Source: Thuidium tamariscinum
Taxonomy: Eukaryota; Streptophyta; Bryopsida; Hypnales; Thuidiaceae
Direction: 5' to 3'
Assembly: GCA_947034885.2 (NCBI GenBank)
Contig: OX344754.2
Location: 5,339,001 to 5,403,000 of the forward strand
DNA length: 64,000 bases
The notes beneath the pieces were generated by a model. The model worked only from the letters and a program-made list of their open reading frames with translations. It did not search any database and was not told where the DNA came from. The translations under genes were made by a program, and so were the position numbers. Of the stretch, positions 1 through 64,000 are shown one piece after another; the first letter of the stretch is position 1; each line of letters opens with the position of its first letter.

Positions 1-395
1 AAAAATTCAGTTTTTGTGTCTTTAAAAGCCAGGAAGAAGGCTCATGCCCCTTCCAATCTTCTTTTCTCATTTTTCATCCAATTTGATGCCTCGTTCATCC
101 ATGTCTGCAGCTCATTCATCCTTTTGGCACCTTTTGAAATTTCCCATCCATCTACGCGGTTTTCATCCATTTGGTACTTCATCCATCCAAACTACCCCAT
201 TTACACTGCACAAAGACTAAAAGCTACTTTTTGCTTTTCTACACACTTTTGCTCTAAATTTGTCTTCCTATTTTTTTTTAATTTAAAAATGGAAAAGTGA
301 ATTTATTCATTTTTTTTTAACCCTAATTTTTTCTTTTCTAAATTTAATACTTCTTTTAATTATTTAAAATCGTATTTACATGAAAATAGGCTTTC

Positions 396-693
396 CCCAG
401 GGAGGATACTTCTTGTATATTTGGGGGATCCACGTGCGGCGGTGGGGTATTTTTAGGGGGGCTATCAATTACCTGTAATCATTACTTGGCAACATTAAAA
501 GAGCCCCTATTTTACCATAAAGCGGAAAAATCAGCCATATTATCATCCCTATTTTATTTTTAAAACACTTTGCCTTTTTAATGTCCCCTATTTTATATGT
601 AAATTTTTTATAAATTTTACCTAAGATTATTTAAATGTACCCTATATTCCGCTGCACGTAGGTTATTAAAAAACGGGAAGTGTCTTCCCCTAG
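396..693. mobile_element. 298-bp non-autonomous TIR element nested in the left arm
   Basis: The left arm is interrupted relative to the right arm exactly here. The flanks repeat AGGCTTTC (388-395 and 694-701), an 8-bp target-site duplication, and the uninterrupted right arm (near 1908-1925) has the site once. Ends are imperfect inverted repeats (CCAGGGAGGATACTTC against CTAGGGGAAGACACTTC). An 8-bp duplication fits hAT-type integration. There is no coding capacity. Confidence 0.75.
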
Positions 694-806
694 AGGCTTT
701 CTATTTTATTATATATTTTGGGGTATTAGGGTATTTTGTTATTGGTTTTATCACAATATATTGATAGACATTCCCTATTCTTATACTTTTGCAAGATGTT
801 GACTAC

Positions 807-1106
807 TCAAAGGCAAAATGTTTTAGTATCATCAGTCTTATGTCTTGCTATGAAGTCTTTTCCTTCTTTTCTTTTAAAAAGTAGGGTAAATGATTCCACC
901 TCAGCATTAGTCCAATTGTGTTTGTTGTCATCTTCTTCGATCTTCAAGTGTTTGGATTTCCCCTTCTTTTGACGCTTCTTTAGTTCCACTGGAAGAATCT
1001 CACAATCCTCATCGACCTTCTCATTGAACCTGTCCTCATCAACCCTTCTCTCATCATCTGCGAAATTGGAGTTTTCAAAGTAGCCCAAATCATGGAAACT
1101 CTCCAT
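807..1106 (-). pseudogene. Myb/SANT-like ORF fragment, left arm copy
   Basis: A 99-codon ORF starting at the ATG ending at 1106. It is acidic and lysine-rich, with a bipartite basic patch (KKRQKKGKSKH) followed by a Trp-containing segment (HNWTNAEVESFTLLF) that looks like the first helix of a Myb/SANT or trihelix DNA-binding domain. It stops before the domain is complete. It is the mirror image of the ORF at 1504-1803, differing at a few residues (R/C, N/D). It is probably a relic of a transposase accessory or DNA-binding ORF; no function is claimed. Confidence 0.4.
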
Positions 1107-1503
1107 CTTCTCTGAGCACCCTAAATCCCACAACCATAAGCAGGAAAAAAACCAATCGAACCCTTGGCAGCGCTTGTAGTATAGAAATATTATAAAGTAA
1201 TGTATATTTACATTTTTTTTAGTAAATACATTAAAAAAAAATTTGAATAGAAAAAGTATAGAAAAGCTAAAAGCTACTTTTTGATATAAAAGCTACAAAG
1301 ACTAAAAGCTACTTTTTGCTTTTCTACACACTTTTACATACTTTTTCTATACTTTTTCTATTCGAAAATTTATTTTTTATGTATTTACTAAAAAAAATGT
1401 AAATATACATTACTTTATAATATTTCTATACTACAGGCACTGCCAAGGGTTTGATTGTTTTCTTTCCTGCTTATGGTTGTGGGATTTAGGGTGCTCAGAG
1501 AAG

Positions 1504-1803
1504 ATGGAGAGTTTCCATGATTTGGGCTACTTTGAAAACTCCAATTTCGCAGATGATGAGAGAAGGGTTGATGAGGACAGGTTCAATGAGAAGGTCGATG
1601 AGGATTGTGAGATTCTTCCGGTGGAACTAAAGAAGTGTCAAAAGAAGGGGAAATCCAAACACTTGAAGATCGAAGAAGATGACAACAAACACAATTGGAC
1701 TGATGCTGAGGTGGAATCATTTACCCTACTTTTTAAAAGAAAAGAAGGAAAAGACTTCATAGCAAGACATAAGACTGATGATACTAAAACATTTTGCCTT
1801 TGA
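1504..1803 (+). pseudogene. Myb/SANT-like ORF fragment, right arm copy
   Basis: Inverted twin of the ORF at 807-1106 (start chosen at ATG 1504). Directly after the stop, another frame continues with VVNIMQKYKNRE, so the original domain may continue across a frameshift or splice. A decayed piece of the same sequence is seen at about 16620-16700 inside another element, which supports a transposon origin rather than a host gene. Confidence 0.4.
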
Positions 1804-2433
1804 GTAGTCAACATCATGCAAAAGTATAAGAATAGGGAATGTCTATCAATATATTGTGATAAAACCAATAACAAAATACCCTAATACCCCAAAATATATA
1901 ATAAAATAGAAAGCCTACTTTCATATAAATATGATTTTAAATAATTAAAAGAAGTATTAAATTTAGAAAAGAAAAAATTAGGGTTAAAAAATAAATGAAT
2001 AAATTCACTTTTCCATTTTTAAGTTTAAAAAGAATAGAAAGACAAATTTAGAGCAAAAGTAAAAATAAAAAATTCTTTCATATTTTTAAAAATGAATTAA
2101 ACAAGAACAAAAAAGAAAAAAGAAAAAAAAATTTACCTTGATTTTTAAAAGAAAAGAAGGAAAAAATACATAAACATGTATGATTATATATATTTTTTAA
2201 ATGAAAAGAAGAAAGCAATACATAAACATATATGTTTGTATTTTTTTACATTGAACATTAAGAAAAATTCGACCCCAAGGGAATTGGAAATCCAACCCAA
2301 GAATCAGGCCCTACAATCAGGCCCCAAGGGTTTATATTGACTAGGGCCGGATGGGAAAATTGGAGCCAGATTGAAGGCAAATCCGGCCGACCTTCCATCC
2401 GGCCCCAGGCCCAATATAAACCGGCCCTAATAA

Positions 2434-3035
2434 ATAAATAAAATTGTGGTCACATAATACTACATTTCCACTCTGATCACTTCATATTAAATCTTAAAAT
2501 ACTACAAATAGAAATTGCACTTTTCTTCTCACATTGACCATAAGAACAATTTCTGAAATACATGTTTCTTTAAAACGCAAAAAATAAGAAAAAAGTAGAA
2601 TGTGCAATGTGGAACCTCTCTTGAGCCACAGAATACAGAATTCTGCCATTAAAAGGTGCAGTGGTGCACTGGAACATCATATGTGTCTGCACCGTTCTCC
2701 CTCACAACCCAACACAGGTTATTCTGCTTCCATGGGGCCAATTGGTGCATGGAACATGATGGCCTTATAGCTAAAAGACTACATAAATGATTCATGGATA
2801 ACATGATTATACAGCTTACAACATATGTTTCCTATCTCAGCCTACAAATACTTGTGAGAAACTTCGAACCTACTTTCAACTTCCCGTCGCCACAGCAGAA
2901 CCTGTGGTCTAACAATCAACTAACTAAACAGAGTGCCTGTCAGGATAAAAAGAATCATAAAAGAAAACTCGATGTGAATTACTAAAGAAACTACGCCATG
3001 CTACTAGCCTCTTGGCACCCCACCCCTACCCTCAC
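2434..3035. other. Intergenic; 3' flank of the GMPPA gene
   Basis: AT-rich sequence between the fold-back element and the stop codon of the minus-strand GMPPA gene. The last few hundred bases should hold its 3' UTR. No other gene recognised. Confidence 0.5.
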
Positions 3036-6000
3036 TTATAAGATGATCTCATCTTGAACGCTGACGTTGAGTGTCTTATGAGGTAGGACAATGCAATTAA
3101 CAACCACCACCTCATCCTCAACTGCAACATCTTCTCCTGCAATAAATTTTTTAAAAAGAAAGATAAAAGTCAGAAACTAGGGACGAGGCTAATTTAGCTT
3201 GCGCTGCTAGTCTGCTACTAGAGAAAGCAAAATTGATACCGTTAGATAGCAAATAAGTTCCGTGTGCATTACTGGACAAAATGTTGAGAGACAGTTCTGC
3301 ATTGAGAATGGAGAAGAAAAACTAACCAAGGATGGTGATGCCCAACTTGGCATTGTAATCACCTCCTCCCTGCATCGAACAATGGAATGATCAAACATGT
3401 TAGTGTCAAAATCGTCCAAATGGATTACGTGCGAAGTAGATGGTGAAAGCATCGGTACCAATAACAACATTTCCCTTACGTTCTTACAAGAAAAAATATA
3501 TCGAAACTAGTAATATCAAGATGAAACTTTCTAAGATAAAAATTGAAGCTTGCCTGAACTCGAGCCCATCTTCCCAGTGAAGACTTCCAGCCAACTATTG
3601 AGTGCATAACAACAGCATTTTCCTGGAATGTTTCCCACAAATCCGGTCAGGGGGCAAAGAGATATGCAACGAGCGAGAGAGAACATGCACATAAAACAAG
3701 CCACGAAATCTCACTTGACCATGAAATAACCATCAAATAAGACTTTCACGACAAGAAATGGAACACTTTTCTACAAGAATATGACCTTCGATAATCACTA
3801 ACATTATCTCATTTTTTGAACGTATGATCACATATCAATTCTGACACAAAACTTCAACAAAAACGATATGAAAGAGCTTCAAGGCAGAAAACTACAAACC
3901 TTGATTTCAACATTATCAAGGATAATACACCCTATGAGCCGAGCACCAGGGCCAACACGAGCATTGGCCGATATTGAGACATTAGGCCCTAGCTGCTCCC
4001 CCATCCATGAAAGCGATTTCAAAATCGATTAGAAGACATGTAATAAAGACAGGAGCTAGACACGAGAGAATCAGCCAACCTTCAGCAATGATTGAGAAAC
4101 AGTACGGGCATCAACAAACACCGGAAAATAAACAGAATACAAGAAGTTATTAATATAAGTAACTTGTAGCCTTTTTGACGTACACATTGACACATATACA
4201 ATGTCAAGAAAGAAGTGCAAGAGAGACTTTACCTTGGCAGTTGGATGAACTTTGGCAGACCTATGAATAAAAACATCTCCAACAATTGTAGGCGACCTTT
4301 TACCATCTCCAGAAGCCAAAAGCTCAGGCATCGTGATCCTGTACTGAGCTAAGTATAGTGACGAGCACCGGAGAGACATTCTGCAAAGAATTCCTCTCAT
4401 CAATATTCTCATAAAAACAACAACGAATCAAAAGACGACAAACCGCAAATACCTTAACCGTCACATCAGCTAGAAAACTACTTGATTTCAACACAATCGT
4501 ATACATTGCATGAATATTTATGAATATCAAACGAAACTCTCGAACAGGTAAAACCGAAATCAGAAATTCTCCCAAAAATCTGGGAATTAAACTCACCCTG
4601 GTGTTTTAATCTGCTCCCAGAAATCAATTGTTTCGAAAGTGTAGAGCTTCTTTTTGCCAGCAAGTGGAGTGAGAATATCCTGATCAAGCCTCACAAAATC
4701 AGCTTGCATTGCCCTGAGACATTCGCACCATTTGATGTCATGAGAATTCTTCCAGAACACGAGTCAGCATCTATTAGTATGAAGACAACTAGGTAAGCCC
4801 CAGCAAAATACTTTCCTAATTATATCTATAATTTTCAAGTCTATGCCACAACAAGGACAGGCACAATCCAAGGAGAACAGTCTCATTTCAGCCCGTACCA
4901 ACTAACAGAGCACCAGCATTTTCATCAAATCACCCAAAGAAACTTGGATATTACCTGCTGTTAGTTGCAATGTGAAGCGCTTCAAAGCTTGACATGCGAC
5001 GTAAACTGACTGCAAGCATAATTTCAAATTTCATTTCATTTTTAAAACAGGACACATTTTAAGGACACATTTTCCAACACATGGTAAATATGTACAGCAA
5101 GAGAGTCTTCACATAGTAAACCTTCAAACAAGCTGTCAAGCATGCTGTTAGAGCTGGGTACAAAAAACATGATCAAGTTCAATCTCAATGTCTGTTAGAA
5201 GACATTGAGTTCGATCAAATGCGCATCATAACTAGAATCTCCTTGAGAACCGAAACATCATTGATAACACTCAGATACAAGTAAGGAACGTTTGAACGCA
5301 TGAGGTGAGGAGAACCGAAGTGGATACAGAAAGAACCAAAGAGCTCACATCTTTCATGTTTGCTGGAAGAAACATCCTTGATGGCTTGGAAAATTTCTGG
5401 TGTGAAAATATAGACTCCACAATTGATAAAGTCACTCACCTGCGAAACTACCACAATGTCAAGAAAATCATGTGATGCTTTGTCAAGCCTCCTTATTTCC
5501 TGAACTATCCAATTCCTGAACTACTCCATTCAAGACCTAGATGGTTTTTCAATTTACAATACAGTTAAGAGAAAATATCAAAAGTGGCCATTTTGCAAAA
5601 GAAAACAAAGCATTCTTCGAGAGAGATCCTCACAACCAAGGGATCCAGATAAGTAAGCACAAATGTATCCCAAGGATCGGATGAAGGTTCAAAGCTTACA
5701 AAGGTCTCTGGCTTCTCTGCATAGTGAAGTAGCTCGCCTGTTTGGGGATCTGCCACCAATTCACCAAATTCACTTGCAACTTCTTTAGACACCTGCAGTC
5801 CACGAATGTCCTCAAAAAAGTCAATAAAATTTCATCATTCTATTTTAACCACGTCGAAAACATGCAACTGAAAATCCAGAAAAAACTGAACACTGAGCAG
5901 AGCTTCAGATGTTGAAGTCTAGACAGAAATATGAAGCACATATGAGGATGACAGGCGACAAGATTATTACCCTCTTGACTAACAGCGTGCCAATACCCGC

Positions 6001-8189
6001 ATGCTTTCTGTGAGCCGCTGCAGACACATATGAGGCCACATCAATGAATAAGCCACGTCGTCCAATTTCCAAAAGATTGCTCACAGGTTGTTCATGTAAG
6101 AGCAGACAGACATTCAACAGAAGGGTGACAAAAGGCCCTCTCAAGAAACTGAGAAATATCCACAACGCAACAGTTCTCAGCACAAGATATTGCAGGTCAG
6201 TAAATGCTGTAATGATGGAAAGCTTCCCACTTGCGAACAGGCGCAACTCGAATACATCCGCAAACACTCACGTTAAAGTAAATGCGTCAGAACATTACAA
6301 GAGCTAATGCTAACCATCAAAGCACACAATCAGAGAGGGTCCAGTGGAACAAAATACTGACTGCCAAAAGATTGATCAAAATCAAAGGTAAATTTGAGAT
6401 CAGTAAGCATACCAAGCATTGCAGTCAAAGGAAAACTGCAGCATACATCACAGTTCAGCACAACAATATCAGTCTGCACAAAGCAAGGTCGGAATCCGAA
6501 TTAGTACTGTAATGGCAGGAACTGTCGAATTCAATCAAATTAATCTTTCCAAGTGTCACTAATTTTCAAGAAATATAAGCTCGTCAACCTTGTAGATAGC
6601 AGGGTTCGTCATGGCCCTAAAAGAAGGGCGTCAAATGATTCCCGTTTAGTATATTAATTGAGAAAGATGGTGAAACTAAAACATATCGCACATGTTTACG
6701 TAAGGAACTATGCAGTAACCTAATTAGACGAACCGCTAACGCACTTGGTGGTAAGGGCTTACAGGGTCATCATCCATGAGCAGGTCCTGGAACTTGTAAA
6801 GACCACCAGCAGATCCATGAGGCTTGTCTTCCCGCAAGTACCTGCGGTCATCTTCAATTGCTAAGTTGAAACAAACCAAGCGTAAATGGATTACTGAAAC
6901 ACTACACAAATGAAAGGCATTGACCTTTCAATCAAAAAGCTTCCAGCGTTAGCTCACCTCACGGGAACCTTGATCTCGTTTGAAAGTGCAGAGATGTAAA
7001 GGGAAAATTCTTTTTCTTCATAAAAGCCAATGAGATAAACCTGTGTTAAGTCTGGAATCTGCAACCAGCCAACGACTTTACTCAGACGCTCGCCTACTTC
7101 TAAAATTGAAACGACATCACTGTGGACTACTTATTCATCCAGCATCAGGCTTGTTGAGGTTCATAGTTTGGATGCAAAAGCCAGAAATCATCGAGACAAA
7201 ATCTACTTGCTTTAGCATTGCAGCTGCTCATCCGGACCCTTACATAGAACTCAAACTGTATCAGAGTTAAGCATATTCATCAGACGTCATTTGTTTTGGC
7301 CACAAACGTCACTAAAGATAAAAAGCAAACCTTTTTGCAAGCAAGAATTGGATGGTGGACCATGGGCTGGCCCGCCAAGGGGAACAAAGGTTTCGCCAAA
7401 TTGAAAGAGAGAGGCCGAAAACGAGTACCTAGACATCGCACAAAACAAATGCAGATCATCAAACATATCAGCCAGGAGAAAAACATTCGAAATTCGATCA
7501 ATTATGTACGATTCTCCTATAGTACACAATATAAGTCAACATTGCAATTTCCGCTGCTAATGTCACACCACTTCAAAACAGCAATATCACGCTTGTGACT
7601 TGTGCGCTCGTCTGCGCAGCAGAAAGATCAGTTCAAAGAGAACCGTCACAACTCAGTGGTAGCGCAATCACTATAAGTAAAATATCTGTCTTAGCTTCCT
7701 CCGAGATCAATTAGCTTCCAGTTGTAGACAAAATCGTTTACATTCTGAAAACGAAGTACGTTTTCTAGAGAATTGTATTCTTAATGCAAATCCCGAAGCT
7801 GGACGAAAACACTTCGGAAGTCGATCTACATGAAAAAAAGCTTCATTCGTGATTAATTTCGTTCAATGATTTAGTCTAAAATCTGCTTACCAATAGAATC
7901 ATGTTCACAAGCTCAAAATAAAGCCAAGTGAGGTACGATTCTTAGCGAACTGTATTCTTAGTGCAAATCACGCACAGCCTTCGAAAGACGATCTGCACGG
8001 GGGAAAACGAAAACGAAAACAACACAAAAAAACGCTACTTTCTTGATCAAATTCGTTTGATCTGAATCTGAAGAAGTCATTGCAATCAATTAGACTTCTG
8101 ATAAGAAAAAAACCTTTCGTCGGGCCTCCCATCAAGATGACGGCCACGGTCCTCTTGTGCGAGCTGATCATCTCCGGTGAGCTCTCCAT
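3036..8189 (-). CDS. GDP-mannose pyrophosphorylase-like, GMPPA/KONJAC type
   Basis: Fifteen exons keep one frame and give 423 aa, the usual length: 8189-8114, 7428-7331, 7058-6958, 6841-6763, 6473-6413, 6017-5971, 5792-5700, 5439-5349, 5009-4955, 4713-4597, 4380-4233, 3992-3900, 3622-3554, 3369-3327, 3136-3036. The nucleotidyltransferase signature [13 protein letters not shown] is at residues 21-33, [14 protein letters not shown] follows, [12 protein letters not shown] marks the metal/sugar region, and the C-terminal third is a left-handed beta-helix ([32 protein letters not shown]) ending in DEIIL. In Arabidopsis this subfamily (KONJAC1/2) supports cytosolic GDP-mannose supply for glucomannan by stimulating the catalytic GMPP; animal GMPPA is regulatory. 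The regulatory role here is inferred from family. The intron after exon 13 starts with GC instead of GT. Gene appears intact. Confidence 0.95.
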
Positions 8190-9060
8190 TATCAACCCTC
8201 TTCGTCTAAGGCGAATGCAGCGCCAGAAATCCCTCACACCGTCTTCGCGCAAGATCAAACCTCAAAATCGCCGCAACACCGCAATTCCTTCCAATGCAAG
8301 AAGCGCGCACCAAAAAAATAGAGCGGAGAGAATCAAAAAAAGAAAATACGCAAGTCAATCTCTCACCAACCTCCCACAGATCGGATTCCTTTTCCACGAC
8401 TTCGTCTCTACGACCGTCTCGAATCTCCAGGAAACACGCAACCAAGTCAGATTGCGCTCCAACTAAAATCCAAAAAGCAGATCTCGCGCAATACAAGTCG
8501 AAATACAGCTCCAAGTCACTTGTTCGACGAGATTCACATTCACTCCACGAAATTCCCCCGTGCGCAACGCACCACAACCCGAAAAGACACTCAACGACAC
8601 AACAAATTTCCGAAGCACCACGCCATCCCACAACCAGATCGACACAACCCTCTTTTGCTTTTGTCCTCCACAGCCATAGCCACCGAACACCACCAAGCTC
8701 TTCCAATCAATCTAACATCTACCCCTCATCTACATCTCTTAAATTCCAAAATCTTCCTTTTCCCAAAAAATTAACAAATCTACTCATATCCGAGATTCCC
8801 TGCAGTAAACCCCACGCACAAGGTTACTATCTGAACCAAAGTAACAGCAGGAGCGACGTGGCAACGTGACGAATATCTTCGAATTCGACCTGATTCCTTA
8901 AATCTACAGAAAGTGATAGATTTTCGGGTTCCGGCGATTCCGTCCGTCTCCGAGCTTGGGGTGCCGCTAAAATTAGCCGCAGCGACGACTCTGCCAGTTC
9001 GACATCGACGGCGGCAAGTCTTGAGTGGGATCGAACTGCCGAATTGAACTGGCCAACGTA
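8190..9060 (-). promoter_or_regulatory. 5' UTR and promoter region of the GMPPA gene
   Basis: Sequence upstream of the GMPPA ATG is less AT-rich than the rest of the gap, with CT/AC-rich stretches typical of plant leaders. Several overlapping ORFs occur on both strands, but none has recognisable protein content. No TATA box could be assigned with confidence. Confidence 0.4.
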
Positions 9061-9198
9061 ACTGGGTCAGTCAGGTCGGGTTTAAACTAGGGTCCAAGAC
9101 CAAGAAACTTTGGAAATTGAACAATCCTACTGGTCCAGAGTGTGGACCCCACTGATTGAGAGCAGATAATCCTATTGATTGTGTGTTTTACTAGATCT

Positions 9199-9484
9199 AA
9201 GGGAGAGGCACCCAATGGCATCCCTATACCCAATGCCGTCCTTTTCTAAATCAGTCATTCATTCTAGAACAAAAATGTAGCGGGAGTGTAGACTGCTTAT
9301 TGTTTTAGGTCAAAAGAAATAAGCCATGTACTCCCTACCTACATTTATAGAGAAATTTAGCACTTTACAACTCAAGATTGGATGAAGGAACAAGTTCTAA
9401 ATACTTACTTGAAGCCTAAAATGATTGTGTGCTGTAGAAACGGACGGCATTGGGTACAACGACGCCATTGGGTGCTTCTCCCTT
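9199..9484. mobile_element. 286-bp MITE with about 48-bp TIRs
   Basis: The ends are inverted copies starting AAGGGAGARGCACCCAATGG and including a second CCCAATGCCGTCC block. The interior is non-coding. No clear target-site duplication, so the superfamily is not assigned. Confidence 0.65.
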
Positions 9485-10069
9485 GAGGGTAACTTAGTTT
9501 TGGATCTTAGTTTTGGGACCCCATAACATTCAGTAGCACATTGTGGTTCTGCCTTTTCTCTACAATGAAGGATGTGGCATATTCTACACCCAACAATCTC
9601 TCCATCCTCCAAATGTTCACTTACTTCAATAGTTACTGATGAAACACTTCTCAGATGTCGAATATTCCACACCCTCCTCAAAGCACCCAATCTACTGAAT
9701 GTTATGCCAGCCTAAATCCAGCCTCACCAATTTTGACATGACCAATTGATTGGATTGTTGGCCATTATTTTTTAAGGTGGTTGATTTTTATTGAATTCCC
9801 AACATGGCCGGGTATATGCTTTGGTCAGATCCCCATTCCCCAAGGGATCGATCGTCGATCAATGCTGTGGTCAGGAGTCAGTAGTACTGGGGAGTACGGG
9901 CTTGAGTGAAGAGCTCTGAGGAAACTCTGCCAGAGGCCGCACTGATCGAGCCACCGACGGAACACCACGCTCTCTGACTCTCTGAGTTTATGACATGGAG
10001 CAGCAACAAAGAAGCCACTGTCTGATGGAGGCTATAGGAGAGAGCTCTAAAATCGAGCGGGCATTTTCA

Positions 10070-10740
10070 ACCATCCAGTAGGGGCTCTGAAATGGACATG
10101 TGAACTTTGGGAAAAAAAACTCTGGATTAATCTGGATTACAATGGAGCTTGATGACATTTGTTTTAACTTCTTCGATGAATGGTTTAAGAACCACAATTG
10201 GTTCATTCTTAACTAAGTGGCTAGGTGTCTACTAATATAATTCAAATTAGAGTATTACAAAATCTGAGATAATGATTAAATCAAGCATTCATTTTAGATT
10301 TTGAAAGGGACACTTTTAGAAACCATTTCAATTACTTTACACATGTTGCAATGCTAGTTTTGGAATAAGGATTGATTTTTTTTCAAACTATGCATGAATG
10401 GCCTATGATCACATATATAGGGACCTATAATAGACTATGTTTGAAAATTCATAACTAATTCAATAATGCTTCAAAAAATATGAAACGACTTGTGTTAAAT
10501 TCCTCATCTATTTTTTTGTCACTGAAAAATAAACTAAAAATATTTCCATATCAGGAGATACACGAAAAAGGCACATCAGTGCTTAGATGCTCTCTTTTTG
10601 AGCCTCTTACTATATTGGTATTTGTGTGCAATGGGAAGTGGATTGGGGCAATGCACTCAACAAGAGAGCATCGAGGAAGAGCTCGAGGAGGAGGTGTAAG
10701 GTAGGAGGTTCAAAAGCGACCATCTAGGCGCTGAAGCTTA
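10070..10740. repeat. Dispersed repeat, copy 1 (related to 45605-46190)
   Basis: It shares many stretches with 45605-46190 in the same orientation (for example GGCTCTGAAATGGA at the start and GAGCCTCTTAC near the end). The segment at about 10575-10615 recurs inverted near 10690-10735, and sequence out to about 10870 looks like an inverted partner of 10440-10600. This suggests a fold-back element. No coding capacity. Confidence 0.5.
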
Positions 10741-11613
10741 ATTTTGGAGGGAAAACATCTTGAAATATTTTTCAATAAATGTTGTTTGAAAGAGAAGAGG
10801 AAATGACATCCAACTCAAGTTGTTTCATATTTTTTGGAGCTTTGTGGAATTAGTTATGAAATTTGAAGTTGAAAGCCATAGGGCTCTAAAAGTAACCACC
10901 TCCTAGAATGTACACAATTTGTACATTTTGGGATATTGCAGAAAGAGAATTGTACCTTTGGGCCATGTTTGGTTCTAAATGCCATGTCGGAGTTTGAGCC
11001 TCCTACCTTATTTCTTTCCGCAATTCCCGACAACAAGGACATTGCAAGACGCAAACTACAACCAAGAAATTAATAGAATAGGATGAACATTTGCGATGGA
11101 AATGGAATGTTGCTTTGAAAAAGCTGGAATGCTTGATTGTATAACTTAGACAAAAACATGTGATTGAACATTATGACATAAATGCAACTTGGAACTTCTC
11201 TACATAGAATGATCGGGTGATTACTTGCGAGTGGTTCATAGATTCATTATGCACAAGAGATGATTGATGGGTGGTGCAACAAGGACATTGCCAAATGGAA
11301 ATTATTGCCAAAAAATGAACATTATAGGATGAATATTGAGGATGGAAATTGGATGTTGCATGAAGAAGCTGTAATGCCCCCAAACGTGTAATTGGACATT
11401 ATTTATAGCATGATTGTGGACCAAAACCCGCCCACAAAACAAACGGGCAATTTCTTGAGAGTGGTTTATGGATATGTTAAGTAGAGGAGATGATTGATAG
11501 CTCGTGCAATCTCTAGTGTCACTTGGTGAAGAAGGCATATGATTTGAAAGGGAAATTCAACACAAAAATACAGAGTGATTTTAGAAGAAAATTGTTCTAG
11601 GGTGGTGCCTTTA

Positions 11614-11886
11614 AGGTGGGTAGACCTAAAAACGCCACTTTTTGGTACTGTGCCTAGTTACTATTATTGGTCTATTCAAATTTTCATATAGTCTTCTTGG
11701 CAAGTGAAAGCACGTTCCAATGTACCAAAAAACGCAGCATTTGGATAGAGTATGCAAAAGTTATTAAGATTCAATGTGTGTTTCTAAAAAGCGCTCCAGC
11801 CAAATAAGTACATAACGGAATTCAAAAATGCACATCAACTATAAATGGCACTTTTAGGTGAGGTGCACTTTCGGGTGTACCCACCT
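11614..11886. mobile_element. 273-bp MITE, TA target site (copy 1)
   Basis: TIRs begin AGGTGGGTA and the element is flanked by TA on both sides, as expected for Tc1/mariner-type insertion. A second element of exactly the same length with the same termini lies at 42287-42559. Confidence 0.75.
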
Positions 11887-12318
11887 TACTGGAAGTAAAC
11901 ACCCTAAGGTTGCCGTACACGACTACACGCCCTGAGGGGCTTTGTGAGAGGAAGAAAGGAAATACCAAAGGCAGGAGTGAACAAAACTAAGAGCGTAGAA
12001 GGAAGGGGCCTGGGGCTTGAGTGAAGGAGGCAAAGGAGGGAACAGACGGGCGACACAGGGAAGCCCCAAGACTGAACAATCGGGGTGAACTGGCCCCCTC
12101 ACTCAGCCACTCCAAGTAATTTCAGGGGTGCAAGTAAAGCAAAAAAAACTCTAGTTTGTGCTTATCTAATTTACCTTGGCCCCTCTACCTGGATAGTTAG
12201 GGGCCTCTAATCACAAATATGAATTCAGAATTTGCAAAAAAAAATTTGCAAAAAATAAAAAGTTCTAGTGTTTTCCCAAGTGGCCGAGCGAGGGGTCAAC
12301 TCACCCCGGGCAGGCTGA

Positions 12319-12457
12319 GGGGTGTTTCACACTATGGCCGTCCAAGTCGAGAGGCCATGGTTTTCTCAAATGTGATTGGTGAAAATCATGGTTTCTAAAA
12401 TCTGATTGGTGGAATCAACGGCCTCTCAACTTGGACAGCCGTAATGTGAAACACCCC
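12319..12457. mobile_element. 139-bp MITE with TGA target duplication
   Basis: TIRs of about 45 bp begin GGGGTGTTTCACAYTAYGGC, with direct TGA flanks at 12316-12318 and 12458-12460. A 3-bp duplication and short length fit PIF/Harbinger (Tourist-like) MITEs. Non-coding. Confidence 0.7.
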
Positions 12458-12766
12458 TGAACCCAACCAAAAGGAGCCAAATACGGAGTATTTTTGTTGG
12501 GATGTAAAGCTTAGAATGCCTTCAGATTGTGCAAGTTTGCAGAGAAGCTGATGTGACATGAAAGCAATTTGTGAAGGTACCTGCAGTGTAGGTGAAGAAG
12601 GGAGCGACATCTGAAAGTGCCATTGAATCAGTAGGTCATGAATGATTTTGTGGAGAAATTTATTCACCAATGAGTAGTAGTGGGGTTGTCCTTGGGAGTG
12701 GTTCACATTAACTTTCAATTGTTGCTGGTAGTGGTGTTATTTCTAGAAGGATGTTGCAAACAGTAA

Positions 12767-12935
12767 GTGTACGCACAACAACAAAAAAACAAGAGTATAA
12801 ATGACTTGTTCACAATGACTAGAAAGGCAACAATGACTACAAAATGACTGCAGAATGACTGTTTTGTAATCATTGTTGTCTTTACAGTCATTGTGGACAA
12901 GTCATATATACACCCTTTCTTTTTTTGTAGTGTGT
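12767..12935. repeat. CACTA-like small fold-back sequence
   Basis: The right end reads TTTTTTTGTAGTG, the complement of the common CACTACAAAAAA terminus. The left side has a degenerate partner, and ACAATGACT motifs occur inverted across the centre. It shares these motifs with the clearer CACTA MITE at 37418-37506. Target duplication not seen. Confidence 0.45.
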
Positions 12936-13316
12936 CTATGACAACTAGATGACTTCACTTGAGGCTAAAAGTAGAACAACCCATTGAAGGTAGAAGATCC
13001 ATAGCACACACCTAAGCAATGACCTCGTTACTAGGGGTTTAATTTAATAAATGAGATTTGGGCCACAATCAACATCTTAGGTGAGAGTAATGGAATAATT
13101 AGTGACCTCATTTGGAACTTCTATCTTTTCAGTACAAAGTCATTGTAGGAAGTGACTTTTTTAGATTTTTTACATTAGAAAATATTGTGATTGCATTAGG
13201 TGAGTAAGATGAACATTCAATGGTTATAGTTTTTGTTGGTTGGGGGTAGTCTAGAGACTTTTTTGAGTAGAATACTTCAAAAATTTATAATAAATTTATA
13301 CTTGGTCAAAAAAACA

Positions 13317-13432
13317 AATATTTTCATACTATAACCATAGTTTGCTGTAACCATAGTTTTCATACTGTAACCATAGTTTACTATAACCATACTATAACCA
13401 TATTTTCATACTATAACCATAGTTTGCTGATG
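13317..13432. repeat. Short imperfect tandem repeat (ACTATAACCATAGTTT-like)
   Basis: At least six degenerate units with the core TATAACCATA occur in 115 bp, spaced irregularly by TTTCATAC. Low-complexity, non-coding. Confidence 0.7.
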
Positions 13433-16009
13433 TTCTAATTTTAAAATGACACAATAACTTTGGTTTACACCATGACATTATACTCTAATATATACATCGA
13501 GAGTGAAAATTTCAAATTTTTTTAATATATTTTGTACTTGATATGAATTTTCTTCAAATTTTGTAACTTTGTAGTAGACATTTGGTTTCATCTCAACAAA
13601 ATAAACATAAAATTTTTCAATTCACATCTAGTTGCAAAATGGTAGAAAATAAAGTGAAGGATAATAAGGCTTGAAATCAATGGATATGGGCATGTCCTTC
13701 TAAGGTTAACCTTTAACCCTTTAGTGATTGTGGTTGATTTGGGAGGCAAGCGCAATTTTTTAATACAATTTTGACAAAGTGAAATTTTGTGGGTGCTTTA
13801 AGGATGAAATCCTAGACTGGATCCTATCAATTGGTTTTATAGGGAAGATACTTGAACCAAACAAAAAATGAAAGTGATTCAACAATGTATATGCTTGTAA
13901 ATAATCTTCAAAGATTGATATGTTGTAAACAACCTTCAATACCAGTGCTATATATGATTTGCCACAATTGGGCATAAATTTTAGTAAATGCTCCAAAAAT
14001 CAATCAAAAACCTTCCAGCTAGTTCTTTCACACATATAAATAGTCATCCCTTACATTAAATAAATATTTCTTTATGATATTTCACTTGTGAAGGCTTGGA
14101 ACATTTAAATTTGGATAAGCATAGCTAATGCATTTTTGCACACTCTCTCTTGAAATTGGTTTTGTTTGGAACATATGAAGATACTCTAATTGCACTGTTT
14201 CCCTAGGTTTTTGAAATCAAATGTTTTGTGAACATGACCAAACAAAAAGTCCCAAAATCAACCAAAAATTGGTTGATCGGGCACTAAAGGATTAAAGACC
14301 CTTCCATTCCATTCCATTAGGCATTCTTGCATTAAAATAATCCAAATTGATGATGTAGGAATTAGTAGGTCTTTGATAGAGAACTCTTGATCTATCTATA
14401 CGTGCTCAAAGATCACATGTAATACATTGATGCAACACAATTAAAAAATTTGGATTTGCACAAGGTGAATTCTTTGGTCAAAATTCCAAAGGTTGATTCA
14501 CAAAAAATCCTAAGATATTGCCATGTAGAGAAAATAGTAATGTTGACCTACTCAAGTACTCATGCCCATGTCATAAAATTTCATGCAAGATTCTTCAAGT
14601 TGCCTTCCTATAAACCAAATTTTTGTTTAAGAATTAATTTTGTTGATATGGCATTTAGCAAACCACCATATAGCTTAGTAGAAAGAAAATTGCATTTTTT
14701 GGATTAGAAAGTACAACCAATGATTCATGAATATTGATTTCAATTTCATATGGGATGTAGAAAAATGTTTTCAAAACAAATGAATGTGATGCAAATAAAG
14801 GTATTAATCTATGTAATGTCTATATAGGTGTTCTTTTAAGAATATCAAAGTGAATTGTATTGAAAACACAAGGATCCAAATCTATTCATTTTCACAAAAT
14901 AACGCTTACTTTGAAAACATGCTTGTTGAAGTTTTAGCCATTGATATAGGCTTAATAGGGTTTTTCTTCATCTTTCCCTGTAATATGTGGAAAAAAATCA
15001 ACAAAAATGGATTGTATTATATCATAGATTCAAATTGATAAATTAATCATATTATTAAAAGAATATTTTATATAACCAAAGTCAATGAAATTTTTTGCAA
15101 GTATTAGTTAAAAAAGAAATAATAATAATAATAATAATAATGGTTATTAATTTAAGACTTGTGACTTAGAAGATGAAAATGAAACGTGACAAAGAACTTG
15201 GAAAAATTCTAACTTGAGCTAATGGTATAAAAGACATAAGGATTTAGGTGATTATAAGAAAGATTTGTCCCACTTCTCATCATACCTTACTTGTTGATTT
15301 ATTTTTTGGCTATAAGTTTTGTGTTTTGGCTCCAAACAACTTAAGATTCATGAATAAGGTATTGATGACTATTACACACCTTTTTTTTGTTGCAATTATA
15401 AAGATTTACTACTCAAACATAGCGCCAAATTTTTATATTGTACTTGCCAATTTTGAAGGTGTACTATTTAGTAACAAAAAATACAAATTTCAAGCTAAAA
15501 TTTAGAGTGAATGGTCTCCTAATAGACTTTTAGCTATTGTCCAAAAGAATTCTAAAAATAATTAAATATATGTGGTGCATATGCCTACCAAAAGAACTTC
15601 ATCCTCCTTGCATTTTAAAACATATAAAATATTATTTTTGTAGTTCTTTTGGTGAATGAAGATTGTTACAAATGAAAAATGTATATTTTCTTGAATAATT
15701 TTTTAATTAATTAAAACACTAAAGTATCTATTTTTTGAGATTTAAATTGGAGTTTAAATTAGCTCTACTTTGATTCTCCCACTTAGAGAATTTATGTATG
15801 CTTTTCTTTCAATGGTTGCCTTCATTTTACAAGTGTATACAATATACATTAGCAATAATTTTATATTTAAAATATATATATTTTTAAAATTTCAAAGCAC
15901 TTCAAAAAAATCATGAATTTTGTGCAAAACACAACAAGATCAAGGGGGACTTTTTGCAATCACTTCTTTATAAAGTTTCAAAGGTAGATGGAATGGAAAC
16001 TTTTAATTA
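13433..16009. other. AT-rich intergenic DNA, no gene recognised
   Basis: Several short ORFs are present, but none has recognisable domains or codon-level support. It contains an (AAT)n microsatellite at about 15118-15142. It probably includes decayed transposon sequence. Confidence 0.6.
15118..15142 (+). repeat. (AAT)n microsatellite
   Basis: About eight uninterrupted AAT units. Confidence 0.9.
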
Positions 16010-17093
16010 AGGGGCAGTTTATATTGGACCTAGGGCCGAATGGAAGGTCGGCCAGATTTGCCTTCAATCCGGCCTTCAATCCAAACCCAATTTTCCCATT
16101 TGGCCCTAGTTAATATACAATAAATCCCTTGGGCCGGATTGTAGGGCCAGATTCTTGGGTTGGATTTTCAATTCCTATGCTTTTGGATTTTTCTTAATGT
16201 TCAATTAAAAAAATATAAACATATATGTTTATGTATTTTTTTCTTTCTTTTCTTTCAAAAAAAAATTATAGACATACATGTTCACATTTTTTCCTTCTTC
16301 TATTTTAAAAAATAGTATAAATTTAATTTAATTTTTTTCCTTTTTGTTCCTATTTCATTCATCTTTAAAAATATGAAAGAGTTTTTTATTTTTACTTTTG
16401 CTCTAAATTTGTCTTTCTATTTTTTTAATTCTTAAAAATAGAAAAGTGAATTTATTTATTTATTTTTTAACCCTAGTTTTTTCTTTTCTAAATTTAATAT
16501 TTTTTTTACTTATTTAAAATCATATTCAAAATCATATTTAACATCATATTTAAGATCATATTTAAAATTATATTTAAAATCATATTTATTTATTTAATTT
16601 TTTTTACTTTTTCAAAATAACCCAATTCATAGAAATTTTCCATCTTCTCTAAATACCCTAAATCCCACAAGTAGGAAAAAAAATTGAACCCTTGGCAATG
16701 CCGCTAAGACAGAAGCACCTCTCTATGGCACAAACATAATGAAGAATCACACAATTGATAGAGGACCTTTTATCTAATAAAATAAAATATATTTTTAAAT
16801 TAATTGATGATAGCGATTTGTGCAATCCAACAGAGGAGCCCAATTTGGCTCCAATCCAACCCTAGATGGGAGTTCCGGCCACCCAAAACCTCATTCCAAC
16901 TCTTCACTTGGGGCCGGAAGGTTTGGCACCAAAATTGTACTACCTAAGGCGACATGTAGGATGAGTTGTTGTTCCGACTAACCCCACGTGTAAACCCCTT
17001 GGGTTGGATTTGGAGAAATTGAGTGCTCCTATTGGTTCAAACTTAGAGACTTTTAGCCGGCCTTCAATCCGGCCCCAAATATAAACCGCCCCT
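16010..17093. mobile_element. 1.08-kb TIR element related to the 0.2-2.4 kb fold-back element
   Basis: Left end AGGGGCAGTTTATATTGG and right end (reverse complement) AGGGGCGGTTTATATTTGG are inverted repeats. The flanks TTTAATTA (16002-16009) and TGAAATTA (17094-17101) match at 6 of 8, a likely decayed 8-bp target duplication. Inside are GGCC-rich subterminal blocks and a decayed piece of the Myb-like ORF (about 16620-16700), both shared with the element at the start of the window. Probably hAT-type and non-autonomous. Confidence 0.7.
16517..16587 (+). repeat. Short tandem repeat, about 13-bp unit
   Basis: Runs of AAAATCATATTTA-like units, five or six copies with small changes, inside the TIR element at 16010-17093. 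Confidence 0.75.
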
Positions 17094-17101
17094 TGAAATT
17101 A

Positions 17102-19601
17102 GGGAAATGGATGAACCCCTTTGGCACTTGTATAATATATTTAGTATATGGTACAAGTGGTTGTAATCTTAAAAGTAAATAATGCAATTTAGGTTGAGAA
17201 CATTTTTAACTCTTTTATAATTAGAAATATGAGATTTTGATGTCTACTACACTTAGAAATTGTGAGTCTTTGCAAGCCTATGAATTATGGCTTGTAATTT
17301 CAATTCCGATTTTTATCACCTTCATATTTGAAACTCAATTGCACCTTACCACTTAAAATCAAATCTAAAAAGTCATCTTTACCTTAGTCTATTGTATGCT
17401 AAATTCAACTCTAAATTAGATATTTTATTGACCACTTTCAACTACAATTTTAAAAGAATTTTCTTTTCCCTTCATTGTCTTTGATTTTACATCTTCATGT
17501 CATATTTTAAAATTCTATTCATATATGATGCATCTTTTTATGCCCTATGGTTGACTATTTTCCCTAGCACCAATGTCTTCCTTATTAAATCTACCTTATT
17601 TTTGCATTATCCAAATAATCCATTTTAATGGAGGTAGTTGCATGTTATAGCAAACCAAATCTCTAAGTTGCATGAAGAACCATTTGTACTCATTTGCACC
17701 AATTTTTGTACCTATATAACCAGTTTTCTACTCAAATTTAGACTTAAACTTTCCATCCACATTATTACACCTAATTCTTGACTCTCACAAACTACAAATT
17801 GAAGACTACTTTCAATTCAGAATCGATATGGAATAAACTACATTTGAAATTTGTCTTTTAGAATTTACACCTATCCAAAGAAGTTCTAGGGCAAGAAATT
17901 GACAACTCTATATTAATTGGTAAAATGGCATGGATAGATGCATGAAAATTAGTTTTTTTCAAATATTCAAAAAACAACTTAATTGATAAGATTGATAACA
18001 AAAGACCTAACTACTTAATTTAACTAACCATGTTTTAATAAAATGCAATTATGGTAGAGGTACCTATTATTGACCTACATACCATCAACAATATATAGAG
18101 TACCCTATTCCAACCAAGATTGGAATGGATTTCTATTTTCTGCTTGGAATATGTGTCTTTGTACTTTTTCAAGGTTTGGACCAGTAAATTAATGACATAG
18201 AAGTGAATATAGAAATAGGAAGTAGTTAGTAGGAAAGTATTCTTGAATGATTGGAATTAGATGATTCTAGATGTTGGTCATGGGCCAAAGTCTAACTTTT
18301 GCCTTCTAAAATTCATAGTAATTTCAATTTAAGAGATTAAATTACCAATGTTCTTGCAATCCCCATTATTTCTATTAATGCACCTCTAAATTTTTTTACT
18401 TTGCCTTATACTACCTTAGATCTTGTCCAAATGTGCTTATTTTATTGGTTATGAGTACCTCTACCATATACCAATATAATATTATATACAAATATGATAC
18501 TGAATATGATACTTTGTAACAGATATGATTTTTTTTGCAAATACTCATCCACTAGAGGCCTCATAAACTATATTGAAGATATATATTAGCTTGATTAATA
18601 CTTCACTGTTGTAGTATGGTGACAAAATCCTATATTATTTGAGTGATGAACTCTTGTTGATGTCGAAAATATGTTTGACAAAGGATTCAAAGTTGATAAA
18701 GAAGTTTTTTTTATTACATCTATAGTGATGAAGAAAACTGAGTACAATTGTAAAATATTTTCATTCAAACAACCATACTATAAGCATCGATGGACAAAGT
18801 CCAAAAGTGTAAACACAAAATTTTGTGTGTACGACATACTTCATGTTACCATCGAAGTTTGAAGAAAAGATTAGTTGTGATTTGAAAGAAAATTAATCTC
18901 AAAGTTAGCCATGTTTAAGAGTCAATTTTGTTCAACGTGATTTGGAATTGCCTTTTCTTTTATCAAATTTTTCTTAGAACTCAAAAAAACTTTTTGTGCC
19001 TTTACATATCGGTACACATCATTTTAGATTGTTGTACATAAAAATTAAAGGAAATTCACATTCGTAGAATTTAAAATATTAATAATTTGATAAACATGCA
19101 AATGATGATGGTTCTCACAATATTTGATTTTTTTTTCTAGAATTGAGAGCATGAAATTGCATTAGCCATTGTAGAGAGAGTATAGGTTGCAACATGGACC
19201 ATTGTCATATTTTAATGTACTTACATTTGAAATATTTGTTGAATTTGGTAATGATTCAATTTCTATTTTACAACCATATAATGCATTACTAGGTTATAGT
19301 TTTATGTACAAAGACTAGAGTTCATGATGCATATAGTTCATCCAACAAATCCAAAAAAATTAAATTATCATTATCCATTTCATCAAAAAACTAGAAGTTG
19401 CCAAAAATTATATTGACATTTATAAAACTTTCAGTTTTTATAACTTGCTATTCCTCACAATTGTCTTAATGTAGAAAAAAAATAAAAAATTGAGCAACAA
19501 TATGAACCAAACTCCTTATTTTGACCACAATGGGTTATTTTTTTTTATCTTACTAGTGTTTTTTAAAGTCTCAACAACCAAATTTTTTATTGTTGTCAAA
19601 C
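17102..19601. other. AT-rich intergenic DNA, no gene recognised
   Basis: No long ORF, no RNA gene and no clear terminal inverted repeats were found in this stretch. Confidence 0.6.
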
Positions 19602-20160
19602 TAAGGGCCTAGTTACACCCACAAACTTTGGATTGGAGCTCAAAAAATGAAGTGTTTTTGATTGGAAGATAACTATGGTACCAACCTAAAGTTCTAATTG
19701 AAAACACTCCATTTCTTGGCGTAGAATATTTCACCCATTTCCAACCACTTAAGCAATTACGCATATGTAGAGTACAAATTTGTTGAATGCAAATTTTTTT
19801 CATGTATAGAAATAGAATTTGGAAGGATGTCATATTTTTCAGAATTTTATTACACTATTTGTAATTACTATGAATTTTTTAGTACAAAATTCTCTGCACT
19901 AGTAGAAATCTGTTGATCATCGACGTGACCAAAACAATAGAACTGGGTAGATTTTCTACTAGTGTTGTGATCTATAATGGTGATATAGGCTGATTGCAAA
20001 ACCAACCAAGGACTAGTTATATTTATGAGAGCCTTGCAACCAATCATAATGTGCTACAATTGCTATGAGAACTACACCATAATTTCATGAAAAGAAAACA
20101 GCCTATTGATTGGAAATGGGGGTTGATTAGAAATGAATTGTCATCTTCTAAACAGGCCCT
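19602..20160. mobile_element. Possible hAT-like element (weak)
   Basis: The ends AAGGGCCTAGTTACACC and, inverted, TTAGGGCCTGTTTAGAA resemble plant hAT termini. No target duplication was found. It contains the 68-bp CACTA-type mini-element at 19897-19964. Confidence 0.35.
19897..19964. mobile_element. 68-bp CACTA-type mini-element
   Basis: Perfect CACTAGTAGAAA/TTTCTACTAGTG ends with an extended ATCT match, flanked by CTG and TTG (one mismatch in a possible 3-bp duplication). Too short to code for anything. Confidence 0.6.
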
Positions 20161-20209
20161 AAAGTCCCATGCCCTTGTGACGTGACATTCATACAAGGGA
20201 AAATTATCG

Positions 20210-20415
20210 AAGGTGGGCCAAGAGGGTAATTTGGAGGGTTTTCGGGGATAAAAGTGAAAAAAGCCCCCCTATTTTTTACTATGTCTAGGGTATGTTATAG
20301 GCACTCTTCTCTCTATTTCGGGGTCTCTGATTGCAAATATGAATTCAGAATTTGAAAATAAAAATTTTGAAGAAAAAAATTACTGCAATTTCTACCGAGG
20401 TAAATCCACCCGCGG
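20210..20415 (-). repeat. Dispersed repeat family R2, copy 1
   Basis: Reverse-complement relative of 47560-47810 and 48410-48640; also resembles about 12180-12290. Shared landmarks are a run of C's next to ATTTTTTACT and the phrase CTCTGATTGCAAATATGAATT. Non-coding. Confidence 0.6.
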
Positions 20416-20449
20416 GGCCCACCTTCGTTGGTAGGATTTCACGTGCTGC

Positions 20450-21339
20450 GGGCCGGGAAAAATCAGTTGTTGTCCCATAATAATCCCATGACCTACCGTC
20501 CTTCACGACGTGACGGCGTTCCCACGAGGCAACGAACAGACGAACAGACACCGAACAGACTTCATCGATCATGTTTCATCGATTAGGGCACAGGCACTGG
20601 CTCTCTTCCCGTTACGTCTTCCCGTTACGCCCCGTTGCAGAAGAAATTCTTACCTCATCGCCATAGCCAGATCCCTTCCCCACCTCACCAATCCCTTCCT
20701 GTCACCGTCGAGCACACTCCGTAGAAGGGATTTCGTATTCTGAATGAGTTTTGCCAATTTTCTTGGTGAGGTTTCGTGCTTATTTTGCCTAATTTAGCAT
20801 TGTCGGAGCTTGGTGAGTGGCGATCATCGGTCTGTTCGCGTGGTTGCGGTAAGGTCAACTTCACGATTGCGGGCTGTTTTGGCGTGTTCTTGGATGTTAT
20901 AGATCAAGAGACTGGAATTGGGACTCAGTTTCCTTTTTTGAAGTAGTTCTGAGTTGTTCAGATGGCGTTGCTGAATCTTATTTAATGTTTGATGAGCACA
21001 TTGCAAGGCTCTTCACCGATTCTGGTGGTTAATAGAATTTGGCCGCGTTTTGAATTCTGTGATCTTCACAATATGATCAATCGAATTAGTGGTTTTATGG
21101 CCATGAGATGTCGGTACTTTAGGGTTTAGAGGTAGCGGATGTGCTCGCGAAACGTTTGTGAGGGGGGTGGCAAAACTAGGGTTGTCGGAAGTCGGATTTT
21201 CGGGGGATTGTTAGGGTGGACGGATTGGCTCGTGCGGTGGACTCGTGTGCTGTGGACGAGAGTTCGAGCGTTTGATCCTCTCGTGGACGTTTGTGCTGCC
21301 GTTCTGTCCTTGAAGCAGGTTGGTGAGGACGGAGCCGCA
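20450..21339 (+). promoter_or_regulatory. Promoter/leader of the CHMP1 gene with likely 5' UTR intron
   Basis: The sequence becomes GC- and CT-rich from about 20450, as plant leaders often do. A donor at TTG|GTGAGG (20766) and an acceptor at AAGCAG|GTTGG (21318) would remove a 553-bp leader intron just before the ATG. Inferred from splice signals only. Confidence 0.45.
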
Positions 21340-21954
21340 ATGGGGGGCAGCCAGGAGAAGCTTTTGAACCAAATTTTCCAGCTGAAGTTTACGGCGAAGA
21401 CGTTAGTACGCCAAGCGAAGAAATGCGAGTCCGAGGAGAAGTCGGAGAAGCTGAAAGTGAAAAAAGCCATCGAGAAGGGGAACATGGACGGGGCGCGAAT
21501 ATACGCCCAGAACGCCATCCGGAAACACAACGAGCAGCTGAATTACCTTCGACTCGCTTCACGTCTGGATGCCGTCGTGGCTCGTCTAGGCACGCAGAGC
21601 AAAATGCAGACCATCTCGAAGTCCATGGGGTCGATTGTGAAGGCGCTGGATAGTGCACTGGCAGTGGGGAACATGGAGAAGATCTCACAAACCATGGATC
21701 AGTTCGAGAAGACGTTCGTGAACATGGAGGTGCAGTCCCAGTTCGTGGAGTCGGCAATGGCGGGAAGCACCAGTCTTTCCACGCCGGAAGATGATGTGAA
21801 CTCGCTCATGCACCAAGTGGCCGATGACTATGGATTGGAGGTTTCCGTTGGTCTGCCACAAGCGGCATCTCACAAGCCGATGAGTGATGCGGAGTCTACT
21901 GTGTCGGAAGATGACTTGAGCCGCAGATTAGCCGAGCTCAAAAGCAGGGGTTGA
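21340..21954 (+). CDS. CHMP1: ESCRT-III subunit CHMP1 (SAL1/DID2 family)
   Basis: A single-exon CDS of 204 aa, normal for the family. Start chosen at [17 protein letters not shown]; the frame is open 67 codons further upstream but that part lacks family resemblance. The N-terminal basic helices (residues 1-60) and helical core are typical Snf7-domain sequence, and the acidic C-terminus ends with the MIM1 motif [14 protein letters not shown] (residues 191-204), which recruits Vps4/SKD1. CHMP1 acts late in ESCRT-III assembly on endosomes, promoting disassembly and sorting of membrane cargo into multivesicular bodies; in plants this includes auxin carriers. The lack of introns in the CDS may be natural or reflect an old retrocopy, but the frame is intact. 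Confidence 0.95.
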
Positions 21955-24900
21955 GGCCATCAGGTGACTTGTGCAAGTGAACTCTCAAAGTAAATTAGCT
22001 GTCCATTTGTGATATAGGAAGCTTGAAATGTAAATGTTTAATATACTCCCTTTATGCTATGTTCTTCGTAACATGATGCAAAGACACTTTCAAGGTCATA
22101 TATGTCTTATATACCAATTTTTGAGCGGGGCAGGTATGGTTTTTAAACATGCTGATGTTCGGTTTCTCTAGACATATTATGTAGCATTACTGCCGAAGTT
22201 GGTTTCATGAGATTGAATATCAGCTTATAGTTAGGGCTTTGGGTTGCATGAAGACCCTCGATCCTTTTTGTCCCTGCGTATTGTAGAAGGTTGTCGATTT
22301 CTCTGGTACCCAGACGAATTCGATCCACTTCTCGTCAATTCCGAGAGTGGTTTCGGTTATGAGACCTGACAGATCTTACTGCCTACGGCCTGATTTTAAC
22401 TCGTAAAAGACGAAGAAGCTCTAATTGGGTCTGATGTTCGTTTAGCAGTTTAGTTTAGTTCATGTGGGGGCCATTCTTTTGTTCAACTTTATTTATTTCA
22501 TGACCTAGACATGCAATGTTCTTCGATAATAGTGATATCTAAGTTGGTGTCATGGGTAATCGTAAAGTGTGCACAATGCGGATCAGGACCCGGAGTTTGG
22601 GAAAAACACAGGATGAAACTCCCTGGAGCACCAAAACTGATGCGGAAAGGAGTTTGGTGGCGTATGTCTTTTCTAGTACTCTCAGTGATACCTCCCTCTG
22701 ACACCCCTTTTCAAACAGGGGTTTCCTTAAAGATTAACTCTATTATGTATCACCTAACTTACACATCACATTCATGAACATGCCCCATTTTGGAGAGATG
22801 ACAGCATTCAAAAAGTGTACAAGTGTCTTCTCTCTTTCCAGCTGTCCTGGGGGTGAGTGCTTTCCTTTATAACGGTCTATACATGATCAAGCTGTCCTGT
22901 GGGTGAGGGCCTTACTTTCTAATAGTCCATCAAGAATGTAATGTAGAACAGCCTATTGCGGTCAGAATCAGCAGTTGGCCCTCACAACATTGCTGAATTT
23001 TAAGAAAACAATTTTGCACATGAAGATATGTGAGAAGTGGAACAAGCAATAGGAATTATATATTTTTTAAGAATGTGTGACTTTATTATAAATTTTTGAA
23101 GTGTGCTATTCTAAAGAGCCTCATGCCTATACTACCCCCAAAACCAACAAAAATTGTATCTATGATGTTCATCATGTTCACCTAAAAAGTAGTTATACTA
23201 TTTTCTATTATGGAAGGTGTAAGAAAATCACTTTGTATAATCAATTTACATTGAAAAGTTATAAGTTCCTAATGTGGTCACTAATCACTTTATCATTGCC
23301 ACTTAAGTCATTAATTATGATCTAAATTTTGTTCATTGAAAACTCCCTATAATGGGGAAACTCCTTAGATGCTCACTATGGGTCTTTTGATCACAATGGA
23401 TTGTTATGTAGTGTAATCAAGGTCATTCAATAGTTCACAATGATATGGCTTTATGCAAGGATGTGAAATCCATATATGTATTACATCTATTATATATAGT
23501 ATTTAGTATGCAAAGGTACAACTTTTGTTGCGACAAAATTTGTTGTATTTTCATCCCAAAGAAATATCATCCAAATATTTTGTTTGATGTTTACTATACA
23601 AACTTAGAATACAACAAGTACTCTTGTCATTTGTTATGTAAATGTTTTCCTTGTTTCTTGACCATTTTCATGCCCTTCAAGTCTCAATGACTCCTATATT
23701 TATCTTTACAATATGTACTAGTATTCAATCTATTATATTTGTATATTTGTGTATTTGTATATGAAACATGGAAACATGGTCACTACTTGGTTTGTTATTT
23801 TGGGGTCATCTTATTTAACTCAAATTTGGACTACTTAACAACCAAAATCAAGTGCTGTTGAATTGAGTAAGTTGTAAAGGATCTTTTTCTATTTCAATTG
23901 AATCCTAGATTTTAGTCACTTTACATAGTCTTAGTGAAGATGCTACACTGATTGTAAGCAATTCAATTGCTACTCATGAAGTAAAGCTTGAGAAATTGCA
24001 TGTTAGAATAAAATTTTGGATTTACATATACAATCTAGAGGTATTTGTTAAAGAAAACTTGAAATCTCGGCCTTTCAATTGCTAAGAAGATCCTATAAAA
24101 GGATAAATGCATGAAACATAGTTATGCGCTTTTTGTAGCATTTGCTATAGTGTTAATGATTTTTTGGAGACTATTGTATAATTAGAATAATAATAATTTT
24201 TAAATAAAAAATATGTTCAATGTATATACCTTTAAGAGGAAGGTACCCTAGGAAGGAAAAGCCTAGAAAAAATCTTTAAGTAGAACTACAAAAGTGAAAA
24301 TTTTCATGAAAATAGGTACTTTGATGTTTTAATTTGTAAAAAATAGAGAATTTTTTTTTTCCTAAACTAAAAATTGTCAATTTGGGAGAACTTTATAATG
24401 AAAATATGTCACCAAAAGAATGATCTCAAAACCATCTTGAATGTTCAAAAGTGTGCGTGTAAAGGACACCTCTTAGCACACATGTAGAGGAATGAAAATA
24501 ATGATTTTAAAAATTTCCTTTGGTAGAAACATGCCTACCTAATATGGAAAGAGACTACAAGGTTTTAGAGTTCATACAATGAAAGACAAATTTTTTTCTA
24601 ATATGCATTAGAGAAAATATAGATTCTTTGGAAGGCTAAGAAGAAATGTTGCAAGGAGCCTCAAGATTACATTTATTTCATTCTTACAAGCTTTATTCAC
24701 ATATTGTTGCTCAAAAGGTACCATCAAATGATAATAAGCTAATTAGCTTGTCAACTTCAAAGGCATCTTTTCAAATAAAAAATTGTAAATGGAGTTTCAC
24801 TAGCTCAAAAGTACCTCTAATGAAAATAAAATAAGAAATTTGTTTGTATTTCTAGTACTACCAGTATTTCTTCCTTATATTGTTGTTGGACAAGTTTTGT

Positions 24901-25169
24901 TAGAGTTTTAGGATTTCCAGTAGGCTCATTAAGGCTCTTGAAATAGCTTTGGCATGTTGAATCTATATACCCTTCTAGTCCCATCCAAAGAATTCAAATT
25001 TTGTATAATGGAAGAAATATTTGTTGAAAAAGACCATTTGTAGTTGGTGTTAAGTATACGTACTTGTTTAACATATTCCTTGACTACACAATGTCAACAT
25101 GTCTTAATCACATGTTTATTGAATTTTCAATGTTGACTACTACAAATTATTTTGTCCCTTTTGTTTTAT
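21955..25169. other. Intergenic: CHMP1 3' region, then AT-rich DNA
   Basis: The first few hundred bases should contain the CHMP1 3' UTR. The rest has only short ORFs without recognisable domains. About 24180-24460 is a partial copy of the repeat interior at about 31100-31400 (shared phrases around CCTTTAAGARGAA and TTTTAATTTGTAAAAAATA). Confidence 0.6.
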
Positions 25170-26223
25170 GGCGAATTTTGTTAAAATGGCAGTATTCCAT
25201 TAGTTTGACATTTTTTACAGTTCAGATTGCGTGGCCTGAAATCTAAAACAGTCATAGATTTTTGAAATCTACATGTGTTGTAGATGTCTGAAATCTACAC
25301 CTGGGTGATTGCAAGAAACACTTCACGTTTTTGGCTCAAAGTGCTGTTTTTTGGCATAGTATTGGTAGTACTATGCGATCATGACTGTACAGCGCGTCTG
25401 ACACGCGCTTGCAAATCTCAACCGTCGATTTCGGGCACTTTCAAATCTAGGCCGTCAGTGTAGTACTATGCAATATTATGCAATACTATGGACTACTACA
25501 AGTACTTCACAGGCCACATGGAGCAGAAAATAGCAGAAAAAGGGACTGTGGACCTTTTTATTTTTAATAATTAAAAAAATCAAAAAATTATTTTAAGAAA
25601 ATCCATTTTTCTAGACAAAATTGTACACACATTGCAAGAAAAAATTCCTCTAAAAAAGTTTTTCCTTCTTCGTAGAGTTTGTGCAAAGGAAGGTCACTTT
25701 GACCCCATGTGGACAATAGACATTTTACTATTTTTATAAAAACTCACCGTCAATCCTTAAAATGTTAGTAGAACTCCAACTTGTCCAATTTGTGGCTTCA
25801 AATTCGGATTTTTGAGTCAAAAATAGGACTAAACCCCCCCAAAATGGCCAAGGTAGACAACCAATCGGGGGCAGTTTAAAAATAGTAAAATAATTTTTTA
25901 AAAATTGAAAAAATTACACAACATATAAAACTTTTGTTTTCACCTTCATTCCAAATTTCAAGTTGATAGGGCAAACGATGCAAAAGCTATGAGCAAAAAA
26001 CTACCTGTTGGAGGTCAAGGGGACAAAAAATAGGACAAGTGTTTCTTGCAATCCAAGATGTTTTAGACCGTGCAGTCTGAAATCTAAACTTGTCATAGAT
26101 TTTGAAAATCTACATATGTCCTAGATGTTTGAAATCTATACCATTCCTAGATGTCACAATTCAGTTTAGACCACGCGGTCTGAAAAATGGAATAAGGAAT
26201 ACCGCCATTTTAACGAAATTTCC
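25170..26223. mobile_element. TIR element split by a nested TIR element
   Basis: The outer ends are inverted repeats (GGCGAATTTTGTTAAAATGG at the left; GGGAAATTTCGTTAAAATGG at the right, inverted), continuing through a TGAAATCTA-rich arm. Flanks TGTTTTAT (25162-25169) and ATTTTTAT (26224-26231) match at 6 of 8. The two halves are separated by the element at 25309-26051. Confidence 0.6.
25309..26051. mobile_element. 743-bp TIR element, TTGCAAGAAACACT family (nested)
   Basis: Ends TTGCAAGAAACACTT and AAGTGTTTCTTGCAA form a perfect 15-bp TIR. The same terminus flanks 31047-31765. No coding capacity; target duplication unclear. Confidence 0.65.
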
Positions 26224-26388
26224 CATTTTTATATTTCCATAAAGAGATCTCTCTTTGCCTTGTTGAATAATGTTAAGTTGAAAAAAATACTTAAGTTGAA
26301 ATTATCAAAAATGGTCCTCCTATTAGATCTCATTATATCTTTTTGAATTTCAGCTCAAATACATGTGAGCACATACCCTACATTTAAC

Positions 26389-27311
26389 CCCTAAAGGACC
26401 ATTGTCCCTTCGGGGGACAAATGCAATTTTGGGCAGGTACCTACGGGCTGAATTTTTGTCCTAATTTTTTGAAATTTTTTTGGAGATAGAAAAATTGAAT
26501 ATCTTCGTGGGGATATAATTTTTTTTCAATCGGTGCCCGGGAACTAAAGTTATGTCCAAATAAGCTCAAAACAGGGGACGGCGGGCAGTTCGGGCAGCAA
26601 AGAAAAATTTTGAAATTTTCTTTTTTGAATTTTTTTTCTTATATATTATATTTTTGTCTATCTAGGAAGATTTGATTCATTTTATTTGGATTTGTTTTGA
26701 GAAAGTTATGGACATTCTTGTTTTTCGGGCAATTAGAGCATGTTCTTGAAAAAAATAACTTGTAGGATTCATTTCTGGATGCAATTTTTGTAATTTTTCA
26801 AAAAAACAAATTTTTCATGGTTTAGTTTACTTGCTAGAACAATCTCACCATTAGGATTAGTGCATTTTAATTCCATTTAAAAGATATTAATATTTTAGAT
26901 TTTCCTTCTATCTTGTACCTACTTCTACTTAACAATTTTTTTAAGAATGAAAATTAAGTTTTTTTGAATTTTCTTTTTTTTTATTATATTCTCAACTCAA
27001 TTTTGAACTATAAATAATTAAAGCTCAAAACTCTATAGTGCAAAATTTTTAAGTTAAAAATGTTCAAAGTCAAAAAATCCAGTCCCGCAATGTGCTGAAA
27101 AACTATTTTTTTCCACTTTAAATGCAAGTATCTTGCAATCTATGTGGTCAAAAATTCTGAAATTTTTTCCACAATGTCTTAGACTAGTGAGGTATAAGAT
27201 CCTGCGGTTAGATGTGAAAAAAAATTAATTAAAGTTTTTTTTTACTCTTTGCTGTAGAATTGGCAGTTTTTAGTGTTTGGGGGCAGAAAACAGGGCTTGG
27301 TCCTTTAGGGG
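26389..27311 (+). mobile_element. 923-bp piggyBac-like non-autonomous element
   Basis: TTAA (26385-26388 and 27312-27315) flanks ends CCCCTAAAGGACC and GGTCCTTTAGGGG. TTAA targets with CCC termini are the hallmark of piggyBac. Internally it resembles 38924-39864 and 46556-47235. There is no transposase ORF, so a trans-acting source is needed. Confidence 0.8.
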
Positions 27312-27315
27312 TTAA

Positions 27316-28350
27316 TGTGAATATCGTGGCAATGTCTCATAATTGAATTTTACTTTAGCAATATGGTGTCCGTTCTTTCGAGGCTCATGATTGATTGAGC
27401 AAAATTCAGACATTGAGGTTAAGGTTTGTCAGTGCGAAACCACAACATTGTTATGAAAATAATAGCCCTCGCCACTCAACTTACGTGCCACTACTCATAA
27501 CAAGGCTCAACTGTCGGCATACTTAGAGCAAAACCTTGTCTCCAAAGTACTTGCGCTCGGTACAGTTTCAAATCTCGCCCCCATTTTCTGAACCGAAAGT
27601 TCGAATAATGATTCTCCGAACGTGCATGCAAAGAGGTTTCGGGGCAAGATAATTCTCACTGCAAGAGTACCATATTTCTCCGAACCTGGAGGTGCATGCA
27701 TTCGAAGGGAATTGCGTTTGCGAATCCAACGTCAACTGGTCTTTTACATACAACGATAATGAAGAGACTCAATATTGATTTGTGTGTGTCACTAGCTAGT
27801 GTAAAATTGAGGAGCATACCAAAGCAGTCTGCCTGTGACGCACTGCCAGCGGGACGGTCAATCCATTCAGGAAGTCCGGACGACCTTATCCAGGGATTGC
27901 TCAACAGTGGCGTACTTCGCCAAGAGTAGGTATGTAACCAAGCAATGTTTCAAGCGAGTGGTTTTGTAGTAGGTGAGGCAATCGATCCGATCTACTGAGA
28001 TCTGATGAAGGGCAGATCTTCATTGTTCAATCGATGCAAATGATGAGTAGGCTTCAATCACAGACGGCTCAACTGAACTGGAAATGAGATCTTCCAGGAT
28101 GCCTACCGCTTGCAGCTATAAAACCAGTGGACTTCCAGATCGAGCTTGTGGCCACAGCAGGGATTGCACTGAGGGAACCTGGCCGTTACGTTTCCTGCCT
28201 GCATCAAAAGGAATGTCTCATCATGGCGTTTGACAAGACGCTATCTGCAACCGTGGCATTAGTTTGCTTACCGTAGGATCGATATCCTTGACCAGCATTG
28301 AAGCAGAATTGTAGACTGTCTCTTGCAGACCACTTTCAGTTCGATTGTCA
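27316..28350 (+). promoter_or_regulatory. 5' flank of the lectin gene
   Basis: The base composition rises in GC towards the lectin start codon, and short ORFs here have no recognisable domains. Presumed promoter and leader; no specific element assigned. Confidence 0.4.
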
Positions 28351-29475
28351 ATGGCGAGAGTACTAGGCTGGCTGGTGCTTGTATTCATGACCATCATCAT
28401 GGTGGAGAATCCGCGTTTAATGGTTGAAGCGCAGCAGCTGGCCTTCAGCGACAACGTAACAATGGACTTTACCACGGGCAGCATTGATGTGTCGAACATA
28501 ATCACACAAGACTTTATGAAGTTGCCCCTGGCAGGCAGTTGCGGTCTCGGGGCGAAATTCGTCATACCTCACGTCATCGACACCTCCACGATCAAGGGGA
28601 CGTTCCGTACGACCTTCGAGTACCTAACATCACAGTGCACTGCAGAATATAATAAGGAAATCAATTCATGCTCTACACTCAATTTAGCTTTCGCGGCATG
28701 CACAGGGTTAGCTCTCGACCAGAGGATTACTCGCAGACCGTGGGGATCCTGCACCAACTCCAATTTCCGAGTCTCCTACCTGTGGGTTCCAAAGACCACA
28801 ACAAACGCGACGCCAACGCCAACGCCAACCATAGCGCCTACAGCGACCATGGCGACGAGTCCGAGCATGACCACGATATCGCTAAGCTCTTCATCCAGTA
28901 ACCTCCTTCAGAGCCCCGTCTGCTTGGCCCGTGGTCTTGGAGCAGCATCTAAGAATTCAACCAATCCAGGATTACTTGCAGCCATGCCAAAGGATATTCC
29001 ATACTTGAACCGCATGGCCGCGGAAGGAGCAAAGATAAGAGCATCCGCAGCCACTGGAGCGTCTTGCGATTGGAGATTCTCCAACCTAGTCCCAGTTGCG
29101 TGGGATGGAATTCAAAACGTCCTTTCGGTGGGGCAGAGCTTGCAATCCTTTGACTCCAAGTATATGTTCACCATGCAACAGGACTGCAATCTTGTGCTCT
29201 ACAAGAAAGCGGCGGACGGCTCCATCGATTGGCAAGGAAAATGGGCGACGTTCTCTCAATACAACGACCCATTTAAATACAATTGCTCAATGGAGCTGCA
29301 AGCGAGCGGGAATCTGGTGGTGCGGGATCCGCAGGGCAATCCGCGATGGGAAAGCGGCGCCACCACATCGAATTTATATTCCGTATCGATTGCCGTCCTC
29401 GCCTGTGGCAACGTGATTGTGCTGGACATGACCTCGGGTCAAATTATCTGGGCAACTCACACTGGCCATTCCTAG
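28351..29475 (+). CDS. Secreted protein with bulb-type (mannose-binding) lectin domain
   Basis: A single-exon 374-aa protein, start at the ATG of MARVLGWLVLVFM. Residues 1-28 form a signal peptide (hydrophobic core, cleavage near VEA|QQ). Residues about 30-145 are a cysteine-containing domain I do not recognise, about 148-183 a Thr/Pro/Ser-rich linker likely to be O-glycosylated, and about 240-374 a B-lectin beta-prism. One carbohydrate-site motif is near canonical, QDCNLVLY (residues 277-284, Cys in place of the variable position), while the next two are altered (ASGNLVVRD, ACGNVIVLD), so binding may rest on one site. B-lectins bind mannose-type glycans; extracellular defence or cell-wall roles are usual, but the role here is inferred. 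Sits alone between repeats. Confidence 0.85.
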   Translation: MARVLGWLVLVFMTIIMVENPRLMVEAQQLAFSDNVTMDFTTGSIDVSNIITQDFMKLPLAGSCGLGAKFVIPHVIDTSTIKGTFRTTFEYLTSQCTAEYNKEINSCSTLNLAFAACTGLALDQRITRRPWGSCTNSNFRVSYLWVPKTTTNATPTPTPTIAPTATMATSPSMTTISLSSSSSNLLQSPVCLARGLGAASKNSTNPGLLAAMPKDIPYLNRMAAEGAKIRASAATGASCDWRFSNLVPVAWDGIQNVLSVGQSLQSFDSKYMFTMQQDCNLVLYKKAADGSIDWQGKWATFSQYNDPFKYNCSMELQASGNLVVRDPQGNPRWESGATTSNLYSVSIAVLACGNVIVLDMTSGQIIWATHTGHS

Positions 29476-31046
29476 CTTTGGCTTCTCCTCTCTTCACGGA
29501 ACGAAGTAACAATTCTTACATCGAAGTGGAGCAGTTCAGAGACAAGAATTTACAAGACAGTGTCTTAGGACTCCCTGCGATGCAACGTGACTCTTACGGC
29601 TTTCGTGAAAACCAAATAATTCCGTCTTCGACTATGGATCAGCAACGTCGAAGCCTATTGGATCCAGACAAATCCGAGACTAAATTGGAAAAGTATAGCT
29701 AGATACTTATAAGCAAAACACATTCGTAAACCTTTAGGTGCAGATGCGTAGCCTTGTCAAATGTCACGACAATTTAAGCTTAGAGAGGACAGAGCGCGAA
29801 GTATCACGTTAGTTGAATTCTTTATGCAAACCTTCATCACCGGAGGTGTCCCAGCAGCATGTTGTAGTCTTCCACTTCATGAATACAGGTAAATCCAGAA
29901 ACTATGGAATTGGTTCAAACATTTAATTTCCATTTATTTTCTCTCTTCAGATTAGGATGATGTTTTAGGACACAAATCTTGCGCAGATTGATCACTGATG
30001 TGTAGTAAGTGAGACTGTCAATCAAAAGTTCAAGATCAACATTCTTCAGGATTTTCACAGTACCATTGCACCCAAAAAATGAAGCCAATACCATCTTTAA
30101 TGTTCAAAAGTGTTCGTGCACATAACATTCAGTAGCAGCTTGTCACACTGCCTCCCACCGGATGAAATGGTGTGGAATATCCCACACCATTCCATCTAGC
30201 AGATGAAATGGTGTGGAATATTCCACACCATTTAGTAACTAAAGTTGCAAACTTCAAGAACTCTCAGATGAAATTAGGTGATGGGGACTTCACTAAGGGA
30301 AAGGCAGTCCTTCTATGGGCTCCTGAATGTTATGCAGGGCAATCCTATAATTTGCACAAACATGGAGGCCATAAAAATAATGTATTTTTGGATTTCCCTT
30401 GGTATGTGTCCTTCTATTGTTCAAATAGACCACAAATACTTTAGCTCTAAATCATTAGTTTAGCGTACTCCCTTGTACTAAAAACCACTAAACCTCAAAT
30501 TGTGGCAAATTAACAAATTGAATTTAAAAATATAAAAATATTTTTTAATTAAAAAAATGACTACAATAAAGTTATCCATCTCTATTAAAAATTTCAAGTT
30601 CATTGGGTTCTACCTGTAGAAAACAAATTGGTCACTCTAAATGTGACACAAAGTAGTATAGGTCTTTTTTGCAACCACCTAGAACACTCAAGGGGTTCTA
30701 TCCTAATGTGACATGGACTTTTTACATTGGAATGTTTGTCAACAATTGGTTAGGACATGTCCTTACACGTCCTTACACGGTAGGATCCAATATAACAATT
30801 TTTTTTCCTAGAGGTTATCTATCAATCTAGACGGCTAGTCCATTGGCTGGATGACTAGTTACAAAAGATTCTATTTGTTGGACCATTAGTCTCCATTTAT
30901 ATACTTTTTCATACTTTAGTCAACTAAATTTCTTACCATGCATTTTGTTTAATGCACTAGGTGATTAGTTGTTTTTTATTGCAACGTGTTAGATTATGCA
31001 TATTTGATAAGATATGATCAATGAATTTCCAACCTTGATTGGGTCG
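29476..31046. other. 3' flank of the lectin gene and AT-rich intergenic DNA
   Basis: An overlapping 139-codon frame (29283-29702) follows the lectin CDS but has no domain support. The main landmark is the perfect palindrome at 30206-30233. Confidence 0.5.
30206..30233. repeat. 28-bp perfect palindrome
   Basis: AAATGGTGTGGAAT is followed at once by its exact reverse complement. An imperfect copy lies just upstream (about 30164-30195), so the unit is a tandem pair. Half-site-like pieces also occur near 9550-9670. It may be the relic of a TIR element. Confidence 0.8.
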
Positions 31047-31765
31047 TTGCAAGAAACACCTACCAAAAAGCGTAGCGTTTTGCAACGTAGTCTTTTTTTT
31101 TCCGGGAGTACTTTAAAATTAGAAAAAAAAGTTTTAAAAAAAGTGAAAAATATGTTTCATGTATAAACCTTTAAGAAGAATATACCCTAAAAAGGAAAAG
31201 CATAGGAAAAATCTCTAAGTAGGAAATCCAGAAAAGTGCAAAATCTCATGAAAATTAGTACTTCGACATTTTAATTTGTAAAAAATAGGAAAATCAATTT
31301 TAAGAAAAAATAAAAACTGGCCATTTGAGGAAAGTTGATTTTGACGAGATTTGACCAAAAGTTCGATCTTAGAACCATTACCATTGTTCAAAAATTGCGT
31401 GCCAAAAAAAAAATTTGTACTCATGTGGAGGACATAAAAAAACATATTTTTAAATTTTTTTTTGGAATTTGTAGGTTTTACACCTATGCAAATAGACCAT
31501 GAAAGTTTTGTCATCAAATCATTAAATTTAGACATTGCGAACGTAATGATAACCATAAACGTAATTTTGTGACGGTCAACGAAAATGTTTTTTAAATATA
31601 AAATGATTTTTTTTAATTTCTGAAAAATAAGGGATCTAATAAACTTCAAGTTAGGTATGTTCAATAAAAATTTCATTTTCATTGGACTTAATCTCCAAAA
31701 GTTATTGTAGACAACAAAAAAGTGGTTCAAATTGTGACATGAAATAGGACAGGTGTTTCTTGCAA
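31047..31765. mobile_element. 719-bp TIR element, TTGCAAGAAACACC family
   Basis: TTGCAAGAAACACCT and AGGTGTTTCTTGCAA are perfect inverted ends; the inverted match extends outward imperfectly (GGGTCG/TGACCC). A 171-codon ORF on the minus strand (31215-31730) is AT-driven and not recognisable. Confidence 0.65.
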
Positions 31766-34092
31766 TGACCCGATTTTTGTCTTCCTAACTTTTGGGTATG
31801 GAATGGAGGAAGCAAGTGAGAATAGAGCTTGGCTTAGTGTCTGCCTAAGGAAGAAACACCTATGTATTTGATTTGCTTCTAATGAATTCCTGGGAGTTGA
31901 AGAAAAGATGAGCACTTTTGATATCAATGCAATAGCGTAAAATGACCCAAATTCATGAATGTGTACAATCATTGGGAGCAATTTAAAGAAGATGCTAAGG
32001 AAAGTTATTGGCAAACGTTTGAAAACAGGTGTAACATTTAGAAGCCAATATGAAGAAAAAAAAGGGCTACAAAGAAGGTTTACCAAGATAAAAAGGTTGA
32101 CATAAGTCTACAACCCTCATGGTTAACAAAGACTTTATTTAATGTACAAGAGTCTTTGAGGACTATGTTGTGAATAATTTCATTGACTATAAAAGGAAAC
32201 GAAACTACACCCAAGAGAATGACATTAGTAGTTTGAGGGTAAAGTTGCAAAGAATTTTCTCAAGGATAAAAGCTCTCTAAAGATTTTTGAGTATCACATG
32301 AATATTGATGCCTTTTTCTAGTTGTAGTGAAGAAGTTGTGTTTTCTTTCCTTCACCTATAATAGGGGCACAAGGGCACTTATTACACTTTTGGCCTTTGC
32401 CTTCAATACCTACTTGAATAAGTTGAAACAATTCAATAGGACCTCTCTAAGGCTCTTTCAAACCAATTTATCCAAATTTAATTGCATGCTAGGCCAATCG
32501 TTCAAATACTTTAATTTCTACTAATTCCTTGTCTCTAGTCTATTGACAAGTGGATTTTGGGTTGATTCTAAGTAAAATATTCTACTCTAAAACAAATGTC
32601 ATATTAGCATGTAGCATGCCTATTTCGGTTCTACACTCTTTCTCGGGCTGTTTGTATGCTTTTCTCTAATTAATTTTGAAAAAAATTGAAAAAAAGAGAT
32701 TGATGAGTTCTATATGACAAATCAAAGGCTCACAAAATGCCACATGCACAAATGTGGACATCATAGTGAATACAACAATATCTTTGATGATTACTTGTAA
32801 GACGTAAAATGTCTTTGTAGAAATCAAAGCAACCTCTCAAAAAGTTTAGAAGAAGGCAAAGATGATTCTTAAAATCTGCCATGTCACCCCTTTTTGACCC
32901 CCAAGTCAAATGACATGGCAAACATTATATCAATAAAAAATGAATGGATAAAAAAATTTCCATATTGGTTGCATGTGCTAATATATGGCGCTAAATTTTT
33001 AGCCACATGGCACACTTTGAGAATCCCGTTGATTGTTTTTTTTTAATGTCTAGCCAAAAACATGTTGATATCTAGGCTTTTTTTTAATGTTTTTTCCACA
33101 TCCATAGCAATGTGATTTAATTGGACATCTATATTGACCTTAATGGACATCAAATACAACATCCAGATTTAAAATCCTACAAATTAAAAAACATCATTTT
33201 CTTCTAGTGAAAATTATAGTTAGACTTTACTTTAGTTAGAAGTTTTTAATAGCCAAAGTAAAAGATAGAGTACTATATAAAAGGACCAACCTAGCTTAGG
33301 TTTATTACCCCTTATTGATTTTGTTTTATTCTTTGACTGGAATATATTTCATTGTGTTTTTTTTCAATAAAATGCTTAATATAGGATAAAAGCATATTGT
33401 AACTCATAGTAGGGTGTATCCTAATTACAATACATTCATTTCCTTTGTAAATTTAGTTTTATGAAAATTGTTTTCCAAAGACCTCAAGACCAATATAATT
33501 GTTTAAATGAATCTACTAATGAGTAATGACAATGATAGTGTCGGTTCAAGTGGTTTGAGTGCTTTCATCAAATTGGACATCTACTCAAATTGGTACACAT
33601 TCATAATTCAACACCAATGATTTAATCTCTACACAAAATGATTGTACTTCTACTGATCCCATCTCCAATAAGCTTAACCATTTGAACATCCAAAGGTAAG
33701 AATAGGTTTCTTTCTAAACATCCAAAGACATTTGCAATTCAAGAACAAAGCAAAGCCATTTGGTGGTTCAAATTTTTGTTGATCATTACTTAGATATACA
33801 TCACAAGGTGAAGATTAGTTTGAAAGACTTTTGGAATGTCTTTCAAAATGACTTGTAGGTCGAGTTGCTGATACATCACCAAGAATTTAAAATACCGCAC
33901 CTTCTCATTGAAATCTGCAACTTTAGTATGTAGCTAAAGATCTTTTAATTGACAATTTCTAACATCATTTTTCAATTTTATAGAGTTTTTATTAAGGAAA
34001 AATTCTCTTCAATTCAATTCTTATTTGATGTTCAAGGCGATAAGTGAATGAACAAATTTGAGGATTTGTGAGGTTCAAGTGGATTTTTAGGT
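31766..34092. other. AT-rich intergenic DNA
   Basis: Only short unrecognised ORFs. The last part precedes the F-box gene and would contain its promoter. Confidence 0.5.
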
Positions 34093-35250
34093 ATGCTAAA
34101 GGTCTTAGCCATGGCCTTGAAACCAAGTCTTTGGGGAACTTTGCCCAAAGAATTGTTGGACCTTATATTTGCTCGTCTCCCTGCAATTGGAATTGGTCAA
34201 CTTCGAATTCTTTCTAAAGAATGGAAGAAGAACATTGATTGCAAAGACTCAGAATTTAACCAGGTCTTCAATGAAACAATTGATCTCAAAATGTTTGCTT
34301 TTGTGTCTTAGACCACAACTAAAGATTCTGCCATTATTAACTTCTACGATGTAGAAGCAAACAAATGGCATTCCCTTGTAGATAGTATGGATTATTGTTC
34401 AATTTGGAAAAATACTATAGGTGATGGTGGACTATTTTGCCATCTTTGGCATCACAGGAATTATCACTGGGAATTAGAAATAATTGTGGTGAATCCTTTC
34501 ACCCTAAAGAAGATCACACTTCCTCCTCTACTCACCATGGGGGCTAGAGAATCAAATGTTCAGGTGGAGATGGTGAAGCTCATTAATGACAAGAAAACAA
34601 ACAATTATAAACTACATGTTGTGGGCTACATGAAAACCGGTGGGAACAAGCATTTCTTTGCTCAAATCTATAACTCCCACATCCATAGATGGTCAGTGGT
34701 GGAACCAAGGGAGGGCCACATCATTGGATGGACGTGTTTTTTTCCCAGTTGTATATGTGTGTACAACTATGCAAATGGAAACTTGCAGTATTTTAAAACT
34801 TTAGATATTACACCAGAAGGTCCAAAATTCATGTTGACTTCATCCTATTATTCAAAATGCATTCAACTCATAAATGACCATCTTTTTGTGTTGCACAAAG
34901 AAGCACCTCCAAACCCTACCAATCTTGTGCAAGATGATGAAAGTATTTCAAGAAAATATTGCATTTCAGAGTTTCATCTTCCAAAAAAGGCAATTGCTTG
35001 GGTGAAATTACAAGTGTACAAGTGTGACCCAAGCATCTATGAGTTTGCGGATTATACGTACTCTCTTTTCGCTTGGAATGGATTTATACTTGTGTATTCT
35101 ATGAGATACCTACAAAACTATGAATTTATCTGGCTATACAATTTGTCAACATGTGAGTGGTGCAACCTTCCAGACTTAGAATTTTTGCCACAAACTTACA
35201 AATATAGAAGTCCAGTGGTATGCGAGATTAGTTGGAGTGCTCTCCCTTAG
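34093..35250 (+). pseudogene. F-box protein gene interrupted by one in-frame stop
   Basis: A 386-codon intronless frame begins with an F-box (GTLPKELLDLIFARLPAIG, then RILSKEWKKN, residues about 16-50), which would bind SKP1 in an SCF ubiquitin ligase. It continues with a kelch/FBA-like beta-sheet region (NFYDVEANKWHSL, YNSHIHRWSVVEP, WLYNLSTCEWCNLP). A single TAG at codon 73 (34309-34311) splits it; both sides are open in the same frame and read as one protein. Either it is a recent pseudogene, a readthrough case, or an assembly error. No downstream ATG would preserve the F-box. Target unknown. Confidence 0.8.
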
Positions 35251-36873
35251 GTCAAGGTTATGACTATTAAGGTACATTTTATCATTTTTTTGGTAGTGAA
35301 TTTTTGTAGAAGAGGCTTATTTTGTTTGAAGCATGATTTTGCTTCAATGACCAATTTTAGATTTTGTTAAGCTAAATGAATGTGCATTTTTGGAATATGC
35401 TTTAGGAATTACATGTCTTACGCCCTTTGGTTTTTCATTGAGTATTAGGATTGCTCCCTTGAATGAATGTGACACTCTAGATACTTCTATTTTGGTTGGC
35501 ACCTACTGTGAGTTGAGTTCTTGTAGTTACTAAAGAACTTTATATCATGAATAACATTGTGAGGAAGAATGTTCAAAGTATAATGTTTTTATATTAATTT
35601 TTGGTGATATATATTAGTCCTATGTTGATTATTTGTTGAGCTAGTGTTGTGAGTGATGTGAGTGATGTGAGTGATTCTAACTCCATCCTTGAGCTTAAAA
35701 TCTTACACACGGAATCAAGTACTTTCTCCTAATTAGATGTTTAAAAAGTGCCTTCCAAGCAATGAACTCTTTTAATCACGTCTTCTAATCTAAAAAAAAT
35801 CACTCATCTTTCTAATACGTGGTGATGGTTAATAGTTAAAGGATTCCTTGTAAATTTTCTAATCTAAAGTTTAACCCAAAATCAACAATTCTACTCTAGT
35901 TAATCAGTCTAAATTTCTAATGTGAAAATCTAACTAATCACTAATTCCAAGCATTGGCCAAAATAAAGCTTAAGAATAAAATGATGAAAATAAAAATCAA
36001 ATGGGATCAATTTACCTCCTCAACATAAATCTCCATTGTTCAATCATCAAACATCATCATGTATATAAAATCGCCAGCGATTTCCCCGTTGAACTCATCT
36101 TGTTCGTCCATCTAATCCATGATAAATTCTCCCTTTGTTGGTAAAATGTGAATTGATCATAATTCCAAAAACACTAATGGTTATAGGGATTTAAATTAAT
36201 TGTGTATTTTTTATTAATTCCTAATTCCCTGATAATTAGAAAATATCACAAATTAATTTATTCCACTAAATTAAATAATTGAATTCCTAATCAACTTAAG
36301 CAATTAAATCCCTAGAAAATAAAACTATTCTAATCGAAAATCAATTGAAAATTTTAGCTAATTTATTAATTTTTGTTATTGTTTTTTCCCTTTCGGGATT
36401 TCTAACCTAAATTCAAATGGAAATTAATTAGTGGAGAATCTAAAAATCTAATCCATTAGAAGATTTTTGAGGCCATTAGAAGACTGCGGGTTCTTGAACT
36501 ACAAGAACGTAGGTTCTGCTGTGTGAATAGAAATCCGACGTGGTCAAGAGAGTGCTACATCATAAAAAAAAATTGGGGCTTTTTTCATATTTCAGGATCC
36601 AAATTTTATTTTATTTTATTTTTCGATAAATGATGGCCTGACAACGACCAGCAGTTCGGGAACAGTTTTGGAGAACAGCCCCGAAACGGCCCTTTGGAAG
36701 CCTCAAATTTCCTGTAATGAAATCCTTTCAAATCTAATTAATTTTTAATTTTCCATAATTCTTAAGGAAATTGGTTGTCAATTTTTTTTTCCTTTTGGCT
36801 TATTAGGCCTAATAAAACAAAACCAACAAAATCCAAACCTTTTAAGAATCTAATTAATAACTAACCACCAAAG
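35251..36873. other. AT-rich intergenic DNA with a repeat shared with 43950-44370
   Basis: About 36470-36720 resembles about 44030-44360: GAACNCAG-like blocks, ACGTGGTC, GACCAGCAG and GGGAACA...CCCCGAAACG occur in the same order. No gene recognised. Confidence 0.5.
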
Positions 36874-37125
36874 CATTAGAGGAGATTCGAGGGCAACATG
36901 AGACTGCAAAAGCCCTGTTCCCCGAATTGTTCCCGATCAGTAATTAATTAATTTTTATTAAAAAAAAATTGTCCTGAAATGCAAAAAAAGTCCAAAAGAA
37001 AATCGGTGACGTGGCACACTCTCAACCACGTCAGCACAAGCCAGTTCTGCATTCCTGCCGCAGATTCCTGCGTTTACAACTTCGGGAACTTACAATCTCC
37101 CGTTGCCCTCGAATCTCCTCTAATG
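36874..37125. mobile_element. 252-bp TIR element
   Basis: A near-perfect TIR begins CATTAGAGGAGATTCGAGGG and continues through GCAAC. Internal phrases (CCCCGAATTGTTCCCGATC, CACGTCAGCAC) resemble the 36470-36720 and 44000-44370 repeats, so these are probably one family. No clear target duplication. Confidence 0.65.
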
Positions 37126-37417
37126 AATGTAGAACATATCCCAATAATGAGAACCAATTCAATGGTAGGATTCTATGAAAATTAGTTTTTAAATGCTAAA
37201 GGTCAAAGATGAGGAATAAAGAACCAAATTCAATAGTGAGATTCTTAAGGAAATTAATTTTTTAATGCTAATTCACTCACGTGGTGTTCTATCTCGTAAC
37301 CTTGTTCTTCTCTAATTCAATTCTCCTCACTCATTCTTGCATTTGGAGTTTGCAATAGAAGTTGGCTATGGAAGTGGAGAATTGAGATGTAGATGTGAAG
37401 GTTTTATGGATGTTGCA

Positions 37418-37506
37418 CTATAAAAAAATGAATGACTGCAAAATGACTATAGTAGTCATTTTGCAATCATCTTGTAGTCATTGTGGACACTCATTGTTTT
37501 GTAGTG
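37418..37506. mobile_element. 89-bp CACTA-type MITE
   Basis: Ends CACTATAAAA and TTTTGTAGTG with a direct TTG on each side (37415-37417 and 37507-37509), the 3-bp duplication expected for CACTA elements. The interior is repeated AAATGACT/AGTCATT motifs that can form a hairpin. Confidence 0.75.
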
Positions 37507-37509
37507 TTG

Positions 37510-38919
37510 CAAATGTTAGATTTTTGACTAAAAATTGAAATTAGGAGTTGTAAATTCTCCTTGCAACACTTTTTAATTAAGTCAAAAGCAAATTTTTTGT
37601 AATATCAAACTAATGTAAGAGTTTAGTAGTAGTTTACTTACTTTGGAAGAATGTTTATATATTGAAAAGTTGAGTTGGAATTGGAGTTTTTTGGACTTGT
37701 AGTTCCTAGACTCCTAACACCCCAACCTCAGTCGACCCCGACTCCTTGGCTCTCAATAGACTCCGGCCCTGGTCTCAGTCGATTCCAACCTTAGCTTTTA
37801 GACGATCCTTAGCTCTGGCTCCTAGTCAACCTCCGGCCCTGACCCAGCTATGTGGCGGGTGTAAGAGGCTCTCCCGTTGCTCATTTCATTGGTCCGTGCT
37901 TATAAACTTGAAATTTTGGGTTTCTTGGTTTTCCTATTACACTTAATTAATCAATCTAAGTGACTATAATCTAACTAATAAAAGTCTTATCAAAGTAATG
38001 TTTTTGGGATTTATAATATTGTAAATTATTCTCTTAATCTATAGTATCATGCAAATACAAGGAATGGAGTTTTTCTTGAAAAGAGAAAGTCAAGAAATGA
38101 TATGTTGTCTATAATGGGAAGGTTCAAAAGCCTCCAAAAGCCCACCTATTCTAAATCTTAATAGAGTGGAGTAATTAGTCAACTTGTATACTTTAAGCTT
38201 TAAATTGGATTTGAATGGTAATACAAATTGTGATTCAACCTTTTAGCTTTTGGTGGACTTTGAAGGGTGTGAGGTTTTTAAGTCAAATTTCAAGGATAGA
38301 TAGAGCAATAGCTTTGCCGTACAGGAAGTATCAAGTAGTATTTTAAGAACTTTATTCACAAAAGGAGGTACACATGACAGTGTTTTATCGAACTTTAGTT
38401 CTCAATGCTTGAAATTTCCACAAAAATTAGTACTTTAGGATTTAGAAACCAAAGAAGGTACACATGACAATGTTTAACCAAACTTTGGTGCTAAAACCTT
38501 CAAGTTTCAACAAAGTAGTGACCAATAAGAGATTTGAGGTCAAGCCTCTAACACGAAGTAAGAGAATAGGAATAAATTGAAAGGATCCTAATCCTTCAAA
38601 ATTTCAACAACAGAAAACAACATAAACTTTGCCAAGATCTTCGGTCCAAATAATGCTCCGACCACGCCGATAGTACTAATAAAGGTGAAGAGAACAAAGT
38701 GTCGGTGTACAAGAAACAAGGGTACTAGCAACCTCGAGAAGGGCCCTTATATACCCGTGTCCAGGCCTTCTCTGGTAAGTTGCTAGTGAAAACACTTTGT
38801 TACTTTTCCCCAAATCTAACCTAAATATAATTTCAAAATAATACTTGTTTGATGGTAGAAAACTCTAGAAACTCTCCCCATTTAGCTAATAAATTCTTGG
38901 CCAAATCAAATCCAAGATC
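37510..38919. other. Intergenic DNA, no gene recognised
   Basis: About 38340-38520 contains a local duplication (phrases like AAGGAGGTACACATGACA repeated about 110 bp apart). A short GC-rich patch near 37720-37860 has a CTCC/GACTCCGGCCC mini-repeat. Confidence 0.5.
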
Positions 38920-38923
38920 TTAA

Positions 38924-39864
38924 CCCCTAAAGGTTTTTAACTATGTTTTCACCCAAAATGCTGCAAAACTGCCATTTCTAATACAATTGCTAATTTTTTT
39001 TAAAACACATTTTTGACTCATGTAACCATGGGATCTTGTAGTAAGGTGGTTTGTAAACATGTGGAAAAAATTTCAGAAATTTCCACTGTGTAGATTGCAA
39101 GATATAAGCATTTGAATTGACAAATTTTTTTTTTTATCCCTGCAAAAATTCGGGCAGCTGCACTTCACAAGGTCACATTTGTGTGAAAAAAAATTCAAAA
39201 TGGTGGTTACTCTTTGAATTCATACTTCAATGCAAGTTGGCTACATTCTCAAAAAAATTCAAACCATTTGGAATTGTACAACATATAGGAAAAAATTAGT
39301 AAGTAGAAAGAAGTAAAAAATGAGCCAAAATACTAAATTATGAACATTTTATTCATGGAATTGAAAATTTTCAATTCCAATGGTTAAAATGTTGTAATAA
39401 ACAATCTACACCTTCTGTTTTTATTTTTTTCCAAAAATATGAAAAATTGAATTAAATGAAGAATTCCAAACTTTTTTTGGACTGTAGAGATTCTGTAACT
39501 GGCTACAAACTACCCCAAACTCAAAATCTTCATAACTCTTGACTCATTGATTGGAATGGATTGATTCAAAGCTTCCCATTTCAGTATAAACCTAGAGAAC
39601 CAATTTGAAATTTTAATTTTTTTTTTATAAAAATTTTGAAGAAGTTTTTTCAGCTGCCCGGGCTGCCGCCGAGTAAAGAAAACAACATATCCTGCCATAA
39701 CTTTTTAACCGTGAAGTCAAAGTTATAAAAATTGTCAGGCCTTAAAGCTACTCCTTGGGCACACATTGTATCAAAATTTCAAAGAAAAAATATAAAAACT
39801 CCATCCGTAGTAAGCTGCCCAAAAATTTTATAATCTCAAAAAACGATGTTCAGGGCTTTAGGGG
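38924..39864. mobile_element. 941-bp piggyBac-like non-autonomous element
   Basis: TTAA at 38920-38923 and 39865-39868 flanks CCCCTAAAGG and CTTTAGGGG. It is a second complete member of the family at 26389-27311, with shared interior text around ATATAAGCATTTGAATTGAC. No transposase ORF. Confidence 0.8.
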
Positions 39865-39868
39865 TTAA

Positions 39869-41424
39869 TCCAAGATATTTTGAAATTAATCTTAATCAAC
39901 CTAGATATTTTGCAAATTAACTAAAAGTTATTTTGAAAATTGTCTTTTTTTAGTCCAAAGATGACTTTGTACACAAAAAAGAGATCTTGACCAAATCCAA
40001 TCTTTGATTTTCCAAGAGATATTTGAAAATCACTTTTAATTAATCATAATTAACGATTAAAAAGCCAAACTAAGAGCTGACCCTCTCTATCTCTTAGGAA
40101 ACAATTCAAAACGGAAATCCGGCTGCGCCATTGTCTTTAGAAGACCCCAATTAGTTTTGAGGACCCTTTTCCCCTCACTCCTAGGCCATTTGTGAGTACA
40201 AATTGGAATTACGGTAACTCCAATTTAAAATTAAAAATCTAACTTTTAGAATTTGTACCTTTTGATGAATCTATTAGGCCATGGTTGTTAGGAATGTCTG
40301 TGAGAGCAATGAATGTCTCTCCATTTGCTCCAATAGGACATCATTCACTCCTGGTACGCCGGTCAACATGCCACTAAGTTGTAAATTCTCGTGAAATTCG
40401 ATGTTGATACTGGTTCTGGTAGTTGAAAATGTTGGAATGTCTTCAAACTTGACTAGGCACTTATATAGTACACAACAACCTAACCTAATTTTTAGTGAAA
40501 TTTTATCGCAACATATGTAATTTCTAGGAATTTACAAATATGTTTATGTGTGATTGCCTTCCCATGGAGTCAATGTGGAATTCCGTAAAAATCTGAAATA
40601 AATTGGGTAACATCTAGGACTCTCCTAGATTCTAAATATAAGCTCAATGTCCACTTGCACTTGTCTATTTTTAGTAATTTGGAATTACTTTGTCCAATTG
40701 AAAAATTTAATTCCCAATACCCGAGAATCTTTGACAATTGCTTGATTTTTGTTCGCTCCTGGAATGCTCCTACCCTTGGAACACTTTTTTATAGTCTTCA
40801 ATTGTCAATTCCACCATCTTTGATGTTCTGGTACTCCAACTCTCAAAGTTACCCATAAAGGTTTTTACTTTTAAATTCAATTCACACTAAAAGTGGATTT
40901 AGATTTTTGTAGATTCTCTAGACCTATAATATACTCTGTTGACTTAGCCAGTATGCCACGTGCATCTTTAAAAGGTTGATTTTGCATAGACAGACATTAG
41001 GACTAGCTAACTTTCATATCCTCACATCTCTCCGAATTGATAAATATTCTCTCAAACTCACTTCTAAAACTTAGAATGATGAAAATCCCTAGAATTAGGA
41101 ATTTTCCACCTTCTAAAATGTTTCTTCACTATTTTAGCAGAGACTACTACCAAAACTCTCCTAACACTCTTTTTATGTATTTTTCTTCTATAATTTAAGT
41201 AAATTTTGCAAAATATTTGCAAAAAATAGACTCAGAGTTCCAAGTGCCAACTTAAGGGCTCACAAGTGCATGACAAGGGAAGTTCATTTATATATTGCCT
41301 AGTTTTGCTATTTTTTGAAAACATTCATTAATAGATGAGAATTTATGTTGTGAATATTCCTTGTGTTGTCAATCAATTGCCTTTGATTCACTCATATCTA
41401 ACAAAACAAAATTGGTCACCTAGA
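39869..41424. other. AT-rich intergenic DNA, no gene recognised
   Basis: Only short ORFs with no recognisable domain. Confidence 0.5.
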
Positions 41425-43260
41425 GATATAACAAAAGTAAGAAATTAATACATGGAGGATCATACTGAACTGGGGTTTTGTTTTTTTCTAACCCCTAAAT
41501 GCCCCAAGTGAGGGAACTAAAGGTGTCCTCATGTGATTTCAAGTGCAATTTGAAGTGCTATAACTCTTATATTCAATTCCAAATTTAATTAAAAAAAATT
41601 ACTAGAAATTTTGCATTCTTTCTTCTAGTTTGTATGGTAGAATTTTCAAATCAATTCAAGATAAACTTGTTTTTTGTAAACCATTCAAAGTTTAGAGGTT
41701 CAATTTGAGTTCACCAAATTGCATTTGATTGCTCCAACTTTGGGGGCTTGTATCTCCTTTGAACATTCAAAGTTTTTTTCATTAAAATTTGTTAGATTAC
41801 ATTTGAAACCTTATAGTCTATTAATTGTGGTCACATTTTTATGTCATTCCAAGTTCTTTTGAATGTTTTGGAGCAATTTAAAGTTCAAAACCCCAATATT
41901 TTTGGATTACTATGAACTTTGGTGTCTTCTTTCTTCTTCATCCAATGTCCATGTGCAATAATTGCCTTTAGGATAGTTGTGCATACTAGTCTTATTTGTG
42001 TGGCTAACATTTCATATCAATTTGCAAAGTTATGAGAGATTGAGAAGCATGTTAGTAGAAGGAGGTTTAGCCTTAGATGTGTTTTTTGCAACTTTTCTTG
42101 TTACTTTCTGACATTTCAAAGTCATTTTGTAGACACAATGAATCAAATGAAAAATATTTTATTTCATTAATGTGTTCGTCTAAAAGTTTTCAATCACTTT
42201 ATATTTCAATTTTTTTTTCATTTGAGTAGACTTTGAATCTTTTAGAAATCAAATTCAGATTTTAGAAATCAAATTGGTCACTTATAAGGTAGGTACACTC
42301 AAAATGGCCCCTTCCTTTAAAGTTTCATCTACAATGCACATACATTTTCAATATTAGTCATGTTTACAAATTATAGATGGCAGTTTTAGAAATTGACTTT
42401 GACTATTAATAACTTTTGCATACGGTATCTAAATCCTACATTCTTTTGTGAGTTGGAACATGCTTTCACATGCCAACAAGACTACATGAAAATTTGAACA
42501 AGTTAATAATTGTAACTAGGTACAATATGAATAAGTGTATCTTTTGGGTGTATCCACCTTAGACACAACAACAATGTAGAAAATTAAATGATTGAGGATC
42601 ATGAATGTTTTATTTTTATTTTCTTAACCCCCAAATGCTCCAAGTGAGAGGACTAAAAGCATCTTGATGCGATTTCAAGAGCAATTCAAAGTGCTATCAC
42701 TTTTGTATCCAATTCCAAATTTATTAAAATAGTATTAGGAATTTTGCATTTTTTTCTTCTAATTTGTGTGGTAAAATTTTCAAATCAATCCAAGATAAAC
42801 TTTTTTTTAAAAAAACCATTCAAAGTTTAGAGGCTCAATTTTGCATTTGATTGCTCCAACTTTAGGGGCTTGTATCTCCTTCATCCAAAGTTTTTTTTCA
42901 ATAAAATTTATTGGATTATGTTTGGAACCTTGCAGTCTATTAATTGTGGTCACATTTATATGTCAATCCAAGTTTTTTTGAATGTTTCGGAGCAATTTGA
43001 AATCCAAAATCCTCAAATTACTATGAACTTTGGTGTCTTCTTTCTTCTTCATCCAATGTTCATTTACAATGATTGCTTTTAGGATAGCTGCACATATTAG
43101 ACTAGTTTGTGTGGCTAAAATTTCATATCAATCCACAAAATCATGAGAAATTGAGAAGCGTGTTAGTACAAGGAGGTTTAGCCTTAGATGTGTTTTTTGC
43201 AACTTTTCTTGTTATTTTTTGACATTTCAAAGTCATTTCATAGACGCAACAAATCAAATT
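41425..43260 (+). repeat. Direct duplication, about 1.1-kb period, with a MITE between copies
   Basis: About 41430-42255 and 42565-43260 align in the same orientation at an offset of about 1117 bp, with many substitutions (for example AACCCCTAAATGCCCCAAGT against AACCCCCAAATGCTCCAAGT; the tail GATGTGTTTTTTGCAACTTT is identical). The 273-bp MITE at 42287-42559 lies between them. Non-coding. Confidence 0.75.
42287..42559. mobile_element. 273-bp MITE, TA target site (copy 2)
   Basis: The left end AGGTAGGTACACTC and the right end (inverted) AGGTGGATACACCC are flanked by TA on both sides. Same length and termini as 11614-11886. Confidence 0.75.
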
Positions 43261-45604
43261 TAACATGTTAAGTATAGATGGTCACAGTCCCTATCACGGC
43301 CCAATGTCACAAAAAAGGTCACATTTTCATCCAAAATGTATTTCATCCAATCCATTTTCTCCTAAGTTCAATCAATGTTACACTGCAACAGGTTTGTGCT
43401 AGTGTTATATATACATACATTCATCCTTTTAGAAATTAATGAAGTAGACTATAATTATTGTTTGATAATTTGAAGCGCTAGTGATTCCAATTATTTTGCA
43501 ACCATATTTTATCAGTTCCTCTGAAAATCGATGCGTTAACCCTTAAGCGTCTCAATCCTTTCTTGAATTTTTGCACATTTTTACTTATAGCTTTGTACAG
43601 ACATATCATTTACGACAATTTAATGAATTTGGTCATTAACCCTAGAGTGTCGACATTCATTTCACAAGTGGAGTGCAGCCTATCAAGTGTGAAATTTGTC
43701 AACAAGAATGCTATGCAGGTGATAACGATTGTGCATGAAGTAGCTGTAGGGTCTTGAGGATTATAACGTCTGTTGAAGGACAATTCACAAAAAAAATGAC
43801 AACATGCTTGAGAATGCTAAGATCTTACAGTTTGACTACACATTTTGGGTCGTTGACTTTGCCGAGCAGGTCATGAGATCATCAAAGATCAAGACAACCT
43901 ATTGATAGGGAAAGTCAAAAAAATATGTAGAAAATTGGTGCACCTACAGTGGGAAGTGAAGGAAGCAATTGTGTAAAATTTGTTGGAAGAGCTTCAACTT
44001 CTGGATTGCAATCCGGTAGTCTTCTCAGAAGAGGATTTTCAGCTGCTGTACAAGATTGCGAGTTCCAAATGCTGGGAACGCATTGGGAACTTTGGGAACA
44101 CGATGCTGATGTGGTCGAGCGACTGCTACGTCAGAAAATAATTTTTTTAATTAATTTTAATTAAATATTAAATATTTTTAAAATATTTTTTTGAATCATT
44201 TTTTTTCTCTTTAATACATTCTGAAGTTTTTTGAAAAAAAATTTTAATTTTTTTTTTTCAAAATTCAAAAATTCAGACCAGCAGGGGGCTAGTGTGCAGC
44301 AGTGGGAACAATTTGGGGAACACCCCTGAAACGATCTTCTGGAGGCCCAAAAATCCTCTTATGTGAAGAGAGGGAGAACGGCTAATTTTCGAGGGAGCCC
44401 ACTAGACCACTAACATGCCCGATGTTCATTATAAAACACTATTGCAAACATGTGCAATCTGACTACTAGCGAGGTCATCTTCCACAGCTGTATTAAAATA
44501 ATTTGCCGTATGTAGTTGGGTGATGTTGTATGGCGTTAGTAGGCCGTTGGCTTTAGAAACTTATAACTGCCACAGGGAGATGCGGAACTCCACCAATTCA
44601 TTGCTTCCAGTAGCTGCAATTGGGAAGATGGAATCGTGAAGAAGAAAGGATGTATAAGGGATTCAACAAAGAATTGAACGTTGTGAACATTAGCACTACA
44701 AGAGAACCTACACCCCAGGAAAAAACCACATTGTTGTGAACACAACAAATTCTAGAGCCTACCATCTTAATTGTCAATGCCACTTGTTAAGTTGCTAGAG
44801 AACTTGTCAATGCTTGAATGTTGAAGTTCATCTGAATGTTGTCCACTCCTCTTGACATAATACTGCACCATCTCAAGTAGTTGCTTAGCAAACTTGCTTG
44901 ACGATGGCGTAACTACTTTGAAGCAAATGTTAGTGCCATATAATACAAGCCGTCTACTCAATAGAAGAAAAAAGTCCTGCATTTTTCAAACCAGTAGCCC
45001 GGCATGAAGATCAGAAGAACTTCAGTAAAATACAAGCATATAACTTAATATGAATGAAATGACGTTGGAACTCTAAACTTCATAGGCTGTTCACATGCTT
45101 ATTTTTTTATTTAGCATTTTGTAGAGTCCATGTCATGTGGCACGGCATTGTACCCAATCGTCTTTATTGAACCTGCTGGATATGACATATGAGCTAGTAG
45201 TTTATGAATTTCCTGAAAATATGGTTCCTCTTTTTTTATGAAATAAAATCTTGTCAGCCTCATCTGCCCCACTGAGAATTTATGCTGGAAATTTGTCCCA
45301 ACTTCCTCCTCTCACCTCGGGCACCATCAAATTTTCAACAGAACTTGACATGATTGTGCTTTGTAATTTTCTACATCCATATGCTCTGAAGAATTCGAGT
45401 GGCATGACCACTGTTGCATTCACAACCCACCTAAGAACTCTCAAAAAAATCGGTGGATGAAAAGGACAATTTCTCCGTTCTCTGTGAAGCGTCGAATCTG
45501 TACGTTGTCCATTTTCTGGACGTCGCCGCACTCCAGGGTTAAAGAAGGTTGTCTCTTCTAGATTCAAGTATAGGAGGGGGCTCATAAACCGATCAGGCTT
45601 TTGC
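43261..45604. other. Repeat-rich intergenic DNA, no gene recognised
   Basis: About 43950-44370 is a copy of the 36470-36720 repeat. Near 44695 a CACTACAAGAGAACC sequence looks like a single CACTA terminus. ORFs on both strands are short and unrecognised. Confidence 0.5.
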
Positions 45605-46190
45605 ACCTGTTCACTAGGAGGCTCTGAAATGGATCATTTACTGTGAGAAAATAAATTGTGGATTACATTGAAGCATGTTAAGACTTTGTTTTCACTAATT
45701 GAATGGTTGGTTTCAGAGTCCCATTGGGCTCATTCTCGACTATGTGGATAGGTGTCTCTTGATTATATTAAAAATAAAGATTCATTGTTGAACTACCTTC
45801 TGTCAAGTGATAAAAAAATCTGAAAGAATGATTTATTCAACCATCCATTTCAGTTTTTGAAAGGGACGCATTTAGAAACAAATTAGATCACTTTTGACAT
45901 GTTGCATTGCTAGTTTTTGAAACAAGCCAGATTTTTTTTGAAACTGTGCATGTATGGGTTTGCAAGGCCTACTGATCACCACTATGGGACCTATGGCAGA
46001 CTATGTTTAAAAATTCATAACTAATTCAATAATGCTTCAAAAATTACGAAACAACTTGTGTTAGAATCCTCATCTATTTCTCCTTGACTGAAAAATGAGT
46101 TAAAAATATCCTAGTCCAAGAAAATATATGAAAAGGGGGAACCAGCCCTTAGATGGTCGCTTTTTGAGCCTCTTACCATATTACATTTGA
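45605..46190. repeat. Dispersed repeat, copy 2 (related to 10070-10740)
   Basis: Collinear with 10070-10640, sharing GGCTCTGAAATGGA, the phrase AAAATTCATAACTAATTCAA and GAGCCTCTTAC. Non-coding. Confidence 0.6.
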
Positions 46191-46555
46191 AAAATGAGAA
46201 GTTAATTGGATGAAACAATGCCTTGAAGCCCTCAGTTCATCATCTAGAATATAGATGTCGGAGTGCTTTAGGGTTAGCTTTCTCTCCAATTTTAGAAAAG
46301 GAAGAATCACTCCTTTCATTGATAAAGACCAATATATGTTGTTTGGTGACCAAGACTGCTTCAATGGGCCAACCACCAACACTCTTGCTCCATGATGGAC
46401 ATGGTAGAAAGAGTTTCGTATGACGGAAAACCCTTTTTGTAAGTCCGCCTTTTAATTTGTGACCATTGATGGAGTGATTGGATTATACTTGCTTCACTTT
46501 CACCTACTAAACATGTCCTCCCTCCCTCCAAAAACATATACTCCCTCCGTCATAA

Positions 46556-47235
46556 AACAAAAATTTGCAAATAATTTTCTTCGTTTATGTATGCATGGAA
46601 AGCTTTGAATCATTTCATTGTATCGATGAGTCAAAAGTTATGAGGTTTTTTTGTTTGCTAGTAGTTATGGATTCTCTATTCTAAAACAAACTTTGAAGTC
46701 TTTTATTTTACTCAATTTTCAATATTTCTTGAAGAAAATAAAACTCGAGGATGTAGATTGTTTATTACAACATTCCAACCATTGGATTGGCATTTTTTTA
46801 ATTCCGCAATTAAATTCTTAATAGTTTTGTATTTTCAATCACTTGCTACTTCTTTTTATTTATCATTTTTTTCCTTATATGTTGTACATTTCTAAACAAT
46901 TTGAAATTTTTTAGGCAAGTACCCTACTTGGCCTTTACAATGAATCCAAAGAAGTACAAACATTTTCAAACATTTTTCATATAATTGTCACCATCTAAAG
47001 TGTAGCTACCCTATTTTTTGTAGGGTGAAAAAATGATTTTTGAGCATTCAAATGCTAATATCTTGCAATCTACATATTGAAAAAATCTAGTTTTTTTCCA
47101 CATGTTTTCAAATCAATTTACTACAAGATCCTACGGTTAAACATCTCAAAAATGATTTAAAAAAATTGGTGTTGGTATTAGAAATGGCAAATTTTGACCA
47201 TTTTTGGAATAAACATACATGAAGAATTTAAGGGG
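46556..47235. mobile_element. Truncated piggyBac-like element
   Basis: The right end AAGGGG|TTAA (TTAA at 47236-47239) is intact. The interior resembles 38924-39864 in inverted order (AAGCTTTGAATCA, ATGAGTCAAAAGTTATGAG). No left terminus is found. Just upstream, TACTCCCTCCGT (about 46540) resembles a Stowaway MITE end and may mark the disruption. Confidence 0.55.
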
Positions 47236-47559
47236 TTAACTAGCTTGGTTCTCTCCCTTCCAGTGGAGGTACAATGCAATTCTAGATATGAAGGAATGAG
47301 TTAAGTTATATTATGAATTGAACTATTGGTTGGCTAGGTGCAACATTCTAGTGAAGTGGTGTTTGTGGATTGGATTTGGAAAGATTGGGTTTAGTACGTG
47401 TTCGGAGAATTTCAGTGATGAAATCTTTGACACATATATTTAAATGGATAGTATCTTGGAAAATTTCAACATTGGAGCTCCTTCATTCAACAAGAACAAA
47501 AGGGCCCCCTCCAACACTAGTTAGGCCTCACAATGTTATGGTCCAACAAGGTGGAGCGA

Positions 47560-47810
47560 GCAAAGAGTATTTATTCCAAAGGAAAATGCAAGAATTTTTC
47601 ATTTTTTGCACAAATTATTTTTGCAAAATTAGAATTTAGATTTGCAATCAGAGGCCCCAAATTAGCAAAGGGAATCCAAGTCTCCAAAATATCTTAGATT
47701 CAACTCAAAATAGGGGGCTTTTTTAACTTTTATCCTTAATGAACATAAAAACTTACCCGGATGGTTCTACTTTGAAGGATGGATTTAGCGTCCTGCATTG
47801 TTGGAGGGGT
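47560..47810 (+). repeat. Dispersed repeat family R2, copy 2
   Basis: Shares GGAAAATG.AAGAATTTTT, ATTTGCAATCA and TTTTATCCYTA in order with 48410-48640, and is inverted relative to 20210-20415. Confidence 0.6.
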
Positions 47811-48409
47811 GACACTAAGGTGGAAGGCTCAGGAATTGCCCATCTAAGCAGAAAAATACCTCTCATGACAGACCAATGCACCCAAACCTTTCCAAGTTTT
47901 TTTAGTAGATAGAAAAATAGGAAGCACTCAAGAGCCTTTTTTTGATAATTTTCTAAGTTAAATTGGAAAAAACTACGATTTTTTAAAAGAAGATGTGCAT
48001 AGGGTGCTATTGTTGTGCATAAATTGCATCATTCACCAATTCAAATGTGCCTTAGAATAGAGTGCATGAGTTGAGAAATTGTTTGACATGAGGCATGGTT
48101 TGTTCATGAAAGTTTTGAAAATGTACAGAGATAGATAAAAATAGAGCACAACACATGTCTCTGTGGCCTATGTTAGAAAGGCTTAATAACTCTCCATTGC
48201 AATGGCTACATGCTTTAAAATTGTGTTGTCATTAATGACCTTCCTCATATTAAATTTCATTTTACTTTTGTCTTCTTAATTTTTGTTTCAATGCTTTAAG
48301 AATATTTTCATAAATCACAAATAGCACATACTTGAAGTCCCTCTTGACCTCATATGGTCTTGAAAGAAGGACACTAAATCCTCTATTCAAATTGGGCCCT
48401 ACAAGAGCA

Positions 48410-48640
48410 GATTTACCTTGGGGAAAATGTAGAATTTTTTTACTTTTTGGAAATAATTTTTTTAAAATTTTGAATTCTTATTTGCAATCATGGACTCCAA
48501 ATTAGCTATTGCAATGTCTCAAATATAACTAGACACAACCCAAAAATAGGATGCTTATTTACTTTTATCCCTAGAAAATCCAAAAATTACCCTGTGAGAC
48601 CTAGATCGAATGGAGGATTTAACGTCCGTTCCCACCTGTT
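48410..48640 (+). repeat. Dispersed repeat family R2, copy 3
   Basis: Direct relative of 47560-47810, about 850 bp away. Both end in a GGATGGATTTAGCGTCC-like phrase. Non-coding. Confidence 0.6.
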
Positions 48641-50863
48641 GTTACTTTAATTTTGATGTCATTATAGGGGGCGTGGTTGGACAGAATGTCTCACTGAGCT
48701 TCTTTTGGGGGCAAGGCAAGGATGTGGGCAGATTGGAGAAAATTGCATGCCTCTAGACTCTAGAGGGTTGCTCCACAACCTTTGAGGACCCTGCAATCTT
48801 CTTATTTTTTTAGTTAAATTTGATTTTTCCATCAAAGTAAATTAGAATGCAATAGTACACAAGATTTTCAATGAAAAAGTTGAACCAATGATGTGGCTTT
48901 TGTACCTCATATTTCATTTTTGGGACACTTACTCATTTGAGACTCTTAGACAATCCAATGTTGAAGCAAGAGAAGAGAGAAGCCGCTCTTTATTTTAGTG
49001 GGGTAGTGGTGGGTGAAACAAACCATGTGGGATATATGATTATACAAAAAAGAATTCCTCCACTTATAGTTAAGTGGAAATGCAGGAATTGTGATAAAAG
49101 TCAAAATTTAGACGTCATTTAGACATAGTAGACTATATTTTTTCAAAAAACTTCAAACTAAGAAAAGTTGGGAAATCAAGAAAAATTTCATCTCCAAATA
49201 CCTGTTTGACATTTCAATAATCCACCTAAAAGTTATGAACAAGTTCTACAGAAGGTGTTTGAAAATGTCCAAAGAAATGTCTCTTACACCTTCCCTTTGG
49301 AATTTTTCTATAACTCTTACATGAGGCTTCAAAGTCTCAAGCCAATTTTTAGCTTGCTTCTCTCACTTCTTCTAATTCAATTTTTTTTGAAGGAAGCTAT
49401 TATACTATGCCCAAATGAAGTCCAAAATTCAACTTTGAGCACAATTCTTGTGTTTTCAGTTACATCTCGAATTCTTTAGAACTTTAAATCAATATTTCAA
49501 TTTTGTTGAAACAACATGACAAACACAAAGTAGTCATTTAAGTTTGTTTGAACAATTTCACAAGTTACATTGAATCAATGTTGTCAATCAAAAGTATTGT
49601 TTCAACAATTCCAATATGGTGGTATTAGAATATTGAATCAACAATTATTCAAAGGTATTGTTTTAGCATTTTCAATATGGTGTTGTAAAATATTGAATCA
49701 ACAATTATTCATGGTTGAATTCTTTGAAATTATCTTTTAGAAGGATATCTCAAGACTCATCAAACAAGTGGTCACCTTATTGTGTGCATGTAAGTGCTTG
49801 ATCTATTTTAATTGATTAATGCTTTCAAAATGTTTTGATGCTTATTCAAGAATGTTGTCAAATTTAATTTTTTGCAGTAAAATTGCTTTTAACTTTTATG
49901 ACATAGAGCTCTTTGGGGTTTTAATGGAGAAATGACACCCTTTTACAATTCATACTTTTCAATCCATGTTCATGTTCTACATCAAAGCAGCATTGGAATT
50001 TTGAAAATGTTGGTAGATATCTTATACCAATTGTTTAGCCTTCATGTATTGCAAGCACTTGATGATAGATTGATGATGATAAAAGAAACTTCTCAATGTC
50101 CAAAATTCCAATTACTCGAGATTGCAAAAAGATGCTATTTCTCCTTTGAAGCTAATTATACTAGGTTTGAATATTAGGCTTTGATGCAAGTACTTATTTT
50201 TGAATTTACTAGGTTTTTATAAGGATAGTATTGTACATACAGTAAACCATTTTGTTAAGTGGAACATCAAAGCATGTCAGAGCTCTTATCACATAGGAGG
50301 TATCTTACAAGAAATGGAACTTTTTATGAGAAACTATGAAATACATATCAATTTCAAATATTATTATCTATTGATAATATGCTATTAAAATAATTTAATT
50401 TTTTTAATACATTGAATCATTAGGTAAATATGGTAATAATGCACCTAATGGTGAAACAACAACGAAACAAGGGGGGGGGGACAAAAATTATAGGTGTAAC
50501 TATGAACTCTAGAATTCAAATGATGTAAAATTTTACATCACTTGTCCAAATAAAATGAATCCAAGCTTTCTATATAGACAAAAATTTAATGTGTGAGAAA
50601 AAATAAATATAAATAAAAATAAAAATGATGGTTTTTGAAATTCCTTTTCGTTGTCCACTCTCCCTAATTTTGAGAAGAACTTTTGTTTGTAGACATACTT
50701 TGTATTCCAACGACGCTAAATTGTGAGCCTAAAAGCGTGAGCCCAAGAGCTATGAGCGTACATTATGCGAGCCCAGATATTTAGTTGAAGTAAATAGTAA
50801 TTTTTTTCAATATTCCAAAAAAAATTCAATGGACTTCTAATCTAAGGTGACCCGAGTAGTATA
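48641..50863. other. AT-rich intergenic DNA, no gene recognised
   Basis: Short ORFs only. Local TATTGAATCAACAATTATTCA duplication near 49620-49710, and a ten-base G run at about 50471. Confidence 0.5.
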
Positions 50864-50871
50864 CATGTACC

Positions 50872-51409
50872 CAGGGATGATGGGACGTCCGGACGTCCAT
50901 GGGACGTAGACGCTACCCCTCGGACGTCCTGTGACATTTGAAATTTTTTTTGACATACGTCCAGCGGACGGGCGACTGGAGAGCCATGCGGACGGCCTTT
51001 CAATAAGACAGAAGGCGGACGGGTGGTCGGTCGGACTACGGACGGAGCAGCGGACGGGAGGTCGGGGACTGTGGACGGGCGGTCGGAGACTGCGGACGGG
51101 GGGTCGGGGAGTGCGGACGGGGGGTCGGGGACTGCGGATGGGGGGTCGGAGACTGCGGACGGGAGGTCGAGGACTGCGGACGGGCGGTCGGAGACTGCGG
51201 TCGGACTGCGGACGGCACCGTCCGACCGCCTGTCCGCAGTCTCCGACCGCCCGTCCGCAGTTTCCGACCCCCCGTCCGCACGTCTACTTCTGACGGATGC
51301 CGTCCGTTGGTCGCCGAGGACTACGTCCACTGCGTCCGGACGTCTGGACGTCCGGACGTCCGGATTTTGGACGTAATTTTGCCCTGGACGTTGCAATTCG
51401 TCAACCCTG
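50872..51409. mobile_element. 538-bp hAT-type MITE with GC-rich repeat core
   Basis: The element starts CAGGGATGATGGG and ends (inverted) CAGGGTTGACG, with CATGTACC exactly repeated on each side (50864-50871 and 51410-51417), a perfect 8-bp duplication. CAGGG ends plus 8 bp identify hAT. Subterminal GGACGTCC palindromes flank a core of many GGACGGNNGGTCGG units that then turn into their inverted complement, so the core can fold back. The apparent 184-codon and other ORFs inside are by-products of this repeat. Confidence 0.85.
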
Positions 51410-51417
51410 CATGTACC

Positions 51418-52104
51418 CCTAGTTCACTGGTTTAGGGTGTGACAAAGACCCTATAACCGTGAACCTATAACTGTGGACTTTGAACCATGGGTTTAGGGTT
51501 TAGGTTTTATTCACATATACTACTTCATGTACACCTTTTACTTAAGACTTTTTCCTATGATTTAGAATTGAAGACAAAGAATGTGGGGCGATTGCAATGT
51601 CAAACAGTACGTTGAATTTTGGACTGGATTTAAAAAAGCTCCCAAGCACTGTTTTGGCTCCTGTGAAAGAGTGACCCTCGATTTCAGGTTGATGGCCTCA
51701 TTAACTAATCATAAATTGTTGGATTCTTATGGCATAAAATACGGAGAATAGGAGATTGACATATATTGGTTTAGGGTTCTTGAGCGATTTGAAAGGAAGT
51801 ACATAATTGATACAGTAATCTGTGGTTCTAAATAATTCATTATAAATTTATCATACAATTTGAGGTCAAGGATTAGGGTTAGGAGGTTACAACAAAATGG
51901 CATAAGAGTTTTAGAAAAATAAGGGTAGTTACTGCAGAAAAAGATATATTCCTTGAAGATTCAGTACAAATGAAGGCCTACGAAGACTTCATGAGGAACA
52001 AATAGTCATCCTCAATAGGTGTAGCGGGTGCTACATACAATCATGGATGGCGTAGAGTTATCTAATAATCCGGTATAGATGTGCTGAATGCTAGTACTAC
52101 TGAA
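51418..52104. other. Intergenic; 3' flank of the transposase gene
   Basis: Contains telomere-like TTTAGGG words (51431-51437; twice near 51489-51500). No gene recognised. It may hold the left end of a large element containing the two downstream genes. Confidence 0.4.
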
Positions 52105-55100
52105 TTAGGCCTTTATTTTTATCATTCCTGCTTTCTCTAGTAGTGTCATAATCTCATCCATGCTAAAGCTAGGGGCATGAATGAACTTGTCCTTCTTTGG
52201 GTCAACCTTGCACAAATAACAGAAAATATAATATAAATGTTTGCAGTTAACATACTTCCCTCTCTTGCCGATGGATGCAGACAACATACCAATGAAGTAC
52301 AAGCAAGTGCAAGCTGGGAAATTTGAAATAGTAACACGATATACCATGTGATGAGGTTCTACACCAGACTGTAAAGTGATAATAGCTCCAAGGCCTGGAT
52401 AAGGGAGGATGTTCACTCCAAGGATATTGCCCGTGACATTTCTTGCACTCTTCCATTGATTTTGATGATCATTAGTGGGTGCCTTGTCATTCCTCCGAAT
52501 GTTTTTTCCATTTCGAATACATGGAGGCTTGTCGGAGTGAGCTGCCTTTGAGTAGTTCCATTCCAAAACCTCGAAAAGTCTGGAAGATGTGAACAAGCGA
52601 CGCGGAGAGAGTGATGGGCACTCTTGAAGGCGAAACCCAGCTTCTTGAAAAAGTATAATCTCATGAGAAGTCAGACTTGTACCCAACATCACAGGCCAGA
52701 TTTCAGGGAGTTGAGGGCGACTAAGGACATGAGACCTCCTAGGTCCCATAACGCAACGTTGAATGTCGTCTGGGCAAAACCAGAACTCATCTGTTTCAAC
52801 ATTCATACCTTTGTACTCGCGTTTCTGGCCTTTATACATTGGTGCTGCTACAGCTTTAGAACCTCGAACTATGGACATCTTGCACTTCACCTCCGTCTGC
52901 GCTTGAATGGCATGGCACTTCCTCTTGGACTTTACAGAAATGCGAGCAATGTGCCACTGTGAGGGGTCACAATCCGTCTCCAAAACATGCATGACATGAG
53001 GAAACGCTAGATCTCCTTCATTTGTAGATGCATTCAGAGCAGTGCCAGATTTCAATTGTACTCTAGGGTGAGAGAAATTGACCTTATCTGGGCGGTGAGA
53101 ATCACCTTCAGCCCCAATAGGCTCATCATGCTTGCGCTTTGTGGAGCCAAAGACTTCCTCTCCTTCTAAATGGGGTATACGTGTACACAGTTCTTCCACA
53201 CCAGGCATACTGCACAACGCATCAGTAATCTTCTTCCCGTCCATTGATGCTACTGCTCGCTTTAACTTTAGATCATGTCGGGACGGTCCAGTTCCAGAAG
53301 GTCCACCATTCAAGTACACGCGATAATTAGTCATTTGCATAAATGCTCGAATCCAGTCGTCACAAGTGGCAACATATAAGTCGGTACCACGTTTCCCAGA
53401 TGCTTGAAGCCACTTGTTGTGTATTGTTTCCGATAGGTTGCAGGATGGAATATCCGCTTCTTCGTCTGCTGACAAACTCTGGAAGTACAGTGATAGGATA
53501 TGTTAATAAAAGTGACAAATGAAAATAATATAACAAATCCTCAATAGCCATTTTAAAAAAGGGACAATCATTCACCAAATACCATGAAAGAACTGTCCTG
53601 AGATATCCAAGATACTTTAGACTATTAATACAGAAAGAACCAAATCTGGCTAGGAAATACAAGTGTTTTCATTTAGACCTGTGGTTTAAGTGGGGGCCAA
53701 GGCCGCGACATCAATCAATCACCAGTGGATCACGGGCCCTTTCCATAAGATGAGAGGTTGTATATTGGCTACGAAATGGGAAACCGCAATCCTACAGTGA
53801 AGGCCTCTCGGTGGCGAGATAGGATTCTGAGGACGATCCCAGTTGCAACTGAGGGGTAAGTTCACTAAGTAGGAATAGTTCATATGTGAAAATCTTGAAA
53901 CTAAGGCTGTGATGAAGACAACATGGACTTTGTAAAAGAAGAAATAAAAAAAATGAAAATACTTACTGTCTCCATGAATCCACCCCATTGGCGATAACGG
54001 AAGTGCCAAAAAGCTAACCATAGCTCTAGCTCTCTTAGGGACTCTTCAGAGGCTGCACCGGACGAATACCACCATGCCTTGATTTGAAGATACTTGCTCT
54101 CCGCTTCATCTAGAGTCTTTGCATCTTTGTAATCTCTACAAAGCCTCACGTGTTGCGCTTGCATATCTCTCTTGATGAGTCGCTCCGTGTGTTGTTTCAA
54201 AGAAGTTGCCCAGTGGAAAAGACATGTGCGTTCTCTATCAACCATTTTGATGGATGCATCACCGGACCCATAAACGATCCTAACAGCATTCCAATTTGCT
54301 TGAGCACTATCTGCCATGAAGCCTTTGAAGTTGGGATTGTCCAAGCCATTTTTCTCCATAACTCGATTCAAGCATCTCCACATAATGGCCTGGCCCTCCG
54401 TGTCCTCGGATTGCATGTCGCAAACCGCTATAGTCATCACCTTGCAGTAAATCGAATCATAAACATGGCAAGCGATTGTGGTCCATCCTTTGACACGCTT
54501 AACATGGTCAAACATAAGCCAACAATTTTCTAGATCCCCACCTGCTTGCATACGCTTCACGAGATCGACTCCACTGCCAGGGCCATCCACTAGCATCTTG
54601 AAGAGATAAACTTTCTCTTGTCCTTGTCCGGGAAATACACTGTCGTGAATGAACTCGATCTTGGCCTGCTTCTTCATTGCAAGTAAGTGATCGATCTCAC
54701 CTCCCCCGCTACCATTGCTTCGAAAAGAGGCAATGATGTTCCGAACGTTTGGAGAACTTAAGACCTGGAACTTGTCCATCACTGCATCCAAGGCAGACCC
54801 CTTCAATATTTCTTTCGGAGAATCACCTGAATGAACCAAAAACGTATCCAAGAATTCCTTGCTAGCAGCTAAAGCTATTGCGGAGGATTTAGCTGTAGGA
54901 GTTTTTGCGACCTCCTTTTCTAGAAGGCCAGAAATGGTGTCTACTGAATCTCGACAAAGACCATCTGGAACCGGGTGGTTATGATTGCCTAGGTGAATGC
55001 AAGCCCGGGTCATATGAGATGATCCTACGACATAGTAGATTCTAGCGTCACAGAAACTGACACATGTAGGTGAAGCTTTACAAACTCTACACACTAATGT

Positions 55101-56123
55101 AGAATCTCGTGGTGGTATTGACCCTACGAGAAACGGAGTAGTAGTATTACCCAACCACTCAGTCTCGTTTTTCTTTGAACACCTAGATATGTAATCGCAA
55201 GATGTGTTCGTACAAATAAGGTGACCAGCGCATGAAGACTTCCTAAATTTTAGTCCAAGGTTGTTGTGAATGTTTGAGGTCATCGTGCGACACCACGTAT
55301 GACCATCGTATCGCTTGTCCATGCCAGTCATACTCTTAGAAGAGCTGGACAAGGGTAATGAACGACAAGGTGGCAATTCTAGGACAATATCACCGTCGAA
55401 TGATGTAGGAAGAAAAGGAACTGTCTTACGCTCAATCGAATCAAAATCTATCTGAGCCAGCTCGTTTCTGCACCCTCGAATGTTACGTAGCTTTTTCAGA
55501 GATTCTATAATACTAGAACTACCTTGCTCTTGTGGATACAACGGAGGCCGAGAAAATACTGAACTACCAGCACTACTATCTCGCATACCAACGGATTGAG
55601 ATGTGCCAAGGTGGACAGAAGTCCCAACGGTTTCTGATTTGGACGCAGGGCTGTTATACTTCTTTGGGACTTCCTCTGAATCACTAGACAACTCAACAAC
55701 AGGACAAGAGAAGCTTCCTTCATCATCCTTTGATGAAGGAAGACCGTAATGAAGAGAAGAGGGCGAGAGTCCATTGGGCTCTATCTTGACGGCTTGCAAC
55801 GTAGGAATAGAGGCTGCGTCGGGCACAGACATTGGCGTCAAAACTTCTGTTGAAGAAACCATGACATCTGATGCTAATCCATATGCCCTATAACGACCTG
55901 CACCTAAGCTCCAAAAAGGTCCGTCATCATTTCTAATTCTACGGATAAGAATCGAGTGGATAAGCGTCCCAGATTCAGAAAGTATCTCTTCCTCCACATA
56001 GATAGAAGACTCAACAAAACCATATCGCACATGAAGCAGGTGGCTTGAAACTTCCGCTAGACCAGAGGAGTCAAGACAAAGAAGAAGAGGGACCTCGTGC
56101 CCATTTGCTCTGATTGAGGCCAT
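52105..56123 (-). CDS. Mutator-like (MULE) transposase with SWIM zinc finger
   Basis: Two exons (56123-53967 and 53478-52105) joined in phase 0 give 1176 aa; donor ACA|GTAAGT, acceptor TTCCAG|AGT. Residues about 275-385 form a Cys/His-rich DNA-binding region (C298, C304, C309; CRVC at 345-348; HNHP at 381-384) of the kind preceding MULE catalytic domains. The catalytic candidates are D539 (WLMFDHV), D605 (GFMADSAQANW), the Mutator C-x2-H signature (C634-H637, TCLFHW) and E736 (SCNLSETIHNKW). A SWIM finger (C1109, C1111, C1131, H1133) ends the protein. A SUMO-interaction-like motif VVELSSDSEE lies at 142-151. The enzyme would bind its element ends and cut and paste DNA in the nucleus. The frame is intact, so activity is possible. 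Divergent from the methylase-like gene. Confidence 0.85.
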
Positions 56124-56984
56124 CGCATGAACACAGTACTCGAAAATGAAAAGTGAATGTAGTCTTCTTTGTGATGCACCATGACTTTAAGCAGAGGCAG
56201 TCTTGTTTAGGAGTCATGAAATTGTAGTATTTTTAAAAATAATTCAATTGTAGAACGCCAATGAGGACATCAGGTAAAAATGACATTAAGTGGATCAAAT
56301 TCCCATGAAAATAACATTGATGAGTACTGAAGAACGGAATAATATCATGTTTCGAAATCTTGTTATATTGCGCTTGTCAGTCCAAGATGTGCTTACAGTG
56401 CAATTAATCTTTTTGAGTTTCAATTTTGAGTAGGCAACCTAACTTTTCATAATGAATACAGATACATGTATAGACAGTTTGATTTACCTGGGACAAAATC
56501 ACACCTTGTAAATCCATAGTAAATACAAATGCAGACAAGAATCTGATAATATTTTGCCTCCTAGAATTTCAGAATTACAACATATTAGTAACTGAAATAT
56601 ATATAGTATGATCATAATGGATCGACTAATCCATTGCAAAATGCTCAGAGATTAAGAATCAGAAATCCATAAACAACAGTCCTTTCTTAAAGGAATGACC
56701 AATAAATTCATTTGTGAAATACCATAACAATGGTGACTTTCGAATCTACACCCAAATCCACTTGTAGCGTAAATAAAAGATCAAATGAAATTGGAAGTTC
56801 AAAAATTGAAACCAGAGATACTAACGGACAACGTCAACCTGTAGACATATAAATTCGGATTTCACACTATGGATTAATTCATTGTGGAGATAGAAAGTAA
56901 GCGTTAGAGTAGACATGTATCCATCTATAAGTCACGAGTTATTCAATCTTTGGGTGAATTCAGTTTTTACAGAGACGCCAAATT
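56124..56984. promoter_or_regulatory. Divergent intergenic region between transposase and methylase-like gene
   Basis: This 861-bp AT-rich stretch separates the transposase ATG from the first ORF of the opposite gene. A TATATATAG run at about 56600 is a possible TATA element. Shared, bidirectional promoter use is inferred from layout only. Confidence 0.35.
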
Positions 56985-57278
56985 ATGGTTGAATCCACTC
57001 CCGAATGCAGTAGGAAGTCTATAGGTAAGAAAAGAAAGAGGGGGATGAGTCGATGCTTTAGTAGTTTGAAGTCCTTGAGAATGTCTCGTGAAAATCGACA
57101 CAGACATTTTGAAATTGCTCAGTCATCACCGAATGAGGGAGAAGATATGCATGGGTTGCCGGAAGATACTTATACAGATGGAGTCAATGAGAATGGTGGA
57201 CTACCTTGCCCAAGTATTGACACCAAATTTCTTGCGCACATCCAGGAGAAGAACGTCAACAGAACTAAACAGTGCAAT
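56985..57278 (+). CDS. Possible upstream coding exon of the ParB-methylase gene
   Basis: An open 98-codon segment from ATG 56985, rich in charged residues and with a nuclear-localisation-like KKRKRG, ends at a good donor (TGCAAT|GTAAGA, phase 0). The acceptor GTGTCAG|ATTGTTGGG at 57861 would join it in frame to the six codons before ATG 57880, making a 1228-aa protein. Alternatively it is a separate short transcript and translation begins at 57880, because 57530-57860 also looks like a plant leader. RNA reads would decide. Confidence 0.45.
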
Positions 57279-57467
57279 GTAAGATTCTTTACTCACCAAA
57301 CCCAATGCATGGTATTCCATCTATGCAAGGTCCGTTTCATTCTATTGCACACCGATTGAATTCAATATGTCTTCCAAATTTCCAATTAGATAGGTTTTAT
57401 TTATGTTCAAATCAATTCAAATACTATGATATTCTTCATTAATATTCGAAAATATTTAATTTTATTG

Positions 57468-57520
57468 AAATAAAAAAAATAAAAAAAATAAAAAAAATAA
57501 AAAAAATAAAAAAAATAAAA
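57468..57520 (+). repeat. (TAAAAAAA)n microsatellite
   Basis: About six 8-bp units, within the gap or intron between 57278 and 57862. Confidence 0.9.
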
Positions 57521-57879
57521 ACTGTACCCCGCCAGCCTGAGCCCAGCGGGATCCCGATTAGGGTTTCCTCCACAGAGCTGGCGCGCGCAGGTCCTCGACA
57601 GGCCTCCCTCCCTCCCACCGCGGCGCTGTGCGTGCACCCTCTGGAGAAGCTGTTGCAACCGTCCTCGAGATTTTGAATCACCCTCGCGTGTTCTCATTGT
57701 CCTCTTGGTCTGCATTCTGATTGCATAGACCACTGCATTCCCACAATCAATTTACTTTTCAAAATACTGATTCCTCATTTGTGATTGCATTCCTCCGTTT
57801 TGGATTTCTTTTTACAAGTTTTCTTGTGAATTCTTCTAATGAAACAATCTGGTGGTGTCAGATTGTTGGGGTAGATTCA

Positions 57880-60800
57880 ATGGAGACTCGAAGCGGGGCG
57901 ATTGTGAGGACGGAAGCCACCTCCGTGCGCCACAAAGAGAATGATCCACCTGATCTCGAGGTAGGAAAATGAGGCCTATACTCTTGAATTTTAATCTTGA
58001 TCAAAGTAATTTTTGGTTTGTTTCTTGCATTTGGGGTGGGCAATCACAACCCACCCCCAGTCCGCCGCGCGCCCCCGGGCTCTCTCGCCACCGAGAGCCC
58101 GTCTCAGGGGGACCATGGCAACATTTTTTTTAAAAGAAATTCAGATCCCTGCTCGACGTTTGGGGTGGGCAAGCACACCCCACCCCCAGTCCGCCGCGCG
58201 CCCCCGGGCTCTCTCGCCACCGAGAGCCCGTCACAGGGGGGCTGCGGCAACATTTTTTTTAAAGAAATTCAGATCCCTGATCTTCGAACGGGGTGGGCAA
58301 TCACACCCCACCCCAGATCGCTGCGCGCCCCCGGGCTCTCTCGCCACCGAGAGCCCGTTACAGGGAGGCCGCGGCGACATTTTTTTTCAAAAAAAATCAG
58401 ATCCCTGCTCGACGTTTGGGGTGGGCAAGCACACCCCACCCCCACTCCGCCGCGCGCCCCCGGGCTCTCTCGCCACCGAGAGCTCGTTACAGGGGGGCCG
58501 CGGCAACATTTTTTTTCAAAGAAAATCAGATCCCTGCTCTTCGCGGGGTGGGCAATCACACCCCACCCCAGATCGCTGCGCGCCCCCGGGCTCTCTCGCC
58601 ACCGAGAGCCCGTCACAAGGGGGCCGCGGCGAAATTTTTTTTCAAAAAAAATCAAATCCCTGCTCTTCGCTGGGGTGGGCAATCACACCCCACCCCCAGT
58701 CTGCTGCGCGCCCCCGGGCTCTCTCGCCACCGAGAGCCCATCACGGGGGGCCGCGGCGACATTTTTTTTAAACAAAATCAGATCCCTGCTCTTCGAACGG
58801 GGTGGGCAATCACACCCCACCCCAGATCGCTGCGCGCCCCCGGGCTCTCTCGCCACCGAGAGCCCGTTACAGGGAGGCCGCGGCGACATTTTTTTTCAAA
58901 AAAAATCAGATCCCTGCTCGACGTTTGGGGTGGGCAAGCACACCCCACCCCCACTCTGCCGCGCGCCCCCGGGCTCTCTCGCCACCGAGAGCTCGTTACA
59001 GGGGGGCCGCGGCAACATTTTTTTTCAAAGAAAATCAGATCCCTGCTCTTCGCGGGGTGGGCAATCACACCCCACCCCAGATCGCTGCGCGCCCCCGGGC
59101 TCTCTCGCCACCGAGAGCCCGTCACAAGGGGGCCGCGGCGAAATTTTTTTTCAAAAAAAATCAAATCCCTGCTCTTCGCTGGGGTGGGCAATCACACCCC
59201 ACCCCCAGTCTGCTGCGCGCCCCCGGGCTCTCTCGCCACCGAGAGCCCATCACGGGGGGCCGCGGCGACATTTTTTTTAAACAAAATCAGATCCCTGCTC
59301 TTCGAACGGGGTGGGCAATCACACCCCACCCCAGATTGCCGCACGCCCCGGGTCCGATATTTGAGTTCTGATTTTGCAAAAATCCATCTATGTTCTTACT
59401 GCATGATCAGGTGGATGATACGCGGGTTGCATCCTTATCTCTGTCCTCTACCGACGCGGGAGTAAAAGATACTGAGGACGATAGAGTTCCTGCTCTTTCA
59501 ATACCGAATTCTGAGGCTGGAGTAGGAGATTCTCACGGGCAGGGCGTTCCTTCAAGTTCACTACCGGTCCCCACCCCGGAGGATGAGGACCAAATTCGGA
59601 GATCCCAGAACGTTGATTCAATATCAACAATTGCTAGTATGAGAATTTCTCCTCATCATCTCTCCCGAATGGCAATTCCTTTATGCCGTATGGTCCCCAT
59701 GCCAATGGTTCGGCCCACCTTGGATTGTGATGTGGATGAGTTGGAGACAAAGTATGTTCACGGGTACGAAGATGGAGCAAGAGTATTTTATGTTTCTGTC
59801 TCAAACGAGGAGGGTGAGGTTGGTGTATTTTCTGAAGATGAGAAGCTTCAATGGGGACCGATTTGGAATTCAGTGAATGCTGAATTCAACAAGGAGCTCC
59901 GCAGTCACATTGAGTTGCAGCACTTGGTCGATGCCAAGTTCTACATTTGCGATGGCAACCACAGGTATGCTGCTTGGATGAGGCATATCAAAAGGCTTCA
60001 CGGTGGAGAAGCTAAGTGGCACGTTCGAGTGGACTCAATCGTCTTGGACACGAAGGATAGGCTTGGGACAGCAATGCAAGTCATGCACGATGTGAACAAG
60101 TGAGTTCTCTTATCTAATTACCAACTGTTTGTATGGAGATATCTTTTGACCTTGTGGAATGCTTATAGTGTGTTTGTTTGTGAAGGCACACGGAGAATTC
60201 ATTTGTGAAGACAAACCTTGTCCACACACTCTATCGTGTTCGTAAGTATGGAACCATGTCCATTGAGAAGTTTGCGGAGCTCTTGAGCCCAGAGGAAGTT
60301 AGACTTTGCGGCGGCCACGCCCAAAGGAAGACTTGGTACACGATGCCCCTGGATGTATTCACCACATTCATTTTTCAGGTTTGACAATGTAAACTTTGTC
60401 TTATTGGTATGTAAGTCAGTTTCGAAGGACATTTTGTTTTATTTGTTGATTTTGTCATAACATTCGAATTGCTCATGAACTCTTTCTTGTTTTGGCAGCA
60501 AGAAATATCTCTTGCATCAGATGCTGCAGTTCGCAAGTATCGAGAGGAGACTGCCCCAAAAGATGTATGTAGTGCTGGTATTACAAATGCTATGAGAAGT
60601 GCTACCAAGGATGCCACAGACAAGCTTTATAAAAAGCTTTCTAAGATTGTGTCCGTTGCTAATCCAGCATTGGGAGATGACTGGTTGAAAGAGGTGCGTC
60701 ATTATAGCTTTACAATTCTTGTCATCATTTTTGCTACCTTATGTTCAATTCTACTCTCTTATGTGTTGTTTTATACTTGCAGATTGAGAGGCACTGGAGT

Positions 60801-63800
60801 TTGTATAGTGTCCAGGAGTTGACGCTTGACAAGCTTCAACTTATTGCTACTGCCAATGCTAGCCCACAACACAAAGTGAAGTGGCTGAAGTGGATAAACT
60901 CATCCGCTCCTACTCGTGCAGCTCGTCGAGTTCCACCCCGACCAGCTAATGACGATAAGATTGGATCTTTCTTATCGAAGGCGGTATGGTTTGCAGGGGT
61001 AAATATGGATGTGCATTTCATTTATTTTGCTTTTATTTAAGACGCTTCGTAAGGATGATTTTTCTAGATGTGCTGATATGATTCCCATTTGTGTGTAGTT
61101 GGAGGATGCAGCTCTTGAGTTGTATGACACCATCCTCAAGTCTGACAACATCCAAGTTAACATGGACGTGCCCGCTGAGCCAATGTCTCTTTCTGACTAC
61201 ATCGAGTCTTGGAGGATGAAGTTGTGGGAGCACTTATATCCCGGAGTTTTCAAAGGTGCTGAGGCATTCAAGAAATCTGAGTCCTTTAAAGACTATAAGG
61301 GCTCCCTTCTTGCCGTGAGACGGGTCTTATACAGGTAGTTCTTTCACTTCATTTTGATTTTCACCTTTGGTTATTTACCTTAGTTCTTAGGAGGAATTTG
61401 GAATGTCGGCAATGACTTTGGAATGTAATGTTCATATTGCCATAACTCATGATCACAGAAGCATCAGTTTTTTATTGCTTCCATCACGTTTTCTCATTGA
61501 TGTCTCATTTTTTTTTACCTAACCAAGATTTAGTATGAGCACAATATGGTTGTTCATTTCATGATTTGTATTTTTCTTTGGTATTCACTTATGTTGTGTT
61601 TTACTTCTTCAGATACTTTACATTTGAATTATATGGGAAGCAAGCTATCTCCAAGTCAGATTTGCCCCCATTCTTACGCACGTGGCGTGACTCGACATCA
61701 TCTGATTGTATGTTTTCACCCACTCAATTGAAGTTTTGGCCAGTTGGCCATCTTCAACTTGGTGCGTGGTACTTGGATTGTAGCAAGGGATTTACAGCAC
61801 CTGAAGAAGTGGCGCTCTTCCAAAGTATCAAGGATTCTGTTGTTGTGGTGTCGGAGGTTGATGAGTTCTCTGGATTGGAAGGTGAGGCTCGTGACAAGGC
61901 CATCAAGAAGCGGGAGTTGGAGAATAAGAAGAAAGAGGAGCAGTGGGAGGCGGCCAAGAAGAAGCTAGAAGACACCGAGGTGCGAAGGAGAGAGAAATTG
62001 TCTGAGAAAGCGAAGAGCGACACAAAGGAGAAGAGGAAGGGGAAGAAACGCAAGGCAGAGGCTACTCCTGTGGAGCATGCGACAAGTGATGGGGCCGCTA
62101 ATCCCACTTCCTCGGGCTTCTCGCTTACAAAATCTCAGATGAAACAGGGCAATTTGACTTTGGCTCCGGTTGTGGTTGTGGATGCCAATGTGGATGAATG
62201 CATTCTCAATGAATCTCTCACCAATTTGCTTGGTTCAGATGATGGCCCTATCCCCGATTCTTTCACGATGGTTCTCTCCCTTCTGGAAAAGGTAATTCTC
62301 TATGTAGTCAATGCTTTGAACTATGAACATGTTGTTTCTTTATAGTATAAGGGTGAGTGTGGAAAAATTATTTGTGTTGGTCTTGAACTTGTATGAATTT
62401 ATTAATAAAAATTTCCCTTGTTTTCTCTTATCTGCAGCATGCTTTGGACAAGGATCGTTTCTTCGATGGTGTTGTTACTAAGCAGGCCTTAGTTGATCTC
62501 ATTGTAGTAGATGTTCCTGAGGGCTTACCTGTCCCTAACATCTCTATTCCGCCATCCTCTGTTCCAATTTGGAATAGATTTTCAGAAGAGTGGCTACAGA
62601 CGATCTTTGATTTCGCAGAGAACTACCTCCATGATGGTGGTGGCCTTGTTCTCATGTACTCTCTAAGTCGTGAGATTCGATCTTATATTTTGGATTTCTC
62701 TCAGAAGTATGGATTTACATCGAAAATGGAGTGGATGGTGTGGAACAGACTACGTCTTACCAATCCACTAGACCGTTCTTCCACGGTATGTTCTTCTGGT
62801 CTTTTCAGATAGATTTTTTTTTCTTTTCCTCTTGAAAATGTTACATTGATTCTAATGTACTGGATTGGATTTGCAGACTGTGCGCTTCAAAATGAACTTG
62901 TATATGAAGTCTGAGAAGTCCCGCTTTACATTTCATGATGTTCCAGCGCACCAGGCTATCGACCTTGACATTGGCAGAGATGATCTTGTTCTAAATTGTT
63001 GTGAGAAGGAGGATTTGGCAATGAATGGTACAATTCCATGGCGTGGTTCTCGTGAAAAGGCACGATCATTCATGCAAATGATCATTGAGGGAACTACCTC
63101 GCCTGGTGACATCATCATGGATTGCACAGCCTCTACAGGTTTCATTCTTTACTGTATATCACTTGATTTAGTGTTTTAACACATGTCTTTGGGATTTGAA
63201 CTTTTAACTTCATGTCTCATTTCTTTTAATGTGTTTGGGCTTTTGCAGGAGCAAGCATCTACGCTTGTCGAGCTACTGGCCGCCACATTGTAGCGTTGGA
63301 GGAGGATAAGAGCATTTTTGATGCAGTTTTAGCTCCACTCATATGCCCCATTTCAGCTCCAGAGCCAACTCCACAAAGCTCTACACCTATCCCAATTGCT
63401 GACGATGAGGACGTGGTACCAATTCGTCAGTTGCAGAAGACTTCGCGCTTCAGTAAGTAAGTTCTTTTTTTTTCAATACTTTGAGAATGTGAGTTTCCAA
63501 TGTTTTGTATCTGACATTTGGTGTCATGATTTTGTAGGCAGGCAGCCGAAATGAAGATGCAGTCATCCCGACCATTCTTTGCTAAACCGACGTTTTTCCC
63601 TAGCCCTCCTAAACCTTTTTTGTTACCCGTGTATGTTGAGGCAGTAGCCACGCATTCTCAGACCATAGATTCTCAACCATCTTTTAGATCTCGTAGAACG
63701 GATCCACGAGTATCATTGTTTGTAGATGAGTTTGCTATAGAGTCAGATAGTGAGCTATCAATGAGTGGTGAGAGCTCTACATCAGGGTCTTCTAGTAGTA

Positions 63801-63805
63801 CCTAG
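57880..63805 (+). CDS. ParB-like domain fused to degenerate beta-class DNA methyltransferase
   Basis: Eleven exons with GT-AG introns keep one frame (1124 aa): 57880-57960, 59411-60099, 60186-60378, 60499-60693, 60783-60998, 61099-61334, 61613-62291, 62438-62785, 62877-63138, 63249-63456, 63538-63805. Residues about 90-260 contain a ParB/sulfiredoxin-like fold with DGNHRYAAW (208-216). Residues about 630-680 are a charged coiled coil followed by a nuclear signal (KGKKRKAE). Residues about 764-1000 follow the N4/N6 beta-class order: motif IV first (DVPE, 788-791, where (D/N/S)PP(Y/F/W) is usual), then motif X (IPWRGSREKARSFMQMII, 932-949), motif I (DCTASTGAS, 961-969, where DPFxGxGT is usual) and motif II (GRHIVALEED). 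The tail is Ser/acidic. Fold is clear, but catalysis is doubtful with both key motifs changed. ParB-methylase fusions are typical of phages and mobile elements. Confidence 0.85.
58033..59352 (+). repeat. CpG-rich 127-129-bp tandem array inside intron 1
   Basis: Eleven units begin with GGGGTGGGCAA at 58033, 58162, 58290, 58418, 58545, 58672, 58799, 58927, 59054, 59181 and 59308; the last is cut short. Units come in variants (ATCACACC or GCACACC; AACG, TTTG, CGC or CTG before the start), and the four-unit block 58290-58798 is repeated almost exactly at 58799-59307, a 509-bp higher-order repeat. Each unit holds a perfect stem GGGCTCTC...GAGAGCCC with an 8-nt loop, a GGGGTG...CACCCC stem and an A/T run. 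The array occupies most of the 1450-bp first intron (57961-59410). Long ORFs on both strands exist only because the units lack stops. Confidence 0.9.
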
Positions 63806-64000
63806 ACATCCCTAGACTCTTTGATTTTGAACCCACTATACTCGTATATGATATTTTGTGTTGGTATCTACTTGCTTCTATCAGCCATCATTGTATTGAA
63901 TGTATATCCGCTATTTTCTTACTTCTAAACCCTTTCTATGCCCTTTGTTGGACTTTGGTGTTATAAATTCATTTGTTTCCTATTTGTAAACCACCCTAAA
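63806..64000 (+). other. 3' region of the ParB-methylase gene
   Basis: AT-rich downstream sequence that should contain the 3' UTR. The window ends in CCACCCTAAA, whose complement TTTAGGGTG also occurs at 51431, a possible but unproven hint of element ends. Confidence 0.5.

Follow-up and report, generated by a model that had tools for sequence, protein, structure and literature searches.

A candidate Mutator-like transposon of the moss Thuidium tamariscinum with a divergent ParB-methylase gene and clustered intron palindromes

The window, that is, the whole 64,000-nucleotide stretch of moss DNA analyzed here, contains a transposase gene and, in the opposite orientation, a gene that joins a ParB-like domain to a methyltransferase-like domain. 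The locus raises the question whether the two genes move together and, if so, what a protein of this kind would do for a transposon. An earlier note on this DNA had proposed that the second gene is cargo of a Mutator-like element and modifies or protects the DNA of that element.

Two divergent genes in one mobile element

The head-to-head arrangement of two intact genes described in the earlier note is real. The transposase gene is encoded on the minus strand in two exons (56123-53967 and 53478-52105; 1176 aa), and the ParB-methylase gene on the plus strand in 11 exons (57880 to 63805; 1119 aa), with GT-AG introns throughout and no internal stop. Both genes lie within one mobile element of 13,415 bp (13.4 kb; locus L009) that extends from 50708 to 64122 and fills 50708..64000 of the window, its right end (C6:5403122, "position 64122") being located just beyond the edge, 122 bases past the window. 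Extension of the right flank past 64000, as had been proposed, revealed terminal inverted repeats together with target duplications of 9-10 bp, with the left end at 50708. The inverted repeats are short and imperfect (43-45 bp; left copy at 50708..50752, plus strand, recognized by comparison with the right end), with 32 of the 45 end positions matching, 17 in one run. The target-site duplication CTTTGTATTC occupies 50698..50707 and recurs directly after position 64122, and such duplications flank all four elements for which both ends were checked, with a length of 10 bp in the window copy and 9 bp in the three others. The left end is common to 18 of 19 copies, and, of the four copies also fetched on the right, three share the right end and the sequence of the fourth breaks off within the gene. 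A ~537-bp insert at 50873..51409, rich in 21-bp tandem repeats and flanked by the 9-bp duplication CATGTACCC, is missing from the 18 other copies that possess the left end; it is a later insertion, outside the ancestral element.

In all 19 other copies fetched, the homology spans the transposase and reaches into the repeat array in intron 1 of the ParB gene (in two pieces in copy L027, and beginning part-way into the transposase in copy L014). Nine of these stretches pass 59411, and all nine go on into exon 2 of the ParB gene; the remaining 10 stop in the array or, in one case (L022), run into other sequence there before the gene resumes. Element ends between the two genes, named in the earlier note as evidence against a single element, were seen in none of the copies fetched. 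Other loci with the same gene pair in the same arrangement are found at 59 of the best 60 transposase matches in the genome. A methylase exon lies upstream in 53 of these 60, divergent in 53/53, and in six of the remaining seven a diverged ParB exon is found upstream, likewise divergent (read by eye), which rules out these six apparent exceptions as transposase families without the gene. For the match at C3:9045696, neither a ParB nor a methylase exon is listed, yet the intron array is present upstream. Even in a family with 54% transposase identity, at least 40 of 60 matches have an exon within 15 kb upstream, divergent in 40/40, and downstream an exon occurs in 1/60, among the matches listed.

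The ends, the target duplications, the repeated copies and the head-to-head pairing all agree, and the two genes therefore form one unit, with the ParB-methylase gene as cargo of the same element, as had been proposed. Shared ends and repeated copies rule out a separate host gene adjoining a transposon; the element is a DNA transposon that looks autonomous and carries two divergent genes.

Assignment of the transposase

Mutator-like transposases have a DDE triad, a C-x-x-H motif and a SWIM finger. By eye, exon 1 of the transposase (53967..56123) contains a zinc-finger-like region, the first two acidic catalytic candidates and C-x-x-H, and exon 2 (52105..53478) contains the third catalytic candidate (NLSETIHN) and a SWIM-like C-x-C ... 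C-x-H. The D..D..CxxH..E order, again judged by eye, lines up in register with that of a canonical MULE of the same genome, and the SWIM-like region forms the tail. The target duplications fall within the 9-11 bp of Mutator-like elements, and terminal inverted repeats are present, short and imperfect as they are. The MULE profile (PF10551) does not match the transposase even at E 10, an hhalign comparison with the local MULE was not significant, Pfam and NCBIfam searches with the transposase gave nothing useful, and a PDB search with its core returned chance-level matches only. The same Pfam profile matches 33 other places in the genome, none of which coincides with any of the 60 transposase places, and no methylase exon comes closer to them than 60 kb (122 of 150 methylase rows used, including all on contigs with MULE places).

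Thus, of the Mutator-like label given in the earlier note, the part that stands is the duplication length and the motifs read by eye, and a profile match is absent; the label appears partly supported, and the transposase is the likely mover of the element. A transposase from a DDE superfamily other than Mutator would account for a MULE profile that is silent here and matches elsewhere in the genome, as well as for the hhalign result; we consider this rather unlikely, considering the 9-10-bp duplications, the catalytic order in MULE register and the SWIM-like tail. Sola elements make 4-bp target duplications, which also speaks against a Sola origin.

The ParB-methylase gene and the palindromes of its first intron

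Exon 1 of the ParB-methylase gene (57880..57960) contributes 27 codons, and exon 2 (59411..60099) encodes the ParB-like domain with a GNHR motif. Exons 3 to 6 (60186..60378, 60499..60693, 60783..60983 and 61099..61334) are followed by exon 7 (61613..62291), which encodes a charged linker; the methyltransferase-like domain occupies exons 8 (62438..62785) and 9 (62877..63138) and ends in exon 10 (63249..63456), and exon 11 (63538..63805) encodes the C-terminal tail and the stop. A third coding segment of ~47 codons on the plus strand (56985..57125), either an extra 5' exon or a small third gene, looks conserved as protein, with a dN/dS of 0.17 against the 91% subfamily. In the closer copy L016, it has three amino-acid changes and no silent ones.

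The GNHR motif is present in all five ParB-methylase sequences read. The best Pfam matches of the ParB-like half are DUF1015 (E 0.005) and DndB (E 0.018), both under the cut-off; a PDB search with a four-sequence ParB profile gave chance-level matches and no ParB, and a scan of viral contigs with the ParB profile gave 39 pattern matches, none of which was confirmed as a relative. The ParB-like and methyltransferase labels of the earlier note are supported by motifs together with weak profile matches, and the ParB assignment should be treated as a weak one.

Intron 1 harbors a tandem array (58033..59352) of ~10.2 units of ~127 bp, with ten exact copies of the 16-bp palindrome CTCTCGCCACCGAGAG, one per 127-bp unit, and ten GGGTGGGCA-N-N-CACACCCCACCC palindromes. 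Five subfamily consensuses have the same CTCTCGCCACCGAGAG core, and the repeat around it has diverged. Exact CTCTCGCCACCGAGAG occurs at 319 places genome-wide, compared to none for the reversed control; the 100 listed of these form 15 clusters, all within ~8 kb of a family exon (by eye). Three older families also have palindromes, either related to this one or different from it. The 59% family has seven places with at most three mismatches from the core, compared to none in each of 20 shuffles; its perfect form CTCTCGGCGCCGAGAG, again 16 bp long and unspaced, is found at 11 places in the genome, each of them within or next to such an element (by eye). Related palindromes in an older family are located upstream of the ParB-methylase gene. 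The palindromes of the 54% family (CCCGCG-CCAC-CGCGGG) and of the 60-62% family (AGCCGTTAACGGCT) were picked after the fact, and the window core within three mismatches is absent from both (L034, L036, L033). The L033 palindromes are barely above shuffles (three palindromes, against a mean of 0.8-1.0 and a maximum of 3 in the shuffles under the two best settings). A variant of the L035 family ending in GGG is not restricted to elements, with 51 of its 77 places elsewhere; TRF detected no tandem repeats in this family, where the sites were found by motif search only.

Bacterial ParB binds palindromic parS and spreads with CTP. The moss element resembles this system in combining a ParB-like domain with clustered 16-bp palindromes, here putative sites, and differs from it in that the carrier is a eukaryotic transposon. 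We infer that a protein binds these palindromes, most likely the ParB-like one that the element itself encodes; the best reading of the sequence is a parS-like or VANC-like landing site, and the transposase or a host factor could bind there instead. A different view is that the array acts as a promoter, enhancer or insulator with a host factor, or as an intronic RNA hairpin, and that the protein has an unrelated job, for example in transposition or repair. The array is indeed intronic and close to the probable divergent promoter region, and the spaced palindrome might form an RNA hairpin with a loop of four bases. Nevertheless, the clustering of the exact 16-mer in elements argues against this view, and a DNA dimer site appears to be favored over a hairpin because the 59% family keeps 16 bp without a spacer, so that it strikes us as rather improbable.

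The methyltransferase-like domain and the proposed role of the protein

Active N6/N4 DNA methylases have the catalytic motif IV [DNS]PP[YFW]. The DPPY form is found in none of the five ParB-methylase sequences read: its position holds DVPE in the window (exon 8) and in the 91% subfamily, and DMPK, DCPE and KYPD in three other families. In exon 9, DCTASTG replaces DPFxGSG, and TASTG and P-x-x-LPV are retained in all five sequences. The domain is of the N6/N4 type by its matches to PDB sequences (CcrM, E 3e-5; M1.HpyAVI, E 5e-6); Pfam N6_N4_Mtase reaches E 0.005 on the window protein, below the cut-off, and nowhere in the genome does an N6_N4 methylase match exceed it. The suggestion that the protein modifies element DNA thus fares poorly. 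Because DPPY is gone, the methyltransferase half probably does not write m6A or m4C by the standard route; ordinary DNA methylation is doubtful, and a structural, AdoMet-sensing or DNA-binding module appears more likely. A working methylase with altered motifs, whose ParB-like half would bind the element so that m6A or m4C is written to protect or mark it, in line with a proposal for transposon proteins of algae, could explain the CcrM and M1.HpyAVI matches and the retention, in all five sequences, of motifs that have not decayed at random, and m4C or m6A is predicted for an Ectocarpus relative in PMC12477816. Such an enzyme is nonetheless unlikely in view of the motif IV replacements, the lack of an N6_N4 match above the cut-off and the weaker constraint on the second half of the protein (dN/dS 0.25 vs 0.07 for the first).

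Between subfamilies, dN/dS is 0.122 and 0.127 for the two genes, that is, the ParB-methylase gene is under purifying selection about as strict as that on the transposase. That the gene is a chance-captured passenger of no help to the element is therefore highly improbable and largely refuted, common as gene capture is in Mutator-like elements, the more so as the pairing persists down to 54% transposase identity.

Under the explanation that we prefer, the ParB-like protein would load on the palindromes as a dimer, perhaps followed by NTP-dependent spreading as in bacterial ParB-parS, and the loaded protein would mark its own element, shield it from host silencing or help to assemble the element ends, an action comparable to that of VANC proteins working through repeats in their own introns. 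The methyltransferase half would serve without standard m6A/m4C writing, in one of the roles proposed above. For this explanation as a whole, namely an autonomous-looking element whose own ParB-like protein acts on the palindromes to mark or shield it, with a pseudo-catalytic methyltransferase half, we estimate a probability of roughly 0.5. A broader version, a ParB-parS-like system of a transposon superfamily in which a ParB-like clamp with a non-catalytic methyltransferase-fold module loads on the palindrome clusters of its own gene and coats the element, with protein and palindrome diverging in step from family to family, is possible but speculative. In young inserted copies, C-to-T decay at CG and CHG proceeds at ~18x the rate of A/T transitions, which indicates that the host methylates inserted copies; any protection would therefore be incomplete or brief, and lasting protection from host methylation is correspondingly downgraded.

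VANDAL elements are of the Mutator type. The Arabidopsis VANDAL with VANC is likewise a multi-gene element with an accessory protein, and has a short motif in tandem repeats within accessory-gene introns that evolves with those genes; in PMC5735166, the VANC target repeats are placed in the introns of VANC21 and VANB21. The moss array is likewise a short motif amplified in element-intron repeats, its role as a target being putative. Unlike VANC, the accessory protein here, known from its sequence, is predicted to be ParB-like with a methyltransferase fold.

Transposon-borne ParB-methylases as such are not novel. PMC12477816 (2025) describes a protein of this kind in the brown-algal Sola1 transposon of Ectocarpus, Sola1-1_Ec32, which resembles the moss protein in its ~1100 aa, its ParB-like and DNA methyltransferase parts and its location on the strand opposite the transposase; the same source cites similar green and red algal transposon proteins (Iyer 2011; Petroll 2025), compared here through that citation alone. 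The moss element differs in its land plant host and its 9-10-bp target duplications, set against the 4 bp given above for Sola and, as far as that description of the Ectocarpus protein goes, in the absent catalytic motif and the intron palindrome cluster. A Bacillus cereus protein with nicking activity is also a fusion of a ParB domain and a methylase (PMC5512222) but is bacterial, and its methylase is described there as an adenine methylase. What appears to be new here is the Mutator-like carrier, the methyltransferase-like domain that lacks DPPY in all five sequences and the 16-bp intron palindrome.

Transposons equipped with epigenetic tools are rare and instructive. The present family unites a bacterial-style DNA-recognition protein and its apparent target site in one element, and this pairing is seen in several families of different ages within one genome. 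Transposon ParB-methylases should not be presumed to methylate DNA; instead, the palindromes in the intron of the ParB gene suggest a testable route by which an element may mark or shield its own DNA. If the binding is true, these families would provide a series of naturally matched pairs of protein and site with which to study self-recognition by selfish elements, and a counterpart of VANC built on a seemingly unrelated protein.

The composite element and its copies

Two genes were modelled from sequence alone in the window (C6:5339001-5403000 of a genome of 363 Mb whose 19 contigs include eleven large ones): a ParB-methylase gene on the plus strand (57880 to 63805; 11 exons, 1119 aa, single terminal stop, GT-AG splicing) and a probably Mutator-like transposase gene on the minus strand (56123 to 52105; two exons, 1176 aa), for whose intron the combination with GTAAGT and CTTCCAG was chosen among 36 that keep the frame. 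The genome has 22 LOB-domain matches above the cut-off; the LOB family is typical of land plants and streptophytes, and so low a count fits a moss. The proposal of an earlier note that these two genes belong to one composite element is borne out, as they share ends, target duplications and copies. When the best 60 of 1049 candidate matches to the transposase exon were scored, the top matches elsewhere were 98% identical and lay on other chromosomes. The left end at position 50708 is common to 18 of the 19 further copies (L014 has no left end); in all 19, homology spans the intergenic region into the array of the ParB-methylase gene (in two pieces in L027), and it continues into ParB exon 2 in each of the nine copies whose stretch passes 59411. 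Among the four copies for which the right side was fetched, three reach the equivalent of 64122, and the stretch of L031 stopped within the gene. All four elements known at both ends are flanked by target duplications, namely CTTTGTATTC around the window copy and 9-bp duplications around the other three, and the element ends match each other at 32 of 45 positions, 17 of them consecutive. Five members of the 91% subfamily, located on C1 and C6, show 97.8-99.2% mutual identity over about 8 kb (10 pairs), so that movement was fairly recent.

The left part of the window element includes a segment of about 537 bp (50873-51409) that is rich in 21-bp tandem repeats, is accompanied by a 9-bp duplication and is missing from the other copies; by sequence it looks like a separate non-autonomous insertion. 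Of the 150 methylase-exon matches listed, 34 (counted by eye) fall on contig C11 (17.5 Mb), which makes up only 4.8% of the genome; C11 may be an unusual chromosome, for example, a sex chromosome.

Age of the gene pair and selection

Sequence comparison across families indicates that the pairing of the transposase with the ParB-methylase gene is old. When the 60 scored transposase matches were compared with 90 rows from the methylase list of 150, a listed methylase exon was found upstream of 53 of them, in divergent orientation in all 53 cases. Six of the seven matches without such an exon belong to the family with 60-62% identical transposases; L033, the fetched member of these six, carries a decayed ParB-methylase gene (about 33% identical) in the same arrangement, and a search with this gene located a divergent ParB exon upstream in all six (2.7 kb away in five and 6.2 kb in the sixth, by eye). 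The seventh, C3:9045696, has the array 16-mer upstream and no methylase exon among the matches listed. A further family (L036 and L034) has a 54%-identical transposase and a 47%-identical ParB exon placed head to head. Using about 100 rows from each of two exon lists (the best 150 of 557 and of 568 candidates), a listed ParB or methylase exon was found within 15 kb upstream of at least 40 of 60 transposases, divergent in 40 of 40, and within 15 kb downstream of one of the 60, among the matches listed; true absence of the gene would concern the 20 unpaired transposases at most.

Comparison of the window copy with the 91% subfamily (L024 and L032) gives a dN/dS of 0.122 in the ParB-methylase gene (1041 codons, dS 0.34) and of 0.127 in the transposase (1176 codons, dS 0.26); in the former, the first half, which holds the ParB-like domain, has a value of 0.069 and the second half 0.247. 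In two near-identical copies, the values are 0.39-0.44 (L010) and 1.15-1.21 (L013), and both copies have in-frame stops in both genes; in L022, the values are 0.37 (partial gene) and 0.29. A short plus-strand segment (56985-57125), whose product would be basic and include KKRKR, seems to be conserved at the protein level (dN/dS of 0.17 with L024; three amino-acid and no silent changes against the closer copy L016), and its ATG is not conserved; it is possibly an extra 5' exon of the ParB-methylase gene or a small third gene.

Domains and palindromic sites

The C-terminal half of the ParB-methylase protein matches M1.HpyAVI (PDB 5hfj, deposited as DpnA; E 5e-6) and CcrM (6pbd; E 3e-5). When it is aligned with 5hfj, DVPE stands opposite the catalytic DPPY and DCTASTG opposite DPFMGSG. 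Across five sequences (the window and the 91%, 59-60%, 54% and 60-62% families), DPPY is found in none, being replaced by DVPE twice, DMPK, DCPE and KYPD; TASTG and LPV are retained in all five. An exon-by-exon search of the genome, which could miss split domains, yielded nothing above the Pfam cut-off for N6_N4_Mtase, against nine of 14 control genomes with such a match. In the N-terminal half, the GNHR motif is invariant in all five sequences and weak matches to DUF1015 and DndB were obtained; because the profile matches are not significant, the ParB kinship rests on the GNHR motif and a published relative.

In the window copy, a unit of about 127 bp is repeated about 10.2 times in the intron 1 array, which holds ten exact copies of the palindrome CTCTCGCCACCGAGAG. 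The consensus units of five subfamily groups have diverged widely but share an identical CTCTCGCCACCGAGAG block; a second block, GGGGTGGGCA[AG]TCACACCCCA, is identical except at one position. The 19 further copies (L010-L028, together with L032) contain 138 exact, 36 one-off and six two-off cores; 16 of the 36 one-off cores are CpG transitions and 12 have the first base changed to A. The exact 16-mer occurs at 319 places genome-wide (reversed control, 0), and the 100 places listed make up 15 clusters, none of which lies farther than about 8 kb from an exon of the family's transposase or methylase (by eye). Gapped palindromes clearly outnumber those in local shuffles, both in the window (20 observed, shuffle mean 1.4, with spacer 4; 21 observed, mean 1.1, with spacer 8) and in L024 (10 observed, mean 1.2).

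In L035, which represents the 59-60% family, TRF detected no array; seven places lie within three mismatches of the window core and 11 within four, against none within three in twenty shuffles that kept base composition alone. Nine L035 sites (3006 to 4047) resemble CTCTCGGCGCCGAGAG, follow one another at intervals of 75-277 bp upstream of ParB exon 2 and have flanks that look unrelated by eye. By eye, all 11 genomic occurrences of the perfect L035-type palindrome are in or beside such elements, as are 26 of the 77 occurrences of the variant ending in GGG, the other 51 being elsewhere. These roughly 51 places outside recognised elements are single occurrences of CTCTCGGCGCCGAGGG, a few of them near other ParB exons. 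A search that allowed three mismatches found no window core in the 54% and 60-62% families; palindromes picked after that search are CCCGCG-CCAC-CGCGGG in the former (one perfect and two one-off copies) and AGCCGTTAACGGCT with variants, within a 104-bp repeat, in the latter. Against local shuffles, the palindrome excess is clear in L035 (7, mean 1.1, spacer 0), moderate in L034 (9, mean 2.2, maximum 6) and hardly present in L033 (3, mean 0.8-1.0, maximum 3). Arms that change among families while symmetry is kept would suit a dimeric binder changing together with its site.

Host methylation and the likely mode of action

Transposon ParB-methylase proteins are already known, and the window element carries a variant of them. 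A protein with ParB-like and DNA methyltransferase domains is described for a Sola1 transposon of Ectocarpus in PMC12477816, which cites Iyer 2011 and Petroll 2025 for similar proteins in green and red algal transposons. In the literature, a bacterial ParB-methylase is mentioned in PMC5512222, cytosine methyltransferases of algal retrotransposons are the subject of PMC5890265, and VANC target motifs are described in tandem repeats, introns included (PMC5735166); PMC12730594 and PMC9033089 do not contain the term ParB. Among open-licence PubMed Central papers, no Mutator-like or land-plant case was recognised by title or the start of the abstract.

In seven young copies (L010-L015 and the window), private C-to-T or G-to-A changes amount to 0.132 per CG site, 0.133 per CHG site and 0.032 per CHH site, and A/T transitions to 0.007 per site, so that the CG and CHG rates are about 18 times the A/T rate. 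This is a clear 5mC decay signature, as expected if the host methylates cytosines once the element has inserted, and it disfavours permanent protection of the element. The palindrome cluster together with the lost catalytic motif shifts the likely mechanism from the writing of methyl marks to sequence-specific self-recognition.
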